Source of the DNA: Magnetovibrio sp.
Lineage (GTDB): Bacteria; Pseudomonadota; Alphaproteobacteria; Rhodospirillales; Magnetovibrionaceae
Assembly (NCBI RefSeq): GCF_036568125.1
Contig: NZ_DATCTF010000009.1
Location: 1 to 64,000 of the forward strand
Direction of reading: 5' to 3'
DNA length: 64,000 nt
The notes beneath the pieces are model-generated. The model was given only the letters and a program-made list of their open reading frames with translations. It was not told the origin of the DNA and made no database searches. How positions within the stretch are numbered: the first letter of the stretch is position 1; each line of letters begins with the position of its first letter. Positions 1-64,000 of this stretch are shown piece by piece. The position numbers and the translations under genes were made by a program.

Positions 1-1
1 T

Positions 2-139
2 ATGGACGCCATGGGCGCGGTGCGCTTGAAGGACGTCGACGAAGCCCAGGCCGCCATCGTCACCATCGCCAAGCAACTGGCCGACAGCGGCGAAATCGTC
101 ATCGCCGGTCAGGGCGAAGAAGAACAGCTGATATACTGA
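2..139 (+). CDS. fliG: Flagellar motor switch protein FliG, C-terminal fragment
   Basis: The open frame entering from the left edge encodes the last 45 residues of FliG. It reads [13 protein letters not shown], then an [13 protein letters not shown] helix/strand, matching the conserved FliG C-terminal signature in which charged residues contact the MotA stator. FliG is part of the cytoplasmic C-ring and is needed for torque generation and switching. The stop is the TGA at 137-139. The start lies outside the window, so only the tail can be judged. It shows the organism is flagellated or was until recently. The identification rests on a short but characteristic motif. Confidence 0.8.
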
Positions 140-173
140 TACGTTCGGCCCCTGGCGTTACGATCCGAAAACG

Positions 174-3089
174 TTACGAACCGGGCAAGCCTTTGACGAA
201 CGTCAGAAAATCGTCGGCAGCCAACGGGCGTGAGAAGAAATATCCCTGAATTTCATCGCAGCGATAGGCTTTGAGGATGTCCAACTGTTCCTCGGTCTCG
301 ACACCTTCGGCGATGATCTTGCGGTTCAGGGTGTGGCCCATGTTGATGATGGTATGAATGATCTCGGCATCGTCGGCATCGACATGGATGTCGTTGACGA
401 ACGACCGGTCGATTTTGATGGTATCGATGGGAAAGCGCTTCAAGTAACTCAGCGACGAATAGCCGGTGCCGAAGTCGTCCATGGAAATGTGCACGCCGAA
501 ATCGTGCAGGTCTTCCAGCGCCGCGACGATGATCGGCGCGTCGCTCATCAGCATGCTTTCGGTGATTTCGATCTCCAACGCACTGGGCGGCAGATCGGCC
601 TTTTTCAGCGCCGCCTTGACGATCTTGACGAACGACGGTTCGCGCAGCTGGCGCGCCGACAGGTTCACCGCGATTTTGATCGGCGGCAAGCCTTGCTTGA
701 GCCACTGAGCATGCTGACGGCAGGCAGTGTGGATGGCCCACTCGCCGACTTCGACCACCATACCGGTTTCTTCAAGCACGGGGATGAATTTGACCGGACT
801 GACCAGCCCCATGTCGGGGCTGTCCCAACGCATCAGGGCTTCCGCACCGGTGACGCGGTTGGTCTTGAGATCCAGCTTGGGCTGATATAGCAACAAAAAC
901 TCGTCGTTTTCCAGCGCCTTGGACAGACCGTTCTTGACGACCAGGCGCTCCTTGATCTGATCGTTCATGTCGGAGGTGTAGAACTGGAAGTTGGCCTTGC
1001 CCTCTTCCTTGGCGCGGTACATGGCGGAATCGGCGTTTTTAAGAAGTTCTTGGGCGTCCTTGGCGTCATCGGGATAAATGGTGATGCCGATCGAGCCCGA
1101 GATGAACGCCTCGTGCCCGCCGAGCAAGAATGTCCGCCCCAAACTGTCCAAGACGCGCTGCGCCAACAACGGTGCATTTTGCGAATTTTCCAAGTTGGGC
1201 ATGATGATGGTGAATTCATCGCCGCCCAAACGCGCCACGGTGTCGCCGGTGCGCACGCACGAACCCAAGCGCTTGGCCGCTTCCTTGAGCAACATGTCGC
1301 CGACGTCGTGGCCGAGGGTATCGTTGACCAATTTGAAGCCGTCCAGATCGATGAACAGCAGCCCGAGGCTCTTTTGCGAGCGTTCCATGTTGTTGATCGC
1401 CTGGGTTAAGCGGTCGAGAAACAGCGAGCGGTTGGGCAACCCCGTCAAACTGTCGTAATTGGCTTGATAAAGAATGCGCTCTTCATCTTGCTTGCGCTTG
1501 GTGATGTCGGAAATGATCGCGGCGAATTGCATCACTTCCCCGCTGGGGCTGGTGATCGCAGTGACCGACAGGCGTTCGGCGTACTCGTCGCCATTTTTGC
1601 GCAGGTTCCAGAATTCCCCTTCCCAACGTCCACGCGCTTCGAGCCCCGACCACATCTCGTCGAACATTGCCCCGCCTTGGCTGAGCGCGGTGTGGTTGAT
1701 GGGGAAATTGCCGATGACTTCTTCGACGCTGTAGCCGGAAATGACCGTGTAGGCCGGATTGACCGAACTGATGCGGAAATCGGGATCGATGATGACCACG
1801 CCCTCGGTCAGCGCCTCGATAACCTCGCCGGCCAAGCGCAACTTGTCCTCGGCGCGATGACGCTCGACGATTTCCTGGGTCAGTTCGCGGGTGCGTTCCT
1901 CAACCCGCATTTCCAGTTCATCGTGGGCGCGGCGCAGTTGCTCCTCAGCCTGTTTGCGTTGGGTGATGTCCCGCACCACCCCGGTGAAAAAGCGCCTGGT
2001 GCCATGGCGCAACTCGGTGACCGCCAGTTCCAGGGGGAAGTTTTCGCCGTTCTTGCGCACCCCGACCTCTTCGCGGCCGGTCACGCCGATGATCTTTTTC
2101 ACGCCGGTCGCGACATAGTTGGCGAGGTATTGATCGTGATTGCTGGCGTGGGGTTCGGCCACCAGCATCGAAATGTTGTGGCCCAGAACTTCGCGTGCCT
2201 CGTAACCGAAAATATGCTCGGCGGCCTTGTTGAAGGCCACCACCTTGCCTTTGGGGTCGATGGTGATGATGGCGTCGGCGACGGTGTCGAGAATGCCGCG
2301 CAGGCGTTGTTCGCGCTCTTGCAGCACTTCGGCCGCGCGGGTGCGGTCGGTGATGTCGCGCGCTTCGAGCATGAATTGCCCGTCACCAATGGGCGAAAAC
2401 TTGACCTCCGCATCGATAATATTGGCATCCGCGCGCAAGAACTTCAGTGGCAGCGGTTCAGTTTCCGCCGCGAAAATATCCAACCCCGCTTCCATCACAC
2501 CATGATAATCGGGATGCACGATGTGTAAAAACGGCCGCCCCGCCAGTCCCGCCGCACCTTCATAACCGAGGATGCGCCATGCGGATTCGTTGGACAACAA
2601 GATGTAGCCGTCGACATCCAAAACGCAGATCATTGCTTGTGAGGTTTCGAAAAGATAGCGGTAGAGGTTGCTGCCGATCAGGTCGCCCTGCTTGCGTTCT
2701 GCAACGGTGCGGGTGCGGCGCGCCCGCAACGCCAAACCTTCATCGTTTTCGCCCATTTTGAGCGAGCTGATCGCAACCTCGATATCACCGTCACCATTCT
2801 TCGGTTGAAGCCTTACTGTGGTTTCCGACCCGGGTTCGGCCTTACCCGACAACACCGCCAGAGCACCGGTCAACTGATCCCGGTCGACGTAGTCGGCGAA
2901 AAACGTCCCCAGCGCCTGCTCGCGGCTATCCAAGCCGAGCATCACGAGGCCGTTGGTGTTGATGTCGAGAATGCGCCCGCCGCGCAGGTAGACGACCAAG
3001 TCGTTGTGCAGAGTATCGAACAGATCCCGTGTCCAACGTGTTGGCACACCCGAGCCGCTCGCCCCCCCTCCATCGGTAGATGAAGTCAT
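174..3089 (-). CDS. Multi-PAS diguanylate cyclase/phosphodiesterase (PAS x4-GGDEF-EAL)
   Basis: A cytoplasmic c-di-GMP signalling protein of about 971 residues. Four PAS-like segments lie at roughly residues 25-110, 145-250, 260-380 and 415-530. A GGDEF domain follows, with an intact GGDEF motif near residue 621 and an inhibitory-site RTGD exactly five residues upstream. The EAL domain (EALMRW near 749, then EITES, DDFGTGYSSLSYL and EGVE) is also intact. Both cyclase and phosphodiesterase activity are therefore possible. No transmembrane segment is evident, so signals probably enter through the PAS domains. The frame stays open to 3287, but that extension is not PAS-like. I chose the ATG at 3089, just after an AGGGA stretch, although the spacing is short. 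It converges on fliG, consistent with motility or biofilm control, but nothing shows the ligand. Confidence 0.9.
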   Translation of the reverse strand: MTSSTDGGGASGSGVPTRWTRDLFDTLHNDLVVYLRGGRILDINTNGLVMLGLDSREQALGTFFADYVDRDQLTGALAVLSGKAEPGSETTVRLQPKNGDGDIEVAISSLKMGENDEGLALRARRTRTVAERKQGDLIGSNLYRYLFETSQAMICVLDVDGYILLSNESAWRILGYEGAAGLAGRPFLHIVHPDYHGVMEAGLDIFAAETEPLPLKFLRADANIIDAEVKFSPIGDGQFMLEARDITDRTRAAEVLQEREQRLRGILDTVADAIITIDPKGKVVAFNKAAEHIFGYEAREVLGHNISMLVAEPHASNHDQYLANYVATGVKKIIGVTGREEVGVRKNGENFPLELAVTELRHGTRRFFTGVVRDITQRKQAEEQLRRAHDELEMRVEERTRELTQEIVERHRAEDKLRLAGEVIEALTEGVVIIDPDFRISSVNPAYTVISGYSVEEVIGNFPINHTALSQGGAMFDEMWSGLEARGRWEGEFWNLRKNGDEYAERLSVTAITSPSGEVMQFAAIISDITKRKQDEERILYQANYDSLTGLPNRSLFLDRLTQAINNMERSQKSLGLLFIDLDGFKLVNDTLGHDVGDMLLKEAAKRLGSCVRTGDTVARLGGDEFTIIMPNLENSQNAPLLAQRVLDSLGRTFLLGGHEAFISGSIGITIYPDDAKDAQELLKNADSAMYRAKEEGKANFQFYTSDMNDQIKERLVVKNGLSKALENDEFLLLYQPKLDLKTNRVTGAEALMRWDSPDMGLVSPVKFIPVLEETGMVVEVGEWAIHTACRQHAQWLKQGLPPIKIAVNLSARQLREPSFVKIVKAALKKADLPPSALEIEITESMLMSDAPIIVAALEDLHDFGVHISMDDFGTGYSSLSYLKRFPIDTIKIDRSFVNDIHVDADDAEIIHTIINMGHTLNRKIIAEGVETEEQLDILKAYRCDEIQGYFFSRPLAADDFLTFVKGLPGS

Positions 3090-3336
3090 TCCCTGCTGAG
3101 CCCTTCCGCTTATTGTCGCCCTGCTAAAGCACGCCCGCCGTAGACGGGGTACCTGAAGCAAGAATCGTTTTGTGTGGCACTGGATGACAAAAGTGTCGCC
3201 CCCCCGGACGACAGGCAAATCATCAATGATTCCAGGACCATTCTTTCCCTGCACACGATTAAATGCAAGTAAAGAACAGACCTGCATGCGACTTAAGCAC
3301 AGAGCTATGACTTTAAGATTGCACCCTTATCCGTGG

Positions 3337-3753
3337 TTAGCAGGGCGATTTCGATGGCAGATCGCCCATGTCGGAACATGCTGCCGATTTTTGTACCGAG
3401 ACCGGGTTTAGTTTCTTGATCAAACCATCCACCTGCTCCCAGAAAAAGAAGTCGCCCATGTAACCGACGATGCGCCCAATCTCGCGGCCATCTTCGATGG
3501 CGACGAACGTCGGGGTGAAAATCACCCCTTTGATAAAGGCGATGTCGTCTGGCTTGTCGTCGTGAACATCGTGATGGCGAAGCGGCAACGTTTTCGATTC
3601 GGACGTCTTGGGATAGATTTCACCGACTTCCCGGTCCCAGGTTTCGCAAACGGAGCAAGCCGCAGAACCAAAATACACCAGTTCAGCGGCACCCGCGGAA
3701 ACGGATGGCAGCAAGAGTGCAATCGCCATCAAGGCGGGTCTCAGTCGGTTCAT
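3337..3753 (-). CDS. soxS: Periplasmic thioredoxin-like protein SoxS
   Basis: A 138-residue thioredoxin-fold protein with an N-terminal signal peptide (hydrophobic MAIALLLPSVSAGA, then AAEL). It has a CSVC redox motif followed by ETWDREVGEIYPKT and the cis-Pro segment FTPTFVAIEDG. These match SoxS, the thioredoxin of Paracoccus-type sox loci that keeps the SoxY carrier cysteine active. The tail after residue 120 has two extra cysteines (SAACSDMG and the terminal PC), which the core fold does not need. It is the last gene of the leftward tusA/DUF3365/DsrE2 group. The assignment to SoxS rather than a generic thioredoxin rests on motif similarity plus the sox context. Confidence 0.8.
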   Translation of the reverse strand: MNRLRPALMAIALLLPSVSAGAAELVYFGSAACSVCETWDREVGEIYPKTSESKTLPLRHHDVHDDKPDDIAFIKGVIFTPTFVAIEDGREIGRIVGYMGDFFFWEQVDGLIKKLNPVSVQKSAACSDMGDLPSKSPC

Positions 3754-3881
3754 GATCTCAATCTCTATACGTCAGGCTATAAACAAACCGGTCCCGGAAC
3801 AGACAAGCTGCTCCGGGACCGGAAAAAACCGTCACGTCACGAAATCAGAAAAACGTAACGTTTTCCAATCCGAGAGAGCGA

Positions 3882-4106
3882 TTAACCCTTTTGGATTTCG
3901 TAGACGTAAACGCCGCCGTCTTCTTTGCTGCTCAACAGCGTGTTGCCGGTGGACTTGCAAAAAGCTTCCATGTCTTTCACGGAACCGGGATCGGTGGACA
4001 GCACCTCAAGGGTTTCGCCAGCAGCAAGATCCTTCATCGCCTTTTTGGTCTTGAGGATCGGGAGCGGGCAGTTCATGCCTTTGGTGTCAAGAGTTTGGGT
4101 AGCCAT
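3882..4106 (-). CDS. tusA: TusA/SirA-family sulfur carrier
   Basis: A 74-residue protein with the family hallmark MNCPLPILKTKKAM, in which the Cys of CPxP carries a persulfide. In sulfur oxidisers TusA passes sulfane sulfur between rhodaneses, DsrE-type proteins and the rDsr or sHdr machinery in the cytoplasm. It lies between the RHH gene and soxS and on the same strand as DsrE2 (5253-5750), its usual partner. That placement suggests a role in sulfur trafficking during oxidation rather than only tRNA thiolation. The ATG at 4106 begins the conserved MATQTLDTKGMNCP and is the only sensible start. Confidence 0.93.
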   Translation of the reverse strand: MATQTLDTKGMNCPLPILKTKKAMKDLAAGETLEVLSTDPGSVKDMEAFCKSTGNTLLSSKEDGGVYVYEIQKG

Positions 4107-4188
4107 TTTGTATCTCTCTTGTCTTTGGGGTGATGGTTAAAACGATAAATCCTGAATGGATTTGAAAATGCGGATCGGTCGGACAATT

Positions 4189-4500
4189 CTACAAGCCAAT
4201 ATTGATAAACTTGAGACAGACAACCCGCAAGCACGAAGCCAAGTTTTTTTGATTGGCAAACTGGCAATGGTCGTAAATTTTGGTGACGATCCCGGCGACG
4301 GTCATGTCTTCCGTCGCGGCGAGCTCTTCAAGCACATTCCAAAACGCGCGTTCCAGGCGAATGGTCGTGGAATGACCGTGAATGCGCAACGACCGGCGCT
4401 CAGGCAAAAACTCGGTATCCTGATTGCCGGCGCTGCACAAGCCGAACAATTGATTGAGAGGCGTTGCCTCATCTTGACCGTTCGTAAGGTCTATTACCAC
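4189..4500 (-). CDS. Ribbon-helix-helix domain protein (RHH_4 type)
   Basis: A 103-residue protein. Residues 35-100 carry the alphaproteobacterial RHH_4 signature: RSLRIHGHSTTIRLE forms the beta strand, ERAFWNVLEELA the first helix, and KNLASCLRVVCLKF lies near the end. Members are presumed small DNA-binding proteins, mostly uncharacterised. The start is a GTG at 4500 with a GGAG eight bases upstream, which supports it over internal starts. It sits 34 bp after the DUF3365 gene and before tusA, so it probably belongs to the same transcript and may regulate it. The first 34 residues have no recognisable motif. Confidence 0.72.
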   Translation of the reverse strand: MVIDLTNGQDEATPLNQLFGLCSAGNQDTEFLPERRSLRIHGHSTTIRLERAFWNVLEELAATEDMTVAGIVTKIYDHCQFANQKNLASCLRVVCLKFINIGL

Positions 4501-4534
4501 GTCAAACGCTCCACTTTGCGCCGCTCAAAAGACC

Positions 4535-5104
4535 TCAGAGATCTTTTTTCAATGTGAAGGCGCCACGAATGTCGCCCTTGGAAAAGCCACGCGCCTGGTC
4601 GCCCGGATACAAGCCGTCCAACTTCGCCGCGACTTCCGCTTTGATGTCGGAACCATGGCAGTTCAAGCACAGATCGGCGGTGCCGATGGCTTTCATGAAA
4701 CGGAACTGCTTCTTGCCGTCCATTTCGACCACTTCGCCGAACGCGATGGCGTCAGGGCTTTCGCCGGCCGCTTTGCGATCCTCGAACTGCTGAAGCACTT
4801 TCTGCTCCCATGCATCCGGTTCATTGTGCGGATTGCGCAGCTTCAAGCTGGTGCGACCGACGCTCCAGCCGGATTTAGCGGATGCAGCGGCGGCAATTTC
4901 AGGCGCCTTTTCATTACAAGCGGCGATGGCGTTCACCGGCCCACCATTTTTCATGCCTTCCTGCAGGGCCATCTTCAACGGCCCGCCGAAAGATTTCACA
5001 ACGGAAACGGCTTCACCCTTAAGCGCAGCGGCGTCCATAGCGTGCACAACACTTGCACTCGTCAATGTGGCAGCCAGGGCCACTGCAGTCATCACTGATT
5101 TCAT
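4535..5104 (-). CDS. DUF3365 (Tll0287-like) monoheme c-type protein
   Basis: A 189-residue exported protein. A signal peptide ends near VVHAMDAAAL. A Tll0287-like sensory fold follows, with NPHNEPDAWE and FRFMKAI. One haem-binding CLNCH is near residue 149, then the typical LDGLYPGDQARGFSKGDIRGAFTLKK ending. DUF3365 domains are haem sensor or electron-transfer modules, often found in kinases; here the domain is free-standing in the periplasm. It lies between DsrE2 and tusA in a sulfur-oxidation gene group, so a redox-sensing or accessory electron role is likely but inferred. Confidence 0.85.
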   Translation of the reverse strand: MKSVMTAVALAATLTSASVVHAMDAAALKGEAVSVVKSFGGPLKMALQEGMKNGGPVNAIAACNEKAPEIAAAASAKSGWSVGRTSLKLRNPHNEPDAWEQKVLQQFEDRKAAGESPDAIAFGEVVEMDGKKQFRFMKAIGTADLCLNCHGSDIKAEVAAKLDGLYPGDQARGFSKGDIRGAFTLKKDL

Positions 5105-5252
5105 CTCAAGACCCTCAAAATGTATAAAGAAGGACGCTATTATGCCGCCAAACGGCGCATAATGTCATCCGTTCCGCTCTTGAGACAGGCTCAAGAGCAA
5201 AAGTCGCGATGGCGTGACGCCCGGACACAGCGTGTCCAGGCGCACGGCGAGA
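5105..5252. promoter_or_regulatory. Intergenic palindromes upstream of the DUF3365 gene
   Basis: The 148-bp gap between the DsrE2 and DUF3365 genes contains two stable inverted repeats. The first is a 9-bp perfect arm pair, GCTCTTGAG (5176-5184) with CTCAAGAGC (5190-5198). The second is a GGACAC/GTGTCC hairpin at about 5223-5238, extended by CGCC/GGCG. Neither has a U-run on the minus strand, so they look more like an operator or an mRNA processing/attenuation site than a terminator. Function is unproven. Confidence 0.4.
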
Positions 5253-5750
5253 TTAGATATACAGGTTGATGTCGGATTCCAGCGCTTCGCCCATGTAGGT
5301 CGCGGCGCCGCCGAGTTCCATTTCCGGGATCATCATCTCCGGCGTCCACTCGAACAGATCCAGCGTCATCTGGCAGCCGACGATCTTGACATCGCTTTCG
5401 ATGCAGATGTCGCGCAGCTCGGGAATAGAAGCCACACCCTTTTTCTTGATCAGGCTGCGCATCATGGACGATGCCATGGCGTCGACGCCGGGAATCGCGG
5501 AAATGATGTTGGGCATGGTCATGTGCATGCCCATCATCGGCATTTCCATACCCGGGTTACCAAGCGTGGAAATCTGCAAATGGCTGAGGTCTTTCTTCAA
5601 AAGCTGAAGACCGTAAAAGGTGAAAAAGAGCGTCACGTCGACGTCCAGGCTCGCGGCCGTGGAGGCGAGAATGAACGGAGGATAGGCCCAGTCCAGGGTC
5701 CCCTTCGTCACGATGATGCTCATCTTCTTATTGTTGCTACCTTCACTCAC
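5253..5750 (-). CDS. dsrE2: DsrE/DsrF/DrsH-like (DsrE2-type) sulfurtransferase-associated protein
   Basis: A 165-residue protein of the DsrE2 type: KKMSIIVTKGTLDWAYPPFILA, a hydrophobic central segment with many Met residues (MEMPMMGMHMTMP), and the putative active Cys in KIVGCQMTLDLF. In archaea and bacteria DsrE2/DsrE3 proteins bind thiosulfonate or persulfide groups together with TusA, and DsrE2 may be membrane-associated. The frame extends to 5831, but a GTG at 5750 has GGGAG seven bases upstream and gives the usual length, so I use it. It heads the leftward group leading to tusA and soxS, and diverges from the soxT-like gene at 6226. Confidence 0.82.
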   Translation of the reverse strand: MSEGSNNKKMSIIVTKGTLDWAYPPFILASTAASLDVDVTLFFTFYGLQLLKKDLSHLQISTLGNPGMEMPMMGMHMTMPNIISAIPGVDAMASSMMRSLIKKKGVASIPELRDICIESDVKIVGCQMTLDLFEWTPEMMIPEMELGGAATYMGEALESDINLYI

Positions 5751-6048
5751 TGTTCGTCTCCCAATTGTTTGCCGTCTCGACCGTGGCCGCGAGTGCTGCG
5801 CTTTGGCGGCCGTCCCTGACACATTTCGCATGCGCAGACATGCTGCGCAGTGATTTTAGATTTTGCTTATATACGCGTAATCTAAACGTCAACCTGATCT
5901 GCTGGGTAGTATTCCGTGCCTACGCGCTTAATTTCAGCGTAAAAACGCGAATATTGAAATCCCGCAATTGCGGCTGACCGTAACCCTGTTTTTGTCACAA
6001 CCTTACATGGACTACCCTCTGCTGGGGAGATTCTCACTTAAGGTCGAT

Positions 6049-6090
6049 CTAATATACACACAGAATCCATTTAGACAAACCTAATATACA
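6049..6090. promoter_or_regulatory. Two direct CTAATATACA repeats upstream of the soxT-like gene
   Basis: CTAATATACA occurs at 6049-6058 and again at 6081-6090, a 32-bp period of about three helical turns, in the roughly 475-bp divergent region between DsrE2 (start 5750) and the permease (start 6226). A close variant, CTAATATAAG, lies at 15149-15158 in front of the arsR-type repressor gene. The spacing and recurrence suggest an operator, perhaps for that repressor. The rest of the gap is AT-rich with no gene visible. Confidence 0.45.
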
Positions 6091-6225
6091 AACGCTCTAA
6101 AATACTCTATATCGTTTGCCCTAATCGAATGGACTCGGGCATAATCCGCGTCCACAAAAGCGGGAAAACCGCAATAAAAACACAACACACACCACAACAC
6201 GGGCGAAAACATCGGGAGACACACG

Positions 6226-7344
6226 ATGGAAGACATGAGTGTGGCCACTCTGGTCGCAACTGCCGGCTTTGCCGCAGGGATCCTCTTTGGCGCGACGGCC
6301 AACAAAACAAATTTCTGCACCATGGGCGGCGTATCCGACATGATTCTCATGGGCGACACCACCCGTTTTCGGGCCTGGATGCTGGCCATCGCGGTGGCGA
6401 TTCTCGGCACCCAAGCCTTGCATATGCTTGAACTGATCGATCTGACCCGCGCCCCGGCCGATGGCGGCGCAATCTATCTGACCTCCAGCCTGGGGTGGCC
6501 CGGCGCCATCGTCGGTGGCTTGCTCTTCGGTTACGGCATGACCCGCGCCGGCGGCTGCGGCAACAAAACCCTGGTGCGCATCGGTGGCGGCAACCTCAAA
6601 TCCATCGTCGTGTTCATGATCATGGGCGTCACCGCCTATATGACCTTGCGCGGCCTGATCGGCTTGGCGCGCATCGAGTTGGAAGCCTTCAACACCGACC
6701 TCACGGCCTTCGGCCTGGAAAGCCAGTCGATGGTTGAAATACTCGCCGCCTTCATCGGCACGGAAACCGAAAGCCTGCGGCTCGGCGTGACCCTCGCGTT
6801 TGCTGTGGCGATTGCCGCGTATTGCTTCAAAAACGAAGAATTCCGCGGCTCCTTCCAAGATATCATCGGCGCGCTGATCATCGGCTTGTTGATCCCGGTC
6901 GGTTGGTACATCACCGGCGTGCTGGGGGCAGACGAATTCGAACCGACGCAGATGTTCTCGTTCACCTTCGTCGCCCCGTCGGCAGAATCGATTCAATACC
7001 TGATGACCTTCACCGGCGCGTCGATCAACTTCGGCATTGCAGCGGTGGGTGGCGTCATCGTCGGTTCGTTCTTGATGGCCGTCGCCACCAAGTCGTTCCA
7101 TATCGAAGCCTTCAACGGCGCGGACGACATGAAAAGCCATATGGTCGGCGCAATCATGATGGGCATCGGCGGCGTGCTCGCCCTGGGCTGCACCATCGGC
7201 CAAGGCTTGACCGGTATGTCGACGCTGGCGTTGGGTTCCTTGATCGCCCTGGCGTCGATCATCGTAGGTGCAATTTGGGGGCTTAAGGCGCTGGAAGAAG
7301 ACTCCGTCATGGGCGGCCTCAAGGCCATGATAAGCCGCAGTTAA
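6226..7344 (+). CDS. soxT: YeeE/YedE-family (SoxT-like) sulfur-compound permease
   Basis: A 372-residue integral membrane protein with about nine to ten hydrophobic segments. It has the family cysteine motifs: NFCTMGGVSD near residue 31, GMTRAGGCGNKTLVRIGGGN near 102-120, and LALGCTIGQGLTG near 324. YeeE/YedE proteins such as TsuA take up thiosulfate through cysteine relays; in sox loci the homologue is called SoxT and may import a sulfur compound or signal to the repressor. The ATG at 6226 has GGGAG seven bases upstream. It precedes soxX by a terminator and its own intergenic region, so it is probably a separate transcript. The substrate is inferred. Confidence 0.85.
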   Translation: MEDMSVATLVATAGFAAGILFGATANKTNFCTMGGVSDMILMGDTTRFRAWMLAIAVAILGTQALHMLELIDLTRAPADGGAIYLTSSLGWPGAIVGGLLFGYGMTRAGGCGNKTLVRIGGGNLKSIVVFMIMGVTAYMTLRGLIGLARIELEAFNTDLTAFGLESQSMVEILAAFIGTETESLRLGVTLAFAVAIAAYCFKNEEFRGSFQDIIGALIIGLLIPVGWYITGVLGADEFEPTQMFSFTFVAPSAESIQYLMTFTGASINFGIAAVGGVIVGSFLMAVATKSFHIEAFNGADDMKSHMVGAIMMGIGGVLALGCTIGQGLTGMSTLALGSLIALASIIVGAIWGLKALEEDSVMGGLKAMISRS

Positions 7345-7346
7345 CG

Positions 7347-7400
7347 TATTAGGGAAAACCCTAATAAGGGCAGAAAAGCGGGGTTTATCCCCGCTTTTTT
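7347..7400 (+). terminator. Terminator after the soxT-like gene with an upstream TATTAGGG palindrome
   Basis: AAAAGCGGGG (7374-7383) pairs with CCCCGCTTTT (7389-7398), followed by further T residues: a strong intrinsic terminator. Directly before it, TATTAGGG (7347-7354) and CCCTAATA (7359-7366) form a perfect 8-bp inverted repeat containing the CTAATA element seen in other gaps of this island. Confidence 0.85.
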
Positions 7401-7731
7401 CTTTTTAATAAATGCGATTTTGTGTGTCTGAGGGCTTGCCACGAGGATGAAAGCTCTCTAATGTAACAGAGTGCTAATACACAGCACATTCATGGGTAAT
7501 TAAAATATGACCCATGTTTTTCGGTACGAATGCGTGTTCAATGTATTTTCTACGCTTAAAAGATAGAAACAACACGCGTTTGGGAGGCCTACAACCAATT
7601 CAAGTCCTTTATTTTGATAATTGGGCTTGTTCTATCCGAGACCTAGCTATTAGGCTTGTCTCAGTTCCCCTTGTCGTTCGAGGGATGATATTGGGAAACT
7701 GGTCGATTCTGGCTAGTCTATGGGAGGGATA
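7401..7731. promoter_or_regulatory. Upstream region of soxX with inverted repeats
   Basis: About 330 bp with no gene. Two inverted repeats stand out: GTGC (7471-7474) with GCAC (7484-7487) around a CTAATACA element, and CATGGGT (7491-7497) with ACCCATG (7510-7516) separated by 12 AT-rich bases. Such sites fit operators controlling the soxXYZA transcript. I could not settle on a -10/-35 pair. Confidence 0.4.
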
Positions 7732-8184
7732 ATGAAACACACTAAACTGATGAGCGCCTTTTTCGGTCTTACGCTCGCCGGCACCATCGCCGCGTCCGCG
7801 CAAGCTGAAGAAATGGCGCAATACAGCATCGTCGACGATTCCATTCCGGCTTCTTTGACCGGAAAAGCTGGCGATGCAGCCAACGGCAAAAAAGTCGTCA
7901 TCAACCGCAAAAAAGGCAACTGCCTCGCTTGCCATGTGATGCCGATCCCCGAAGAGCAGTTCCACGGAAAAACCGGCCCCGACTTGGCTGGCGTGGCGCA
8001 GCGCTTGGACGAAGCCACGCTGCGCATGCGTATTGTTGACCCCAAAGTCATCAATCATGGCACCATGATGCCGAGCTTCTACAAAACCGATCAGCATCGT
8101 GTGCTCAAGAAGTTCCAAGGCAAAACGATTTTGAGCGCTCAGGAAGTCGAAGATGTCGTCGCCTACCTGATGACGCTGAACTAA
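7732..8184 (+). CDS. soxX: SoxX, monoheme c-type cytochrome subunit of SoxAX
   Basis: A 150-residue periplasmic cytochrome. A signal peptide (MKHTKLMSAFFGLTLAGTIAASAQA) is followed by a single haem motif CLACH near residue 61 and a likely distal Met in NHGTMMPSFYKTD. The end, LSAQEVEDVVAYLMTLN, is typical of SoxX. With SoxA it forms the cytochrome that oxidatively couples thiosulfate to SoxYZ. I start at the ATG at 7732, preceded by GGGAGG; the ATG at 7720 lies upstream of that ribosome site. It is the first gene of soxXYZA. Confidence 0.95.
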   Translation: MKHTKLMSAFFGLTLAGTIAASAQAEEMAQYSIVDDSIPASLTGKAGDAANGKKVVINRKKGNCLACHVMPIPEEQFHGKTGPDLAGVAQRLDEATLRMRIVDPKVINHGTMMPSFYKTDQHRVLKKFQGKTILSAQEVEDVVAYLMTLN

Positions 8185-8230
8185 GTCCCCTGGCGAGACT
8201 GACGTAAAAAACAAACACATAGAGGATAAA

Positions 8231-8701
8231 ATGAGCAAAAACATCCAGCAAATGGTCCGTTTGGACCGCCGCGAGGCTCTTAAAGCCGCAGGTGCAGGTG
8301 TGTTGGCTCTGGGTTTCGCTACGACTGCCCATGCCACACCCGAAGCCGCTGCAGAAGCGCTTTCCAAGGCTACCGGTGGCGCTTCCGCTACCGCATCTGA
8401 CAAAGTCTCCATCTCTCTTCCGGAAATCGCCGAAAACGGCGCCACCGTCCCTGTGGGCGTTGTCGTCGACAGCCCGATGACCCCGGACAACTATGTCAAG
8501 CACATCCACGTGTTTGCCGAGGGCAATCCGAGCCCTGAGACCATTTCCTTCCACCTGACCCCGACCGGTAAAGCCGATGTGAATACGCGTATTCGTTTGG
8601 GCAAGACCCAAAACGTCGTGGTCGCCGCCGTCATGAGCGACGGTTCGGTCTTGACCGGTACGAAGGAAGTGAAAGTCACCATCGGCGGTTGCGGCGGCTG
8701 A
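8231..8701 (+). CDS. soxY: SoxY, sulfur-carrier subunit of SoxYZ
   Basis: A 156-residue protein with a Tat-type signal (DRREALKAAGAGVLALGFA) and the obligatory C-terminal swinging arm ending VTIGGCGG. The Cys two residues from the end carries thiosulfate-derived sulfur through the Sox cycle. The central domain (ENGATVPVGVVVDSPM, then HIHVFAEGNPSPE) is the SoxY immunoglobulin-like fold. Tat export fits its folding with SoxZ, which has no signal of its own. A GAGG lies just before the ATG. It is in tandem with soxX and soxZ. Confidence 0.97.
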   Translation: MSKNIQQMVRLDRREALKAAGAGVLALGFATTAHATPEAAAEALSKATGGASATASDKVSISLPEIAENGATVPVGVVVDSPMTPDNYVKHIHVFAEGNPSPETISFHLTPTGKADVNTRIRLGKTQNVVVAAVMSDGSVLTGTKEVKVTIGGCGG

Positions 8702-8750
8702 TCAGCCCCTCCCCTTTGGTCACGCAGACAATATTAGGAGTGCTATACAA

Positions 8751-9074
8751 ATGGCAAAAAAACCTCGCGTAAAGCTGCCGAACAAGGCAAAAGCGGGCGA
8801 TATGATCCAGGTCAAAACCCTGGCCGCCCACGACATGGAAACCGGCAACCGGAAAGACAAAAAAGGCAATAAAATTCCGCGCCTTATCCTGAATAAGTTC
8901 ACCTGCACCTTTAACGGCGCAGACGTGTTCAGCGCAGACATGCATCCGTCCGTTTCCGCCAACCCGTACATTTCTTTCTTCATCACGGCGAAGGAAAGCG
9001 GCACGTACGAGTTCAAATGGACCGACGATAACGGTGAAGTCACCACTGTGTCTCAAGACATGGCCGTGTCTTAA
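8751..9074 (+). CDS. soxZ: SoxZ, partner subunit of SoxYZ
   Basis: A 107-residue protein without a signal peptide, expected to be co-exported with Tat-dependent SoxY. It shows the SoxZ pattern: an N-terminal PRVKLPNKAKAGDMIQVKTLAAHDMETG, the conserved IPRLILNKFTCTFNG, and FFITAKESGTYEFKWTDDNG. The heterodimer presents the SoxY arm to SoxAX and SoxB. It starts 49 bp after soxY and is followed 26 bp later by soxA. An AGGAG lies about 10 bases before the ATG. Confidence 0.97.
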   Translation: MAKKPRVKLPNKAKAGDMIQVKTLAAHDMETGNRKDKKGNKIPRLILNKFTCTFNGADVFSADMHPSVSANPYISFFITAKESGTYEFKWTDDNGEVTTVSQDMAVS

Positions 9075-9100
9075 ATCACGACGAAGGGAGGGCTAACGTC

Positions 9101-9955
9101 ATGAGTTTCAAGACAATCACCGCCGCTATTGCTGTGTTGGGTGCGGGTCTCGCGCTGGGCGCATGTAACGGCGCCAACACCACCGCAAAGCAACTCGATC
9201 AGGTGCCAAACCCTTATGGGGATAATGTTTGGTCCGGTTACAAAACGGCAACCGCGGAAACCCGCGCCATGCAGGATGACGATTTCGAAAATCCTGGCAT
9301 GCCGGTTTATGATGCCGCAGAAGGCATCTACAACGCCGCCGCAGGCGAAGCCGGCGTTTCGTGCGCCGATTGCCACGGCGCCGTCGACGATGCAACGGGT
9401 GGCCGCTTCGGCATCCCGATGAAAGGCGTCGCCGCCAACTACCCGGTGTACGATGCGGAAGATCACAAGCCGATCAACGTGGAGCTGCGCATCAACAAGT
9501 GCCGCACCAAGTACCAAAAGGCCGATCCGTTCAAATATGAATCGGACGCCATGCTCGGTATGACCGGTTTGATCGCCAAACAGTCGCGTGGCATGCCGCG
9601 CATGACCACGGCGGATTCCAAAACCGATGCGCTGAACCCGTTCTGGAAAACGGGCGAAGCCTTCTATTACCAGCGTCGCGGTCAGCTCGACATGGCTTGC
9701 AGCCACTGTCATGAAGACAACGCCGGTAACATGGTGCGCGCCGAAGTTCTGTCCCAAGGTCAGTCCAACGGCTTCCCGCTGTATCGCCTGAAATGGCAAA
9801 AGCCGGGTTCCTTGCACCGCCGCTTCCGCGGTTGCAACTCCAACATTCGCGCGGAACCTTATGGTTACGGTTCGGATGAATACCTTGCGCTGGAAACCTA
9901 TCTGGCGTGGCGTGGCCGTGGTCTTCCCATGGAAGCACCGGCTGTACGTAAATAA
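9101..9955 (+). CDS. soxA: SoxA, diheme c-type cytochrome subunit of SoxAX
   Basis: A 284-residue exported cytochrome. It has two haem motifs, CADCH near residue 88 and CSHCH near residue 200, making it the diheme form. The active-site cysteine in RGCNSNIRAEPYGYG (about residue 244) is the persulfide-bearing haem ligand of SoxA. The signal sequence ends LALGACNGAN; that LGAC resembles a weak lipobox, so membrane anchoring is possible. SoxAX joins thiosulfate to SoxY. GGGAGG lies upstream of the ATG. A strong hairpin after the stop separates it from soxB. Confidence 0.97.
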   Translation: MSFKTITAAIAVLGAGLALGACNGANTTAKQLDQVPNPYGDNVWSGYKTATAETRAMQDDDFENPGMPVYDAAEGIYNAAAGEAGVSCADCHGAVDDATGGRFGIPMKGVAANYPVYDAEDHKPINVELRINKCRTKYQKADPFKYESDAMLGMTGLIAKQSRGMPRMTTADSKTDALNPFWKTGEAFYYQRRGQLDMACSHCHEDNAGNMVRAEVLSQGQSNGFPLYRLKWQKPGSLHRRFRGCNSNIRAEPYGYGSDEYLALETYLAWRGRGLPMEAPAVRK

Positions 9956-9968
9956 CGCGTAGACGATT

Positions 9969-10003
9969 GGGGGCGGCATCCGCGTGGATTGCCGCCCCTT
10001 TTC
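9969..10003 (+). terminator. Intrinsic terminator between soxA and soxB
   Basis: A GC-rich stem (GGGGCGGCA at 9970-9978 with TGCCGCCCC at 9990-9998, plus a TCC/GGA inner pair) is followed by TTTT. It should end or attenuate soxXYZA transcripts, leaving soxB to read-through or its own promoter in the following 70 bp. Confidence 0.8.
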
Positions 10004-10075
10004 TGTCCAAATTTTCATTCGTTAAGTTCAAAACCAACAAAAAATACAGACCTTGTGTAACGGAGACTTCACACC

Positions 10076-11764
10076 ATGATTACCCGTCGCGATTTCCTTC
10101 AGGTGACCGCCGCCACCGCGGCGCTGCTTGGTTCCGGCGTCAGCATTGCGCGCGCGGCATCCAGTCAGGCTATCACCCAGGATGACCTTCTCAAGTTTGA
10201 CAGCGTCGGCCAAGTCACGTTGCTCAATTTCACAGACATTCACGCCCAATTGGTGCCGCTGTATTTCCGCGAGCCGTCGGTCAACCTGGGCGTCGGCGAA
10301 GTGCACGGCCTGCCGCCGCACCTGACCGGTGAAGCGTTCCTCAAGAATTTCGGCCTGATGGCGGGTACGCCGGACGCTTACGCGTTCTCGAGCGTCGATT
10401 ACAGCCAACTGGCCAACGAATACGGCCGCATCGGCGGCTTGGCGCACATGGCGACATTGATCAAAGCGATCCGCGCCCAACGCGAACCCAACACCCTGTT
10501 GATCGATTGCGGCGACACTTGGCAAGGTTCCTACACCTCGCTGGCGAACCAAGGCGAAGACATGGTCGACGCCATGAACGCGCTGGGCGTGGACGTGATG
10601 GTGCCGCACTGGGAATTCACCTACGGCGCCGACCGCGTGCAGGAATTGATCGGCAAGCTGAACTTCCCGTTCCTGGCCGGCAACGTGTTGGACAACGAAT
10701 GGCAGGAAAAGGTCTTCGATTCGACCGCGCATTTCGAGCGCGGCGGCGTCAAAATCGCCGTGATCGGCCAAGCCTTCCCCTACACCCCGGTGGCCAACCC
10801 GCGCTACATGATCCCCGACTGGTCGTTCGGCATCCGCGACGAAATGGTCCAGGAAAGCGTCAACAAGGCCCGCGCCGAGGGTGCGGAACTGGTGGTTCTG
10901 GCGTCGCACAACGGCTTCGACGTGGACCGCAAGCTGGCATCGCGCGTCAACGGCATCGACGTGATCTTGACCGGCCACACCCATGACGCCATTCCCGGCG
11001 TGATCGAAGTGAACAACACGCTGTTGGTCGCCACCGGTTCGCACGGCAAGTTCCTGGGCCGCTTGGACCTCGACGTGCAGAACGGCAAGGTCAAGAACTA
11101 CAACTACAAACTGATGCCCATTTTCTCCGACGTGATCGCGCCGGACCCGGAAATTCAGGCAGTTGTGGACGGCATCCGCGCCCCGCATCAAAAGATCATC
11201 GGCGAAAAACTCGGCAAGACCGAGAGCCTGCTGTATCGCCGCGGCAACTTCAACGGCACCTTCGACGACCTGATCTGCAACGCGATTATGGAAGAACGCG
11301 AAACGCAAATCGCGCTGTCACCGGGCTTCCGCTGGGGCGCGACGCTCATTCCGGGCCAAGACATCACCGTTGACGATGTCTACACCCAGACCTCGATCAC
11401 CTACCCCAACACCTATCGCAGCGAAATGACCGGCGAGACCCTCAAGCTGATCTTGGAAGACGTTGCCGACAACCTGTTCAATCCCGATCCCTATTACCAA
11501 CAGGGCGGCGACATGGTGCGCGTCGGCGGCATGGGCTATCGCATCGATATCCACAAGACGATCGGCTCACGCATTTCCGAAATGACCTTGCTGTCGACGG
11601 GCGAAACCATCGACCCGAGCAAAAAGTATGTGGTCGGCGGTTGGGCGTCCGTCAACGAAGGCACCGAAGGCCCGCCGGTCTACGACCTCGTATCCGACTA
11701 CATTCGCAAGAAAAAAGTCGTCAATGTGCAGCCGAACACCAGCATCAAGGTTGTCGGGGCCTAA
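10076..11764 (+). CDS. soxB: SoxB, dimanganese thiosulfohydrolase
   Basis: A 562-residue periplasmic enzyme that hydrolyses the terminal sulfone from SoxY-bound thiosulfate to give sulfate. A Tat signal (TRRDFLQVTAATAALLGSG) comes first. The 5'-nucleotidase-like metallophosphoesterase motifs follow: NFTDIHAQ, LLIDCGDTWQGS, VVLASHNGFD and ILTGHTHDA, with metal-binding Asp, His and Asn in place. The C-terminal 5'-nucleotidase domain covers about residues 370-555. The ATG at 10076 has GGAG nine bases upstream. soxV follows closely. Confidence 0.97.
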   Translation: MITRRDFLQVTAATAALLGSGVSIARAASSQAITQDDLLKFDSVGQVTLLNFTDIHAQLVPLYFREPSVNLGVGEVHGLPPHLTGEAFLKNFGLMAGTPDAYAFSSVDYSQLANEYGRIGGLAHMATLIKAIRAQREPNTLLIDCGDTWQGSYTSLANQGEDMVDAMNALGVDVMVPHWEFTYGADRVQELIGKLNFPFLAGNVLDNEWQEKVFDSTAHFERGGVKIAVIGQAFPYTPVANPRYMIPDWSFGIRDEMVQESVNKARAEGAELVVLASHNGFDVDRKLASRVNGIDVILTGHTHDAIPGVIEVNNTLLVATGSHGKFLGRLDLDVQNGKVKNYNYKLMPIFSDVIAPDPEIQAVVDGIRAPHQKIIGEKLGKTESLLYRRGNFNGTFDDLICNAIMEERETQIALSPGFRWGATLIPGQDITVDDVYTQTSITYPNTYRSEMTGETLKLILEDVADNLFNPDPYYQQGGDMVRVGGMGYRIDIHKTIGSRISEMTLLSTGETIDPSKKYVVGGWASVNEGTEGPPVYDLVSDYIRKKKVVNVQPNTSIKVVGA

Positions 11765-11794
11765 CCGCCCCGTTACCTCTGTGGGACATACTCA

Positions 11795-12538
11795 ATGGAT
11801 CCGTTTGACATCACCTATTGGGGCTCATTCGGCGCCGGCGTGCTCAGCTTCGCCTCGCCGTGCGTTCTGCCTCTGATCCCTGCCTACTTGTGCTTTCTCG
11901 GCGGCGCATCGCTTGAGGAGCTGACCGCCGAGGGCGGTGTCGACAAGCAGGTCCAACGCCAAGTGTTCGTCTCGGCGCTGGCGTTCGTGCTTGGCTTCGC
12001 CACCGTGTTCGTGATCCTCGGCGCGACGGCCACCACGGTCAGCGCCTTGATCGCGGACAACATCGACATCCTCGCCAAGATCGCCGGTGTGATCATCGTC
12101 GTCTTTGGCCTGCACTACATGGGGCTGTTCAAGATCGGTTTCCTGAACTTCGAAAAACGCTTCCACCTGGAAAACAAGCCCGCCGGCCTGGCCGGGTCTT
12201 ACATCCTGGGGCTGGCCTTCGCGTTCGGTTGGACGCCGTGCGTGGGGCCGATCTTGGCGACCATCTTGATGGTCGCAGCAAGCGGCGACGACGTCATGTA
12301 CGGGACCTCTTTGCTGGCTGTCTATGCGGCGGGCATCGGTTTGCCGTTCTTGCTGGCGGCGTTTGCGGTGAAGCCGTTCATGATCTTCCTCGGCAAGTTC
12401 CGCCGCCATATGCGCACCGTGGAAATCGCCATCGGCACGTTGTTGGTGGTCACCGGCGTGGCGATCTTCACCGGATCGCTGTCAGAAGTCTCAAACTGGT
12501 TGCTGGAAACCTTCCCGAGCTTTGGAGAGGTCGGCTAA
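11795..12538 (+). CDS. soxV: SoxV/CcdA-family thiol-electron transporter
   Basis: A 247-residue membrane protein of the CcdA/DsbD-beta family with about six transmembrane helices. The paired redox motifs are visible: ASPCVLPLIPAYLCFLGG near residue 18 and FGWTPCVGPI near 148. It moves reducing equivalents from cytoplasmic thioredoxin across the membrane. Next to soxB, and with two periplasmic thioredoxins (SoxS, SoxW) in the same island, it matches SoxV, which supplies electrons to keep Sox cysteines reduced. A role in cytochrome c maturation cannot be excluded. Confidence 0.9.
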   Translation: MDPFDITYWGSFGAGVLSFASPCVLPLIPAYLCFLGGASLEELTAEGGVDKQVQRQVFVSALAFVLGFATVFVILGATATTVSALIADNIDILAKIAGVIIVVFGLHYMGLFKIGFLNFEKRFHLENKPAGLAGSYILGLAFAFGWTPCVGPILATILMVAASGDDVMYGTSLLAVYAAGIGLPFLLAAFAVKPFMIFLGKFRRHMRTVEIAIGTLLVVTGVAIFTGSLSEVSNWLLETFPSFGEVG

Positions 12539-12567
12539 CCATCTGATAAACTTGATGTTTTTTTTAG

Positions 12568-12611
12568 AAAAACCCCGCAGTCTATACAAAGGTATGGATT
12601 GCGGGGTTTTT
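12568..12611 (+). terminator. Terminator after soxV
   Basis: AAAAACCCCGCA (12568-12579) pairs with TGCGGGGTTTTT (12600-12611), a 12-bp perfect stem with a 20-nt loop and U-tract: the end of the soxB-soxV transcript. Confidence 0.85.
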
Positions 12612-12853
12612 CATTAATCTTTTGAACACAGCCCAATACCTTTGATCAGATGAGGCGGGCGTCTGAATGGGTTATGATTTATGTGTGGTCGGCGATATCG
12701 CCCCCCTAACGATACCGCCCCACTTCCCGCCCCCTCCCCATCCCCCCAGATACAGGAGGGGCAGCGGACGTAGACTAAGCTCAAGGTGTACGTAAAAACC
12801 GGAACGGTTTCTCTCCTCCTCCCCCCTCAGTTGAGGGCCGTTCACCCCAAAAT
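12612..12853. other. Non-coding gap with a C-rich tract
   Basis: About 240 bp without a credible gene. A strongly C-biased stretch runs from about 12700 to 12750. An open frame on the minus strand (67 codons) is low-complexity Gly-rich and has no ribosome site. No RNA gene is recognised. Confidence 0.5.
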
Positions 12854-12890
12854 AAAGCGGAGTTCCCTTACCCAATTGGAACTCCGCTTT
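12854..12890. terminator. Bidirectional terminator between converging genes
   Basis: AAAGCGGAGTTCC (12854-12866) and GGAACTCCGCTTT (12878-12890) form a 13-bp perfect stem with an 11-nt loop. A T-run follows on the plus side and A residues precede it. It lies just downstream of the minus-strand hydrolase gene. Confidence 0.8.
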
Positions 12891-12916
12891 TTTTGTGCCT
12901 CGTGAGCGTGATTTCT

Positions 12917-13744
12917 TTACATCAAGTGCTTCTTATAAAATGCCAAGGTCCGCTCCCACGACAAAGCCGCGTCGGCTTCGTCGTAACGCGCCCCGGTGGG
13001 GTTGGCGAAGGCATGATCGGCTTCGTACCAATGCACGGTCAGATCGGTTTTACCCGCCGCCGCCATGGATTTTTCGAAACCGCCGACCATTTCGGCGTTG
13101 ATGTTCTTGTCCAAGGTACCGAAATGGCCAAGAACCGGGCTGTTCAAACTCGCCAGTTGTTCCGGCGTTTTGTTGCAGCGACCGTAATAGATCACCGTGG
13201 CGTCCACCGGCGTGGCGATCGAAGCGTTGAGCGACCAGCCGCCGCCAAAGCACCAACCGACGGTGCCGACCTTGCCGGTGCCCTTTTCGTGGTTTTTCAA
13301 CCAGTCGATCAGCGTTACAAGTTGCTCGGTCCCGGCCTGTTCGTCGAGGCTGCTCATCAGCTTTTTCGCACCGTCACGGTCCGTGGCGTATTCCCCACCG
13401 TACATGTCCACCGCCAATGCGATGTAGCCTTGCTTGGCGAATTCCGCGGCGACCGACTTGATTTGATCGTTCAGCCCCCACCATTCGTGGATCAGCAACA
13501 CCGCCGGCGCGGGCGTTTTTTCCGGCATCGCCAGAACGCCCATGGCGGTGCCGCCGCTGGGGGTCTTGATCGACACCGCGGTGGTGGCATTGTGCCCGGC
13601 GGCGCGCGCCAGATCGGGATAGGCCAGAACGGTGGCCAACGGCAAGGCGGCTAAGCCTTTGATGAAGTTTCGTCGTTGTCCGTCGGTGACCTCGGGCAAC
13701 GGCTTGTCGGACGGGGTATAACCACAACTGATTTCATCGCACAT
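12917..13744 (-). CDS. Exported dienelactone hydrolase-family protein
   Basis: A 275-residue alpha/beta hydrolase. A Tat-like signal (GQRRNFIKGLAALPLATVLAY) directs it to the periplasm. Dienelactone hydrolase features are present: HEWWGLNDQIK with the catalytic-site Glu, nucleophile Cys in GWCFGGGWS (about residue 168), acid Asp in FGTLDKNI, and His in DHAFAN (about residue 244). DLH-family proteins occur in several sox-type loci with no assigned sulfur substrate. It is last in a leftward group behind soxW and a DsrE-like gene, so a link with sulfur metabolism is inferred from position only. Confidence 0.85.
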   Translation of the reverse strand: MCDEISCGYTPSDKPLPEVTDGQRRNFIKGLAALPLATVLAYPDLARAAGHNATTAVSIKTPSGGTAMGVLAMPEKTPAPAVLLIHEWWGLNDQIKSVAAEFAKQGYIALAVDMYGGEYATDRDGAKKLMSSLDEQAGTEQLVTLIDWLKNHEKGTGKVGTVGWCFGGGWSLNASIATPVDATVIYYGRCNKTPEQLASLNSPVLGHFGTLDKNINAEMVGGFEKSMAAAGKTDLTVHWYEADHAFANPTGARYDEADAALSWERTLAFYKKHLM

Positions 13745-13791
13745 GAACGTTCTCTCCAGTTCAGTTCAAGACAATAAGAAAGTGTTTTATT

Positions 13792-14472
13792 TCAAAGGTC
13801 TGCTGGAAGGTCTTTGGGCAAATCATCGGCGTACAAATCGTAATGCACGCCCATCTCGTCCAGCTTGTTGCCGATGCCACTCAACCAGCGCTGAAAGCTC
13901 GGCTCAGTCTCGTATCCGCCGGTTTTGGCGTAGCGCAGCAAGAAGTAGAAATGAAACGGCTTGAAGTAGCCGGGGATGCGCACAACCTCGCCATCCACAC
14001 CGGACTTACCGGCCATAGCCTGACCCGACGTGGGGAAAAACTGCAAGGTCGGCGTGAACATCACCCGCCATTTGTTGGCGAGGTCCTTTTCCTTGAGCAC
14101 TTCGCCGTCGAAGTCGGTGACCTCGCGATCCCCCCACAAATTCAGCTGGATGACCATGAAGTCCTTTTTCATCGCCTCGACCACGCGGGGAATGCGCAAG
14201 TTCACCTCGTGCATCTTTTTGCAGTACGGACAACCGCGTTGTTCCCAAACAATCATCAGGCGTTTGCCCTGAGCTTCGGCGTCGCCGATATCTTCTTTTA
14301 AATCGAGAAAACTTTGATGGAACCACGGCTGCATGTGCAGGCCGTCTTCGCTGATTTCACTGGGCGGCAACAGGTGATCATTGGCACGGGCGGGAGTTGC
14401 CGTCGCAAACCCCAAGCTCACGGCCATCAACACCCCAAAAATCACGCGCAACGCCTTGCTCGATACAAACAT
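13792..14472 (-). CDS. soxW: Periplasmic thioredoxin-like protein SoxW
   Basis: A 226-residue exported thioredoxin-fold protein. A signal peptide ends ATPARAND. The active site CPYC lies in QRGCPYCKKMHEVNL near residue 82, and the cis-Pro in MFTPTLQFFP near 143. The length and the sequence GKRLMIVWEQRGCPYC fit SoxW, the sox-linked periplasmic thioredoxin reduced by SoxV. The region after residue 165 (YFKPFHFYFLLRYAKTGGYE) is also typical. It lies 47 bp from the hydrolase gene and 68 bp from the DsrE-like gene on the same strand. Confidence 0.85.
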   Translation of the reverse strand: MFVSSKALRVIFGVLMAVSLGFATATPARANDHLLPPSEISEDGLHMQPWFHQSFLDLKEDIGDAEAQGKRLMIVWEQRGCPYCKKMHEVNLRIPRVVEAMKKDFMVIQLNLWGDREVTDFDGEVLKEKDLANKWRVMFTPTLQFFPTSGQAMAGKSGVDGEVVRIPGYFKPFHFYFLLRYAKTGGYETEPSFQRWLSGIGNKLDEMGVHYDLYADDLPKDLPADL

Positions 14473-14540
14473 CGTCAGAACCTCCCCAGGTCAATGCATT
14501 GAGAATTTATATCGGCACGAAGGCCCGAAACATCAAGCCC

Positions 14541-14987
14541 TCAAGGCTTGAGATCGACCCAACCCGACAGCCGTCGTTCGACGATTTCCACCAACCCGGC
14601 GCGGGTCCAACTCACCCCGTCGATCATATCGGCTTCGGTCTTGTGAATGGCATCCAAGGTGTTGCCGCAAGCGATGAACTCGATTTCGTAGAGCAGCATG
14701 CTTTCAACGCGCGAGCGCACCGGCGAATCCTTCAAAATCGACCAAATTCCAGGACCATACGCGACCACAGCCAGTTTCACGTTGTCGGCGCCATAGGCCT
14801 TTTGAATGTTCATGACGTTGTTGAGCACCGCGTTGACGCGTTTTTCGTCTTTTTCGCTGAGCGATACGACGACTTTGCGTGGATTGTCGAAATCGGGGGC
14901 GGGCTCGGCCATGGTGGCACGCGCGGGCGCGGACAAGCCGAACAAGGCGAAAACGGCGATCATGGACACAAGGATGAGTTTTTTCAT
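14541..14987 (-). CDS. Exported DsrE-like protein
   Basis: A 148-residue protein with a signal peptide (MKKLILVSMIAVFALFGLSAPARA) and a DsrE-like fold: KVVVSLSEKDEKRVNAVLNNV, an ALVVAYGPG-type strand (KLAVVAYGPGI), and IEFIACGNTLDAIHKTE carrying the conserved Cys near residue 107. Exported DsrE homologues are common in sulfur-oxidation loci; they may carry or sense sulfane sulfur in the periplasm. It heads the leftward group with soxW and diverges from the arsR-type regulator, 210 bp away. Confidence 0.85.
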   Translation of the reverse strand: MKKLILVSMIAVFALFGLSAPARATMAEPAPDFDNPRKVVVSLSEKDEKRVNAVLNNVMNIQKAYGADNVKLAVVAYGPGIWSILKDSPVRSRVESMLLYEIEFIACGNTLDAIHKTEADMIDGVSWTRAGLVEIVERRLSGWVDLKP

Positions 14988-15137
14988 CAGGGCTTCCTAC
15001 GACGATGGATTTGCCACAGTCTACTGCGGAATGCGCCATACCTGAACAGATTTCGAATGTTAAAAGGCCCTATTCGCAAGGCGCTCTTACGCAATCGCCA
15101 TGGCAACCAATGTACACTCGCCTTGAGGACAGACTAC

Positions 15138-15170
15138 TTGACATTTTCCTAATATAAGATGTATCTAATC
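15138..15170 (+). promoter_or_regulatory. Candidate promoter/operator of the ArsR-type regulator
   Basis: A consensus TTGACA (15138-15143) lies 18 bp from TATCTA (15162-15167), a weak -10. CTAATATAAG (15149-15158), the element found upstream of the soxT-like gene, sits in the spacer, and a second CTAATC follows at 15165. A repressor bound there would block RNA polymerase, consistent with autoregulation. Not experimentally shown. Confidence 0.45.
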
Positions 15171-15196
15171 AAGGCAGAAACCAAAGTGAGGTCGCC

Positions 15197-15520
15197 GTGA
15201 ATTTAGACATGAAGCTAGAAGAGATGGAAGGCAACGCTCAAGCTGCGAGCGAACTGCTCAAGGCGATGAGCAATCAAACGCGCCTGATGATTCTCTGTCA
15301 GTTGCTACATGGCGAAAAGACGGCCGGTGAACTTGACTCGGCGACCAGCCTGTCCCAGTCGGCTTTGTCCCAACACCTTGCGGTCCTGCGCGAACACGGC
15401 TTGGTGCAAACGCGCCGTGAATCGCAAAATATCTTCTACTCGCTCGACGGCGACAAACCCAAAGCCATCATCGAAGTTCTCTATCGGTTGTTCCACAGCG
15501 GCGACGCCAGCTGCGCTTGA
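15197..15520 (+). CDS. soxR: ArsR-family transcriptional repressor (SoxR/BigR/SqrR-like)
   Basis: A 107-residue winged-helix protein: NQTRLMILCQLL, recognition helix LSQSALSQHLAVLREHGLV, then wing RRESQNIFYSLDG. It resembles the persulfide-responsive BigR/SqrR group and the sox-locus repressor SoxR. Cys34 (LMILC) matches the first redox cysteine of BigR. The second usual cysteine position, in the helix after the wing, is His100 here; the only other Cys is Cys106 in the tail. The start is a GTG at 15197 with GAGG five bases upstream. It diverges from the DsrE/soxW group and precedes the TauE/SafE genes, and probably controls much of this island. Confidence 0.85.
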   Translation: MNLDMKLEEMEGNAQAASELLKAMSNQTRLMILCQLLHGEKTAGELDSATSLSQSALSQHLAVLREHGLVQTRRESQNIFYSLDGDKPKAIIEVLYRLFHSGDASCA

Positions 15521-15556
15521 CAATTGATCACCTGATAATTTATTAGGTTATCGATT

Positions 15557-15716
15557 GGCTTTTCCAAGCCCCCCAATTCATTACCCCCCCTGCTCCGCAC
15601 AGTCGTGGAGCCAAGTCGCGAAACCTGCCGTTGCCACTACCGGTGGGTCTTTGGTTCTCTCAGGTTATCCGCATATTCCACCTATGCGTGGACTGATCTT
15701 GTCAGCCCCAACCTGA
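15557..15716 (+). ncRNA. Structured 5' leader A (candidate cis-regulatory RNA) of the first TauE/SafE gene
   Basis: The roughly 275-nt leader contains a GGCTT/AAGCC hairpin (15557-15570) and a core beginning CCAAGTCGCGAAACC at 15611. In that core ACCTGCCG (15623-15630) can pair with CGGTGGGT (15641-15648), an 8-bp stem with two G-U pairs. A closed module follows: TCAGGTT (15660-15666) with AACCTGA (15710-15716), enclosing CGCAT/ATGCG and CTGA/TCAG hairpins. The 5' hairpin and the core recur before the next TauE/SafE gene. Conservation between paralogous leaders argues for an RNA element. It may belong to an alphaproteobacterial motif reported before sulfate/sulfite transporters (sul1), but I cannot confirm that. 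Confidence 0.6.
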
Positions 15717-15797
15717 ATCAAGGTCCACTTATGCGACTACGACACTTTTTGTTCGGCTTGATGCGAAACCCAGTTTGGACGCGTTGAGACCACAATC

Positions 15798-16706
15798 ATG
15801 CAAGTTTACCTGCCCATCGGGGAAATCTCGGTCAACATTTTCGTGCTGCTCGGCATCGGTGGCGGGATCGGCTTTTTGTCCGGTCTGTTCGGCGTGGGCG
15901 GCGGGTTTCTGCTCACGCCGCTGCTGATCTTCATCGGCATCCCACCGGCCGTTGCTGTGGGCACCGGTGCAAACCAAATCGTCGCCTCATCGATTTCCGG
16001 AGTCTTGGCGCATTTCAAACGCGGCACCGTCGATGTCAAAATGGGCGTCATGCTGCTGATCGGCGGCATACTCGGTTCCGGTGTCGGGGTTTGGCTGTTC
16101 ACCCTGTTGCGTGCGCAAGGCCAGGTCGATCTGGTGATCAAGCTGACCTACGTGTTCTTCCTCGGCGCCATTGGCCTGCTGATGTTTATCGAAAGCGTCG
16201 GTGCGTTGGTGCGCACCAAGCGGCGCGCCACGCCCAAACGGCGCACCCACAACGCCTTGACGGGCCTGCCGTTCAAGATGCGTTTTCGCCGTTCGCTGCT
16301 GTACATTTCCGCCCTGCTGCCCCTGGGCGTCGGCTTCGTGGTCGGAATTTTGACCGCTATCATGGGGGTCGGCGGTGGCTTCATCATGGTCCCGGCGATG
16401 ATTTATCTGCTCGGCATGCCCACAGCCGTGGTCGTCGGCACCTCGCTGTTTCAGATTATCTTCGTCACCACCAACGTCACAGTCTTGCAGGCGATCAACA
16501 ATTTCGCGGTCGACATTCCCTTGGCGCTGCTGCTGTTAGTGGGCGGTGTGATCGGTGCGCAATTCGGTTCGCGCGCTAGCACCAAGATGAACGGCGAACA
16601 ACTGCGCGTTCTGCTCGCGCTGATGGTTTTGGGAGTGTGTTTCAAGATCGCCCTCGAACTGACTTTACCGCCTGCGGACATCTACGTCCTGGGAACCATG
16701 AAATAA
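15798..16706 (+). CDS. TauE/SafE-family sulfite/sulfonate exporter (copy 1)
   Basis: A 302-residue membrane permease with about eight hydrophobic segments. The family's duplicated Gly-rich motifs are clear: GGGIGFLSGLFGVGGGFLLTPLLIF at the start of the first half and ILTAIMGVGGGFIMVPAMIY in the second. A basic cytoplasmic loop (TKRRATPKRRTHN) lies between the halves. TauE/SafE proteins export sulfite or organosulfur anions; in a Sox cluster the likely role is removing sulfite or sulfate. About 80% of its residues look the same as the next gene, so the two are recent tandem paralogues. Substrate is inferred. Confidence 0.88.
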   Translation: MQVYLPIGEISVNIFVLLGIGGGIGFLSGLFGVGGGFLLTPLLIFIGIPPAVAVGTGANQIVASSISGVLAHFKRGTVDVKMGVMLLIGGILGSGVGVWLFTLLRAQGQVDLVIKLTYVFFLGAIGLLMFIESVGALVRTKRRATPKRRTHNALTGLPFKMRFRRSLLYISALLPLGVGFVVGILTAIMGVGGGFIMVPAMIYLLGMPTAVVVGTSLFQIIFVTTNVTVLQAINNFAVDIPLALLLLVGGVIGAQFGSRASTKMNGEQLRVLLALMVLGVCFKIALELTLPPADIYVLGTMK

Positions 16707-16786
16707 GCCGTTTTGTGCATTAAACATTCTAAAATACCGAGCAACCCTCTGAATTGGAAATTTTCTGCCACAATCTCAACTAATGC

Positions 16787-16815
16787 TTGACATATTTGGC
16801 CACAATCATTAGAAG
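16787..16815 (+). promoter_or_regulatory. Candidate promoter before leader B
   Basis: TTGACA (16787-16792) is 17 bp from TAGAAG (16810-16815, four of six -10 bases). It lies just upstream of leader B, so the second TauE/SafE gene may have its own promoter. A CTAATATT element follows at 16819. Confidence 0.4.
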
Positions 16816-16832
16816 CCACTAATATTCGCTGC

Positions 16833-16983
16833 AGGCTTTTTCAAGCCTCCCCGATCAAAACAACTCATTGACCGGCCATTAGGCGGGTCCAAGTCGCGAA
16901 ACCTGCCGTTACCATTATCCGGTGGGCCCGTATGCTTCTTACATTCCATTGTAAGAACATCTTTTTTTTGTAAGATCTGGGCC
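16833..16983 (+). ncRNA. Structured 5' leader B (candidate cis-regulatory RNA) with a possible terminator switch
   Basis: This leader repeats the plan of leader A: an AGGCTT/AAGCCT hairpin (16833-16848), then the core from 16889 with CCTGCCG (16902-16908) pairing to CGGTGGG (16920-16926). Downstream, TTCTTAC (16936-16942) pairs with GTAAGAA (16951-16957), followed by eight T residues (16962-16969): a terminator. A second GTAAGA (16970-16975) and GGGCC (16979-16983) could instead pair with TCTTAC and GGCCC, breaking the terminator. GGCCC overlaps the end of the core stem, so the core and the alternative pairing compete. This is riboswitch-like architecture inferred by eye. Confidence 0.6.
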
Positions 16984-17044
16984 TCTCAACGACATTCGTA
17001 TCTCGGCTTGTTGTACGAGAAACCAAACACGTCGAGGCGCTGAG

Positions 17045-17959
17045 ATGCAAATTTATCTCCCTATCGCTGAAGTCTCGGTCAACATCTTCCTCATCCTCGG
17101 CATGGGGGGCGGTGTCGGCTTCCTCTCGGGGTTATTTGGTGTCGGCGGTGGATTTTTGATGACTCCTTTGCTGATCTTTATCGGCATCCCCCCCGCCGTG
17201 GCGGTTGGCACCGAAGCCAACCAGATCGTCGCATCCTCCATTTCCGGTGTTCTGGCGCACTTCAAGCGCGGCAACGTCGATATAAAAATGGGCGTGATGT
17301 TGTTGATCGGCGGTGTGCTCGGCTCGACCTTCGGCGTGTGGCTGTTTACGTTCTTGAAGACTTTGGGTCAAATCGACCTGGTCATTAAGTTATCGTACGT
17401 GATCTTCCTTGGCATCATCGGCTCGTTGATGTTCATCGAAAGCCTCAACTCGATGCGCGCATCGAAAAAGGCCGCGCCGCCCAAGCGTCGCCAACACAAT
17501 TTCCTGCATGCGCTGCCGTTCAAGGTGCGCTTCCGCCGCTCCAAGCTCTATATCTCCGCCATTCTGCCCATCGGCGTCGGCATCGTAGTCGGTATCCTGT
17601 CTGCCATCATGGGTGTCGGCGGCGGCTTCGTCATGGTTCCGGCGATGATTTACCTGCTTGGCATGCCCACCGCGGTGGTTGTCGGCACCTCGCTGTTCCA
17701 GATCATCTTCGTGACCGCCAACGTCACGGTGCTGCAAGCCGTCAACAACTATGCGGTCGACGTCGTGTTGGCGCTGTTGCTGTTGATCGGCGGCGTGATC
17801 GGGGCCCAATTCGGCGCCCGCGCCGGCGCGAAGCTCAAAGGTGAGCAGTTGCGCGTGCTGCTGGCGCTGATGGTCCTCGGCGTGTGCGTCAAGATCGGCC
17901 TCGACCTGACCCTGACGCCCAACGATATTTACGCCCTCGGCACCACGGGAGGACATTGA
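17045..17959 (+). CDS. TauE/SafE-family sulfite/sulfonate exporter (copy 2)
   Basis: A 304-residue paralogue of the preceding permease with the same topology and motifs (GGGVGFLSGLFGVGGGF and ILSAIMGVGGGFVMVPAMIY). The most divergent part is the central basic loop (SKKAAPPKRRQHN). The start at 17045 aligns exactly with the copy 1 start (MQIYLPIAEVSVNIF versus MQVYLPIGEISVNIF). The stop is followed two bases later by the next gene, so it is cotranscribed with the TIGR02186 protein. Two copies, each behind its own leader RNA, suggest separate control or dosage. Confidence 0.88.
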   Translation: MQIYLPIAEVSVNIFLILGMGGGVGFLSGLFGVGGGFLMTPLLIFIGIPPAVAVGTEANQIVASSISGVLAHFKRGNVDIKMGVMLLIGGVLGSTFGVWLFTFLKTLGQIDLVIKLSYVIFLGIIGSLMFIESLNSMRASKKAAPPKRRQHNFLHALPFKVRFRRSKLYISAILPIGVGIVVGILSAIMGVGGGFVMVPAMIYLLGMPTAVVVGTSLFQIIFVTANVTVLQAVNNYAVDVVLALLLLIGGVIGAQFGARAGAKLKGEQLRVLLALMVLGVCVKIGLDLTLTPNDIYALGTTGGH

Positions 17960-17961
17960 TC

Positions 17962-18723
17962 ATGTCGAACATTCTTCGTTTCTTCTCCCTGCTGGCGGCT
18001 GCAATCGTTTTGGTGGCCACGTCCCCGGCATTCGCCAAGGGGCTTGAGGTCGACCTGTCCAAACCGGACGTGCGTCTCGACGTGTCGTTCAAAGGCGCAG
18101 ATCTGCTGTTGTTCGGCGCCACCGACCACGAAGGCGACATCATCGTCGTGGTGCGTGGGCCGGACAAAGACACCTCGATCCGTCTCAAAGAACGCATCGC
18201 CGGCATTTGGGTCAGCACTGATGAAGTGGTTTTCGCGGGTACGCCGGGCTTCTACGCCCTGGCGTCTTCCAAGCCGATCGACGATTTGCTGCCGTCTGAC
18301 GTGTTGGCAAAACAGAAAATCGGCACCGACAACTTGGGCTTGACGGTGAAATCCGCCCCCGATGGCGCAACCGACGCAACCTTGAAAAACTTCAAGGACG
18401 GTCTGGTGCGCAACATGGTCGCCAAGAACCTCTACACTGGTGAACCCGGCAAGATCGATCTGCTCGGCAAGCAATTGTTCCGCACCGATTTGTGGTTCCC
18501 GGCGAACGTTCATGTCGGCGAGTATGTGATCGACACCTACTTGGTTTCGGAGGGAAAAATTGCGACCCACAACTCGACCCAATTGACCGTACACAAGGTG
18601 GGGTTGGAAGCTGAAATCTACAGCTTCGCTCACGACCACGCATTGATTTACGGCCTGCTTGCCATCCTTATCGCCGTAGTGTCAGGATGGACCGCAAATG
18701 CCGTGTTCAAAAAGAGGGGCTAA
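17962..18723 (+). CDS. TIGR02186-type membrane-anchored periplasmic protein
   Basis: A 253-residue protein: a signal peptide (ILRFFSLLAAAIVLVATSPAFA), a periplasmic beta-rich region of about 200 residues (FKGADLLLFGATDHEGDIIVVVRGP, VSTDEVVFAGTPGFYALAS) and one C-terminal transmembrane helix (ALIYGLLAILIAVVSGW). It matches the conserved TIGR02186 family often encoded beside TauE/SafE permeases in alphaproteobacteria. Biochemical function is unknown; a substrate-delivery or stability partner of the exporter is a reasonable guess. I start at the ATG at 17962, with GGGAGG eight bases upstream, not the upstream in-frame codon that overlaps copy 2. Confidence 0.8.
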   Translation: MSNILRFFSLLAAAIVLVATSPAFAKGLEVDLSKPDVRLDVSFKGADLLLFGATDHEGDIIVVVRGPDKDTSIRLKERIAGIWVSTDEVVFAGTPGFYALASSKPIDDLLPSDVLAKQKIGTDNLGLTVKSAPDGATDATLKNFKDGLVRNMVAKNLYTGEPGKIDLLGKQLFRTDLWFPANVHVGEYVIDTYLVSEGKIATHNSTQLTVHKVGLEAEIYSFAHDHALIYGLLAILIAVVSGWTANAVFKKRG

Positions 18724-18728
18724 GGTTC

Positions 18729-19238
18729 ATGAGTGACACCCAAACCACATCCACCAATGAAGAGATGCCCAAGGAAAAGGAATTTACGTTCCTGTGCGTG
18801 GTCGATGAAAGCCCAGAACTGGGTCCAGCGCTCCGTTTTTCCTGTCAGCGCGCCAAGCGCGTCGGCGGCCGCGTGGCTTTGGTCTACGTCATTCAGCCCG
18901 CGGAATTCCAGCACTGGATGGCGATCGGCGATCTGATGCAGGAAGAAGCACGTGAAGAGGCCGAAGCCCTGCTGTCGGAATATTCCGACAAGGTCGTGCG
19001 CGCCACCGGCAAGATGCCGATCATCCATTTGCGCGAAGGCAACACCGCTGAAGAGTTGATCTCGTTGATCGACGAAGACAAAAGCATCTCGCTTTTGGTG
19101 CTCGGCGGCGCCACCGGCAGCGATGGCCCCGGCCCGCTGGTCAGCTACTTTGTCGAAAAGGCCGCCGGTAAGTTGCGCGTGCCCATCACCGTGGTGCCCG
19201 GCAACATGACCGACGAGGATATCGATAACATCACCTGA
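18729..19238 (+). CDS. Universal stress protein (UspA family), single domain
   Basis: A 169-residue protein with one Usp fold: FTFLCVVDESPELGPALRFS with its N-terminal beta strand, VALVYVIQP, and the nucleotide-site region LLVLGGATGSDGPGPLVSYF followed by VPITVVPG. The G-x2-G-x9-G-S/T pattern of ATP-binding Usps is only partly kept. The gene starts 5 bp after the TIGR02186 gene, so it closes the arsR-TauE/SafE transcript. Its role there is unknown. Another Usp gene in this window is likewise joined to an anion transporter. Confidence 0.85.
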   Translation: MSDTQTTSTNEEMPKEKEFTFLCVVDESPELGPALRFSCQRAKRVGGRVALVYVIQPAEFQHWMAIGDLMQEEAREEAEALLSEYSDKVVRATGKMPIIHLREGNTAEELISLIDEDKSISLLVLGGATGSDGPGPLVSYFVEKAAGKLRVPITVVPGNMTDEDIDNIT

Positions 19239-19262
19239 TGCTTGCTCGACAACGACGCAATC

Positions 19263-19293
19263 AAACGGCCGACGCGCAATCGTCGGCCGTTTT
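19263..19293. terminator. Terminator hairpin after uspA (inverted copy 1)
   Basis: CGGCCGACG (19266-19274) and CGTCGGCCG (19281-19289) flank a CGCAAT loop, with A residues before and TTTT after. It terminates the rightward uspA transcript. Read on the other strand it matches the hairpin at 21861-21892 at 30 of 31 positions. Confidence 0.85.
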
Positions 19294-19315
19294 GTATTGG
19301 ATCAAGCCCGTCCGT

Positions 19316-21721
19316 TCAGGGGCGCGAAAAGTCCGGCATACCATGCGGAACAACCGCCTCATGTCCATACTTGCGCTGCAGCGCTGAAATGGCGGCCTGA
19401 AGCCGCCAGCACGGGTTGGATTGCGCGCCTTCGAGAATCTGTTTCAACCACACCGGCATGCTTGGGGGAGTTGGCTTAATACTGCCCGCAAAGTCCAACC
19501 CCATGGCCCGTGCGCTACAGGCCGGGTGGTTCGATAGCGATTCGATCGCCGCCCGATGCTGTTCCAACGTTCCGGGTATGAAAGGCAGCAGCGTCCCTGC
19601 AAGCCACGGTCGCGACGATGGCGCGCTTTGGTTCAAGCTGTCGCTCAGCACTTGGCGAACCTGCTCGCGGCCTGCGTCATCGGCGTCGGGAAGCCAGCAT
19701 CTGACGACTTCGCGGAGGCTGAAATTCATGGCGAAGTCCCGGTTAGGAACGGCGGAAATATATGCGCCAAGCTTTTGCGGCAACCCTGCGGCCAATGCGA
19801 AATAGGCCGCTACGGCTTTGTCGCCAGCCCCATAACGGGGGGCGCTGTAGCTCAGCAACTCGGTCGTGGAAACGTGTGCCAAAGCATCGATCACACCCGC
19901 AGCGGGCCTATCGCTCGGACAGTCGTGTCTGCTCGACGTGTCTGAATACGGCGCCATTAGGCCGTGGGGGCCGGATCGTGGAAGCGGCGAAAAGGCCGTT
20001 TCGACGCCCCCAAGGACAAACCGGTCCGAAGCCTCCGCGCCGATGAGAAACGCGGTCCCCGGCAAGCGGCGCAGCGTATGCCCCTGCCCCCAGCCTTTTT
20101 CGCCGAGCTCAAAGCGGTCCGCACCGCCGAGATCCAAGGCCATGCCAATTCCGTTGGCCGTGCTTGCGCCTTGCGCCAGCGCGCCCGCGACATACGTGTC
20201 ATCCCCGGCAACGTCGTGCAAAACGCCGATGGCCGTATCCAAGCCCATGCCTTGAGAAACCCCGATGGAAGCGCTGTACGCATCGTTTCCGGCCTCGTCG
20301 CGCAGTAGGCCCAACGCCATGTGTGTGCCCGCGCCCTGCGCATAGCGGCGCGCGTCATAGCGGTCGTCACCTCGGACGTCGTGGAGCATACCGACGCCAT
20401 AGTAATAGCCGCTGCCTTGAGCGAAGAGCTTGGCCGAATACAGATCGTCGCCAGCATCGTCCAGTAACAGCCCCGTTCCACCGCCATGCCCCGTGCGCAA
20501 GCCCCGGCCCACGCCTTGCGCCCAGCTTTGCCCGCCAACGGACGCCTCTGCGCCCGGCAAGCCCTCGGCCTTATACGTATCATTTCCGCCTAAGTCCCAA
20601 AGCACGCCAACGCCTTGGGTTGCACCATAGCCTTGCCCCATCGCGATAAGCTCAAAGCCATCGCGGCCCTGGGCGTCGATCAACGCGGCAACGCCGAATG
20701 CCGCCGCACCCTGGGCAAACACCCCCGCCGTGTAGAGGTCGTCGCCGGATGCATCGACCAGCAAGGCCATACCGCCGAGCGCGGCGGCTTGGCCGGAACC
20801 TGGGCTTTCATACCGGTCCTGGCCCGCCATATCCAAGATCGCCGCCGCGCTGAGCACCGCGAGGTTGCTGCCTTGATAGGTGTCGTCGCCGCCCAGATCG
20901 ATGATGGTTTGCATGGCGCTAGGCTGAGGTGGGGTCAACCCGTATCGATCGTTTCCGCCCGGGTCTATGACCAGAAATATATCGTCCATGGCATAAACGT
21001 CGGGCCCCAAGGTGCCGATCACGACATCCCCCAAGGGCGTCGCCCTGCGGTTCGCTTTCCCGCTTGCCACGTGCGATGCCGGTATCTGCCGCAGACAGAT
21101 GGTCAAGCGTTGATGTATGGATAAAAACGACATACTGAGCGGCCTGATGGCGCGATCGACACTCGCCTGGCCGAGGCGGTCGAACAGCAACCGCAACCGC
21201 GTTTCATCCGTCGGATCGACCGCCTTGCCATCGTCAAGCAGACACCCGCCGGGGACGCCCTGACAACGCTGCCACACATCCCCAAGGCCCGCCGCCACGG
21301 GCGTGAGCGCATCGACATACCAATCCGCAAGTGCGTCCAGGCCAACCGGGCAATTCGCCTCCGCTTGGGGCATCTCCGCCGTGGTTTGAAGGGCTTGCAT
21401 CCATTGCGCGCGATCCAGCCCCGTGTCCGCCAAGGTCTGCCCTACCAGGGCGGGGAATGTGTCCGGCAATGCGCTTGGGGCTTTGAACAGGGCGTCGAAA
21501 CCGGCCATCCGATTGCGCGGCGCAAGGAACGCGTCGTGTTCGATTAAGTTATCGACAACGCCCAGAACCTCGCGCGGAAAAGACTGTTCTTGGACCGCTG
21601 CCTCGATCTGCGATGCGATCCGTCCTTGGTCAGCCGCGGACGCTGAACAACAGAATGCGACGACCAACGCGGCGGACCAGAGATAGGCTTTGAGATGCGT
21701 CCCAATCACGCCTCTCATCAT
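19316..21721 (-). CDS. Large exported tandem-repeat protein, unknown function
   Basis: An 801-residue protein I do not recognise. A signal peptide (about residues 1-30, ending SASAADQ) leads to a helical domain (about 30-230). Then come about 12 imperfect repeats of 22-27 residues (about 235-560). Each begins with a D-D/N-x-Y/F motif such as DDTYVAG or NDTYKAE, then an AQG-G segment, then hydrophobic-hydrophobic-D-x-x-G. A helical C-terminal domain with several Cys covers 600-801. The repeats suggest a beta-solenoid, possibly Ca-binding through the Gly/Asp turns. The gene stands alone between two converging terminators, faces away from the sulfur genes, and may have been inserted. Start could also be the ATG at 21718. 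Confidence 0.7.
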   Translation of the reverse strand: MMRGVIGTHLKAYLWSAALVVAFCCSASAADQGRIASQIEAAVQEQSFPREVLGVVDNLIEHDAFLAPRNRMAGFDALFKAPSALPDTFPALVGQTLADTGLDRAQWMQALQTTAEMPQAEANCPVGLDALADWYVDALTPVAAGLGDVWQRCQGVPGGCLLDDGKAVDPTDETRLRLLFDRLGQASVDRAIRPLSMSFLSIHQRLTICLRQIPASHVASGKANRRATPLGDVVIGTLGPDVYAMDDIFLVIDPGGNDRYGLTPPQPSAMQTIIDLGGDDTYQGSNLAVLSAAAILDMAGQDRYESPGSGQAAALGGMALLVDASGDDLYTAGVFAQGAAAFGVAALIDAQGRDGFELIAMGQGYGATQGVGVLWDLGGNDTYKAEGLPGAEASVGGQSWAQGVGRGLRTGHGGGTGLLLDDAGDDLYSAKLFAQGSGYYYGVGMLHDVRGDDRYDARRYAQGAGTHMALGLLRDEAGNDAYSASIGVSQGMGLDTAIGVLHDVAGDDTYVAGALAQGASTANGIGMALDLGGADRFELGEKGWGQGHTLRRLPGTAFLIGAEASDRFVLGGVETAFSPLPRSGPHGLMAPYSDTSSRHDCPSDRPAAGVIDALAHVSTTELLSYSAPRYGAGDKAVAAYFALAAGLPQKLGAYISAVPNRDFAMNFSLREVVRCWLPDADDAGREQVRQVLSDSLNQSAPSSRPWLAGTLLPFIPGTLEQHRAAIESLSNHPACSARAMGLDFAGSIKPTPPSMPVWLKQILEGAQSNPCWRLQAAISALQRKYGHEAVVPHGMPDFSRP

Positions 21722-21860
21722 AACTTTCCCCCCTTAATCACAATTGTCGGGCATGGCCATGCGGTCTGCATCTCAACAAACCGCTTGATGTTGAGTGTTA
21801 GACCATGGTGGCCCGACCGTCCACCCGGGGCTGATGGTGTGGTCATGCCGACAAACAAAA

Positions 21861-21892
21861 AAAACGGCCGACGATCGCGCGTCGGCCGTTTT
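21861..21892. terminator. Terminator hairpin after the cobalt permease gene (inverted copy 2)
   Basis: CGGCCGACG (21865-21873) and CGTCGGCCG (21880-21888) flank an ATCGCG loop. On the minus strand it is followed by eight T residues, so it ends the permease transcript. It is nearly the reverse complement of the hairpin at 19263-19293. Confidence 0.85.
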
Positions 21893-21910
21893 CTCATGAG
21901 AATGATGAAC

Positions 21911-22582
21911 TTAACGGGTGGTGTTCAATTCATGCACCACGAACAGGTTCTGCACCAGCTTGTTGTCTTGGACCTTTTTCAGGCCATTGACGACGCCCCA
22001 GGTGAGCACCGGCTCAAGCGCCACGACCAGCAGATAGGCGCTGGCGAACGCCGCCCAATCGGCAAGTGCGGTTTGGGTGTTGCCGATCCACAGCCAGAAG
22101 CCGACCATCGAGGTCACGCCGGTGTAGTAGATGGCGTCGAGCTTGACAATCTGCGCCATGCTAAGGCGCGTGCCGATGCCTTTGTCGAACAGTTTGCGGC
22201 CGACGCTGTAGTGCAGCGCGATCAGCGGCAGCATCAACGACAGCGAGTTCACGCCCAGGTGCACCAGGTCCCACGGCGAAAACAGCGTGCCTTGAACGAT
22301 CAAGCCCAAGCCAAAGCCCAACAACGTGGGCAGGAAGCCCAGGGTCAGGTACATGGCCATGGCGCCGACGAAGTGCAGCTCCGACGGACCGACCGGCATG
22401 GAGAAGCTTTCCATGAAGACGCTGAAAACCACGGCGGCGACGGCGGTCTTGGCAATCGTCCAAGGCGCGCGCGCGATGTCGGCGATAAGATGTTCCTTGG
22501 CGGCCCATGCGGCGACGGTCAGCGCGCCGGCATTGGCCATGAGAATTTTAGCGGGTTGGACGAATCCAGGTTCGATATGCAT
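21911..22582 (-). CDS. cbiM: CbiM-like cobalt permease (energy-coupling factor transporter S component)
   Basis: A 223-residue membrane protein with about six helices. The N-terminal MHIEPGF fits the metal-binding Met-His-Ile start of CbiM/NikM proteins. Further family features are ELHFVGAMAMYLTLGFLPTLLGFGLGL and LGVNSLSLMLPLIALHYSVG. These proteins bind Co2+ or Ni2+ with the N-terminal amine and histidines. A cobalamin riboswitch directly upstream makes cobalt the likely substrate. No CbiN, CbiQ or CbiO gene is nearby, so it either uses ATPase subunits encoded elsewhere or acts alone. Expression should fall when cobalamin is plentiful. Confidence 0.83.
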   Translation of the reverse strand: MHIEPGFVQPAKILMANAGALTVAAWAAKEHLIADIARAPWTIAKTAVAAVVFSVFMESFSMPVGPSELHFVGAMAMYLTLGFLPTLLGFGLGLIVQGTLFSPWDLVHLGVNSLSLMLPLIALHYSVGRKLFDKGIGTRLSMAQIVKLDAIYYTGVTSMVGFWLWIGNTQTALADWAAFASAYLLVVALEPVLTWGVVNGLKKVQDNKLVQNLFVVHELNTTR

Positions 22583-22640
22583 GGGTGATTATCCTTTCGT
22601 ACCCAACGTACTCAGCCCCTGCCCCACAGAGGCCATCATC

Positions 22641-22836
22641 ACACAGGCAGGTCTCCTGGCTCACGGATCGCGGCCTTCTTGCACCTTCCCAAAGCTCAAG
22701 GCTTCAGTGGCTTAACGCAAGTCGGCTACCGTTAACAGTTGCGTGGGCAGCCACGGATCAGGACCCGTCGAGGTCATCCCTACCGTGTTCCCTTTTCATC
22801 CAGCAAGCTTCGCTCGCTTGGAACCTGTGCGGCTTC
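22641..22836 (-). ncRNA. Cobalamin (B12) riboswitch
   Basis: On the minus strand the leader of cbiM contains the hallmark B12 box AAGCCACTG, followed by a GGGAAGG segment (near 22683-22715) and the 3' signature GAGCCAGGAGACCTGCCTG (about 22646-22664). Upstream are GGTTCC and GGGAACACGGT elements and the TAGGGATGACC region. The arrangement and spacing match the canonical class. It lies about 60 nt before the cbiM start, so control of translation or transcription of that gene is expected. Confidence 0.92.
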
Positions 22837-22879
22837 ATTTTTGACAGTTAATCATAGCGCTGACAACCCTTTGAATGGG

Positions 22880-23860
22880 TTAACGCACCACCATCACCGA
22901 ATTGTGTGCGGTTTGCATGACCTTCATCGCCACCGAACCGACGAAGAAACGTTCCAGGCCGTTTTTGCCGCCGTCGGCGAGCACGATCAGCGAATAGTCG
23001 GGCCCGGTTTCGACGATTTCATCGACCGGATTGCCGACTCGGGTGAGGGTTTCCACAACATTCACATTCAGGTCGTCGAGGATCTTGCGCGCCGCGTTCA
23101 CGGCTTTTTCGGCATTGATTTCGCTTTCCACATCCGGGGCCACCGACAACAGACTGATGGGACATTCACACAAGCTAGCGATATACGCGTCTTTCCGGAT
23201 CATCGCGTTCGATGCTTCGGAACCGTCGGTACACAGCAGATGACCGTGGCCGATTTCCAGATCGCGCGCCACCAGCACCGAGCACGGCGCATGGATGGCG
23301 ATCTTTTCCGCCACGGCGGGATCGAAGAACCCCTTCAAGCCCTTGCCGCTCCAACGCGCCGAGGCGCCGATGATGATCAGGTCATAGTGACCCAGTTCCC
23401 ATTGATCGAGGATACCGGTCACCACGTCGCGCGCCACTTTCAGCTTGAGCACGATCTTCTTGCCCGATTTCGAGGTGTAGTCGATCTTGTTGTCGCCCAG
23501 GCTGGTGCCGGTAATGTCGGTGTGAAAGGCTCGTTCTTCCCAGTCCTCGCGCAGATTGCCGAGCTCCATCAGCAAATCGCGGCCCTTTTTGAGATACGTG
23601 ATGCCGGGCAACTCCAGCCCCCACTCCAGCATGTTGCCGCGCGCCACGTCCATTTGCAGGCCGCCGGTGCTCAAGCCCTGGTCGGATGGGCGCACATAGC
23701 ACAGCACGATGTCGACATCTTCGCCTTTGGCGATTTTCGCCGCATAGCGCAGCCCCCGATACGACTCGTCCGAACCGTCGATGCACACCAGAATGCGAAA
23801 CCGCGCGTGATGCGGTTCTTCGGGATTGTTGATGTTTTGGTCTTCAACATCGTCGTTCAT
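22880..23860 (-). CDS. Tandem-domain universal stress protein
   Basis: A 326-residue protein with two Usp domains: the first from RFRILVCIDGSDESYRGLRYAAKIAKG to APCSVLVARD, the second from GHLLCTDGSEASNAMIRKD to NSVMVVR. Nucleotide-loop motifs are recognisable (IIIGASARWSGKGLKGFFDPAVAEKI, and VLADGGKNGLERFFVGSVAMKV). A hydrophilic insert between strands (residues about 75-140) enlarges the first domain. It follows the SLC13-family transporter gene by 39 bp on the same strand and is probably cotranscribed with it. It could bind the transporter or sense energy state, but this is inferred. Confidence 0.88.
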   Translation of the reverse strand: MNDDVEDQNINNPEEPHHARFRILVCIDGSDESYRGLRYAAKIAKGEDVDIVLCYVRPSDQGLSTGGLQMDVARGNMLEWGLELPGITYLKKGRDLLMELGNLREDWEERAFHTDITGTSLGDNKIDYTSKSGKKIVLKLKVARDVVTGILDQWELGHYDLIIIGASARWSGKGLKGFFDPAVAEKIAIHAPCSVLVARDLEIGHGHLLCTDGSEASNAMIRKDAYIASLCECPISLLSVAPDVESEINAEKAVNAARKILDDLNVNVVETLTRVGNPVDEIVETGPDYSLIVLADGGKNGLERFFVGSVAMKVMQTAHNSVMVVR

Positions 23861-23899
23861 GCGCTCTATCCCTGCCTCAAGTTGCCCACATAGCGTGTA

Positions 23900-25435
23900 T
23901 CAGGTGCCCAAAAACGGCCAATACAAACCTGCCGCCGCCAACATGATGATCGTCGACATCACCACCATTTTCCAGCCCACGGTCAAAAAGTCGGTGGTTT
24001 TCAGATAACCCGACGCATACACGATGGTGCATGCCGGGGTGCCGACCACCGTCAAATATGCAAACGCCGACGACACCGCGGTGATGTAGCCGATCACGAT
24101 CGGGCTTTCTTGCGCCGCCACGGCCAATTTCAGCACAATCGGGCCCAAAACCGCCACCGCCGCGCCGTTGGACATCGTGTTGGTCACGCCCGTGGTCAAC
24201 AACGACACCGCCGCCCACAAGCCGACGCCTTCGTCCATGCCCAGGGGCGCCAGGATGTCGAGGAAGTTTTGCGCCACCCACGCCGCCGCGCCGGTGTCCT
24301 TCATCTGTACACCGAGCGAAATCGCCGCCGCATACAGCAACACCACACCCCAGTTGACGCCCGAGTTGACATCCGGCCACGCCACCAGCCCCGCGATCAA
24401 GAACGCCGCCGCGCCCAATATGGCGATGGTGCCCATGCCGTATTCGGCCGAGCCGAAAATCCATCCCAACAGCACCAGGAAAAAGATCCCGATGGCGACC
24501 CAATCGCCGGCCTTCATCGCGCCTTGGCTTTCGACCTGCGCACGCAGCTTCACCACCGCGCGCGACAAGTCCTTGTATTCAGGACGGAATGTCAGCAGCA
24601 AGATGATGGTGACGAACGGCACCTGGATCAAAAAGATCGGGTACGCGTACATCATCCAGTGCACGTAATCGATCAGATACATAAACGTTTCGGGATTGAG
24701 CGGATCGTAGAAAAACTCTTTCCAATAGCCGATCATGATGGCGTTGCGCGCACCGCCGGACGGCGTGCCGATACCCGCCACCGAACAGCCATACGAAATG
24801 GAAAACAGCAACACTGCAGCCAGATTGCGGACCTTTTTAGGATCGTTGCTGGTCAATTGAATCAGCGTGATGCCCACCGGCAGCATCATCGCCGCAACCG
24901 TATGCTCACCGACGAACGATGCGAGTACGCCCGACACCAGCGCAATGCCGAAGGCAATGCGCGACGTCTTGGTGCCGGTCATGCGCACCAGAATCCAAGC
25001 GATGCGGGTGTCGAGTTTTTGCTTCACCACCGCCACCGCCAGCATCAACGAGCCCATGATGAACAATACGCTGTCGCTCATCAAAGAGCGGGCGACGGCT
25101 TTGCTTTCGATGCCCATCAACATCACCTGGCCGATGATGATCAACAGCGCCACCGTCGGCAGCGGCACCGGTTCGGTGACGAACAAAATGGTGGCGACCA
25201 CGCTCATGGTCAAAATGATCATGCCCGACTGTGTCAGGCCCTCCGGCGTGGGCATGTACAACAGCCCCGCCCCCACCGCCATCGCGATGAAAAACCAACG
25301 CTTTTCCCAGAAATAGAGATAATTGCCGCGCTTGCGCAGACCGGCGATGGGTTTGACAAGCTTCAGCGCCCGCCCAGCGGCGGTGCGGGCCGGAGCGGCA
25401 CCTGGGTTTGCGGGATCCGGATCAGCATCAACCAT
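23900..25435 (-). CDS. SLC13/DASS-family anion transporter
   Basis: A 511-residue permease with about 11-12 transmembrane helices. Family features include VVATILFVTEPVPLPTVALLII, the first re-entrant motif SYGCSVAGIGTPSGGARNAI and the second SNGAAVAVLGPIVLKL near the end, which form the substrate and Na+ sites of the DASS fold. The usual second SNT motif reads TNTMSNG. Substrates in the family are dicarboxylates, citrate or sulfate; the neighbourhood favours sulfate or a carboxylate but nothing decides. The N-terminal 40 residues are Pro/Ala-rich and cytoplasmic. It is joined to the downstream Usp gene. Confidence 0.87.
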   Translation of the reverse strand: MVDADPDPANPGAAPARTAAGRALKLVKPIAGLRKRGNYLYFWEKRWFFIAMAVGAGLLYMPTPEGLTQSGMIILTMSVVATILFVTEPVPLPTVALLIIIGQVMLMGIESKAVARSLMSDSVLFIMGSLMLAVAVVKQKLDTRIAWILVRMTGTKTSRIAFGIALVSGVLASFVGEHTVAAMMLPVGITLIQLTSNDPKKVRNLAAVLLFSISYGCSVAGIGTPSGGARNAIMIGYWKEFFYDPLNPETFMYLIDYVHWMMYAYPIFLIQVPFVTIILLLTFRPEYKDLSRAVVKLRAQVESQGAMKAGDWVAIGIFFLVLLGWIFGSAEYGMGTIAILGAAAFLIAGLVAWPDVNSGVNWGVVLLYAAAISLGVQMKDTGAAAWVAQNFLDILAPLGMDEGVGLWAAVSLLTTGVTNTMSNGAAVAVLGPIVLKLAVAAQESPIVIGYITAVSSAFAYLTVVGTPACTIVYASGYLKTTDFLTVGWKMVVMSTIIMLAAAGLYWPFLGT

Positions 25436-25594
25436 ATCTGTCGCCTGCCTTACTTAACCGTACAAGGGCTCATCATTGCAGCCGGATCACCCTTGCATTC
25501 TTCGTCATTGGATTAATCTGACGTGAAAACAACAACGAAACAATCCTGAAACGATCATTATGGCATAAAGATGACCCATCGAAGTATTGCACAA

Positions 25595-25626
25595 CAAAGC
25601 CCGCCCAGGGAACCGGGCGGGCTTTG
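25595..25626 (-). terminator. Terminator after rpe
   Basis: CAAAGCCCGCCC (25595-25606) pairs with GGGCGGGCTTTG (25615-25626) just beyond the rpe stop. On the minus strand it is followed by TTGTG, a modest U-tract. It separates rpe from the divergent-facing SLC13 transcription unit. Confidence 0.7.
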
Positions 25627-25647
25627 CGATGATGTTCGTGCGCGGAT

Positions 25648-26307
25648 TTAGGCGCTGTAGGCGTCGCGGATCGCTTTGATGGTGGCAACGTAGTCGTCGC
25701 CCTTGAACACCGCCGAACCGGCAACCAAGCAGGTCGCGCCCGCATCGACCACGGATTTCGCGGTGGAGGCGTTGACGCCGCCGTCGACCTGAATGTCGAT
25801 GGGACGATCGCCGATCATGTCTTTAACGGCGCGGATTTTGTTGAGTGCGGCGGGAATGAAGCTTTGGCCGCCGAAACCGGGATTGACGCTCATGATCAAC
25901 ACCATGTCGAGCTGATCGATGATGTTTTCCAACACGCTCACCGGGGTGTGCGGGTTGAGCGACACACCGGCTTTCTTGCCCAAGCCCTTGATGACCTGGA
26001 TGGAACGATCCAGGTGCTTATCGGCTTCGGCGTGAACCACGATCTGGTCGGCGCCAGCCTTGGCGTAATCTTCAAGGAAGGGTTGTGCAGGGTCGATCAT
26101 CAAGTGGACGTCGAAGAACTTTTCGGTCCACGAACGAATGCACGAAATCACCGGCGGGCCGAAGGTCAGGTTGGGCACGAAGTGACCGTCCATGACGTCG
26201 ATATGAATCCAATCCGCGCCGGCTTCGTCGACGGCTTTGACTTCTTCGCCCAAACGCGCGAAGTCCGCGGACAGAATGCTCGGTGCAATCTTGACGGTAT
26301 CGGTCAT
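25648..26307 (-). CDS. rpe: Ribulose-phosphate 3-epimerase
   Basis: A 219-residue TIM-barrel enzyme interconverting ribulose 5-phosphate and xylulose 5-phosphate in the Calvin and pentose phosphate pathways. Signatures are present: [34 protein letters not shown] with catalytic Asp and metal His, [24 protein letters not shown] and VDGGVN. The longest frame runs to 26505, but the family start [12 protein letters not shown] is at 26307 with GGAG seven bases upstream. It lies downstream of cbbMQO on the same strand, separated by a 380-bp gap containing a terminator-like hairpin, so it may be transcribed independently. Confidence 0.96.
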
Positions 26308-26369
26308 GGTGGTTCTCCATATTTCGTGAACATGGGGCCAAAGGTCGAAAATTAGGCCCTGTGATAGAG

Positions 26370-26547
26370 AAGGCCCCCGCCAAAGACGGGGGCCTTCCGG
26401 GTGGTTCTGGGATAGGTGCGAGCGGACCTCCCCAGGTTTACTCGTCGCCCAGAACCTCCGCGATCTCGTGTTTCGTTCGACACTTTCAGAAACAAAACCA
26501 AACATCGGGATGAGGTACCTACCCGGTTGGCTTTAAGCATCCAACGA
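26370..26547 (-). ncRNA. Candidate structured non-coding RNA or leader upstream of rpe
   Basis: In the gap between cbbO and rpe the minus strand has a promoter-like pair, TTGACT (26586-26581) and TACAAA (26563-26558), 17 bp apart. It ends in a strong hairpin, AAGGCCCCCG with CGGGGGCCTT (26370-26396). Between them CCGGGTAGGT near the 5' end can pair with ACCACCCGG near the 3' end, and GGTTCTGGG with CCCAGAACC forms a perfect 9-bp arm. The predicted RNA is about 180 nt. It could be a free small RNA or an attenuated rpe leader. It does not match 6S RNA by eye. Confidence 0.45.
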
Positions 26548-26690
26548 ACGATGATTTTTTGTATGGCAGTTTTCTAATAAAGTCAAACGAACAAAGCTAA
26601 AAATGGCTGAATTTAAGTAATTTTAGGCCACTTCCAACCCCATAGGGTAGTCACCGACTGCCCATTTAAAGGGCTCACCAATCGCTCGCC

Positions 26691-28973
26691 TTACTTGGTC
26701 AAGGCCATAAACAGTTGCGGTAGTTTCTCCGGCAAGCGGTCGATATTGTCGATCACCGTGTATTGCTTACCGAATATATCGCCGATGTATTCGTCGGCCT
26801 TTTTGTCGAGATTGATGCAGTACGTATAAATCCCCATCTGGTCCAGCTCTTGAACCGCCTTGCGGGTGTCTTCGATCAGGTGGCGTTCGTCGTCGACGTC
26901 GATGTCGAACGGTTCGCCATCGGTCAGCACGAGCATCAGTTTTTTGTCCGATTTGCGCTGGCTCAAAGTCTGCGCGCTATGACGCAAAGCCGCGCCCATG
27001 CGGGTTGAATAACCAGCTTCAATCGCCGCCAGACGGCCTTTGACCTCGTCGTTCCAGCTTTCCGAATAACCCTTGATATGCTGGTAGCGAACTTCATGCC
27101 GGGAATTGGACGAAAACCCGGCAATGGCCAACTCGTCGCCTAAGCGATCAACCGCCCAACCCATGAGCGAAACCGCTTCCTGACTGAGTTCGAGAATCGT
27201 CTGCGAACAGCCGTCGGGAACTTCGTTGACCGATTGCGACAAATCCAACAGCAGCATCACCGAAATATCACGGCCGTCGTGACGGTGGCTCATGTTGATG
27301 CGCGGGTCGGGCTGCGCCCCGGACTTGAGATCGATCAGCGAGCGAATCGCCACGTCGAGATCCAGCTCCGAGCCGTCTTCCTGATAGCGCACCCGCACAT
27401 AATGCTGCGGCTTGAGCAGATCGAGGATTTGCTTCAAGCGCTTGGCCAGCACCGCGTGCTTGCTCAGCAAGCCGTCGATCACCCCCGCATCGCCCGGCGG
27501 ATGCAGGCTTTCATAGAGGCTCACCCAGTCGGGACGATAGGTTTTCGAATGATAGTCCCATTCGGGATAGTGGCGCGGCGGCAGGCCCTGCTCTTCCTCG
27601 GCGTTTTGTTCCGACGCGGTGCGCAGCTGCTCTTCGAACATTTCCTCGTCATCGCCCAGTTCGTGGTATTTCCACATATGGCGATTGTCGTCGCGGTAGC
27701 TGATTTCGGTGTCGGTAAAATAGACGTTGGCCGACTGGTCTTCCTGGCGGCGCGTGCGCGCGATGAAGGAAATGGCCAGGTTGGCGACCTCCTGGGTGGA
27801 GCTTTCGCCATCCGCCATCAAACCGTGAAAGCGTTCGACAAACTCGTTCAGGTCCTTGTTTTCGTAAGGATGGTCGGGATCGAGCACGGCGTAGGAAAAC
27901 ATCGCCAAACGATGACGGATGCACGATTGCACCGCAGGATCGCAATCGTCTTCGATGGGTTTGGGGTGCAGCGCCAAAAACAGTTTGCGCATGCCGGGAT
28001 ATTCGCGAATGACCAATTGCTCGACCCGGCAGTCTTCGAACATTTCCGCCGCGACGCGCTGAAACGGGCTGAAGTTGTCGGCGAAAATCGCCTTGGTCCA
28101 ACGCCGGTGCGCAGCCATGTGCGCCAACAACACGCGATAACGGTCGGTGCCTTTGACGTGCGCGCCGGTGTCAGGGTTGTCGAAATCGTCGTAAACGTCG
28201 GGCACGCGCAAGCCCAGTTCGTCGAAATACGGCAGCGGTTTGCGCAGCTCGTCAAAGCCCAATGAATACGGCACGAAATGGGCCTGCTGATCCAACCACA
28301 GGCCTTTCATGTAAAGGCTCAGCTTGCGTTCGTTGTCGGCAAACAACGTACCGTGGCGTTCGCGCTGCAAAATCGCCTTGGAATCGGCCGATTGCAGCGA
28401 GAAATAATCTTTCTGGCGTTCGGGGTGATTGATGTAGTGACGTTGGCCGTAGTCGATCCAGTTCTTCAACCCTTCCAGCGACAACTGGCTGAGCAGATAA
28501 GGCATCTGGTTCAGCATTTCCGGTAAACCGGGGCTGGGAATGGTGGTGTGGATACCGTGGATCGACCCGGTGGTCTTGTCCATGAAATCGAACACCTTGG
28601 TGACGAACTGGCAAAACAGTTCTTCGGAACCCAAGCGCCGCGACGCCTCGCCCAAGGTCTGCAGGAACGGCAAGATCGCCTTGCCGTTGGGTGTGCGCGA
28701 CATCTTCCACACCGCTTGGGAGACCTTTTCGATGATCTCTTCACCCAGGTTTTGGCCGATTTTCGGCATCTCTTCGAGATACACCTGCACCGGCTCGAAG
28801 CCGCGCCCGATCATGCAGATCAGCGACGCCCCGTCCAACAGCGCACGCACGCCGTCGGTGGACAGCCGCGCCACCGCGTCTTCCATACACCCCGCGAACG
28901 CGGTGTCGAGCTGCTCGAACCCGCACGACAGGTGCGAGCGCAGTTCGTCCAGTTCGTCTTGGCTGAGGGTCAT
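26691..28973 (-). CDS. cbbO: CbbO, VWA-domain RuBisCO activase subunit
   Basis: A 760-residue protein with a long N-terminal CbbO region (residues 1-550), including the helical adaptor, and a C-terminal von Willebrand A domain. The VWA metal site DLSQS lies in ISVMLLLDLSQSVNE (about residue 580), with a later TDGEPFDID. CbbO binds RuBisCO through this domain and, with the CbbQ hexamer, removes inhibitory sugar phosphates using ATP. It follows cbbQ by 34 bp in a cbbM-cbbQ-cbbO order. Length agrees with the QO2-type proteins associated with form II RuBisCO. Confidence 0.94.
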   Translation of the reverse strand: MTLSQDELDELRSHLSCGFEQLDTAFAGCMEDAVARLSTDGVRALLDGASLICMIGRGFEPVQVYLEEMPKIGQNLGEEIIEKVSQAVWKMSRTPNGKAILPFLQTLGEASRRLGSEELFCQFVTKVFDFMDKTTGSIHGIHTTIPSPGLPEMLNQMPYLLSQLSLEGLKNWIDYGQRHYINHPERQKDYFSLQSADSKAILQRERHGTLFADNERKLSLYMKGLWLDQQAHFVPYSLGFDELRKPLPYFDELGLRVPDVYDDFDNPDTGAHVKGTDRYRVLLAHMAAHRRWTKAIFADNFSPFQRVAAEMFEDCRVEQLVIREYPGMRKLFLALHPKPIEDDCDPAVQSCIRHRLAMFSYAVLDPDHPYENKDLNEFVERFHGLMADGESSTQEVANLAISFIARTRRQEDQSANVYFTDTEISYRDDNRHMWKYHELGDDEEMFEEQLRTASEQNAEEEQGLPPRHYPEWDYHSKTYRPDWVSLYESLHPPGDAGVIDGLLSKHAVLAKRLKQILDLLKPQHYVRVRYQEDGSELDLDVAIRSLIDLKSGAQPDPRINMSHRHDGRDISVMLLLDLSQSVNEVPDGCSQTILELSQEAVSLMGWAVDRLGDELAIAGFSSNSRHEVRYQHIKGYSESWNDEVKGRLAAIEAGYSTRMGAALRHSAQTLSQRKSDKKLMLVLTDGEPFDIDVDDERHLIEDTRKAVQELDQMGIYTYCINLDKKADEYIGDIFGKQYTVIDNIDRLPEKLPQLFMALTK

Positions 28974-29007
28974 GGCGACGTCTTCCTTATGAAGGGTCTT
29001 GCGATTC

Positions 29008-29811
29008 TCAGCCGAACACGGCGTCGATGGAGTGCTTCAAGGTCGCCGAGATATCGGTGTCGTCGGTGATCGGCGCGACCAACGCCATGCGGCATGCGTC
29101 GTTCGGTTTGATGCCTTGCTTGATCAAGCGCGCGGCGTACACCAACAGACGCGTGGAAATGCCTTCATCCAGGCCATGGCCCTTCAGGTTGCGTGCGGTT
29201 TGGCCGATTTTCACCAACTTGGTGGCGGTGTCTTCGTCGGTGCCGGTTTCCTTGGCGATGATGCCCGCCTCGACCTTGCCTTCGGCATAATCGAAATTGA
29301 GGCCCGAAAAACGCTGCTTGGTGGACTGCTTCAAGTCCTTCATCAAGCTCTGGTAACCGGGGTTGTAGGAAATCACCAACTGAAAATCTTCGTGCGCGTT
29401 GACCAGCTCGCCCTTCTTGTCCAACGGCAGCGTACGGCGATGGTCGGTCAACGGGTGGATCACCACAGTGGTGTCTTGACGCGCTTCGACCACTTCGTCG
29501 AGATAGCAGATCGCACCGATGCGCGCCGCCACCGTCAACGGACCGTCCAGCCAGCGGGTGCCGTTGGCGTCCAGCAGGTAACGGCCGACCAGATCCGAGG
29601 CGGTCATATCTTCGTTGCACGCCACGGTGATCAGGGGTTTTTTGAGCTTCCAAGCCATGTATTCGATAAACCGCGACTTGCCGCAGCCGGTCGGGCCCTT
29701 GACCATCACCGGAAGACGCTCGGCGTAAGCGGCTTCGTAAAGCTCCACTTCGCTGCCGATGGCTTGGTAGTACGGCTCTTCAGCGATCATGTACTGTTGA
29801 GAGTCGGACAT
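29008..29811 (-). CDS. cbbQ: CbbQ, MoxR-family AAA+ RuBisCO activase
   Basis: A 267-residue AAA+ ATPase. Walker A is GPTGCGKS near residue 39-46, Walker B AICYLDEV near 100-107, and sensor 1 lies at VISYNPG near 147. The C-terminal CbbQ domain (residues 190-267) follows. It forms hexamers that act with CbbO to reactivate RuBisCO. GAAGGA precedes the ATG at 29811. It lies 100 bp downstream of cbbM behind a terminator-like hairpin, so it is likely expressed at a lower level than cbbM. Confidence 0.95.
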   Translation of the reverse strand: MSDSQQYMIAEEPYYQAIGSEVELYEAAYAERLPVMVKGPTGCGKSRFIEYMAWKLKKPLITVACNEDMTASDLVGRYLLDANGTRWLDGPLTVAARIGAICYLDEVVEARQDTTVVIHPLTDHRRTLPLDKKGELVNAHEDFQLVISYNPGYQSLMKDLKQSTKQRFSGLNFDYAEGKVEAGIIAKETGTDEDTATKLVKIGQTARNLKGHGLDEGISTRLLVYAARLIKQGIKPNDACRMALVAPITDDTDISATLKHSIDAVFG

Positions 29812-29843
29812 AGCTTAGAATCCTTCAAAACGTTCGGTTCGGA

Positions 29844-29884
29844 GAAAAAAACGGCCGAGAGCAGTCTAAACCACTCCCGGCCGC
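29844..29884 (-). terminator. Hairpin between cbbM and cbbQ
   Basis: On the minus strand CGGCCGGGAG (29883-29874) pairs with CTCTCGGCCG (29861-29852) over 10 bp with one G-U pair, followed by seven to eight T residues. Partial termination here would allow high cbbM and low cbbQO expression. Confidence 0.8.
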
Positions 29885-29910
29885 CTTTGGTCAGCTTATT
29901 GCCGGTGTGC

Positions 29911-31290
29911 TTACTTGTGCACGCCCAGCTTTTCGCGCCAGCCCGGGAAGATCTTGTCGGCATCGCCGGGGAAGCTTTCGAACGCACGTGCGAACTCTTT
30001 GTGCTCCTTAGCGAATTCGATCGGATCGGCGCCGGATTTCCAGCACTCGTAGGCTTGACGCAGCGAAATCGCGCCGGCCGCCGGGCTGTCGATGTGGCCG
30101 TAAGAACCACCGCCGGAGGTGTTGATCACGTTGGCGTGCCCGAGGTTCTCGAAGAAGCCCGGCAGACGCAGCGCGTTCATACCGCCCGAAATGATCGGGG
30201 TGGTCGGCTTCATGCCTTCCCACTCCTGGTGGAAGTGCGGGCCGTCGGCGCTATCGCGCTCGATCATATAGGCAATGTTCTTATCAGACGCTTCGCCTTC
30301 CATCTTGCCGTAGCCCATGGTGCCGACGTGGATACCGGAAGCACCCTGCATACGGGACATTTTGGCCAGAACGAAAGCGGTGTAACCGCGCTTGGCGGAC
30401 GGCGACGTCACCGCGCCGTGACCGGCACGGTGATAGTGCAGGTACTGACCGGCAAAGTGACGACGGGCGGTGGTGACCATGCCCGGGCCGCCGACATAAC
30501 CGTCGACCAGGAAGGCAACCTTGTCGGCGTCGGGGCCGAAGGTGCGCAGGATGAATTCGCCACGGGCCATCATTTCATAGTGGTCGTCGGCGGTGATGTT
30601 GGCCGAGAACAGCTTCGCTTCGCCGGTTTCGTCCATGGCGCGCTTCATGGCGTCGTAGACTTTCGGGATCACGACGTTCATCGGACAGAACACCTGGTTG
30701 CCCTGGGGTTCGTCGTTTTTGATGAAGTCGCCGCCAAGCCAGAACTGATAGGCTGCTTCGGCAAACGGTTCCGGACGCAGGCCCAGCTTCGGCTTGATGA
30801 TCGTACCGGCGATGTAACCGCCATCGACGATGGGACGGCCCAAGATGCGCCACAGGTCGGAAATGTCCTTGGACGGACCGTCGAACAAGCGCAGGTACGC
30901 GGGCGGTACGTAGAAGTCTTCCATTTTGGCGTGTTCGATGTCGCCCATGCCTTGGTTGTTACCGATGGCCAGGGTCAGGAACGATACGATCATCGCGCGG
31001 CCGTCGGTGATGTTGCGATCGAACAAATCCATCGGATACGCGATCTTCATCAATTCCTTGGCTTCGTCGATCTCGTAGACCAACGCGTCGACACCCTTGG
31101 TGAAGTCGTCGGTGGTGGACACTTCGACGTTGGTGCCGGTGGAGGATTCAGCGGCGAAGTGTGCGGCGGCTTCCAAATAGCCATAGCCGGTCTTCGGCTT
31201 CATGCGGTAAGCGACAAGCACGTGCTTGCCGCCGGAAATCAGGTCGTCTTCTTTAAGGCTCAAATCGGCGTAACGATTAGACTGGTCCAT
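29911..31290 (-). CDS. cbbM: Form II ribulose-1,5-bisphosphate carboxylase/oxygenase
   Basis: A 459-residue large-subunit-only RuBisCO, very close in length to the Rhodospirillum enzyme. Active-site motifs are intact: TIIKPKLGL with the catalytic Lys, [14 protein letters not shown] with the carbamylated Lys and the metal-binding Asp and Glu, [18 protein letters not shown], and the phosphate-binding [13 protein letters not shown] and [10 protein letters not shown]. It fixes CO2 on ribulose bisphosphate in the cytoplasm. Form II enzymes suit high CO2 and low O2. No small subunit or carboxysome genes are present. The first gene of cbbMQO, divergent from cbbR, which probably activates it. Confidence 0.98.
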
Positions 31291-31559
31291 AACAGGCCCT
31301 CTCTTTAGCGTCTCAAAATAACGTGAAGCGGCCCAAATATTTGCGTCGGGGCGCCTTCACCTTCCTGTGTATATTCTTTTTGGAATGTCCCCAACCACGG
31401 TGGCCATCCAAGTGGCGGTGACTATAGGACTCGTGATGATATAAAAAAACTCATTTATATTGATCATTAAGATAAGTTTTGCTTATACTTTCACAACAAC
31501 ACCACGTATTTCGCTGTTTAAAGGCACGGCCGCACGCGCCGACACCGGGAAACAACGCC
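31291..31559. promoter_or_regulatory. cbbM-cbbR divergent regulatory region with a LysR-type box
   Basis: The 269-bp gap holds a perfect palindrome, ATAAG-TTTTG-CTTAT, at 31472-31486, fitting the T-N11-A LysR consensus (TAAG...CTTA). A TGATCA palindrome lies at 31461-31466 next to AT-rich sequence. The palindrome is 74 bp from the cbbR start and 182 bp from the cbbM start, consistent with CbbR binding to control both genes. Assignment to CbbR is inferred from position and motif. Confidence 0.6.
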
Positions 31560-32630
31560 ATGCACGTCACGTTACGCCAGTTGGAAGCCTTCATCACTGT
31601 TTCGCGCCATCTCAGCTTCACCCGTGCAGCGGAAGAGCTCAACCTCACGCAACCAGCCGTGTCGATGCAGATCAAGCAACTGGAAAGCCAGTTGGGCCAA
31701 GCGTTGTTCGAGCATATGGGCAAAAAGATCTACCTCACCGAAGCCGGACACGAGGTGCGACAGTACGCCCGCTCAATTCTCCAACTGGTCGACAACATGA
31801 AAGCGGGGCTCGATAGCCTGACCGGGCTGGAACGCGGCACCCTGAGCATCTCGGTCGCCACCACCGCGCACTATTTCGCCCCCAAACTGCTGAGCATCTT
31901 TTATGAGCGCTACCCCGGTGTGAACGTCAAACTCGACGTCACCAACCGCGAAAGCCTGGTCAGTCAGCTGGAAAACAACACCGTCGATATGGTCATCATG
32001 GGCCGTCCGCCGGAAGACATCGATATCGAATCCGGCGCATTCATGGAAAACCCGCTGGTGCTTATCGCGCCTTCGGACCATCCGTTCACGCGGGAGAGGT
32101 CTATTCAGCTCAAACGCCTTGAAAATGAGGTGTTCTTGGTTCGCGAAGAAGGCTCCGGTACACGCAAGGCGATGGAGTTGTTTTTCGCCCAACACGGCAT
32201 CGCCATGACGACCGGGATGGAAGTGAGCTCCGACGAAGCCATCAAGCGTAGCGTGCAAGCGGGCCTGGGCCTCGGGATCATGAGCCGCGACGCGGTGCAA
32301 AACGAGTTGCAACTCGGTCTGCTCTCGACCCCCGACGTGCTGCACTTCCCTATCATGCGCCATTGGTACGTGATGCACCGCAAAGGCAAGCGATTGTCAC
32401 CAGTGGCCCAGGCGTTCAAGACGTTCCTGCTTGAAGAGGCCGCTAGCATTCTCAAGAAAGAGCCCAAGATGCCCGCACATGGCCCTTCACTGCCCCCCGC
32501 GCAGCACCCTGCCCCGAACTCCATCACCACTCCCGGTCACGACGAGCCCGTCAAATATGCGCCGGTAAAACCTAAATACGTGCTCACCGGCCCCGATGGA
32601 AATCCGATCCCCCCCGCACCGCGCAAATAG
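31560..32630 (+). CDS. cbbR: CbbR, LysR-type regulator of CO2 fixation
   Basis: A 356-residue LysR protein: an N-terminal helix-turn-helix (TLRQLEAFITVSRHLSFTRAAEELNLTQPAVSMQIKQLE, split over residues 4-42) and a periplasmic-binding-like effector domain from about residue 95, with VTNRESLVSQLENNTVDMVIMGRPP. It is divergent from cbbM, the standard CbbR position. The family ends near residue 310; here a roughly 45-residue Pro-rich tail (KMPAHGPSLPPAQHPAP onward) follows, with no known role. The frame opens at 31479, but the family start MHVTLRQLEAF is at 31560. Confidence 0.93.
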   Translation: MHVTLRQLEAFITVSRHLSFTRAAEELNLTQPAVSMQIKQLESQLGQALFEHMGKKIYLTEAGHEVRQYARSILQLVDNMKAGLDSLTGLERGTLSISVATTAHYFAPKLLSIFYERYPGVNVKLDVTNRESLVSQLENNTVDMVIMGRPPEDIDIESGAFMENPLVLIAPSDHPFTRERSIQLKRLENEVFLVREEGSGTRKAMELFFAQHGIAMTTGMEVSSDEAIKRSVQAGLGLGIMSRDAVQNELQLGLLSTPDVLHFPIMRHWYVMHRKGKRLSPVAQAFKTFLLEEAASILKKEPKMPAHGPSLPPAQHPAPNSITTPGHDEPVKYAPVKPKYVLTGPDGNPIPPAPRK

Positions 32631-32910
32631 TCTTTTTGTCTTATAAATTATACCTAAGGCATACCCACAAAGCATGGATTGTTGCCATCGCCCCAATCGA
32701 TCATAATGGTTGTGCCAAGACAATGAGAGATGCACAATAAGGCGAACAACCACTGGTGCTCATCGACACCACCCTGAGTGGTCATGCATGTTGAAATCGA
32801 GCACACGCCTGTATGAAAATTTTGTAGGCTGAGGAGCAAATACGATTATGATGGGCCACAAGTTTTTCGATTTCAAGCAACTGAACATCGTCAGCGCGAG
32901 GTCAAAGCCG

Positions 32911-33477
32911 ATGCCGTCTGAACCCACTGTCCTCCTAGTACCGGGGCTTGGCGGCTCGGGCCCGAACCATTGGCAATCGCGCTGGGAGCAAACGCGCCAG
33001 GGTTGTTCGTTCGTTCGTCAAAACAATTGGAATATCCCCGACCGCCAGGATTGGCTGTCAGGCCTGGACCGTGCAGTGCGTGCGTGCGCAACGCCGCCGA
33101 TTTTGGTTGCACACAGCCTCGGCTGCGCCTTGGTGGCGCACTGGGCGGCCCTGCATCCCACCACCCCCGTGCAGGCTGCGCTGTTGGTTGCGCCGGCGGA
33201 TGTCGATTCCGATCAGCACACGCCCGCAGAGGTGCGCGATTTCGCGCCCATGCCGATGGCCCGCCTGCCGTTTCCCACCAGCGTCATCGCCAGTACCACG
33301 GACACTTACGTCGATACGCATCGCGCCCAGGTGTTTGCCACGGCCTGGGGCGCCGACTTCATCAACATCGGCGCTTGCGGGCATATCAACGCCGACTCGC
33401 GCCTCGGCGATTGGGACAAAGGCTGGGATGTGTTGGAAGACCTGATTGCAGCCGAAGACGCCCTCTCCCTAGCCTGA
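32911..33477 (+). CDS. RBBP9/YdeN-family alpha/beta hydrolase
   Basis: A 188-residue serine hydrolase-like protein. The start strand TVLLVPGLGGSGPNHWQSRWE is typical of the family. The nucleophile Ser is in VAHSLGCALVAHWAA (about residue 70), the acid in ASTTDTYVD, and the His in ACGHINADSRLGDW (about residue 160). Members are small hydrolases of poorly known substrate. The frame extends to 32848; I prefer the ATG at 32911 because it is close to the first strand and has GAGG nine bases upstream, but the upstream start is possible. It lies downstream of cbbR with a 280-bp gap in which I see no other gene. Confidence 0.8.
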   Translation: MPSEPTVLLVPGLGGSGPNHWQSRWEQTRQGCSFVRQNNWNIPDRQDWLSGLDRAVRACATPPILVAHSLGCALVAHWAALHPTTPVQAALLVAPADVDSDQHTPAEVRDFAPMPMARLPFPTSVIASTTDTYVDTHRAQVFATAWGADFINIGACGHINADSRLGDWDKGWDVLEDLIAAEDALSLA

Positions 33478-33512
33478 TGATCGGTTCTGCCGATACAACA
33501 CTCCATTTACGC

Positions 33513-34502
33513 TTAGCGGCGCCCTTCGTCCTCACCCACCATCGGCATCGGAACCGCCGTCGGCGGCGGAGCGGCTTCGATGGTATTGGCTGTATCGACG
33601 CTCAGGGCTCTTTCGCGGCGCTTCAGGCGCGTTTCGCGATGCAACAGATACAAACCGCTTACGACGATGATTGCGGCCCCGACGATGGTCGGTTGGCCGG
33701 GGATATGCCCCCACAACCAATAGCCCATCAAACTGGCCCAAACCATAGCCGAGTATTCAAACGGCGCCACCACGCCCACCGGTGCAATGGAAAAAGCCCG
33801 CGTCAAACTCAGTTGCCCCAACACGGCGATCACGCTGATCACCACCACCAGTCCCAAATCGTCAAAGGCCATGGGTTTGAAATCCGTGGTGATGAACGCG
33901 CTCGACGCCACGCCGACGTAGGCTTGAAAATAAAGCACTTGTTTATAGGCGCCCTCTCCCGGCCCCATCCAGCGCGTGATCAACATAAACAGCGAATAGG
34001 ACAGACTCGACAACAAGGCGAACACCGCGCCGCTTTGAAAGAAATCCCCGCCTGGATTGGCCGCCACCACCACACCGAAAAATCCAACCACCACGGCCAT
34101 CCAGCGGTGCGGGCCGACGTGCTCCTTGAGCAGCGGCACCGACAGCGCGGTCATGAGGAACGTCGCGCCGAAAAATATCACCGTGGCGTCGGCCAACGGC
34201 AGTGTCGAGAGGGACGAGAAGAAGAAAAACGGCGCAAAAAACCCCAACCCGGCGCGTGCGAAATGCAATGCCGGACGTTTGGTGCGCAGCGCGCCTGGCG
34301 GCAATACCCGCCACGCCCAAACCGCCATCGCCGGAACGACGAACCAACTGCGCACAGCAAGGATTTGGAGAACCGAAAACCCCGTATCGAGCAAGACCTT
34401 AACCACCGCATCCATCACCGACAGAAATAGTGCGCCAAGTAAGATCAGTATAATGCCCTGTACGTTGTTGTTGGGGCCTGAATCAACCATAGATATTTCC
34501 AA
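33513..34502 (-). CDS. EamA/DMT-family transporter
   Basis: A 329-residue membrane protein with ten predicted helices in two EamA repeats (about residues 15-145 and 160-295). The second repeat contains AFSIAPVGVVAPFEYSAMVWASLMGYWLWG and PTIVGAAIIVVSGLYLLHRE, typical of the drug/metabolite transporter superfamily. The C-terminal 35 residues are hydrophilic and Pro-rich. Substrate cannot be told from sequence. It converges with the hydrolase gene and diverges from the GGDEF/EAL gene. ATG 34490 is an alternative start four codons in. Confidence 0.85.
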   Translation of the reverse strand: MEISMVDSGPNNNVQGIILILLGALFLSVMDAVVKVLLDTGFSVLQILAVRSWFVVPAMAVWAWRVLPPGALRTKRPALHFARAGLGFFAPFFFFSSLSTLPLADATVIFFGATFLMTALSVPLLKEHVGPHRWMAVVVGFFGVVVAANPGGDFFQSGAVFALLSSLSYSLFMLITRWMGPGEGAYKQVLYFQAYVGVASSAFITTDFKPMAFDDLGLVVVISVIAVLGQLSLTRAFSIAPVGVVAPFEYSAMVWASLMGYWLWGHIPGQPTIVGAAIIVVSGLYLLHRETRLKRRERALSVDTANTIEAAPPPTAVPMPMVGEDEGRR

Positions 34503-34770
34503 ATCGTATGTGATAGGGCAAAATAAGGCATCTGTTTAGATCACCTTATTCACCTGTTTGGAAAGACATTTTTACAATACCTAACACGTGGGAAAGCTGG
34601 CGCACGGGGAACGCCGCCACAATTGAATTCCCCCACTGGGTGTGGTGCCCCACCCAGACGGACCGGAGAATTTTATTGAATAATACCAATAGATTATTCA
34701 AGATTTCCAAGCTGTGGCTTCCGGTCGCGGCGCATTTTTGTTGCGCCCGCGTGTTGAGGGCTGTCTCGCC
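34503..34770. other. Intergenic gap with a CTGGGTG hairpin
   Basis: About 268 bp between divergent genes. CTGGGTG (34636-34642) pairs with CACCCAG (34651-34657) around an 8-nt loop, about 115 nt before the GGDEF/EAL start. No known riboswitch or gene recognised. Confidence 0.4.
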
Positions 34771-36777
34771 ATGACCCTCACCGCAACGATCATTTTGATT
34801 TCCATTTTTTTTCAAATGAGCGCGGCGGTGCTGTCTTTGTTTTTGATCCGCACCACCGGATGGCGCATCGCTTGGGCTTGTATTGCGTTCGCGCTGCTGC
34901 TGATGTGCATTCGCCGTTCCATTACGTTCATCAACGTGGTGCAGGATAGCCAATTCACCGGCAACCTTTATGCCGAATTGGTGGCTTTGATCATCTCCTT
35001 GCTGATGCTGGTCGGCGTGGCCTTGATCGGCCCGCTGTTTGCCGCCGCCAAGCGCGCCGATAAAAAGGTCCGCGATTCCGAGCGGTTGTTCGCCAGCATT
35101 TTTCACGCCACCCCCATGGCCACCATCGTCACCCGCCTATCCGACGAAATCCGCCTCGACGTCAACGCCGAGTGGGAAACCATGTTCGGTTACAGCCGCG
35201 ACCAGGTCGTCGGCAAAACGCCTTTGGACGTACAGATCTGGGATACCTTGGACGATCGCCTGCGCTACACCGAAATGATCAAGGAGGCCGGACGCATCCG
35301 CGACTTTGAAGCCCGCCTGCGCACCGCCAGCGGACAAGTTCTCGATGCCCTGCTCAGCGGCGAGATCGTCAACCTGAATGGCGACCCGGCGATCTTGACG
35401 GTCGTTCACGACATCACCTTGCGCAAGCAAAACGAAGCCAAAATCGCATTTCAGTCCAACTACGACGCTTTGACGGAACTGCCCAACCGGTCCCTGTTCG
35501 CCGACCGTCTGACCCAGGCGATCAGCATCGCACGGCGGGAAAAAACCTTGGTTGCACTGTTGTACATCGACTTGGACAACTTCAAGGTCATCAACGACAC
35601 CCTTGGTCATTCCGCCGGCGATCGGCTGTTGATCAAGGCGACGCATCGGTTGCTCAACGCGGTGCGCGAAGAAGACACCGTCGCGCGCCTGGGCGGGGAT
35701 GAATTCACGCTCATTTTGACCGGCATCACCAAAGAAGCCTATGCAAGCATCGCGGCGAACAAGATCCTCAACACGCTGTCGCAACCCTTCTCACTTGATG
35801 GCCGCGAAATACATATCTCCGCCAGCATCGGCATCAGCACCTTTCCCCGCGATGGCGACGATGTCGAGGAATTGCTGAAAAACGCAGATACCGCGCTTTA
35901 CCGCGCCAAAGCCCAAGGACGCGGCGTATTCCGCTTCTTCACCCCGGAAATTCAAGCCGCCGTCACCGAACGCGTCGAGTTAGAACATGGGCTGCGCCAA
36001 GCTTTGGCAAACGACGAATTGATGCTCTATTACCAACCCCTATTCGATCCCAAGATCGAGCGCGTGATCGGCGCCGAAGCGTTGATCCGTTGGAACCACC
36101 CCCAACGCGGCATGGTGTCTCCCGATGCCTTCATCCCCATCGCCGAAGACAGCGGGTTGATCATCCCGATCGGCGAATGGGTGATCAAAACGGCATGCAC
36201 TCAATTGCTGGCATGGCAAAACGCAGGCTTTACCGGGTTGCGCATGTCGATCAACCTGTCGATCCGCCAACTCGGCGATCCTAATCTGGTGGCGTGCATC
36301 GAACGCATGTTGCAAGACAATGCGCTCGACCCCGAGCAGTTGGAACTTGAAATCACGGAAAGCCTGTTCGTCGATCATCGCCCCGAAACCCTATCCGTTT
36401 TGAAAAAGCTCAAGGCCCTGGGCGTGACCTTGGCGATCGACGATTTCGGCACCGGATATTCGTCGCTGAGCTACCTCAAACGCTTCCCCATCGACACTTT
36501 GAAAATCGACCAGTCGTTCATCCGTGATGTCACCGAAAATACCGATAGTGCCGCGATCGTCGATGCAGTGGTCGCCATGGCCCACCGCCTCAACCTCAGC
36601 GTGGTTGGCGAAGGCGTCGAAACGCAAGAACAACTGACCTTTCTCAACATCGCCGGATGCGATATCGTGCAGGGCTATCTGCTTGGACGTCCAGGTGAGG
36701 CCGACGCAATGATCCCGATGTTGACCCAACAACGCAATGCATCGCTGGACCTTACCAGACCTTACACAAGCTCTTAA
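34771..36777 (+). CDS. Membrane-anchored PAS-GGDEF-EAL protein
   Basis: A 668-residue c-di-GMP enzyme. Three N-terminal hydrophobic helices (about residues 3-95) anchor it in the membrane. A PAS domain follows (about 105-220), then a GGDEF domain with an intact GGDEF near 307 and an inhibitory-site REED five residues before it. The EAL domain (EALIRW near 434, EITESLF, DDFGTGYSSLSYL, EGVE) is also intact. Both synthesis and breakdown of c-di-GMP are possible. I use the ATG at 34771 just before the first helix; the frame opens at 34714. The next gene starts 31 bp after its stop. Confidence 0.9.
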   Translation: MTLTATIILISIFFQMSAAVLSLFLIRTTGWRIAWACIAFALLLMCIRRSITFINVVQDSQFTGNLYAELVALIISLLMLVGVALIGPLFAAAKRADKKVRDSERLFASIFHATPMATIVTRLSDEIRLDVNAEWETMFGYSRDQVVGKTPLDVQIWDTLDDRLRYTEMIKEAGRIRDFEARLRTASGQVLDALLSGEIVNLNGDPAILTVVHDITLRKQNEAKIAFQSNYDALTELPNRSLFADRLTQAISIARREKTLVALLYIDLDNFKVINDTLGHSAGDRLLIKATHRLLNAVREEDTVARLGGDEFTLILTGITKEAYASIAANKILNTLSQPFSLDGREIHISASIGISTFPRDGDDVEELLKNADTALYRAKAQGRGVFRFFTPEIQAAVTERVELEHGLRQALANDELMLYYQPLFDPKIERVIGAEALIRWNHPQRGMVSPDAFIPIAEDSGLIIPIGEWVIKTACTQLLAWQNAGFTGLRMSINLSIRQLGDPNLVACIERMLQDNALDPEQLELEITESLFVDHRPETLSVLKKLKALGVTLAIDDFGTGYSSLSYLKRFPIDTLKIDQSFIRDVTENTDSAAIVDAVVAMAHRLNLSVVGEGVETQEQLTFLNIAGCDIVQGYLLGRPGEADAMIPMLTQQRNASLDLTRPYTSS

Positions 36778-36808
36778 GAAACATCCTTTGCGCTGTGAGA
36801 CCCCTTAA

Positions 36809-38347
36809 GTGACCAAACATGCGAGCGACGAGACCGATTTCCGCCGCGCCGCAGAGCTACAAAACAGCGGCGACAGCGCGGGTGCGTTCGCGCTGTATCG
36901 CAAGCTCTATCCTCGTCACCAAAAAAGCCCGGAATTTTTGATCCACATGGCCATCTGCGCCGTGAGCCTGCACAAGTTCGAGCAAGCGCGCAAACTGGCG
37001 CAAAGCATTTTGCGGCTGCGCCCCGATGCGGGATCGGCGTACAACGTGCTTGGTGTCGTGGCGATGCGTGAAAACGACTTAGCCACGGCCGCAAAGCATT
37101 TCGGCGATTTCGTCGCCCATGCCCCCGCTCATGCCGATGCGCGCCTCAATTTGGCCGAGGCGCTGAACAAGTTGAACCGCGCCGAACAGGCTGCCGAACA
37201 TCAGCGCCGCGCATGCGAACTGGCCCCCACCCGCGCCGATACCTTTTACCTCTATGCCACCACCTTGCGCGCACTCGGCCGCAAGGACGAGGCCATCCGC
37301 AACTTTCGCCGTGCATTGGAACTGAACCCCGACTACGCCGGGGCTTGGAAGATGCTGGCTGAATTGCGCGCCTTGGCCCCCGCAGACATCCCAACCATGA
37401 CAGCTGCGTTGGAACGCCTCAGTGGTCACGATGAAGAGCAAGCGAAACTCCATTTCGCCCTCGCCACCCAGTTCGATCAAAACAAAGTTTACGATCAAGC
37501 CTTTAAGCATTTGGACGCGGGCAACGGTCTGGTCCGTAAAGCCTTGAACTACGATGTCGCCAAGGACGAGTGGCTGATGTCAAACATTGCCACAACGTTC
37601 GACGCCGGATGGATGGAGCGCTTCGCCTCCAAAGGCTTGGATAGCCCCCGCCCGATCTTCATCGTCGGCATGCCGCGTTCCGGCACCACCTTGGTCGAAC
37701 AGATTTTGGCTGGCCATTCGGACGTTTACGCCGGTGATGAACTGTCGTTTTTGGCCGAGGCGATCACCGCACACGGAGAGTATCCCACGGCCGTGCGCAA
37801 ATGGACGCAAAAGACACTGCATGCCATCGGTAAACGTTATCTCAGCGCTCTGGATAATCTGAACGCCGACTGTCCCCACGTCACCGACAAGATGCCCAGC
37901 AACTTCCTTTACCTCGGTGTGATACGCGCAATTTTCCCCAATGCGCGCATCCTCCACTGCATGCGCGATCCGATCGACACTTGTTTGGGCAATTACCGCC
38001 AGATGTTCACCGTCGGCCAGCACTTTTCCTACGATCAACGCGATCTGGCACGTTATTTCAAAGCCTACCAAACCCTCATGGAGCACTGGCGCTCGTTGTT
38101 CGGCGCGGCGATTTTGGATGTGCGATACGAAGACGTGGTGCAAGCGCCCGAACAACAGGCGCGCAGGATCGTGGCCCATTGCGGATTGGATTGGCAGGAC
38201 GGCTGCATCGATCTGACAGCATCAAAGCGCGCCGTCTACACCGCCAGCGCCGCACAGGTGCGCGACGGCATCCACACCGAATATCTGGAACGTTGGCGCC
38301 CCTATGCGCCCCACATTCAGGTACTCATCGATGGATTGTCGGCTTAA
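36809..38347 (+). CDS. TPR-domain sulfotransferase
   Basis: A 512-residue protein. Residues 1-230 are tetratricopeptide repeats (AAKHFGDFVAHAPAHADARLNLAEALNKL, AIRNFRRALELNPDYAGAWKMLAEL). Residues 275-500 are a sulfotransferase domain with the PAPS 5'-phosphosulfate loop RPIFIVGMPRSGTTLVEQIL (about residues 281-300) and a 3'-phosphate region near ARILHCMRDPIDTCLGNY. It probably transfers sulfate from PAPS to a protein, peptide or sugar acceptor; TPR-sulfotransferases of this kind are common in alphaproteobacteria, with unknown acceptors. The start is a GTG at 36809. An APS kinase gene, the PAPS source, lies at the right end of the window. Confidence 0.87.
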   Translation: MTKHASDETDFRRAAELQNSGDSAGAFALYRKLYPRHQKSPEFLIHMAICAVSLHKFEQARKLAQSILRLRPDAGSAYNVLGVVAMRENDLATAAKHFGDFVAHAPAHADARLNLAEALNKLNRAEQAAEHQRRACELAPTRADTFYLYATTLRALGRKDEAIRNFRRALELNPDYAGAWKMLAELRALAPADIPTMTAALERLSGHDEEQAKLHFALATQFDQNKVYDQAFKHLDAGNGLVRKALNYDVAKDEWLMSNIATTFDAGWMERFASKGLDSPRPIFIVGMPRSGTTLVEQILAGHSDVYAGDELSFLAEAITAHGEYPTAVRKWTQKTLHAIGKRYLSALDNLNADCPHVTDKMPSNFLYLGVIRAIFPNARILHCMRDPIDTCLGNYRQMFTVGQHFSYDQRDLARYFKAYQTLMEHWRSLFGAAILDVRYEDVVQAPEQQARRIVAHCGLDWQDGCIDLTASKRAVYTASAAQVRDGIHTEYLERWRPYAPHIQVLIDGLSA

Positions 38348-38757
38348 GAGGTAACTGCGGGCTGATTTTTCTTCGGTGCGGTGGGAATCAAAGCCAGCGC
38401 TACCCAAAACGCGATATTCACCACCGGCACCCACATCAACAGCGCCAAGATCGGATGCTTTGCGGCATTGCGCAATCGGCGCGCGGCGACGTTGCCCAGA
38501 TAGAGTCCGGCCACCAGCGACATCCCCAACTGAGCCTTCCACACGTTTTCTGCACTCAACGAACGGACAATTTCGAAATACAAGTAGCCCAACACCGCCG
38601 CACCGACGAAATAAAACAGCACGAAGTGAAAGCGTTCCAAGGTCGCGCAGGTTTTGCGCTCAACCAGCGCGCCCGGCACCGTTCCCACCACGGCCGCCAA
38701 GACGTCGAAGCTGAAGTAAAAGTTCGTGATGCCATCGATCAAAGTGCTTACGTCCAC
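38344..38757 (-). CDS. Small multi-pass membrane protein of unknown function
   Basis: About 137 residues with three to four hydrophobic segments: DVLAAVVGTVPGALV, FHFVLFYFVGAAVLGYLYFEIV, LGMSLVAGLYLGNVAA and ILALLMWVPVVNIAFWVALALI. It ends in a basic tail. I do not recognise a family. The frame opens at a GTG at 38817, but a GTG at 38757 has AAGGA eight bases upstream and removes a non-membrane, His-rich leader that looks non-coding. The stop overlaps the sulfotransferase stop by four bases on the opposite strand. Confidence 0.6.
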   Translation of the reverse strand: MDVSTLIDGITNFYFSFDVLAAVVGTVPGALVERKTCATLERFHFVLFYFVGAAVLGYLYFEIVRSLSAENVWKAQLGMSLVAGLYLGNVAARRLRNAAKHPILALLMWVPVVNIAFWVALALIPTAPKKNQPAVTS

Positions 38758-38957
38758 GCCGAAAAGTCCTTGCCCGTGATTGTTTACGCGTGTGTATCGG
38801 TGATGTGTGCGGCCCACTCATACCCGAGCTTTGCGCCTATGGATAATAATAAAATTGTGACACCCGGCCATTATTTGAAAACGGTGCCTGATTTTCGACG
38901 GACAACCGCACAACGACGCCTTAGCGTTTGTGCAGGATCGACAAGGAGAAATCAGCC

Positions 38958-39686
38958 ATGATCTTCGAGCACAAAACCGTTTTCATCTCCGGCGCCAATC
39001 GCGGTATCGGCAAAGCCCTGGTGGCGGCGCTGTTGCAACGCGGCGCCGAAAAAGTCTACGCCGCAGCGCGCAACACCGCCACCATAGCCGACTATGGTGA
39101 CACGCGCGTGGTGCCCGTCGCGCTGGACATCACACACCCTGATCAGGTCCGCGCCGCCGCCGAGATGGCGGCGGATACCGACATTCTGATCAACAACGCC
39201 GGCGCCGCGACCTATGCCAGCGCCATGAGCGGTTCTCTGGATGATGCCAAGCGGGACATGGACATCAACTGCTTCGGTACCCTCGACATGATGCGCGCCT
39301 TCGTCCCGGTTCTGGAAAGTAAATCCGACGGCGCCATCGTCAACGTGGTGTCCATCGCGGCGTTCGTGAACTTCCCGTTTCTGGGTGGCTACTCGGCTTC
39401 CAAAGCGGCGCTGTTTTCCCTCACCCAAGGGGCGCGCTTGGAACTCGCGGCCAAAGGCATCGCCGTGCACAGCGTCAATCCCGGCCCCATCGACACCGAC
39501 ATGACCAAGGACATCGCCATGGACAAGACCAGCCCGGACGTGACCGCCCGTGCCATTCTCGACGGATTGCAGGCCGGTCAGTTGGACTTTTCCCCCGACC
39601 CCACCGGCCAAACGATGTTCGAAACCTGGCGCAAAGATTATCGCGCCCTGGAAGGCATGGTTGCGGATATGATGGCGGGAGCATGA
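38958..39686 (+). CDS. Short-chain dehydrogenase/reductase
   Basis: A 242-residue classical SDR. The cofactor loop is ISGANRGIGKAL (about residues 10-21), the NNAG motif is at about 80-83, and the catalytic Ser-Tyr-Lys is in VVSIAAF and YSASKAAL (about residues 148-156). A VNPGPIDTDM segment follows. It probably reduces a carbonyl with NAD(P)H; substrate unknown. The ATG at 38958 has AAGGAG nine bases upstream; the frame opens at 38928. Its stop overlaps the ada start by four bases, so the two are translationally coupled. Confidence 0.88.
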   Translation: MIFEHKTVFISGANRGIGKALVAALLQRGAEKVYAAARNTATIADYGDTRVVPVALDITHPDQVRAAAEMAADTDILINNAGAATYASAMSGSLDDAKRDMDINCFGTLDMMRAFVPVLESKSDGAIVNVVSIAAFVNFPFLGGYSASKAALFSLTQGARLELAAKGIAVHSVNPGPIDTDMTKDIAMDKTSPDVTARAILDGLQAGQLDFSPDPTGQTMFETWRKDYRALEGMVADMMAGA

Positions 39687-40753
39687 ACATGCAGGCAGGG
39701 AACGCTCACATGATCTCGGACCAGGAACGGCGCGAATACTATCGCGCTTTCAGCCACAAGAATGCCGCCTACGAGGGGGTGTTTTACGCCGGCATCAAAA
39801 CCACCGGGATCTTTTGCCGCCCGACCTGCCCGGCGCGCAAAGCCAAGTTGGACAATTGCGAGTTCTTCAAATCCGCCCAGGAGGCGTTGCTGGCCGGATA
39901 CCGCCAATGCAAACGCTGCCAGCCGTTGTCGCACCCGGGCGAAGCCTCGGAACTCATCAAACGGCTCGTCGACGCGGTCGAGGCCGAACCAGACAAGCGT
40001 TGGAAAGACGCCGATTTCCGCGCCTTGTCGGTGGACGCCTCGACCGTGCGGCGACAGTTTAAAAAGCGCTTCGGCATGACCTTCGTTGCGTATGCCCGCG
40101 CCCGGCGCATGGGACTGGCGTTGCAAAACATCCGCAACGGCAGTTCGGTGATCGAAGCGCAGCTGGACGTCGGATACGAATCCGACAGCGGCTTTCGCGA
40201 CGCCTTTTCACGCATCATGGGCGCGGCGCCCAGCGCTGGGACACACCGCGCATTGAAAGCCGAATGGCTCGACACCCCGCTCGGGCCGATGATCGCCATG
40301 TGTGATGATGCAGCGCTGTATTTGTTGGAATTCGTCGATCGTCGAGGATTGGAGCGTGAGATCGAACGCCTGCGCAAAAGCCAATCCGCCGCCATCGTGC
40401 CGGGTCGCACCGCCATCACCGACACCCTGGACGCCGAATTGAAAGACTATTTTTCCGGCACACTTTCGACCTTCACCATCCCGCTTGCCGACATCGGCAG
40501 TGCGTTTCAGAAATCCGTTTGGGCTGAACTTAAGCGCATCCCTTACGGCACAACGTGGTCTTATACGGATTTGGCGCAATCGTTGGGCCGCCCCACGGCA
40601 GCGCGCGCGGTGGCCGCCGCCAACGGCCGTAACCAAATCGCCATCGTCATCCCCTGTCACCGGGTGGTCAATATGGACGGACAACTGGGCGGCTACAGTG
40701 GCGGCATCGCCCGCAAAAAATGGCTGATCGAACATGAGGCCCGGCACGCATAA
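39683..40753 (+). CDS. ada: Ada-type bifunctional regulator/O6-methylguanine-DNA methyltransferase
   Basis: A 356-residue protein with all Ada modules. The N-terminal Zn domain has the four Cys ligands (FCRPTCPARK and QCKRC), of which the first Cys accepts methyl groups from phosphotriesters. An AraC-type HTH follows at about residues 85-180, and a methyltransferase domain ends with the acceptor motif IPCHRVV (about residue 322). It repairs alkylated DNA and activates its own regulon when methylated. The ATG overlaps the SDR stop and has GGGAG upstream. A terminator follows directly. Confidence 0.94.
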   Translation: MNMQAGNAHMISDQERREYYRAFSHKNAAYEGVFYAGIKTTGIFCRPTCPARKAKLDNCEFFKSAQEALLAGYRQCKRCQPLSHPGEASELIKRLVDAVEAEPDKRWKDADFRALSVDASTVRRQFKKRFGMTFVAYARARRMGLALQNIRNGSSVIEAQLDVGYESDSGFRDAFSRIMGAAPSAGTHRALKAEWLDTPLGPMIAMCDDAALYLLEFVDRRGLEREIERLRKSQSAAIVPGRTAITDTLDAELKDYFSGTLSTFTIPLADIGSAFQKSVWAELKRIPYGTTWSYTDLAQSLGRPTAARAVAAANGRNQIAIVIPCHRVVNMDGQLGGYSGGIARKKWLIEHEARHA

Positions 40754-40784
40754 AAGGGCGGCCCGTGAGGACCGCCCTTTTCAT
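40753..40784 (+). terminator. Terminator after ada, shared with cbbA
   Basis: AAAGGGCGG (40753-40761) pairs with CCGCCCTTT (40772-40780), followed by TTTC. It sits between the converging ada and aldolase genes and can serve both. Confidence 0.8.
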
Positions 40785-40807
40785 CGATGCCGCTGAGTGG
40801 CGAGGTC

Positions 40808-41872
40808 TTAGTTGACCTTCGCGTCCAGCTCGCCGGATTCGTACTTCTCGAACATGGTTTCGAGAGACATCGGCTTGATTTTGCTGGCTTGACCGGCCGC
40901 GCCGAACGCTTCGTAGCGGTTCTTGCAGATGTCGGTCATGCCCTTGGTGGCTTCGGCCAGGAACTTGCGCGGGTCGAAGTTGGACTTGTTTTCCTCCAAG
41001 TGCTTACGGATCGAGCCCGTAGACGCCATGCGCAGGTCGGTGTCGATGTTGACCTTGCGCACACCCGACTTGATGCCTTCGACGATTTCCTCGACCGGAA
41101 CGCCATAGGTTTGGCCCATGTCCCCGCCGTAATCGTTGATGATCTTCAGCCAGTCCTGGGGGACCGAGCTGGAGCCGTGCATGACCAGGTGAACGGTCGG
41201 GATGCGGGCGTTGATTTCCTTGACGCGGTCGATGCGCAAGATGGCGCCGGTCGGCTTTTTGGTGAACTTGTACGCACCGTGAGACGTGCCGATGGCGATC
41301 GCCAGGGCGTCGACGTTGGTCTTCTTGACGAAGTCCGCGGCCTCGTCGGGGTCGGTCAGCATCTGGTCCATTTCCAGCTTGCCTTCGGCGCCGATGCCGT
41401 CTTCTTCACCCGCTTCGCCGGTTTCCAAGGAACCGAGGCAGCCGAGCTCACCTTCGACCGACACGCCGCAAGCATGCGCCATGTCGACCACGCGACGCGT
41501 GGTGTCGACGTTGTACTCGTAGGACGACGGGGTTTTGCCGTCGGACATCAACGAGCCGTCCATCATCACCGAGCTGAAGCCTGACTGGATGGAACGCTGA
41601 CACACCGCGGGGCTGGTGCCGTGGTCTTGGTGCATGCAAACCGGAATGTGCGGATAGGCTTCCAACGCACCCAAGATCAGGTGACGCAGGAACGGCTCGC
41701 CGGCGTACTTACGCGCACCGGCGGAACCTTGCAGGATCACGGGGCTGTCGACAGCGTCGGCGGCTTCCATGATGGCTTTCACCTGTTCCATGTTGTTGAC
41801 GTTAAACGCGGGCAGGCCGTAGCCGTTTTCCGCAGCGTGGTCGAGAAGCTGGCGCAAGGATACGAGGGCCAT
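40808..41872 (-). CDS. cbbA: Class II fructose-bisphosphate aldolase
   Basis: A 354-residue zinc aldolase of the Calvin-cycle type. Motifs include [11 protein letters not shown], the Zn-binding [25 protein letters not shown], the catalytic GTSHGAYKF, and [11 protein letters not shown] and [10 protein letters not shown] for phosphate and Zn. It joins triose phosphates to fructose or sedoheptulose bisphosphate. It is the last gene of glpX-cbbP-cbbT-cbbA, 38 bp after cbbT. AAGGGAG lies upstream of the ATG. Confidence 0.96.
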
Positions 41873-41910
41873 AAATCTCTACTCCCTTCTGATGTTAAGT
41901 TGCTATTCGA

Positions 41911-43890
41911 TTACAGGCGCGCTTTGGCTTCTGCAACCACATTTTCAGCCGTGATACCGAAGTGCTTGTACAGCTCGCCAGCCGGTGCCGAAGCGCCGAA
42001 ACCGGTCATGCCGACGAAGCCGCCGTCGGTACCCAGATACTTGTCCCAGCCGAAGCGCATCGCGGCTTCGACACCAACCTTGACGGTGCCTTCACCCAGA
42101 ACACTGGCCTTGTAGGCGTCGTCTTGTGCGTCGAACAGTTCCCAGCACGGCATCGACACGACCGCAGTCGGAACGCCTTCACCTTGCAGGGTTGCACGCG
42201 CCGCCATGGCGATTTCGACTTCCGAACCGGTCGCCATCAGCGTGACCTTGCGGGCGCCGCCTTCGGCTTCGGCCAGAACGTAAGCGCCCTTGGCACACAG
42301 GTTTTCGTCCGTGTGGGTGGTGCGCTGCGGTTCCAAACCTTGACGGGTCAGGATCATGCCCGTCGGGGTCTTTTCAGCCGCCAACGCAACAGCCCAGCAT
42401 TCTGCCGTTTCCACAACGTCGCACGGACGCATGGTGTAGAAGTTGGGCATCGAACGCAACATTGCCAGCGTTTCTACGGGCTGGTGGGTCGGACCGTCTT
42501 CGCCCAGGCCGATGGAATCGTGGGTCAGAACGTACACGACGCGCTTTTCCATCAATGCCGACAGACGGATACCGCCCATCATGTAGTTGGCGAACACCGC
42601 AAACGTACCGGCGTAGGGAATGAAACCGCCGTGCAGGCTCAAACCGTTCATCACCGCCGACATGGCATGCTCGCGCACGCCGTAGTGGATGTAACGGCCG
42701 GAGAAGTCGACGTTCGTCACAGACGGCGTGGACGGGGTCTTGGTGTTGACCGAACCGGTCAAATCGGCGGAACCGCCGATCATTTCCGGAACGGCTGCGG
42801 TCAAGACTTCCAGGACTTTGCCCGAAGCTTGGCGGGTGGCCAGCTTGGGGTGGTCCGCGGCGGTCTTTTTCTTGAATTCGTTCAGCGCGTCTTCCCAACC
42901 GGCGGGCAGCTTGCCGGCGTCTGTGCGCACGAATTCGGCCTTGGTGGCGTCGTCGAGCTTGTTCAGACGGCCTTCCCAGGCTTCACGGTCGGCGGAGTTG
43001 CGGGCCATGGCCGAACGCCAGGCTTCGAGGATGTTTTGGGGAACTTCAAACGGGCCCGCGTGCCAGCCTAGGCCTTCGCGCATGCCTTTGATTTCCTCAT
43101 CGCCCAGCGGTGCGCCGTGGGTGTCGTGGGTACCGGCTTTGGTCGGCGCGCCGTAACCGATGGTGGTTTTGCATGCGATCAAGGACGGTTTGTCGGACTT
43201 GCGGGCCTTGGCGATGGCCGCTTCGATGGCCGCGGGGTCGTGGCCGTCGATCTGCTGGGTGTCCCACTGCGACGCTTCGAAGCGGGCGCACTGGTTGTCC
43301 GACAGGGTCAGGTTGGTGTTGCCGTCGATGCAAATTTCGTTGTCGTCCCACAACACGATCAGCTTGTTCAGCTTCAGGTGGCCGGCCATGGAAATGGCTT
43401 CCTGGGAGATGCCTTCCATCAAGCAACCGTCGCCCGCGATGGTGTAGGTGTAGTGATCGACGATGTCGTCGCCGTAACGCGCGGCCTGCATCTTTTCCGC
43501 CAGCGCCATGCCGACGGCGGTGGTGATGCCCTGGCCCAACGGACCGGTGGTGGTTTCGATGCCGTCCACGTGGCCGTATTCCGGGTGACCGGCGGTCTTG
43601 GAGCCCATCTGACGGAAATTGCGAATGTCGTCGATGGTGATGTCTTCAACGCCCGAGAGATACAGCAGCGAGTACATCAGCATGGAACCGTGACCGGCCG
43701 ACAGCACGAAGCGGTCGCGATCGGCCCACTTGGTGTGGCGCGGGTCGAATTTCATGAATTTGGTGTAAAGCACCGTCGCCACGTCGGCCATGCCCATGGG
43801 CATGCCGGGGTGGCCCGACTTGGCGGCCTGCACCGCGTCGACGGACAGGAAACGGATGGCGTTGGCCATTTCGTTGTGGGTTGCGGTCAT
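41911..43890 (-). CDS. cbbT: Transketolase
   Basis: A 659-residue thiamine-diphosphate enzyme of the Calvin cycle. The N-terminal domain has [11 protein letters not shown], the TPP motif [13 protein letters not shown], and [11 protein letters not shown]. The pyrimidine domain shows [12 protein letters not shown] and [16 protein letters not shown], and the C-terminal domain [10 protein letters not shown] and [16 protein letters not shown]. It regenerates pentose phosphates. GGGAGGAG precedes the ATG. It lies between cbbP and cbbA with short gaps, in a four-gene operon. Confidence 0.97.
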
Positions 43891-43926
43891 TGGATGTCAC
43901 TCCTCCCGAGTTAGATCTTTATTGCG

Positions 43927-44865
43927 TTAAATGGCGTGGTGGCCAAGGGCGGCCTTGACCATGTGGTAGGTGATTAACAGTTCAGAAAGCGCCAGCGGAT
44001 GGCTGAGCGCGGTATGATTTTCGGCGTCGCGGAACTGGCCGACGTTTTCACGCAGGTGTTGGGCTTCGGGGATCAGGTTCCACAACAGATCCTCGACCGC
44101 CTTGGCGCGCTTGTCGGATAGGTCGCCGTGAATATCGAGCACATCCACCGGCTTGCCGTCGATGTCGCGCGCCAGCTCCAAACGAAAGCCCTTTTTCGCC
44201 GCGTCCAGAACCGGCGTGAGGTCCGGGTGCGGCAAGGTCGGGCGCAAGGTGTGGCGTACGTTCAAATGCGCACCGGTTTCCGAATGGTTGCTTTCGGGCG
44301 GATAGAACGACACCACCATGTCGGCGAAGGTGCGCTGCGGTTGAATGTAGTTGAGGCTGTCCTCGACGCGCTTTTCGATGATTTCCGAGACCCGCTCTTC
44401 CGAATAACCGCGCACCCGGGTGTCGCGCTGCATCTTCCATTTGATGCGCAGGTCTTCGTCGGGCTCGAGATAGATTTTGACGTCGTAGCAATCGCGCATG
44501 GCGCGGGTGGCGTAGCCCATCAGGCCTTCCAAGATGATGTATTCTTTGGGCTCGACATACTGGCATTGGCTGAAGGTGCCGTGCACGTGGTCGTACGTGG
44601 GCTTGAGGATCGGCTGTCCTTCGCGCAGCAACTGAATGTGCTGTTCCAAGATGTCGATGTGGTTGGCTTCCGGGTCCAACGCGGTGATGCCCAGCTTGGC
44701 GCGATCGCCGCGGTCGTATTTGTGATAATCGTCGGTGCACAGGTTGACCACGCGATCGGGGCCGAGAATCCCAGCGATGCCGTCGGCAATGGTGCTCTTG
44801 CCCGACGCGCTGTCGCCAACGATGCCCAAGATGATCGGCCGGGTGATGATGCGTTTGAATGGCAT
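43927..44865 (-). CDS. cbbP: Phosphoribulokinase, cyanobacterial-like class II
   Basis: A 312-residue kinase that makes ribulose 1,5-bisphosphate. Walker A is GDSASGKST (about residue 17). It carries CTDDYHKYDRGDRAKLGITALDPEANHIDIL and ILKPTYDHVHG, which align with cyanobacterial and plant PRK rather than with the octameric proteobacterial enzyme. The cysteine pairs that give light/CP12 regulation in plants are not evident. It lies 36 bp before cbbT (which is downstream) and 27 bp after glpX. A second PRK of the other class is at 53756-54637. Confidence 0.9.
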   Translation of the reverse strand: MPFKRIITRPIILGIVGDSASGKSTIADGIAGILGPDRVVNLCTDDYHKYDRGDRAKLGITALDPEANHIDILEQHIQLLREGQPILKPTYDHVHGTFSQCQYVEPKEYIILEGLMGYATRAMRDCYDVKIYLEPDEDLRIKWKMQRDTRVRGYSEERVSEIIEKRVEDSLNYIQPQRTFADMVVSFYPPESNHSETGAHLNVRHTLRPTLPHPDLTPVLDAAKKGFRLELARDIDGKPVDVLDIHGDLSDKRAKAVEDLLWNLIPEAQHLRENVGQFRDAENHTALSHPLALSELLITYHMVKAALGHHAI

Positions 44866-44892
44866 GCTGTGCGTAATCCCTTCTGGCGTCCG

Positions 44893-45903
44893 TTAAACAC
44901 GCGGCTCGAGGTTGTGCCACGTGGTCAGCAGTTGGCGGCGACGGCACGCACCGTCTTTGCCACTCCCCGAAAGCAGCAGCGATTGCGTGCGTTCCATGTC
45001 GCCTTCGCGCTGAACGCCTTCGAACAACAATCCGGTGGTGATGCCGGTGGCGGTGAAATGCACATTGTCCGATTTCACCAAGTCGTTCACCCCCATCCAT
45101 GCGGTGGTGTTCAGCCCGGCTTTCGAAACGGCGGCTTTTTCCGTGGTCAACTGCGGATCGATGCGCATCATGAATTCGCCGCCGAGCGCGCGAATCGCCA
45201 CCGCCGACAACATGCCTTCGCGTGTTCCGCCGGTGCCCATCAAGGCATCGATACCGGACTTAGCGCCAAAACCGGGCATTGCCGCCATCAGTGCCCCGGC
45301 GACATCGCCCGCCGGATACAGCGCCACGCGCGCGCCGGCGTTGTGGATTTGGTTGACCAGTTCGCGATGACGCGGCTTTTCCAGGACGAACACGGTGAGT
45401 TCGGATACCGGCTTGTCGAGAATCGTCGACAATTGGCCGAGCTTCACCTGCGTCGGCGCGGCGGGGTCGATCTTGCCGCGGGCCTTGGCCGGAGCGGCGA
45501 ATTTTTCCATATAGAACGCCGGGCCGGGATCGAACAACGACCCTTCCGGGGCCAAAGCCGTCACCGCCATGGCGTTGGTCATGCCGCGCGCCAGATAGGA
45601 CGTGCCTTCGATGGGGTCGACAACGACGTCGAAACGCGGCTCGCCGGGTTTGCCGCACTTCAATTCGAGCCCCGTGGGCAGTCCGGTTTCGTTGCTGGCG
45701 TCGCAATCTTCGCCGATCACCACGCGCCCCGAAAGCGCCAGCTTGTTGAGTTCGGTGCGCATCGCCTCGATGGCGGTCTGAGTCGATTGCCCGCGGTTGC
45801 CCCGCCCCACCAGTCCGGCAGCCGCGCGCGCGGCCGCTTCCGTCACACGGCACAGCGCGTAGACGAACAACTGATCATCGCAGCCGGAAACAGCTAGAGA
45901 CAT
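44893..45903 (-). CDS. glpX: Class II fructose-1,6-/sedoheptulose-1,7-bisphosphatase (GlpX type)
   Basis: A 336-residue GlpX-family phosphatase. It shows RGNRGQSTQTAIEAMR, GEDCDASNETGLP, the metal-binding VVDPIEGTSYLARG, and GTGGTREGMLSAVAIRALGG. It removes the C1 phosphate from fructose (and probably sedoheptulose) bisphosphate. The family usually has DPLEGT followed by T or N; here it is S. The frame opens at 45939, but the ATG at 45903 has AGGA eight bases upstream. It is first in the cbb operon; CbbF-type class I phosphatase is absent from the window. Confidence 0.9.
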   Translation of the reverse strand: MSLAVSGCDDQLFVYALCRVTEAAARAAAGLVGRGNRGQSTQTAIEAMRTELNKLALSGRVVIGEDCDASNETGLPTGLELKCGKPGEPRFDVVVDPIEGTSYLARGMTNAMAVTALAPEGSLFDPGPAFYMEKFAAPAKARGKIDPAAPTQVKLGQLSTILDKPVSELTVFVLEKPRHRELVNQIHNAGARVALYPAGDVAGALMAAMPGFGAKSGIDALMGTGGTREGMLSAVAIRALGGEFMMRIDPQLTTEKAAVSKAGLNTTAWMGVNDLVKSDNVHFTATGITTGLLFEGVQREGDMERTQSLLLSGSGKDGACRRRQLLTTWHNLEPRV

Positions 45904-45950
45904 GAACGTTCCTGATCTGAGTAAAATTCCCGCGCACAAACAGACAAACC

Positions 45951-46236
45951 GGACACCGCCCTTCTTTGGGCCAAACTCTCAGGCCGTTCCCGAGAGTGTC
46001 CGCATACCGTTCTCCGGTCCCCCAAGGGCGGCGACAAATGGGGCGTCCCCCCATGAAGGTAAAACCTTCGTCGCCGTCTCTCGCCCCAGGTCGCCCAAAC
46101 GACACCCTGTTTCGAGAACCCTTGGCATTTCGGAGAGCTGCGCCTCCCCACGCGCTCATCCAAAATGGACCGGTAACTCCAGACGCCCACCCTATGAGGG
46201 AGCCTGGACGGTGGCTATCAAACCCCTTGGTGAGCG
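45951..46236. other. Highly structured non-coding region upstream of the second cbb operon
   Basis: No credible gene occupies 45904-46360, though frames are open. Three multibranched foldable units lie in series. The clearest is a perfect three-way junction: GGCGAC (46030-46035) with GTCGCC (46070-46075) encloses ATGGGG/CCCCAT (46038-46054) and GAAGGT/ACCTTC (46055-46069). Another has GGACAC/GTGTCC (45951/45996 onward) around GCCC/GGGC and CTCTC/GAGAG. A third has CGCTCA/TGAGCG (46153/46231) around TCCA/TGGA and CCAG/CTGG. It is probably the glpX leader on the minus strand, or a free RNA on either strand. No known RNA family was matched. Confidence 0.5.
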
Positions 46237-46343
46237 TTTATCCAACACCCGGGTGGGGGGCCGCACCGTTTCTTTCGGGTGGCCTATCACCCACCCCAAA
46301 GCATGGGGCGGATGGCAAGTCACGCCACCAACTTTCTAGCACA

Positions 46344-46364
46344 CTGATTTAATTGAAATATCAG
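46344..46364. promoter_or_regulatory. CTGAT-N11-ATCAG inverted repeat
   Basis: CTGAT (46344-46348) and ATCAG (46360-46364) are 11 bp apart in AT-rich DNA at the end of the LuxR-type gene. Its position far upstream of glpX suggests a possible LysR/CbbR-type site for the cbb operon, but the match is short. Confidence 0.25.
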
Positions 46365-46999
46365 ACATTTCCGCTGGCATTCAGATAGCAAGCCACCGCC
46401 TGGGCGCGGTTTTTGACATCGAGTTTTCCATAGAGATTTTTCAGGTGAAACTTGACCGTGTTGAGCGAAATGGTGAGATCGCCCGCGATCTGTTGATTGG
46501 TTCGTCCGCGCGCCAAGGACGCCAGCAGCTCTTGCTCGCGCGCCGTCAGGCCTGAGAACGGATCAGATCCGGAACGCGACAAATCCATAAACGGAAACAC
46601 CATGCGCCCTTCGGACACCGCCAGAACGGTTTCCGCAAGCACCGTCGACGCGTCACACTTGGAACAGAATCCGGCACCGCCGAAGCGCATCACTTGACGC
46701 GGAATGTCGGGTGCCGAATTGCCGGTAAAAACGATGATACGCGGTGCGTTTTCGATTTTTTGCAGGGCTTGCAGCACGCCTTGACCATTGAGGTAAGGCA
46801 TGTTCCAGCCGATGATGCCGACATCGAAACTCAGTCGATCGACGGCTTCCATGAAACGTTCGCCATCGGCCGCCGTGGCGACCAGATTGAATCGGTCGTC
46901 CTGGTCGAACAACTGTACCAATCCAGCCAGGATCAGCGGCGATTTGTCTGCGACGACGACCTCGATCGGCTCGCGTTCTTCTTTCTTCAAGTCTTTCAC
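46361..46999 (-). CDS. LuxR-type response regulator with a degenerate receiver
   Basis: A 212-residue protein with a receiver-like domain (about residues 12-130) and a LuxR HTH (SGLTAREQELLASLARGRTNQQIAGDLTISLNTVKFHLKNL, about 148-195). The receiver is unusual: the phospho-acceptor position in DVGIIGWNMP is Gly64 instead of Asp, and the acidic pair near residue 18 is ADKS rather than ADD. The Thr and Lys positions remain. It therefore probably does not work by normal phosphorylation. The start is a GTG at 46999 with GAGGAG six bases upstream. It is on the same strand as the cbb operon and the cytochrome genes that flank it. Confidence 0.85.
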   Translation of the reverse strand: MKDLKKEEREPIEVVVADKSPLILAGLVQLFDQDDRFNLVATAADGERFMEAVDRLSFDVGIIGWNMPYLNGQGVLQALQKIENAPRIIVFTGNSAPDIPRQVMRFGGAGFCSKCDASTVLAETVLAVSEGRMVFPFMDLSRSGSDPFSGLTAREQELLASLARGRTNQQIAGDLTISLNTVKFHLKNLYGKLDVKNRAQAVACYLNASGNV

Positions 47000-47377
47000 G
47001 GATCGCTCCTCAGTCCCAAAGAAGCATGCCGCTCCACCGCCTCGTTCCCCAGCTCCCCCCGGAGCACGCCCATACGGGTAGGTTTCAAACAGATCTACCA
47101 GCTTTAGGGACTGAATGTAAAGAACTATACCTACCCGCAGTGCAGCAATTCAACTAACACGCTGATAAGTATGAATTTATATATTACAAAAACGTGATGA
47201 ACTGCCACACTTTTGAGTTATATCCGGACCATTTTGAGTACTTTTCGACCTGAATCCGTTTACCCACCCGCTCAAAATCATCTTTAGACGCGATATGGGT
47301 GAAAAAGCGGGTAGGTCCGAGGGCGAAAACATCGCCCTCGGACCCTTGAAAATCCCAAATTTCCGGCTTTGTCGGCC
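47000..47377. promoter_or_regulatory. Upstream region of the LuxR-type gene with repeated CGGGTAGGT
   Basis: About 378 bp without a gene. CGGGTAGGT occurs at 47075-47083 and 47308-47316, and its complement ACCTACCCG at 47129-47137, so the first pair is inverted around 45 bp. A perfect 13-bp hairpin, GGTCCGAGGGCGA with TCGCCCTCGGACC (47314-47344), lies just after the tetraheme gene's stop and likely ends that transcript, though it lacks a clear U-tract. Confidence 0.45.
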
Positions 47378-48754
47378 CTACTTGCGCTTTGGCAGCGTTT
47401 GCAGCTTGGCCAACACGTCCTTGATGATCGACGGCGACATGGCCGCCTGCCAGGCCGGCATCTGGTCGCCGGGGTGACCGTGCAGAACCTTGTGCAATGC
47501 CTGCCATGGCCGTTCCGTCGCCACCCGGCCCAACGGCGGCATGGTGCGGATGGCCTTGCCTTCGTCACCGTGACACGTCGCACAGAGGGTCAGATAGTAC
47601 TGGGTGCTGTTGCCCGCCTCGCCGCGCGCCTCTAGAGATCGGGCGTCGATGTATTCGTTCATGTCGACCTGTCCCTGGCTGACGAAGCTGGCGAGGTCGT
47701 AGAGGTCGGCGTAGTGCAGTTTGTGGTCCAAGGCGTGAGTTTCGTCTTGCAGGACCTTGATGATCGCGCCGGGATGCGCCCCGACCATGTTGCGGATACC
47801 ACGCACGCCGTGCGCGCCTTTGTAATCCCATCCATGGCATTCGACGCAGCGCCACGTGCTTGAGCCAGTCTCCACCTTTTCGCCCTTGGGAAACGCCGGA
47901 TGGGCGTCGCCGGGATACTTGGTGTCGATTTCCGCTGCCCAGTCGTCATAGAGCTTGCCACCCCGGGCGATGGAAAACAGCGGATCGCGCGGCGGCAGAC
48001 CTTGCACGAACGCTAAAGTCGACAGCGTGGTGCGCACATCGAAGGCGCGCAGTGCGGGCATGTCGTCGCCCGGGTGGCCGTTGAGCATCTTGTGCAGCGC
48101 TTGCCAAGGGTCCAGACGCGCTGCGTCGCCCAACGGCGGAATGGTGTCCATCAACCGCCCGTCGAAACCGTGGCAGTTGACGCAAATGGTCGAAAAATGC
48201 GCCGACGCATTGACCGGGTCGGTCATCGCCCGACCCGTGGCCCGGTCGATCACCCGGTCCATCGGCACCAAGCCCTTGATGATGAAATTGGCAATGTCAC
48301 GCATGGCCTGGTCGTCGAAAATATCCCCATAGCCATGCTTGTCGTCGCGCAACACCGCCATGACGTCGTCGGGGGTTTTGCCGATCATTCCCGACACGCC
48401 CTTAAAGCCGGTGTAGTTGTCGCCGCTCGCGAAAGCCCCCTTGTCGCCGAGATAGTCCCAACCGTGACAACTGACACAGCGCCAGGTCTGCCACGGGGTC
48501 TTCGCAAGTGCGCCCTCGGCGGGATAGAGCGGGTGTGCCTCTTTGGGCTTTTTCAGCGCCAGTTCGCGCATCCAGTCGTCATACATTCGACCGCCTGCCG
48601 CCACCGACGCGACCAACTCCTGATCCGCTTGCGACACTTCAGGGGTCTCGGCGGCTTGGGTATTTTGGGCCTGCCATGCCGTCAGCGACAACAACGCGGC
48701 GCCAAAAACCAGCGAACGGGAGATTATATTGGACTTCAACGGGGCCTTGCGCAT
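47378..48754 (-). CDS. Exported tetraheme c-type cytochrome with internal duplication
   Basis: A 458-residue protein with a signal peptide (SLVFGAALLSLTAWQAQ) and four haem motifs: CVSCH (93), CVNCH (191), CVECH (303) and CATCH (391). The two halves are repeats: GGRMYDDWMRELALKKP versus GGKLYDDWAAEIDTKYP, and PWQALHKMLNGHPGDDMPA versus PWQALHKVLHGHPGDQMPA, offset by about 200-210 residues. It is thus two fused diheme units. I do not recognise a named family. It follows a NapC/NirT gene by 51 bp and the sulfide dehydrogenase genes, so it probably transfers electrons in the periplasm for sulfur oxidation. Substrate unknown. Confidence 0.85.
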   Translation of the reverse strand: MRKAPLKSNIISRSLVFGAALLSLTAWQAQNTQAAETPEVSQADQELVASVAAGGRMYDDWMRELALKKPKEAHPLYPAEGALAKTPWQTWRCVSCHGWDYLGDKGAFASGDNYTGFKGVSGMIGKTPDDVMAVLRDDKHGYGDIFDDQAMRDIANFIIKGLVPMDRVIDRATGRAMTDPVNASAHFSTICVNCHGFDGRLMDTIPPLGDAARLDPWQALHKMLNGHPGDDMPALRAFDVRTTLSTLAFVQGLPPRDPLFSIARGGKLYDDWAAEIDTKYPGDAHPAFPKGEKVETGSSTWRCVECHGWDYKGAHGVRGIRNMVGAHPGAIIKVLQDETHALDHKLHYADLYDLASFVSQGQVDMNEYIDARSLEARGEAGNSTQYYLTLCATCHGDEGKAIRTMPPLGRVATERPWQALHKVLHGHPGDQMPAWQAAMSPSIIKDVLAKLQTLPKRK

Positions 48755-48805
48755 GATCTTGCCTCTTATCGTAACGGTCTAGGAGTGCGAGTGGATGGGG
48801 CGGGA

Positions 48806-49357
48806 TCAGAAATCCGCGCCCTTGGGCAATTCGTGCACCACGCCCTTGTGGCATTGGATGCAATGACCGCCGTCCTTTTGCGCTTCTTGGTGCTTGCGCC
48901 GCGCGCGACGCCCCTGCTCGTCCATCAGCATGTTATCGAAATCATGACAGTTGCGGCATTCCTGAGAACCACGCGCCTCCATCTTGGCCCATACCCGCTT
49001 GGCCATGGCTAGGCGCTGCTCTTCGAACTGCTCCTTGCTGTCGATGGTGCCCAAGATTTCATGCAACACGTCTTTGTAGGCCAAAACCTTGGCAATCAAC
49101 TTGTCGGGATATTCTTGGGGCACGTGACAATCGGGGCAACCAGCCTGGATGCCCACGGTGTTTTGGAAGTGAAAGCTCTTTTTGTATTCTTCGTACGGGT
49201 GCGTCATGGAATGGCACGATACGCAGAATTCCATGGTGTTGGTCATCGCCACGCCTTTGGTGAAAACGACCAGGAATATCGCCGTCGCCACGACACCGCC
49301 AAGCACCCCGGCCCACAGCATGATGGGCTTTTTCAGCCAGTTCAAGATTGCCTTCAC
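48806..49357 (-). CDS. NapC/NirT-family tetraheme membrane cytochrome
   Basis: A 183-residue protein with a single N-terminal transmembrane helix (MLWAGVLGGVVATAIFLVVF) and four haem motifs: CVSCH (about 45), CPDCH, CRNCH and CIQCH near the end. The spacing and the sequences SMTHPYEEYKKSFHFQN and AGCPDCHVPQEYPDKLIAKV match NapC/NirT quinol dehydrogenases, which link the quinone pool to periplasmic cytochromes. The start is a GTG at 49357 with GGGGAG nine bases upstream. Here it stands between a sulfide dehydrogenase and a tetraheme cytochrome, not a reductase. Confidence 0.9.
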   Translation of the reverse strand: MKAILNWLKKPIMLWAGVLGGVVATAIFLVVFTKGVAMTNTMEFCVSCHSMTHPYEEYKKSFHFQNTVGIQAGCPDCHVPQEYPDKLIAKVLAYKDVLHEILGTIDSKEQFEEQRLAMAKRVWAKMEARGSQECRNCHDFDNMLMDEQGRRARRKHQEAQKDGGHCIQCHKGVVHELPKGADF

Positions 49358-49430
49358 GTTATCGCGCTCCCCGCACCGCCCGCATTTTTATGCGGCTTAT
49401 TTGATACAGATTATTGCCTATTGAACACTC

Positions 49431-49466
49431 AAAGGTCCCCGCCCCAAGCGGGAACGGGGACCTTTT
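49431..49466. terminator. Hairpin between fccB and the NapC-type gene
   Basis: AAAGGTCCCCG (49431-49441) pairs with CGGGGACCTTT (49455-49465). It would separate the sulfide dehydrogenase transcript from the NapC-tetraheme transcript. The U-tract on the minus strand is short, so read-through is likely. Confidence 0.65.
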
Positions 49467-49491
49467 CGTGTGGTCGTCAAGACGCCGAGGA

Positions 49492-50793
49492 TTAGCCCCA
49501 GGTGTCTTTACAGATGTTGTTGTACCAGCTGTAGGCGAATTCGACCTCGCGACGGCGCATTTCCGCGCTGGCGTCGGCCGGGGTCAGACCGCCCGCACCC
49601 TTCACACCGGCGATGACGTCCTTTTCGGCGTCGTAGCGGTAAACCGCCGCGACCGAGAAGCCGTAATCCGTACCGGCGATGGAGTAGCAGGTGTTGACGT
49701 AGGACGGCGTACCAACCGCTTTGCCCGCCAACATGCTGATGATGGCCGCGGCGCAGACTTTACCTTGCGAGTTGGCCGAGTAGCCCGATTTCGGCATGGA
49801 AGTCGCCACGGAGGCGTCGCCGAGCACGTGGATACCCTTGTGCACTTTGGATTCGAACGTCGTCTTGTCGACGTCGCACCAGCCCTTGTCGTTGGTCAGA
49901 CCAGCGGCCGAGGCGATCATGCCCGCTTTTTGCGGCGGGATGTAGTTGATCACATCGAACTTTTCTTTACCGCCCGACAGCGTCTCAACGGTCATGTCCG
50001 CAGCGCTGATCGCATCCAAACCGCCCGTCGATGCGGCGGAACGCCACTCGATCAGGGAGTTGTCGGTGCCGAAACCGTACAGGTCTTTCCAAGCCTGCGT
50101 AAACAGGCCTTGCTTGGAGAACTTGTCCTTACGGTCGATGATCACGACTTTGGACTTCGGTTTGTGATGTTTCAGGTAACCCGCGATCAAGCTGGCGCGC
50201 TCATACGGCCCAGGCGGGCAGCGGAACGGGTTGGGCGGGGCGACGATACAGACCTTACCACCGTCCGGCATGGCTTCCAGTTGCTTGCGCAACAGCGCGG
50301 TCTGAGGACCGGCTTTCCACGCGTGGGTGATTTTGTCGAAATCGCCGACGCTGGCGAAACCATCAACTTTGAAGTCGATGCCCGGCGCAACCACGCAGTG
50401 GTCGTAACCGAACGTGGAGCCGCCTGCCGTGGTCACGGTTTTCTTGGCAGCGTCGATGCCGCTGACGGAATCCTTGACCACCTTGATGCCCATGGCGACC
50501 AGACCGTCGAAGGACTGTTCGATCTGGCTCAAGGTGCGCTCGCCGCCCAACACTTCGTTGGACATGAAGCAGGTGTGATAGCTGGCTTTCGGCTCGATGA
50601 CGGTGACGTCGATGTCGGGGTTGCCGAGCTTCAGATAGCGCGCCGTGGTGGCGCCGGCGACACCGCCGCCGACAACGACGACTTTACCGGCCGCTGCCGC
50701 GTTGGCGAGGCTTGGCGCCGCAAGGGTGACACCCGTCGCAAGCGCGACGCCGCCAGTCGTTTTCAGAAAATTACGACGATTCATATTGCTCAT
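49492..50793 (-). CDS. fccB: Flavocytochrome c sulfide dehydrogenase flavoprotein subunit (FccB/SoxF)
   Basis: A 433-residue FAD protein with a Tat signal (NRRNFLKTTGGVALATG). The FAD motif VVVVGGGVAGATTARYLK follows. The redox cysteines are in RCPPGPYERAS and in the C-terminal region (TCYSIAG), as in FccB/SoxF. A second nucleotide-like segment is KVVIIDRKDKFSKQGLF. It oxidises sulfide to sulfur or polysulfide and passes electrons to the cytochrome subunit encoded by the adjacent gene. GGGAGG lies eight bases before the ATG. The gene starts 15 bp after the cytochrome gene's stop. Confidence 0.94.
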   Translation of the reverse strand: MSNMNRRNFLKTTGGVALATGVTLAAPSLANAAAAGKVVVVGGGVAGATTARYLKLGNPDIDVTVIEPKASYHTCFMSNEVLGGERTLSQIEQSFDGLVAMGIKVVKDSVSGIDAAKKTVTTAGGSTFGYDHCVVAPGIDFKVDGFASVGDFDKITHAWKAGPQTALLRKQLEAMPDGGKVCIVAPPNPFRCPPGPYERASLIAGYLKHHKPKSKVVIIDRKDKFSKQGLFTQAWKDLYGFGTDNSLIEWRSAASTGGLDAISAADMTVETLSGGKEKFDVINYIPPQKAGMIASAAGLTNDKGWCDVDKTTFESKVHKGIHVLGDASVATSMPKSGYSANSQGKVCAAAIISMLAGKAVGTPSYVNTCYSIAGTDYGFSVAAVYRYDAEKDVIAGVKGAGGLTPADASAEMRRREVEFAYSWYNNICKDTWG

Positions 50794-50808
50794 TTTCCAT
50801 TCCCTCCC

Positions 50809-51438
50809 TTACTTGCGGCTGGCATAGAACTGAAGCACGGCTTCAACGCCGTCAGCACCATGCTTTTCTTTAAGTTCGGCGAGGGTGCGTTTTTTCTTAC
50901 GCTTTTCCTTGTCCGACATGTTCGGATTGTTGTCGATGCTGCGCATGCCGGATTCGAAATCCATCAGATTGTTGCGCAAGTACGGCAGCATTTGCCCGGC
51001 AAGAATGGGATAATCTTCGGCGGCATAGCCGTCCTTTTCATGACAGCTTTCACACAGATCCTTGATCAAAGCCTTGCCTTTGTCGGCCATCGCGCCATCC
51101 GTCTTTTGGTCGGCGACGCGGCCAAACGGCATGGATGAAAAGTGTCCGGCGATTTTATCGATTTCGGCGTCGGTGTAACCTTTCGCGATACGAGCCATGA
51201 TGGTCGACGGACGGTTGGTGCCGTCACGATAGGCCTTCATGGATTCGGAAAGGTAAAACTTGTTCATGCCTGCAATGGTCGGCGCCGCGGGGCCCTGGCT
51301 GACGCCATCGGGGCCGTGACAACCGTTACAGGTATTGGCCAGCATGCTGGCATCCGCTTCGCTAGCCTGCGCACCGGACAGCCCCATGAGGCCAAACAGC
51401 GCACCCGCAGCGAGAACATAGGTCATTGATTTGCGCAC
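50809..51438 (-). CDS. fccA: Diheme c-type cytochrome, sulfide dehydrogenase cytochrome subunit (FccA/SoxE-like)
   Basis: A 209-residue exported cytochrome with two haem motifs, CNGCH (about 37) and CESCH (about 129), each at the start of a class I cytochrome fold (HGPDGVSQGPAAPTIAG and EKDGYAAEDYPILAG). It pairs with the flavoprotein encoded directly downstream. The C-terminal 40 residues are strongly basic and helical. I use the GTG at 51438, which has GGAGG seven bases upstream, rather than the in-frame GTG at 51453 that overlaps that ribosome site. Confidence 0.9.
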   Translation of the reverse strand: MRKSMTYVLAAGALFGLMGLSGAQASEADASMLANTCNGCHGPDGVSQGPAAPTIAGMNKFYLSESMKAYRDGTNRPSTIMARIAKGYTDAEIDKIAGHFSSMPFGRVADQKTDGAMADKGKALIKDLCESCHEKDGYAAEDYPILAGQMLPYLRNNLMDFESGMRSIDNNPNMSDKEKRKKKRTLAELKEKHGADGVEAVLQFYASRK

Positions 51439-51836
51439 AATGCGTCCTCCCACTCGTTATGTTTCGTCCCAAATCAATAACACACGAAAACAGGTGTGCG
51501 AAAGCAAAAAAAGCACAGTATATCAATGGCTTCTACATAATTACGAGGCGCATTTTACATTTTGAATCTCTAATCTTAATGGAGTATTTTTGATACTACA
51601 CCTTCATTACGTTTTTCTTATTTTGCATCGCACCAAACCTTTAAATGTAACAACTTAGTGACATTGCCGACCGCTCACCCATAAGTTGTTATCAGTTGAT
51701 AACCAGATGTATTGTTGCTCAAAAGTCTTGCAAACGAGGTGCAATTCACGGAATCTTGTGTAAAATCGACCAGAGACACCTGCACATTATTTTCAGCTAT
51801 ATTTTTTTACGGGTGTCATTACGAGGACTAGTCATC
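51439..51836. promoter_or_regulatory. Divergent intergenic region with a GTTATCA palindrome
   Basis: About 400 AT-rich bases between fccA and a Pmp3-type gene. GTTATCA-GT-TGATAAC (51688-51703) is a perfect inverted repeat, likely an operator. No RNA gene or further CDS is visible. Confidence 0.45.
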
Positions 51837-52025
51837 ATGCGTCTCCTGCTTGCCATTCTCTTACCCTGGCTTCAGTTTTTCACCATTGGCCGTCCATTTG
51901 CCGGCATCATTTGCTTGATTCTGCAATTGACCCTGATCGGCTGGATCCCCGCCGCAATCTGGTCCGTCTATGCGTTGAGCCAGTACAAAACTGACAAGAA
52001 GATCGAAAAGGCCCTGGGCGGTTGA
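51837..52025 (+). CDS. YqaE/Pmp3-family small membrane protein
   Basis: A 62-residue protein with two hydrophobic segments (LLLAILLPWLQFFTIG and GIICLILQLTLIGWIPAAIWSVYAL) and a charged tail, close to the YqaE/Pmp3 pattern of tiny stress-linked membrane proteins. I start at the ATG at 51837 with GAGGA nine bases upstream; the frame opens at 51696 but its extension is not protein-like. Its role may be membrane potential or envelope stress; unproven. Confidence 0.75.
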   Translation: MRLLLAILLPWLQFFTIGRPFAGIICLILQLTLIGWIPAAIWSVYALSQYKTDKKIEKALGG

Positions 52026-52078
52026 TGTTTCGTCCCGCCGTTTTCAGTCACAATTGACCACCGCCACCGGACAGAACC

Positions 52079-52339
52079 ATGGCCGTCACGCCCCGCAACG
52101 CCCCACGCATTCCCGTCGTAAAATTGCTGATCTGGTGCTTGGTCATCGGTTTGCTGCTGGCGATGTTCAATGTCTCGCCGGAAAGCGTTTACGCGTGGGC
52201 AGGCGAAACCGGTAAGGCGATTTTCAATTGGCTGTGGGAATTCGGTCAAAACATCGGCCCCTACATACTCATGGGTGCCATGCTTGTGTTGCCCATATGG
52301 GCCGTCTTCTATCTGTGGAATTGGTTTAAGAAAAACTGA
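52079..52339 (+). CDS. Small two-helix membrane protein (DUF6460-like)
   Basis: An 86-residue protein with two hydrophobic helices, VVKLLIWCLVIGLLLAMFNV (about 13-32) and IGPYILMGAMLVLPIWAVFYLW (about 59-80), separated by a Trp-rich amphipathic stretch. The arrangement resembles alphaproteobacterial DUF6460 proteins, though I cannot confirm the family. It starts 53 bp after the Pmp3-type gene and may share its transcript. Confidence 0.65.
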   Translation: MAVTPRNAPRIPVVKLLIWCLVIGLLLAMFNVSPESVYAWAGETGKAIFNWLWEFGQNIGPYILMGAMLVLPIWAVFYLWNWFKKN

Positions 52340-52360
52340 CAGTCTGTTGACTTTGCTAAA

Positions 52361-53269
52361 TCATGCAGACATCAGGTTTTGCGGTCGACGCCAGTTCCTG
52401 AAGTGCTCGCGGATGTGCTGGGCCAGTTCGGCGGCGACTTCGTTCAAACCACTCACGGACGTATACAGGTTGATATAAAACACCGGCAGGGTCGGCAACC
52501 CGTCCGCTTCCCCCAAAACCGCGACGAATCCCGGAACGGTCGATTCCAAGATCGCCGTAACCGCCAAATCCGCCTGCACCATTGCAAAGGTCGCATCCAT
52601 GGAACGCATCGCACTGGTGAGGCGCCAATCGCGGTTTATGGCCTCCAGCGCGCTGAGCATCGCGGGGCGGAACATACAGTTTTCATTGCACAACACCACC
52701 GGCATCGGACTTTGCGTATACGCGTTGCCGTTGGGTGCACCGATCCACACCAAATCGTTGCGCAACAAAGCCTCCGCCCCCTTCGGGGTGTGGGTTTCTG
52801 TGGTGAGGATGAGATCGAGTTCGCCTTTGCCCAGCGCAACTTTCAAATCACGCGAAGCCGCCAAATCCAACTCCACGCTGACTTTGGGATAGGCCTGGCT
52901 GAAACTTTTCAAAATCGGCGCGGCGAACGGCGACACGATGTCGTAAGGGATACCGAGACGCACCACACCGCTGAATTCCGGTGCGGTGATCAAGGAAAAC
53001 ACTTCGTCGTTCAAGGCGATCAGGCGCCCGGCGTGCAAAAACAACCGCTCACCATCCCGGGTCGCGACCAAACCTTGGCCGGAACGTTCAAACAGTTTCT
53101 TTTGTAGCAAGTCTTCCAGCCGCTTGATTTGCTGACTGACCGCGCCCTGCGTCACGTTGAGACGTTTTGCAGCCGCCGTCATCGAGCCGCTTTCCGCAAC
53201 GGCGACAAACGCGCGCAACAAGGCAACGTCGATATTTCGGGTAAGGCCGCGAACTTCATTAGCATTCAT
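52361..53269 (-). CDS. LysR-family transcriptional regulator
   Basis: A 302-residue LysR protein: HTH at residues 13-60 (VALLRAFVAVAESGSMTAAAKRLNVTQGAVSQQIKRLE split across them), then a substrate-binding-like domain ending near YINLYTSVSGLNEVAAELAQHIREHF. The frame runs to 53431, but the ATG at 53269 gives the family length; a good ribosome site is missing at either, so the start is uncertain. It is divergent from the DUF1127 gene and may regulate it. Effector unknown. Confidence 0.83.
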   Translation of the reverse strand: MNANEVRGLTRNIDVALLRAFVAVAESGSMTAAAKRLNVTQGAVSQQIKRLEDLLQKKLFERSGQGLVATRDGERLFLHAGRLIALNDEVFSLITAPEFSGVVRLGIPYDIVSPFAAPILKSFSQAYPKVSVELDLAASRDLKVALGKGELDLILTTETHTPKGAEALLRNDLVWIGAPNGNAYTQSPMPVVLCNENCMFRPAMLSALEAINRDWRLTSAMRSMDATFAMVQADLAVTAILESTVPGFVAVLGEADGLPTLPVFYINLYTSVSGLNEVAAELAQHIREHFRNWRRPQNLMSA

Positions 53270-53373
53270 AATAGGGATGATTATGAACATTCGTTTTACT
53301 AATAGCAAGTCCTCCGGCAACATCGTCTCATAGGAACTCAAAGTGACAACCCGATGAACTGGGAGATGCGACC

Positions 53374-53640
53374 ATGACACACAATGCTCTTCACGCCTGC
53401 TGCAACGATGTGCATGCCCATGCACCTGCACATGTCGACGGACTTACCCACTCTGTGCCGTTTCAAGACCGCGTGGTCCGCACTCTCATTTTGTTTGCTG
53501 AATGGTGCAAGCGCGCCTATGCGCTGCATATGCAACGCCGCAGCTTAAGAAGTCTTAACGATCGACAATTGCGCGACATCGGACTGAAACGCACCGAAGC
53601 CTTGCGCGAAGCGGCGCGCCCGTTTTGGGACCAGCCTTAA
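53374..53640 (+). CDS. DUF1127 (YjiS-like) small protein
   Basis: An 88-residue protein whose C-terminal half is a DUF1127 motif: AEWCKRAYALHMQRRSLRSLNDRQLRDIGLKRTEALREA. Such Arg-rich proteins occur widely in alphaproteobacteria; some affect RNA turnover or phosphate and carbon metabolism. The N-terminal 30 residues are His-rich (ALHACCNDVHAHAPAHVDG), an unusual feature that could bind metal. It is divergent from the LysR gene and followed by a strong terminator. Confidence 0.85.
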   Translation: MTHNALHACCNDVHAHAPAHVDGLTHSVPFQDRVVRTLILFAEWCKRAYALHMQRRSLRSLNDRQLRDIGLKRTEALREAARPFWDQP

Positions 53641-53700
53641 GCTTAGGTTTCCGGGTTCCCCTGCGCTCTCCATGGTTTGTTTCCTCCGAAAGAGCGCAAA

Positions 53701-53735
53701 AAAAGCCGCCGGGATCGCACCCCCGGCGGCTTTTT
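53701..53735. terminator. Bidirectional terminator between the DUF1127 gene and prk
   Basis: AAAAGCCGCCGGG (53701-53713) pairs with CCCCGGCGGCTTTT (53721-53734), with T-runs or A-runs on each side. It serves the converging DUF1127 and phosphoribulokinase genes. Confidence 0.88.
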
Positions 53736-53755
53736 AATGTTGGTTGCGTCGGACG

Positions 53756-54637
53756 TTAGCCGCGCTCAGACATCATGGCCCGCAAGATCGGGGTCAAAAT
53801 CAGCTCCATGGCGAAGCCCATTTTACCGCCCGGCACCACGATGGTGTTGCGACGCGACATGAACGAGTGCGGAATCATCTGCAGCAAGTACGGAAAATCC
53901 ACACCCGAAGGGATGTTTTCCGGTTTGCGGAAGCGAATCACCACGACGCTTTCGTCAGGCGTCGGGATGTCGCGCGCAATGATCGGGTCGGAGGTATCGA
54001 CCACCGGCACGCGCTGGAAGTTGATGTCGGAATATTGGAACTGCGGCACGATGTAGTGCACGTAGTCGTGCATGCGGCGCATGATGGTGTCCATCACCGC
54101 CTCGGACGAATAGCCGCGCTGCGACGTGTCACGGTGGATCTTTTGAATCCATTCCAAGTTGATCACCGGCACCACGCCGATTTTCAAATCGACATGGCTG
54201 GGCATATCGACGGTACCGTTCTTCACGCTGCCGTGCAGACCTTCGTAGAACATCAGGTCGGTGCCTGCGGGGATATCTTCCCACGGGGTGAACTGACCGG
54301 GCTGCAAACCTTCGTAAGCAGCGGCTTCTTCTTCGGAGTGCAAATACAGGCGGCGCTTGCCGGTGCCCGTTTCGCCGTAGGTCTTGAACAGTTCCGCCAA
54401 CTTTTCGAATTCGTTGGCTTCGGGGCCGAAATGGCTGAAATTCATATCGCCGGCCGCTTCGGACTCGGCGACCTTGGCCTTCATCGCGGCACGGTCGTAA
54501 CGGTGAAAGCTGTCACCCTCGATCACGGCGGGATTCAGGCCTTCACGGCGAAACATATGCTCGAAAGCATCTTTGACTGTGCTGGTGCCGGCCCCGGAAG
54601 ACCCGGTCACGGCGATGATCGGATGTTTTTTCGACAC
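53756..54637 (-). CDS. prkB: Phosphoribulokinase, proteobacterial class I
   Basis: A 293-residue kinase of the octameric proteobacterial class: IAVTGSSGAGTSTVKDAFEHMFRREG, VIEGDSFHRYDRAAMKA, TPWEDIPAGTDLMFYEGLHG, and RRMHDYVHYIVPQFQYSDINFQRVP. The P-loop is GSSGAGTST. It makes ribulose bisphosphate. It is a stand-alone gene about 9 kb from the cbb operon that already encodes a different class of PRK. Regulation by NADH, typical of this class, is possible. Confidence 0.93.
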   Translation of the reverse strand: MSKKHPIIAVTGSSGAGTSTVKDAFEHMFRREGLNPAVIEGDSFHRYDRAAMKAKVAESEAAGDMNFSHFGPEANEFEKLAELFKTYGETGTGKRRLYLHSEEEAAAYEGLQPGQFTPWEDIPAGTDLMFYEGLHGSVKNGTVDMPSHVDLKIGVVPVINLEWIQKIHRDTSQRGYSSEAVMDTIMRRMHDYVHYIVPQFQYSDINFQRVPVVDTSDPIIARDIPTPDESVVVIRFRKPENIPSGVDFPYLLQMIPHSFMSRRNTIVVPGGKMGFAMELILTPILRAMMSERG

Positions 54638-54921
54638 GCTTGCAATCCTTCCCTGTTGGATTTCAATTTTTTAACGCCGCCCTAAATGAGCGATCTCTAA
54701 TATTTCGCAGTATGGCGCAACCGGGCGCGGCCCGATAGCCAGAAATCACGTTACAAAATCAAATTCGCAGACGGATCGAACGCATTGTGGCCCAACAAGG
54801 TCACAATCGAAGTCGCTCAATCCGGCCGGGGGGAGGTCTCTATACACGCCACAAAGAGGTGCAGCGAAGCCGGTAGGTCAAAGATAGCGGGCCTGGACGG
54901 CGCTCCGCTCACTACGCAAAA

Positions 54922-54999
54922 TGGGGTGGCTGATGGGATTCGAACCCACGACCTCCGCGACCACAACGCGGCGCTCTAACCAACTGAGCTACAGCCACC
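54922..54999 (-). tRNA. tRNA-His (GTG anticodon)
   Basis: The minus strand folds as a complete tRNA: acceptor GTGGCTG/CAGCCAC, D arm with AGCTCAGTTGGTTAGAGC, anticodon stem CCGCG/CGCGG with loop TTGTGGT (anticodon GTG), and T arm GTGGGTTCGAATCCCAT. The extra 5' G (54999) expected of tRNA-His pairs with the discriminator C, and CCA (54924-54922) is encoded. Confidence 0.96.
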
Positions 55000-55036
55000 A
55001 TAATGTCCGGGGCGGTGCCCCGAAAGCCGCCCTTAT

Positions 55037-57238
55037 CTAGACGGATCGAATGCCTCCGTCAAGCACCCCTTTTTGTTCGCCGACACGATCTGGACCAAAG
55101 CGAAGGCTTACTGTGGTTCCAACCCCCAATTGACTGGTGATCTTCATCTCGCCGTCGTGGGCTTTGACCAGTTCATCGGTCAACGGCAAGCCCAATCCGG
55201 TGCCTTCCACCGTACCCGCAATGTGGCTGTTGGTGCGCCCGAACGGTTCCATGGCCGAGACGATTCCCTCTTCGTCCATGCCGCTGCCGGTATCGGTAAT
55301 GTGCACATGTAGAGTTTGCCCGATCTGTTCCAAACGTAGGGTCACCTTGCCGCCTTTGGGGGTGAATTTGACCGCGTTGGAAAGCAAATTCAAAAACACC
55401 TGCATGATTCGACGTTTATCGCCATAGAGGGGCGCCAAACCGGCGGGCGCGTCGAGAACTATCTGCACCTCGCCTTTTTCGGCGCGCGGGGTAAGCTGCA
55501 ACACCGCCGCATCGGCGACCTCGGCCAGATCAACCTGCTCTTCGTTCAAGACCATCTTGCCCGCTTCGATTGCCGACAAATCGAGAATATCGTTGATCAA
55601 TTCTAACAGGTGCGCGCCCGACATATGGATGTTGGCGATGTATTCAGCGTATTTTTCGTTACCCAGGGGACCGAGAATCTCGTGTTTAATGCTGTCGGAA
55701 AATCCGATGATGGCGTTCAACGGCGTGCGCAATTCGTGGCTCATGTTGGCAAGAAAGTCTGATTTCGCTTGGTTTGCGCCGTCGGCCTGTTCTTTGGCGC
55801 GCAGATAATCCTTGGTGCGTTCCTTCACCAATTCCTCCAAACGCAAGCGCTGGTCCGACAAAGTCGCCTCGGCTTTTCGGCGCTCTTGGATTTCATGTTC
55901 AAGCTGCTGGTTCTTGATCTCCAACTCAGCACTGCGATCCAACGCTAAGTTTTCGATCTCTTTTTGGGCGCGAACCATGGTGTTTGCCGAACGGGCGATG
56001 TCTTCCAATTCCGCATACCCCATCTGCTCGGGGTCGATGGTGACGTTGGTTTTGGCGGCGTGCTCGAAAAAGGACAGGAAGGCCGCAAAATTGGATTCCA
56101 GCGATGCCGATATCCGCCTCGCCAACACGAAGTAGATGGCGATCATCACCACCAGCACCAAAACGGAGCGCAATACGTTTTCCATCAGCCGCTGATTGAA
56201 GGTGTTCATGCGGTGACGGATTTGCGCCTTGGTGTCGTCCAACATTACGCCCGCGCCGATATACCAGTCGAAGCCTTCAACGCCTTCGACATAACTGAGC
56301 TTTGGACGCGGTCCACCGCCTGTAAAACCGGGAATGTGGTAGGTCACATATCCGCCCCCGTTTTGGGCGGCTTGGATGAGTTGTTGAACGATTTTGACGC
56401 CGTTCACATCGGTAACGTCATACATGTTCTGGCCTTTGGCCGGACCGACCAGAGACAGGCCGTCCCATTGGCCGGCGAACAGATAATTACCGACCCCGGC
56501 GGTGGACGTCTGCACCCGCTCCAACACCTTTGTCTTGGTTTTTGTCAACGCTTCGTCAAGGTAAATACCGCTGCCGATCACCCAGCCGAGCGGCTCGAAC
56601 AGCTTCACGTAGGTCAGCTTGCGATGTAACGTCCCGCGGCTGCCGGGCTTGCTCCAATCGTGACTGATAAAGCCTCCGCCTTTCTTGCTTTTGGCCAGTT
56701 GCAACACCCGGGTCACCAGGTCACGCACCTCCTGCGGTCCATCGCGCAGCATATTACGCCCTTCGTTCTGCGGGCGGTCTGTGGCCAACTGAGAGACACC
56801 ATTAAGGTCTAGGATGAAATAATACCCTCGACCGCCATCATAGCGAATGGCGCGCAGAGTCTCGCGCACTGCAGTTTCCAACACATCGCGCTCAGTCGTC
56901 AGGTCGGGACGGCGATATACATTGCCAACGATGGACACCGCTTCGCTGACCCGCTCTTCCAGCTCACGTGCGGCAGCCTCCTCATACGCATCGCGTTCCG
57001 CGCGCACGTACTTGGTCATGTCGGACACGACCAACTTCAAAAACGCCTTTTGTTCTTCGATATGAGTTTTTTGGAACAAATCGAGCTCACGGGTCAGGCT
57101 GCGATAATCCTGATAGGCCCAGATCGCCCCAATGGTCAAAATCGCAAGCAAAGCCCACAAAGCCATCCGTGTCGGCACCGCTGTCGCGATTTTCGCTTTG
57201 CTCGTCATTGCGTCCCCAAGCTCGCGCGGCCTCACCAT
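55037..57238 (-). CDS. Cache-domain sensor histidine kinase
   Basis: A membrane histidine kinase of about 733 residues. An N-terminal helix ([18 protein letters not shown]) and a second helix (about 380-400) flank a periplasmic double-Cache region. Each Cache half has the [19 protein letters not shown] or [24 protein letters not shown] pattern. A HAMP-like segment and coiled coil follow. The phosphorylated His is in [15 protein letters not shown] (about 520), and the ATPase domain has [19 protein letters not shown] and GTGLGLPL. No receiver domain is attached and no regulator gene is adjacent. The start (57238 or 57208) is uncertain; GGGAGG lies just before 57238. Confidence 0.88.
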
Positions 57239-57430
57239 TTCCTCCCGGCAAGGTGGCTCCGAACCCTCACCACCGGAAATGGTGACCAAGTTTTTTACAG
57301 AAGACTAGAATAACCCATTGTGCGCAAGACTAAGTTTGGAACAAAATATGCGTCGCTCATCCAAACGGGAAAAACGTCAGACTATAGAGTGATGTCGCGG
57401 CCCGATACAGATGAGCAATAATGCATCATG

Positions 57431-57447
57431 TGCACAATTTTTAAGCA
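57431..57447 (+). promoter_or_regulatory. Candidate NtrC-binding site
   Basis: TGCACAATTTTTAAGCA (17 bp) resembles the NtrC consensus with TGCAC and GCA ends. It lies about 105 bp upstream of the sigma-54 promoter of glnB, the usual enhancer distance. The second half-site is weak. Confidence 0.45.
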
Positions 57448-57535
57448 GGAATTGGGCGCTCCCAGATCACTCAAAGAACCACGAAACATCCGTATTTGTT
57501 TGTTATTAAAGTATTTTTTTTTCAACAGAGCCAGT

Positions 57536-57551
57536 TGGCACGGGCCATGCT
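57536..57551 (+). promoter_or_regulatory. Sigma-54 promoter of glnB-glnA
   Basis: TGGCACGGGCCATGCT matches the -24/-12 consensus TGGCACG-N4-TTGCT with one mismatch and the required GG-N10-GC spacing. It is about 110 bp before glnB, so transcription should rise under nitrogen limitation through NtrC. Confidence 0.78.
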
Positions 57552-57594
57552 AATTAAACGCGACGCCGGACTAGGAATTTTCCGCGCGTCGTGA

Positions 57595-58002
<408 letters not shown>

Positions 58003-58097
58003 ACGGGCCCATCTGAATTTCGACCGCAATCATAATGCAGGGATACCCAACCGGTCGAATTCCCCTTAAAACCCACTATCCACTGAGGAAGAATATT

Positions 58098-59519
<1,422 letters not shown>

Positions 59520-59536
59520 GACAGGATCGATCGAAC

Positions 59537-59600
59537 ATCGCAACCGTCTTGTTGCGATGACACATCAAGGGCCCCGCCGTACCGGCGGGGCCCTTTGTTG
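59537..59600 (+). terminator. Double hairpin terminator after glnA
   Basis: CATCGCAAC with GTTGCGATG (59537-59560) is followed by AAGGGCCCCGCCG with CGGCGGGGCCCTT (59567-59595) and a T-rich tail. A strong end to glnB-glnA. Confidence 0.88.
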
Positions 59601-59938
59601 TTTTCAGCTATTCAACCTTGCCGTTCGGTTATGAAGTGATGACTTTCACCGATGCCCGCACGGCTGTAAGCGCAATGCTCGAAATTTCATGTGCACTTCA
59701 GGACCATCAAAGCTCTGCAAGAGGGTGCTCAGAAACGATTAAACACCCTATACTAGATCGTATTTAGGCTGGCTTTACGATCACAAACAATATGGCAAGC
59801 CCCCGCTGTCGCTCACTGGAAAGTTCTTTACTATCACCACGGACATCACCATATCGCAAAGACCCATGTGGATTGCCTGTCGTTAGTTTTCAGATAGTTA
59901 TCTAACATCGTTTCGTGGATTGGATTTAGGGATTTGAA
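59601..59938. other. Intergenic gap before the binding-protein gene
   Basis: About 340 bp with no gene found. It is AT-rich toward the right end, and TATACTAGATC at about 59748 may be part of a promoter. No repeat or RNA motif recognised. Confidence 0.4.
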
Positions 59939-61162
59939 GTGGTCGCACGACCTGCAAAATTGAGTTTTATTGCTACGATCGCGGTCTGGTTCACGATTGG
60001 GATACTCGTCGTGGCAACGCCTCAATCTGCACGATCCGAAGAAGCGACCGAAGAGGCCTTCGTCATCGGCTTAAACGCCGACATGTCCTCGGCGTCGGCG
60101 GAGTCCGGCGAAGCCATCCGCCGCGGCATGGTTGTCGCCATCGACGAAATCAACGCTGCCGGCGGCATACTCGGCAAGCCTTTGCGCCTGAAGATCCGCG
60201 ACCATCGTGGAAACCCGGCGCGCGGCATCGACAACATCGACGCCTTTGGCGCCGAAGACGATGTGATCGCCGTGATGGGCGGACTGCACACTCCCGTTTC
60301 CATGGCCGAATTGCCGAACGTGCAGCGCCACAATCTGATCTATCTCGTACCATGGGCTGCCGGCACGCAAATCGTTGATAACGGTTTCACACCCAATCCG
60401 GTTTTTCGCGTTTCTGTCCGCGATGAATACGCCGGCCGTTTCCTCGCGCTGGAAGCTCAAAGGCGCGGTTTCAAATCCGTTGGGTTATTGCTGGAAAACA
60501 CCGGATGGGGGCGGTCCAACGAAACGGCGATGAGAACAGTGGCTGCCGAAATCGATCTGGATATTGCAGACACACAATGGTTCGGCTGGGGGGTGAAAGG
60601 CCTCAAGCCACAAGTCGAGGCGCTGCGCACGAGCGGGGCGCAAGCCATCATTCTGGTCGCTAACGCCCGCGAAGGCGCCGTCGCCGTGAACGCCGTCGCC
60701 CGAATGAAATCCCAACAACGATTACCGGTGGTTTCCCACTGGGGTATCACCGGGGGAAGATTTGTTGAGACGCTCGGCGACGATATTGAAGCTGTCGACT
60801 TGACCTTCTTGCAGACCTACTCATTCCTGCGCCCAACCCGACCAGAACGAGCGGATGCGTTTCTCGCCCGTTACTACGATCTTTTTCCCGACACGCAGCG
60901 CAAAGCGCAAGAGATCCTCTCCCCGGTCGGCACCGCCCATGCATACGATCTAACCCATATGCTGGCACGCGCCGCCACTCAGGCGGGATCGGTCGATCCG
61001 GACAAACTGCGTTTGGCGTTGGAAAATTTAGGGCGTTACGAAGGCCTCGTTAAGGTTTACGATCCCCCCTTCACGAACAACCATCACGACGCCCTGATCT
61101 TGACCGATTTTACGCTTGCGCGTTTTTTAAAAAGCGGCGCAATCGTTCCCGTGAGAAGGTGA
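59939..61162 (+). CDS. Periplasmic branched-chain-type ligand-binding protein
   Basis: A 407-residue exported solute-binding protein (signal about 1-33, ending QSARSEE). It has the Leu/Ile/Val-binding fold: IGLNADMSSASAESGEAIRRGMVVAIDEINAAGGILGKPLRLKIRD, VMGGLHTPVSMAELP, VGLLLENTGWGRSNE, and LTHMLARAATQAGSVDPDKL. The ligand is unknown; family members bind amino acids, amides or aromatic acids. No ABC permease is adjacent; a hybrid histidine kinase gene starts 10 bp later. It therefore probably senses a ligand for that kinase. The start is a GTG with AGGGA seven bases upstream. Confidence 0.86.
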   Translation: MVARPAKLSFIATIAVWFTIGILVVATPQSARSEEATEEAFVIGLNADMSSASAESGEAIRRGMVVAIDEINAAGGILGKPLRLKIRDHRGNPARGIDNIDAFGAEDDVIAVMGGLHTPVSMAELPNVQRHNLIYLVPWAAGTQIVDNGFTPNPVFRVSVRDEYAGRFLALEAQRRGFKSVGLLLENTGWGRSNETAMRTVAAEIDLDIADTQWFGWGVKGLKPQVEALRTSGAQAIILVANAREGAVAVNAVARMKSQQRLPVVSHWGITGGRFVETLGDDIEAVDLTFLQTYSFLRPTRPERADAFLARYYDLFPDTQRKAQEILSPVGTAHAYDLTHMLARAATQAGSVDPDKLRLALENLGRYEGLVKVYDPPFTNNHHDALILTDFTLARFLKSGAIVPVRR

Positions 61163-61172
61163 GACGACAACG

Positions 61173-63377
<2,205 letters not shown>

Positions 63378-63386
63378 TCTTAGTTT

Positions 63387-64000
63387 TCACGCCACCCGCA
63401 ACCGGCTGCGGTTGAGCGCGAAATGCGTTTCCACATGATCGAGAACGCGGTGCACCGATGGCTCGATGCCCAAGTTTGAGGTGTTGACCACCAGCTCCGG
63501 CGTATCGGGGGCTTCGTAGGGCGCACTGATGCCCGTGAATTCGGGGATTTCCCCAGCCCGTGCGCGTTTGTACAACCCCTTGGGGTCGCGCGCCTCGCAC
63601 ACGTCCAAGGATGCATCGACGAACACCTCGTGAAACCCCTCGCCGACGATTTCACGCGCCAGATCGCGATCTTGTTGGTAAGGCGAGATGAAAGCCGTGA
63701 TCGCCAAGGTACCCGATTGGGCAAACAAGGCCGCGACCTCGGCGATGCGACGAATGTTTTCGCTGCGATCTTGCGGCGAAAAGCCCAAATCGCTGTTGAG
63801 GCCCGCGCGCACGTTGTCGCCATCCAGCACATAGCCTTGATAGCCCAACTGGTGCAGCGCCTGCTCTAACCCCAAAGCCAGGGTGCTTTTGCCCGAACCG
63901 GACAGCCCGGTCAGCCACAGCACGCCGCCCTTGTGTCCGGTGCGCTGCCAATGATCTTGGCGGTCGACGCGGTGGTCGACGATGTAGATGTTGCGGGCTT
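63387..64000 (-). CDS. cysC: Adenylylsulfate kinase (CysC or CysC domain of CysNC), partial
   Basis: The frame enters from the right edge and ends at 63387, giving about 204 visible residues of APS kinase. It includes NIYIVDHRVDRQDHW upstream of the P-loop LTGLSGSGKSTLA, then DGDNVRAGLNSDLGFS, ENIRRIAEVA, ISPYQQDR and DPKGLYKRARAGEIPEFTGISAPYEAP. It phosphorylates adenosine 5'-phosphosulfate to PAPS, the sulfate donor. The true start is outside the window; an internal GTG at 63923 is not the start because the sequence before it is APS-kinase-like. Whether it is fused to CysN cannot be seen. It converges with the hybrid kinase gene. Confidence 0.92.
   Translation of the reverse strand, partial: ARNIYIVDHRVDRQDHWQRTGHKGGVLWLTGLSGSGKSTLALGLEQALHQLGYQGYVLDGDNVRAGLNSDLGFSPQDRSENIRRIAEVAALFAQSGTLAITAFISPYQQDRDLAREIVGEGFHEVFVDASLDVCEARDPKGLYKRARAGEIPEFTGISAPYEAPDTPELVVNTSNLGIEPSVHRVLDHVETHFALNRSRLRVA

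Follow-up and report, generated by a model that had tools for sequence, protein, structure and literature searches.

Upstream of sulfur transporters in Alphaproteobacteria, a candidate leader RNA named sul1 (RF03058) is known, reportedly from a 2017 NAR paper. We know of no described sulfite riboswitch, and none is named in the open-access literature that we searched. At the protein level, the part of PMC10451225 consulted here describes a SoxR-type protein of Hyphomicrobium denitrificans that senses sulfane sulfur, and names TauE as the probable route of sulfite excretion. In the 64,000-nucleotide stretch of Magnetovibrio sp. DNA that we analysed (the window), two tandem tauE genes each stand behind a copy of a leader element that is probably, as we judge it, a structured cis-acting RNA. 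Like the sul1 RNA, it is a leader RNA candidate of an alphaproteobacterial sulfur transporter, but the sul1 covariance model fails to match the Magnetovibrio leaders. It shares with riboswitches and other cis-regulatory RNAs of 5' leaders a short conserved fold, a frozen and mostly unpaired core and an attachment to one transporter gene only, and differs from them in being a candidate with a range of one genus in the genomes searched. As in the SoxR/SqrR/BigR systems (compared with the consulted part of PMC10451225), the sox genes here lie near the gene of an ArsR-type repressor that has two conserved cysteines; those systems control transcription through a protein, and a leader RNA would add a second level to this.

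The window carries a sox thiosulfate-oxidation cluster in which soxX, soxY, soxZ, soxA and soxB each exceed the NCBIfam cut-off (Table 1). The earlier note had proposed a tandem pair of TauE/SafE exporters, and the two adjacent genes confirm it, with products scoring 171.5 and 177.1 bits against a PF01925 cut-off of 32.6; the tauE2 protein is 95% identical to the TauE protein of Magnetovibrio blakemorei MV-1. An Alph_Pro_TM gene and then a Usp gene lie 3' of tauE2, TIGR02186 staying below its own cut-off at the former (186.3 versus 255.25). The repressor obtains its best E-value with the BigR NCBIfam equivalog NF040642, at 89.9 bits and below the cut-off of 155, and structures have been solved for relatives such as 3pqj (biofilm growth-associated repressor) and HlyU. 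C34 and C106 are invariant in all three aligned Magnetovibrio repressor sequences, their equivalence to Cys50 and Cys116 (consulted part of PMC10451225) being judged by place and without an alignment. Elsewhere in the window, a strong and ordinary cobalamin riboswitch occupies 22629-22843 on the minus strand (111.9 bits), and a weak miRNA-family match at 47302-47363 on both strands (30.8 and 25.1 bits versus a gathering score of 87) is taken as a chance match to a palindromic stretch.

Table 1. Positions in the window of the genes, leader parts and predicted control sites.
Feature	Position	Strand	Remarks
soxX	7720-8184		NCBIfam cut-off exceeded
soxY	8231-8701		NCBIfam cut-off exceeded
soxZ	8751-9074		NCBIfam cut-off exceeded
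soxA	9101-9955		NCBIfam cut-off exceeded
soxB	10076-11764		NCBIfam cut-off exceeded
DsbD-family membrane gene	at 11795		after soxB
Thioredoxin-like gene	at 13792	minus	
Operator-like palindrome ATAAG-N6-CTAAT, one mismatch, 5' of repressor gene	15154-15169	.	candidate, from sequence only
ArsR-family repressor gene, SoxR/SqrR/BigR kind	15197-15520	+	107 aa; C34 and C106; PF01022, 1.2e-14
Possible promoter of leader 1: TTGACA, 17 bases, TTATTA	15517-15545	+	by eye; weak second hexamer
P1 hairpin GGCTT/AAGCC, leader 1	15557-15570	+	by eye missing from MV-1 and NORP328
P2 hairpin, leader 1	15592-15611	+	7 of 8 consensus pairs; compensatory changes across four leaders
Linker AAGTCGCGAAACC, leader 1	15613-15625	+	invariant in all four leaders; final two bases belong to P3
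P3 hairpin CCTGCCG/CGGTGGG, leader 1	15624-15647	+	alignment of four leaders
tauE1, TauE/SafE exporter	15798-16706	+	302 aa; PF01925, E 3.1e-50
Predicted promoter of leader 2: TTGACA, 17 bases, TAGAAG	16787-16815	+	by eye
Operator-like palindrome ATTAGAAGCCACTAAT over predicted -10 of leader 2	16808-16823	.	candidate, from sequence only
P1 hairpin, leader 2	16834-16847	+	by eye missing from MV-1 and NORP328
P2 hairpin, leader 2	16870-16889	+	7 of 8 consensus pairs; one G-G mismatch
Linker AAGTCGCGAAACC, leader 2	16891-16903	+	identical in 4 of 4 leaders
P3 hairpin CCTGCCG/CGGTGGG, leader 2	16902-16926	+	
tauE2, TauE/SafE exporter	17045-17959	+	304 aa; PF01925, E 6.2e-52

Both tauE leaders have the same order of parts: the hairpin P2, the 13-nucleotide linker AAGTCGCGAAACC and the hairpin P3. 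The letters of CCAAGTCGCGAAACCTGCCGTT are identical in leaders 1 and 2, CCGGTGGG follows the loop in both, and the genome contains just two copies of the 20-mer CCAAGTCGCGAAACCTGCCG, the sole other place within three mismatches of it (three mismatches, minus strand) lying on another contig. The common core that the earlier note had pointed out is thus present, its 13-mers starting 1278 bases apart, with the stem CCTGCCG/CGGTGGG kept in both copies; as had also been said, the rest of the leaders has diverged, to 55% identity outside the 13-mer (108 of 197 aligned columns). P2, which was absent from that account, lies directly 5' of the linker and bears every double change; it reads GCTCCGC/GTGGAGC in leader 1 and GACC-GCC/GGC-GGTC, with one mismatch between, in leader 2. 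The element recurs in MV-1 and in Magnetovibrio sp. NORP328, in each case in a leader directly behind the same repressor gene and before an orthologous tauE. The hairpin GGCTT/AAGCC (P1) exists as described in both window leaders and is missing by eye from those of NORP328 and MV-1; found in only two of four leaders, it was rejected as a conserved hairpin. P3 of MV-1 has one extra base, which shifts the frame (by eye) and makes a leader peptide across the core unlikely. A second conserved patch, ANGAC ... CGGCTT, lies about 40 bases before the tauE start (15738-15775 and 16988-17022 in the window, and the leaders on L076 and L093), and in three of the four leaders it appears by eye to form a small hairpin around GCTT with changing stem letters.

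We then compared the four leaders of three species (the two of the window, MV-1 and NORP328), the same sequences from which P2 and P3 were drawn, and found covarying stem changes in P2: four of its eight pairs have changes on both sides, against none of the seven in P3. Taken together the two helices hold four double-change pairs in 15, compared to zero or one when the partners are slid by one to three columns, and 94.9% of their 59 cells are paired, compared to 19-54% in the slid controls. Letter shuffles matched the real value in 2 of 500 cases for cells paired and in 6 of 500 for the covariation score; the count of double-change pairs (matched by 39 of 500) and that of pair types (110 of 500) are weak measures. 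Covariation in P3 is almost nil, five of its seven pairs having constant letters and one being a G-U pair in all four leaders. Broken pairs amount to one P2 pair each in leaders 1 and 2 and one P3 pair in MV-1, and the P2 hairpins of MV-1 and NORP328 closely resemble one another, with TCAGTCTT.GGACTG in both.

RNAalifold run on the P2-P3 block recovered exactly these two helices unaided, and the consensus energy was matched by none of 1000 column shuffles for the block and by none of 300 for the whole leader. In the block the plus strand reaches -21.7 kcal/mol (z -5.69) versus -18.5 kcal/mol (z -4.36) for the minus strand, and in the whole leader the minus strand is slightly better (z -6.03 versus -5.37 for plus); we take the plus strand to be favoured because of the block scores and the G-U pair common to all four leaders, the whole leader not being used for this. 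Folded alone, the two window leaders are unremarkable (z -1.50 and -0.26), and in whole-leader folding neither P2 nor P3 is dominant in MV-1 and P3 is not dominant in NORP328. The fold signal is from comparison only, not from single-leader folding.

The conserved letters might instead be the DNA site of a second transcription factor inside the transcribed leader, as the TCGCGA palindrome that can be read in the linker, the conservation at the level of letters and the DNA-binding repressor gene already at the locus would allow. A DNA site, however, has no need of P2 letters that change yet keep their pairing or of plus-strand G-U pairs, and we consider this reading distinctly improbable. In these four leaders the candidate RNA shares two traits with riboswitches: a conserved fold with compensatory change, and a core of unpaired or junction positions invariant at 13 of 13. 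Long-range helices gave no signal with P2 and P3 masked (z 0.05, equalled by 238 of 500 shuffles), and the candidates AAGCC:GGCTT and GTCG:CGAC, proposed by eye and by RNAalifold, are unsupported at this z and have low pairing probability, except for the GTCG of leader 1, where the partner is a different CGAC. The same long-range pairs would join the element to the ribosome-binding region and were proposed for an expression platform exclusive with the core fold; they are no better than shuffles. A conserved U-run is absent 3' of P3, and an intrinsic terminator after P3 was rejected, with one weak match in leader 1 and two matches in 15100-17100 versus 2.6 expected.

Across all six pairwise comparisons the linker is identical at 13 of 13 positions, and the other leader columns are 45-61% identical. 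For tauE, dS is 0.89-1.93 and identity at 4-fold sites 0.49-0.63 (NORP328 from 162 codons only), so that the synonymous sites are near saturation while the linker is frozen. A recent duplication of leader and gene as DNA, with no function of its own, would fit copies that stand in tandem, each before a tauE copy, but is extremely improbable: tauE1 and tauE2 have a dS of 1.20 and a 4-fold-site identity of 0.51, their leaders agree at 55% and their linkers at 13 of 13, and the element is also present in two other species. The duplicated RNA of the earlier note holds as an old duplication and fails as a recent one. NORP328 has two pieces of tauE, located on two contigs, and by eye they disagree in the residues where they overlap, which makes an old tandem tauE pair in the genus Magnetovibrio likely; the leader of the second copy is outside its contig, and a single NORP328 leader was compared.

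Every copy of the element that we found precedes a TauE exporter gene. A gapped pattern derived from the two window leaders (GTCGCGAAACC, GCCG, CGGTGG) matched, in 317 genomes of the order, the window genome twice, the two congeners once each and G241 once, the last without a similar flank or hairpin by eye. Because the pattern was derived from the window, the congener matches are a largely independent confirmation, MV-1 having been known before the pattern was designed and its extra base allowed for. In an 84,980-species collection the pattern found 24 loci, the window's own genome not among them. On these loci and L058, a covariance model (R1) gave two Magnetovibrio leaders 75.4 and 63.3 bits and the next locus 23.5; R1 was built from those two leaders and the window copies, so the high scores follow by construction and the informative result is that nothing else comes near the scores of the four training leaders. 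With stricter filters, R1 scored the window copies at 76 bits and all else in 385 genomes of the class at 25.2 bits or less (92 of the 385 genomes gave at least one match with E no higher than 0.05, and letters were inspected at 29 of these loci). On either strand of 28 loci with tauE homologues of relatives, R1 found nothing above 12.2 bits. Spread beyond the genus was thus found neither by the pattern (317 order genomes, 84,980 species) nor by R1 (385 class genomes).

Among 18 genomes of the family, the element occurs only in the window genome, NORP328 and MV-1, the other 15 reaching at most 20.2 bits; in other genera of the family, tauE is present and the motif lacking in ten genomes, several of them incomplete. 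Within Magnetovibrio, the motif goes with this tauE (E <= 1e-40): the three genomes that carry the gene have it, and the three that lack the gene do not. G003 keeps soxB and the repressor gene and has no tauE behind the latter and no motif; it also contains the exact 13-mer, but without the P3 letters. Because a reversed control pattern matches four of six genomes, finding the 13-mer alone carries no weight as evidence. The G005 contig stops a short way past soxB, which places the locus outside the visible sequence. Viral contigs gave no match to the exact 19-mer of the window, a search blind to the forms of NORP328 and MV-1. In G009, which belongs to another genus of the family, the tauE leader (L012:1329-1500) has CCTGCCG and CCGGTGG behind a hairpin and no linker; R1 does not match it, and these letters are possibly chance or a diverged form.

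The earlier note had suggested that the element may belong to sul1, and the shared context of alphaproteobacterial sulfur-transport leaders would speak for this. Even at E up to 10, however, RF03058 does not match the leaders, and its best match in the whole genome is 18.3 bits on another contig versus a gathering score of 36.2, leaving membership with practically no likelihood. No family of the 4227 in Rfam 15 reaches its gathering score in the leaders, and the only three matches at relaxed E (5.9-8.5) all lie inside tauE1 on the minus strand. We found no description of such a leader in the open-access literature searched, and a term search of PMC2864571 returned no mention of sul1, TauE, sulfite or sulfate. 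The element would thus be an uncatalogued, genus-restricted candidate cis-regulatory RNA, a well-founded candidate and not an established class.

Upstream of the element, promoters of both leaders can be proposed by eye, and a consensus promoter scan reports neither; arrangements like that of leader 2 can be made out by eye in the leaders of NORP328, G006, G049 and G050. The predicted starts lie about 40-50 bases 5' of P2, which would put the element in the 5' portion of the mRNA. Besides the palindrome over the predicted -10 of leader 2, palindromes with zero or one mismatch occur upstream of tauE in NORP328 and at L012, L015, L017, L019 and L023; leader 1 has no full ATTAG-N6-CTAAT palindrome. 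NORP328 has the same palindrome letters as the window upstream of its repressor gene. Two further operator-like palindromes are found in the window, TTTAGACAAACCTAAT at 6070-6085 before a TsuA/YeeE-like transporter gene and ATTAGGGAAAACCCTAAT, with an 8-base spacer, at 7348-7365 between that gene and soxX. The placement of these putative operators suggests one repressor for the importer, the sox genes and the exporters.

We consider it probable that a structured cis-regulatory RNA, restricted to the genus, acts after a SoxR-type transcriptional switch. The neighbouring SoxR/SqrR-type repressor would switch transcription of the sox-linked exporters at ATTAG-N6-CTAAT palindromes; each tauE mRNA would begin with P2, the mostly unpaired linker AAGUCGCGAAACC and P3, and the leader RNA would then act on the finished leader as a second, post-initiation layer of control. 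The step acted on is most likely translation or mRNA stability, because P3 lacks a conserved U-run. From its position, the RNA would control sulfur-anion export, as first suggested, and conservation in two other species with compensatory changes in P2 supports the claim of a cis-acting structured RNA in both tandem exporter leaders.

A 5' structure whose sole role is to protect the mRNA or to fix translation at a constant level, sensing no signal, would suit predicted starts at this distance from P2 and the lack of support for a conserved switch partner. It leaves unexplained why a mostly unpaired 13-nucleotide linker stays invariant across near-saturated synonymous divergence, and we regard it as unlikely. 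In the regulatory RNA that we prefer, the invariant linker most likely serves recognition, its partner being either a small molecule or ion with a link to sulfur oxidation, or else a protein or small RNA; given a structured cis-acting RNA, we hold sensing of a small molecule and binding of a protein or small RNA to be about equally likely. The latter, which forms half of our best explanation and which we put forward tentatively, has the hairpins only presenting the linker to an RNA-binding protein or trans-acting small RNA, with no metabolite sensed. It agrees with an invariant part that is a mostly unpaired 13-mer and with the lack of support for a switching helix. The exact 13-mer occurs in the genome twice in forward and never in reverse orientation, and nowhere else, so there is no fully complementary small RNA; pairing of a small RNA over a shorter stretch is possible. 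A specific form of the former, a new class of riboswitch restricted in the searches to Magnetovibrio, in which the invariant AAGUCGCGAAACC core binds sulfite, thiosulfate or another sulfur-oxidation product and switches TauE synthesis in series with SoxR, is a rather improbable refinement.

The locus thus offers an uncatalogued candidate for a structured leader RNA. It belongs to a single gene and to a genus of which the type strain has been isolated. Since that strain, Magnetovibrio blakemorei MV-1, is described as an isolate in the consulted part of PMC10305379, the leader RNA is directly testable. If the proposed arrangement is correct, an RNA and a sulfane-sulfur repressor would act in series on one exporter. 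Should the RNA sense a sulfur oxyanion, it would be, to our knowledge, the first such sensor.
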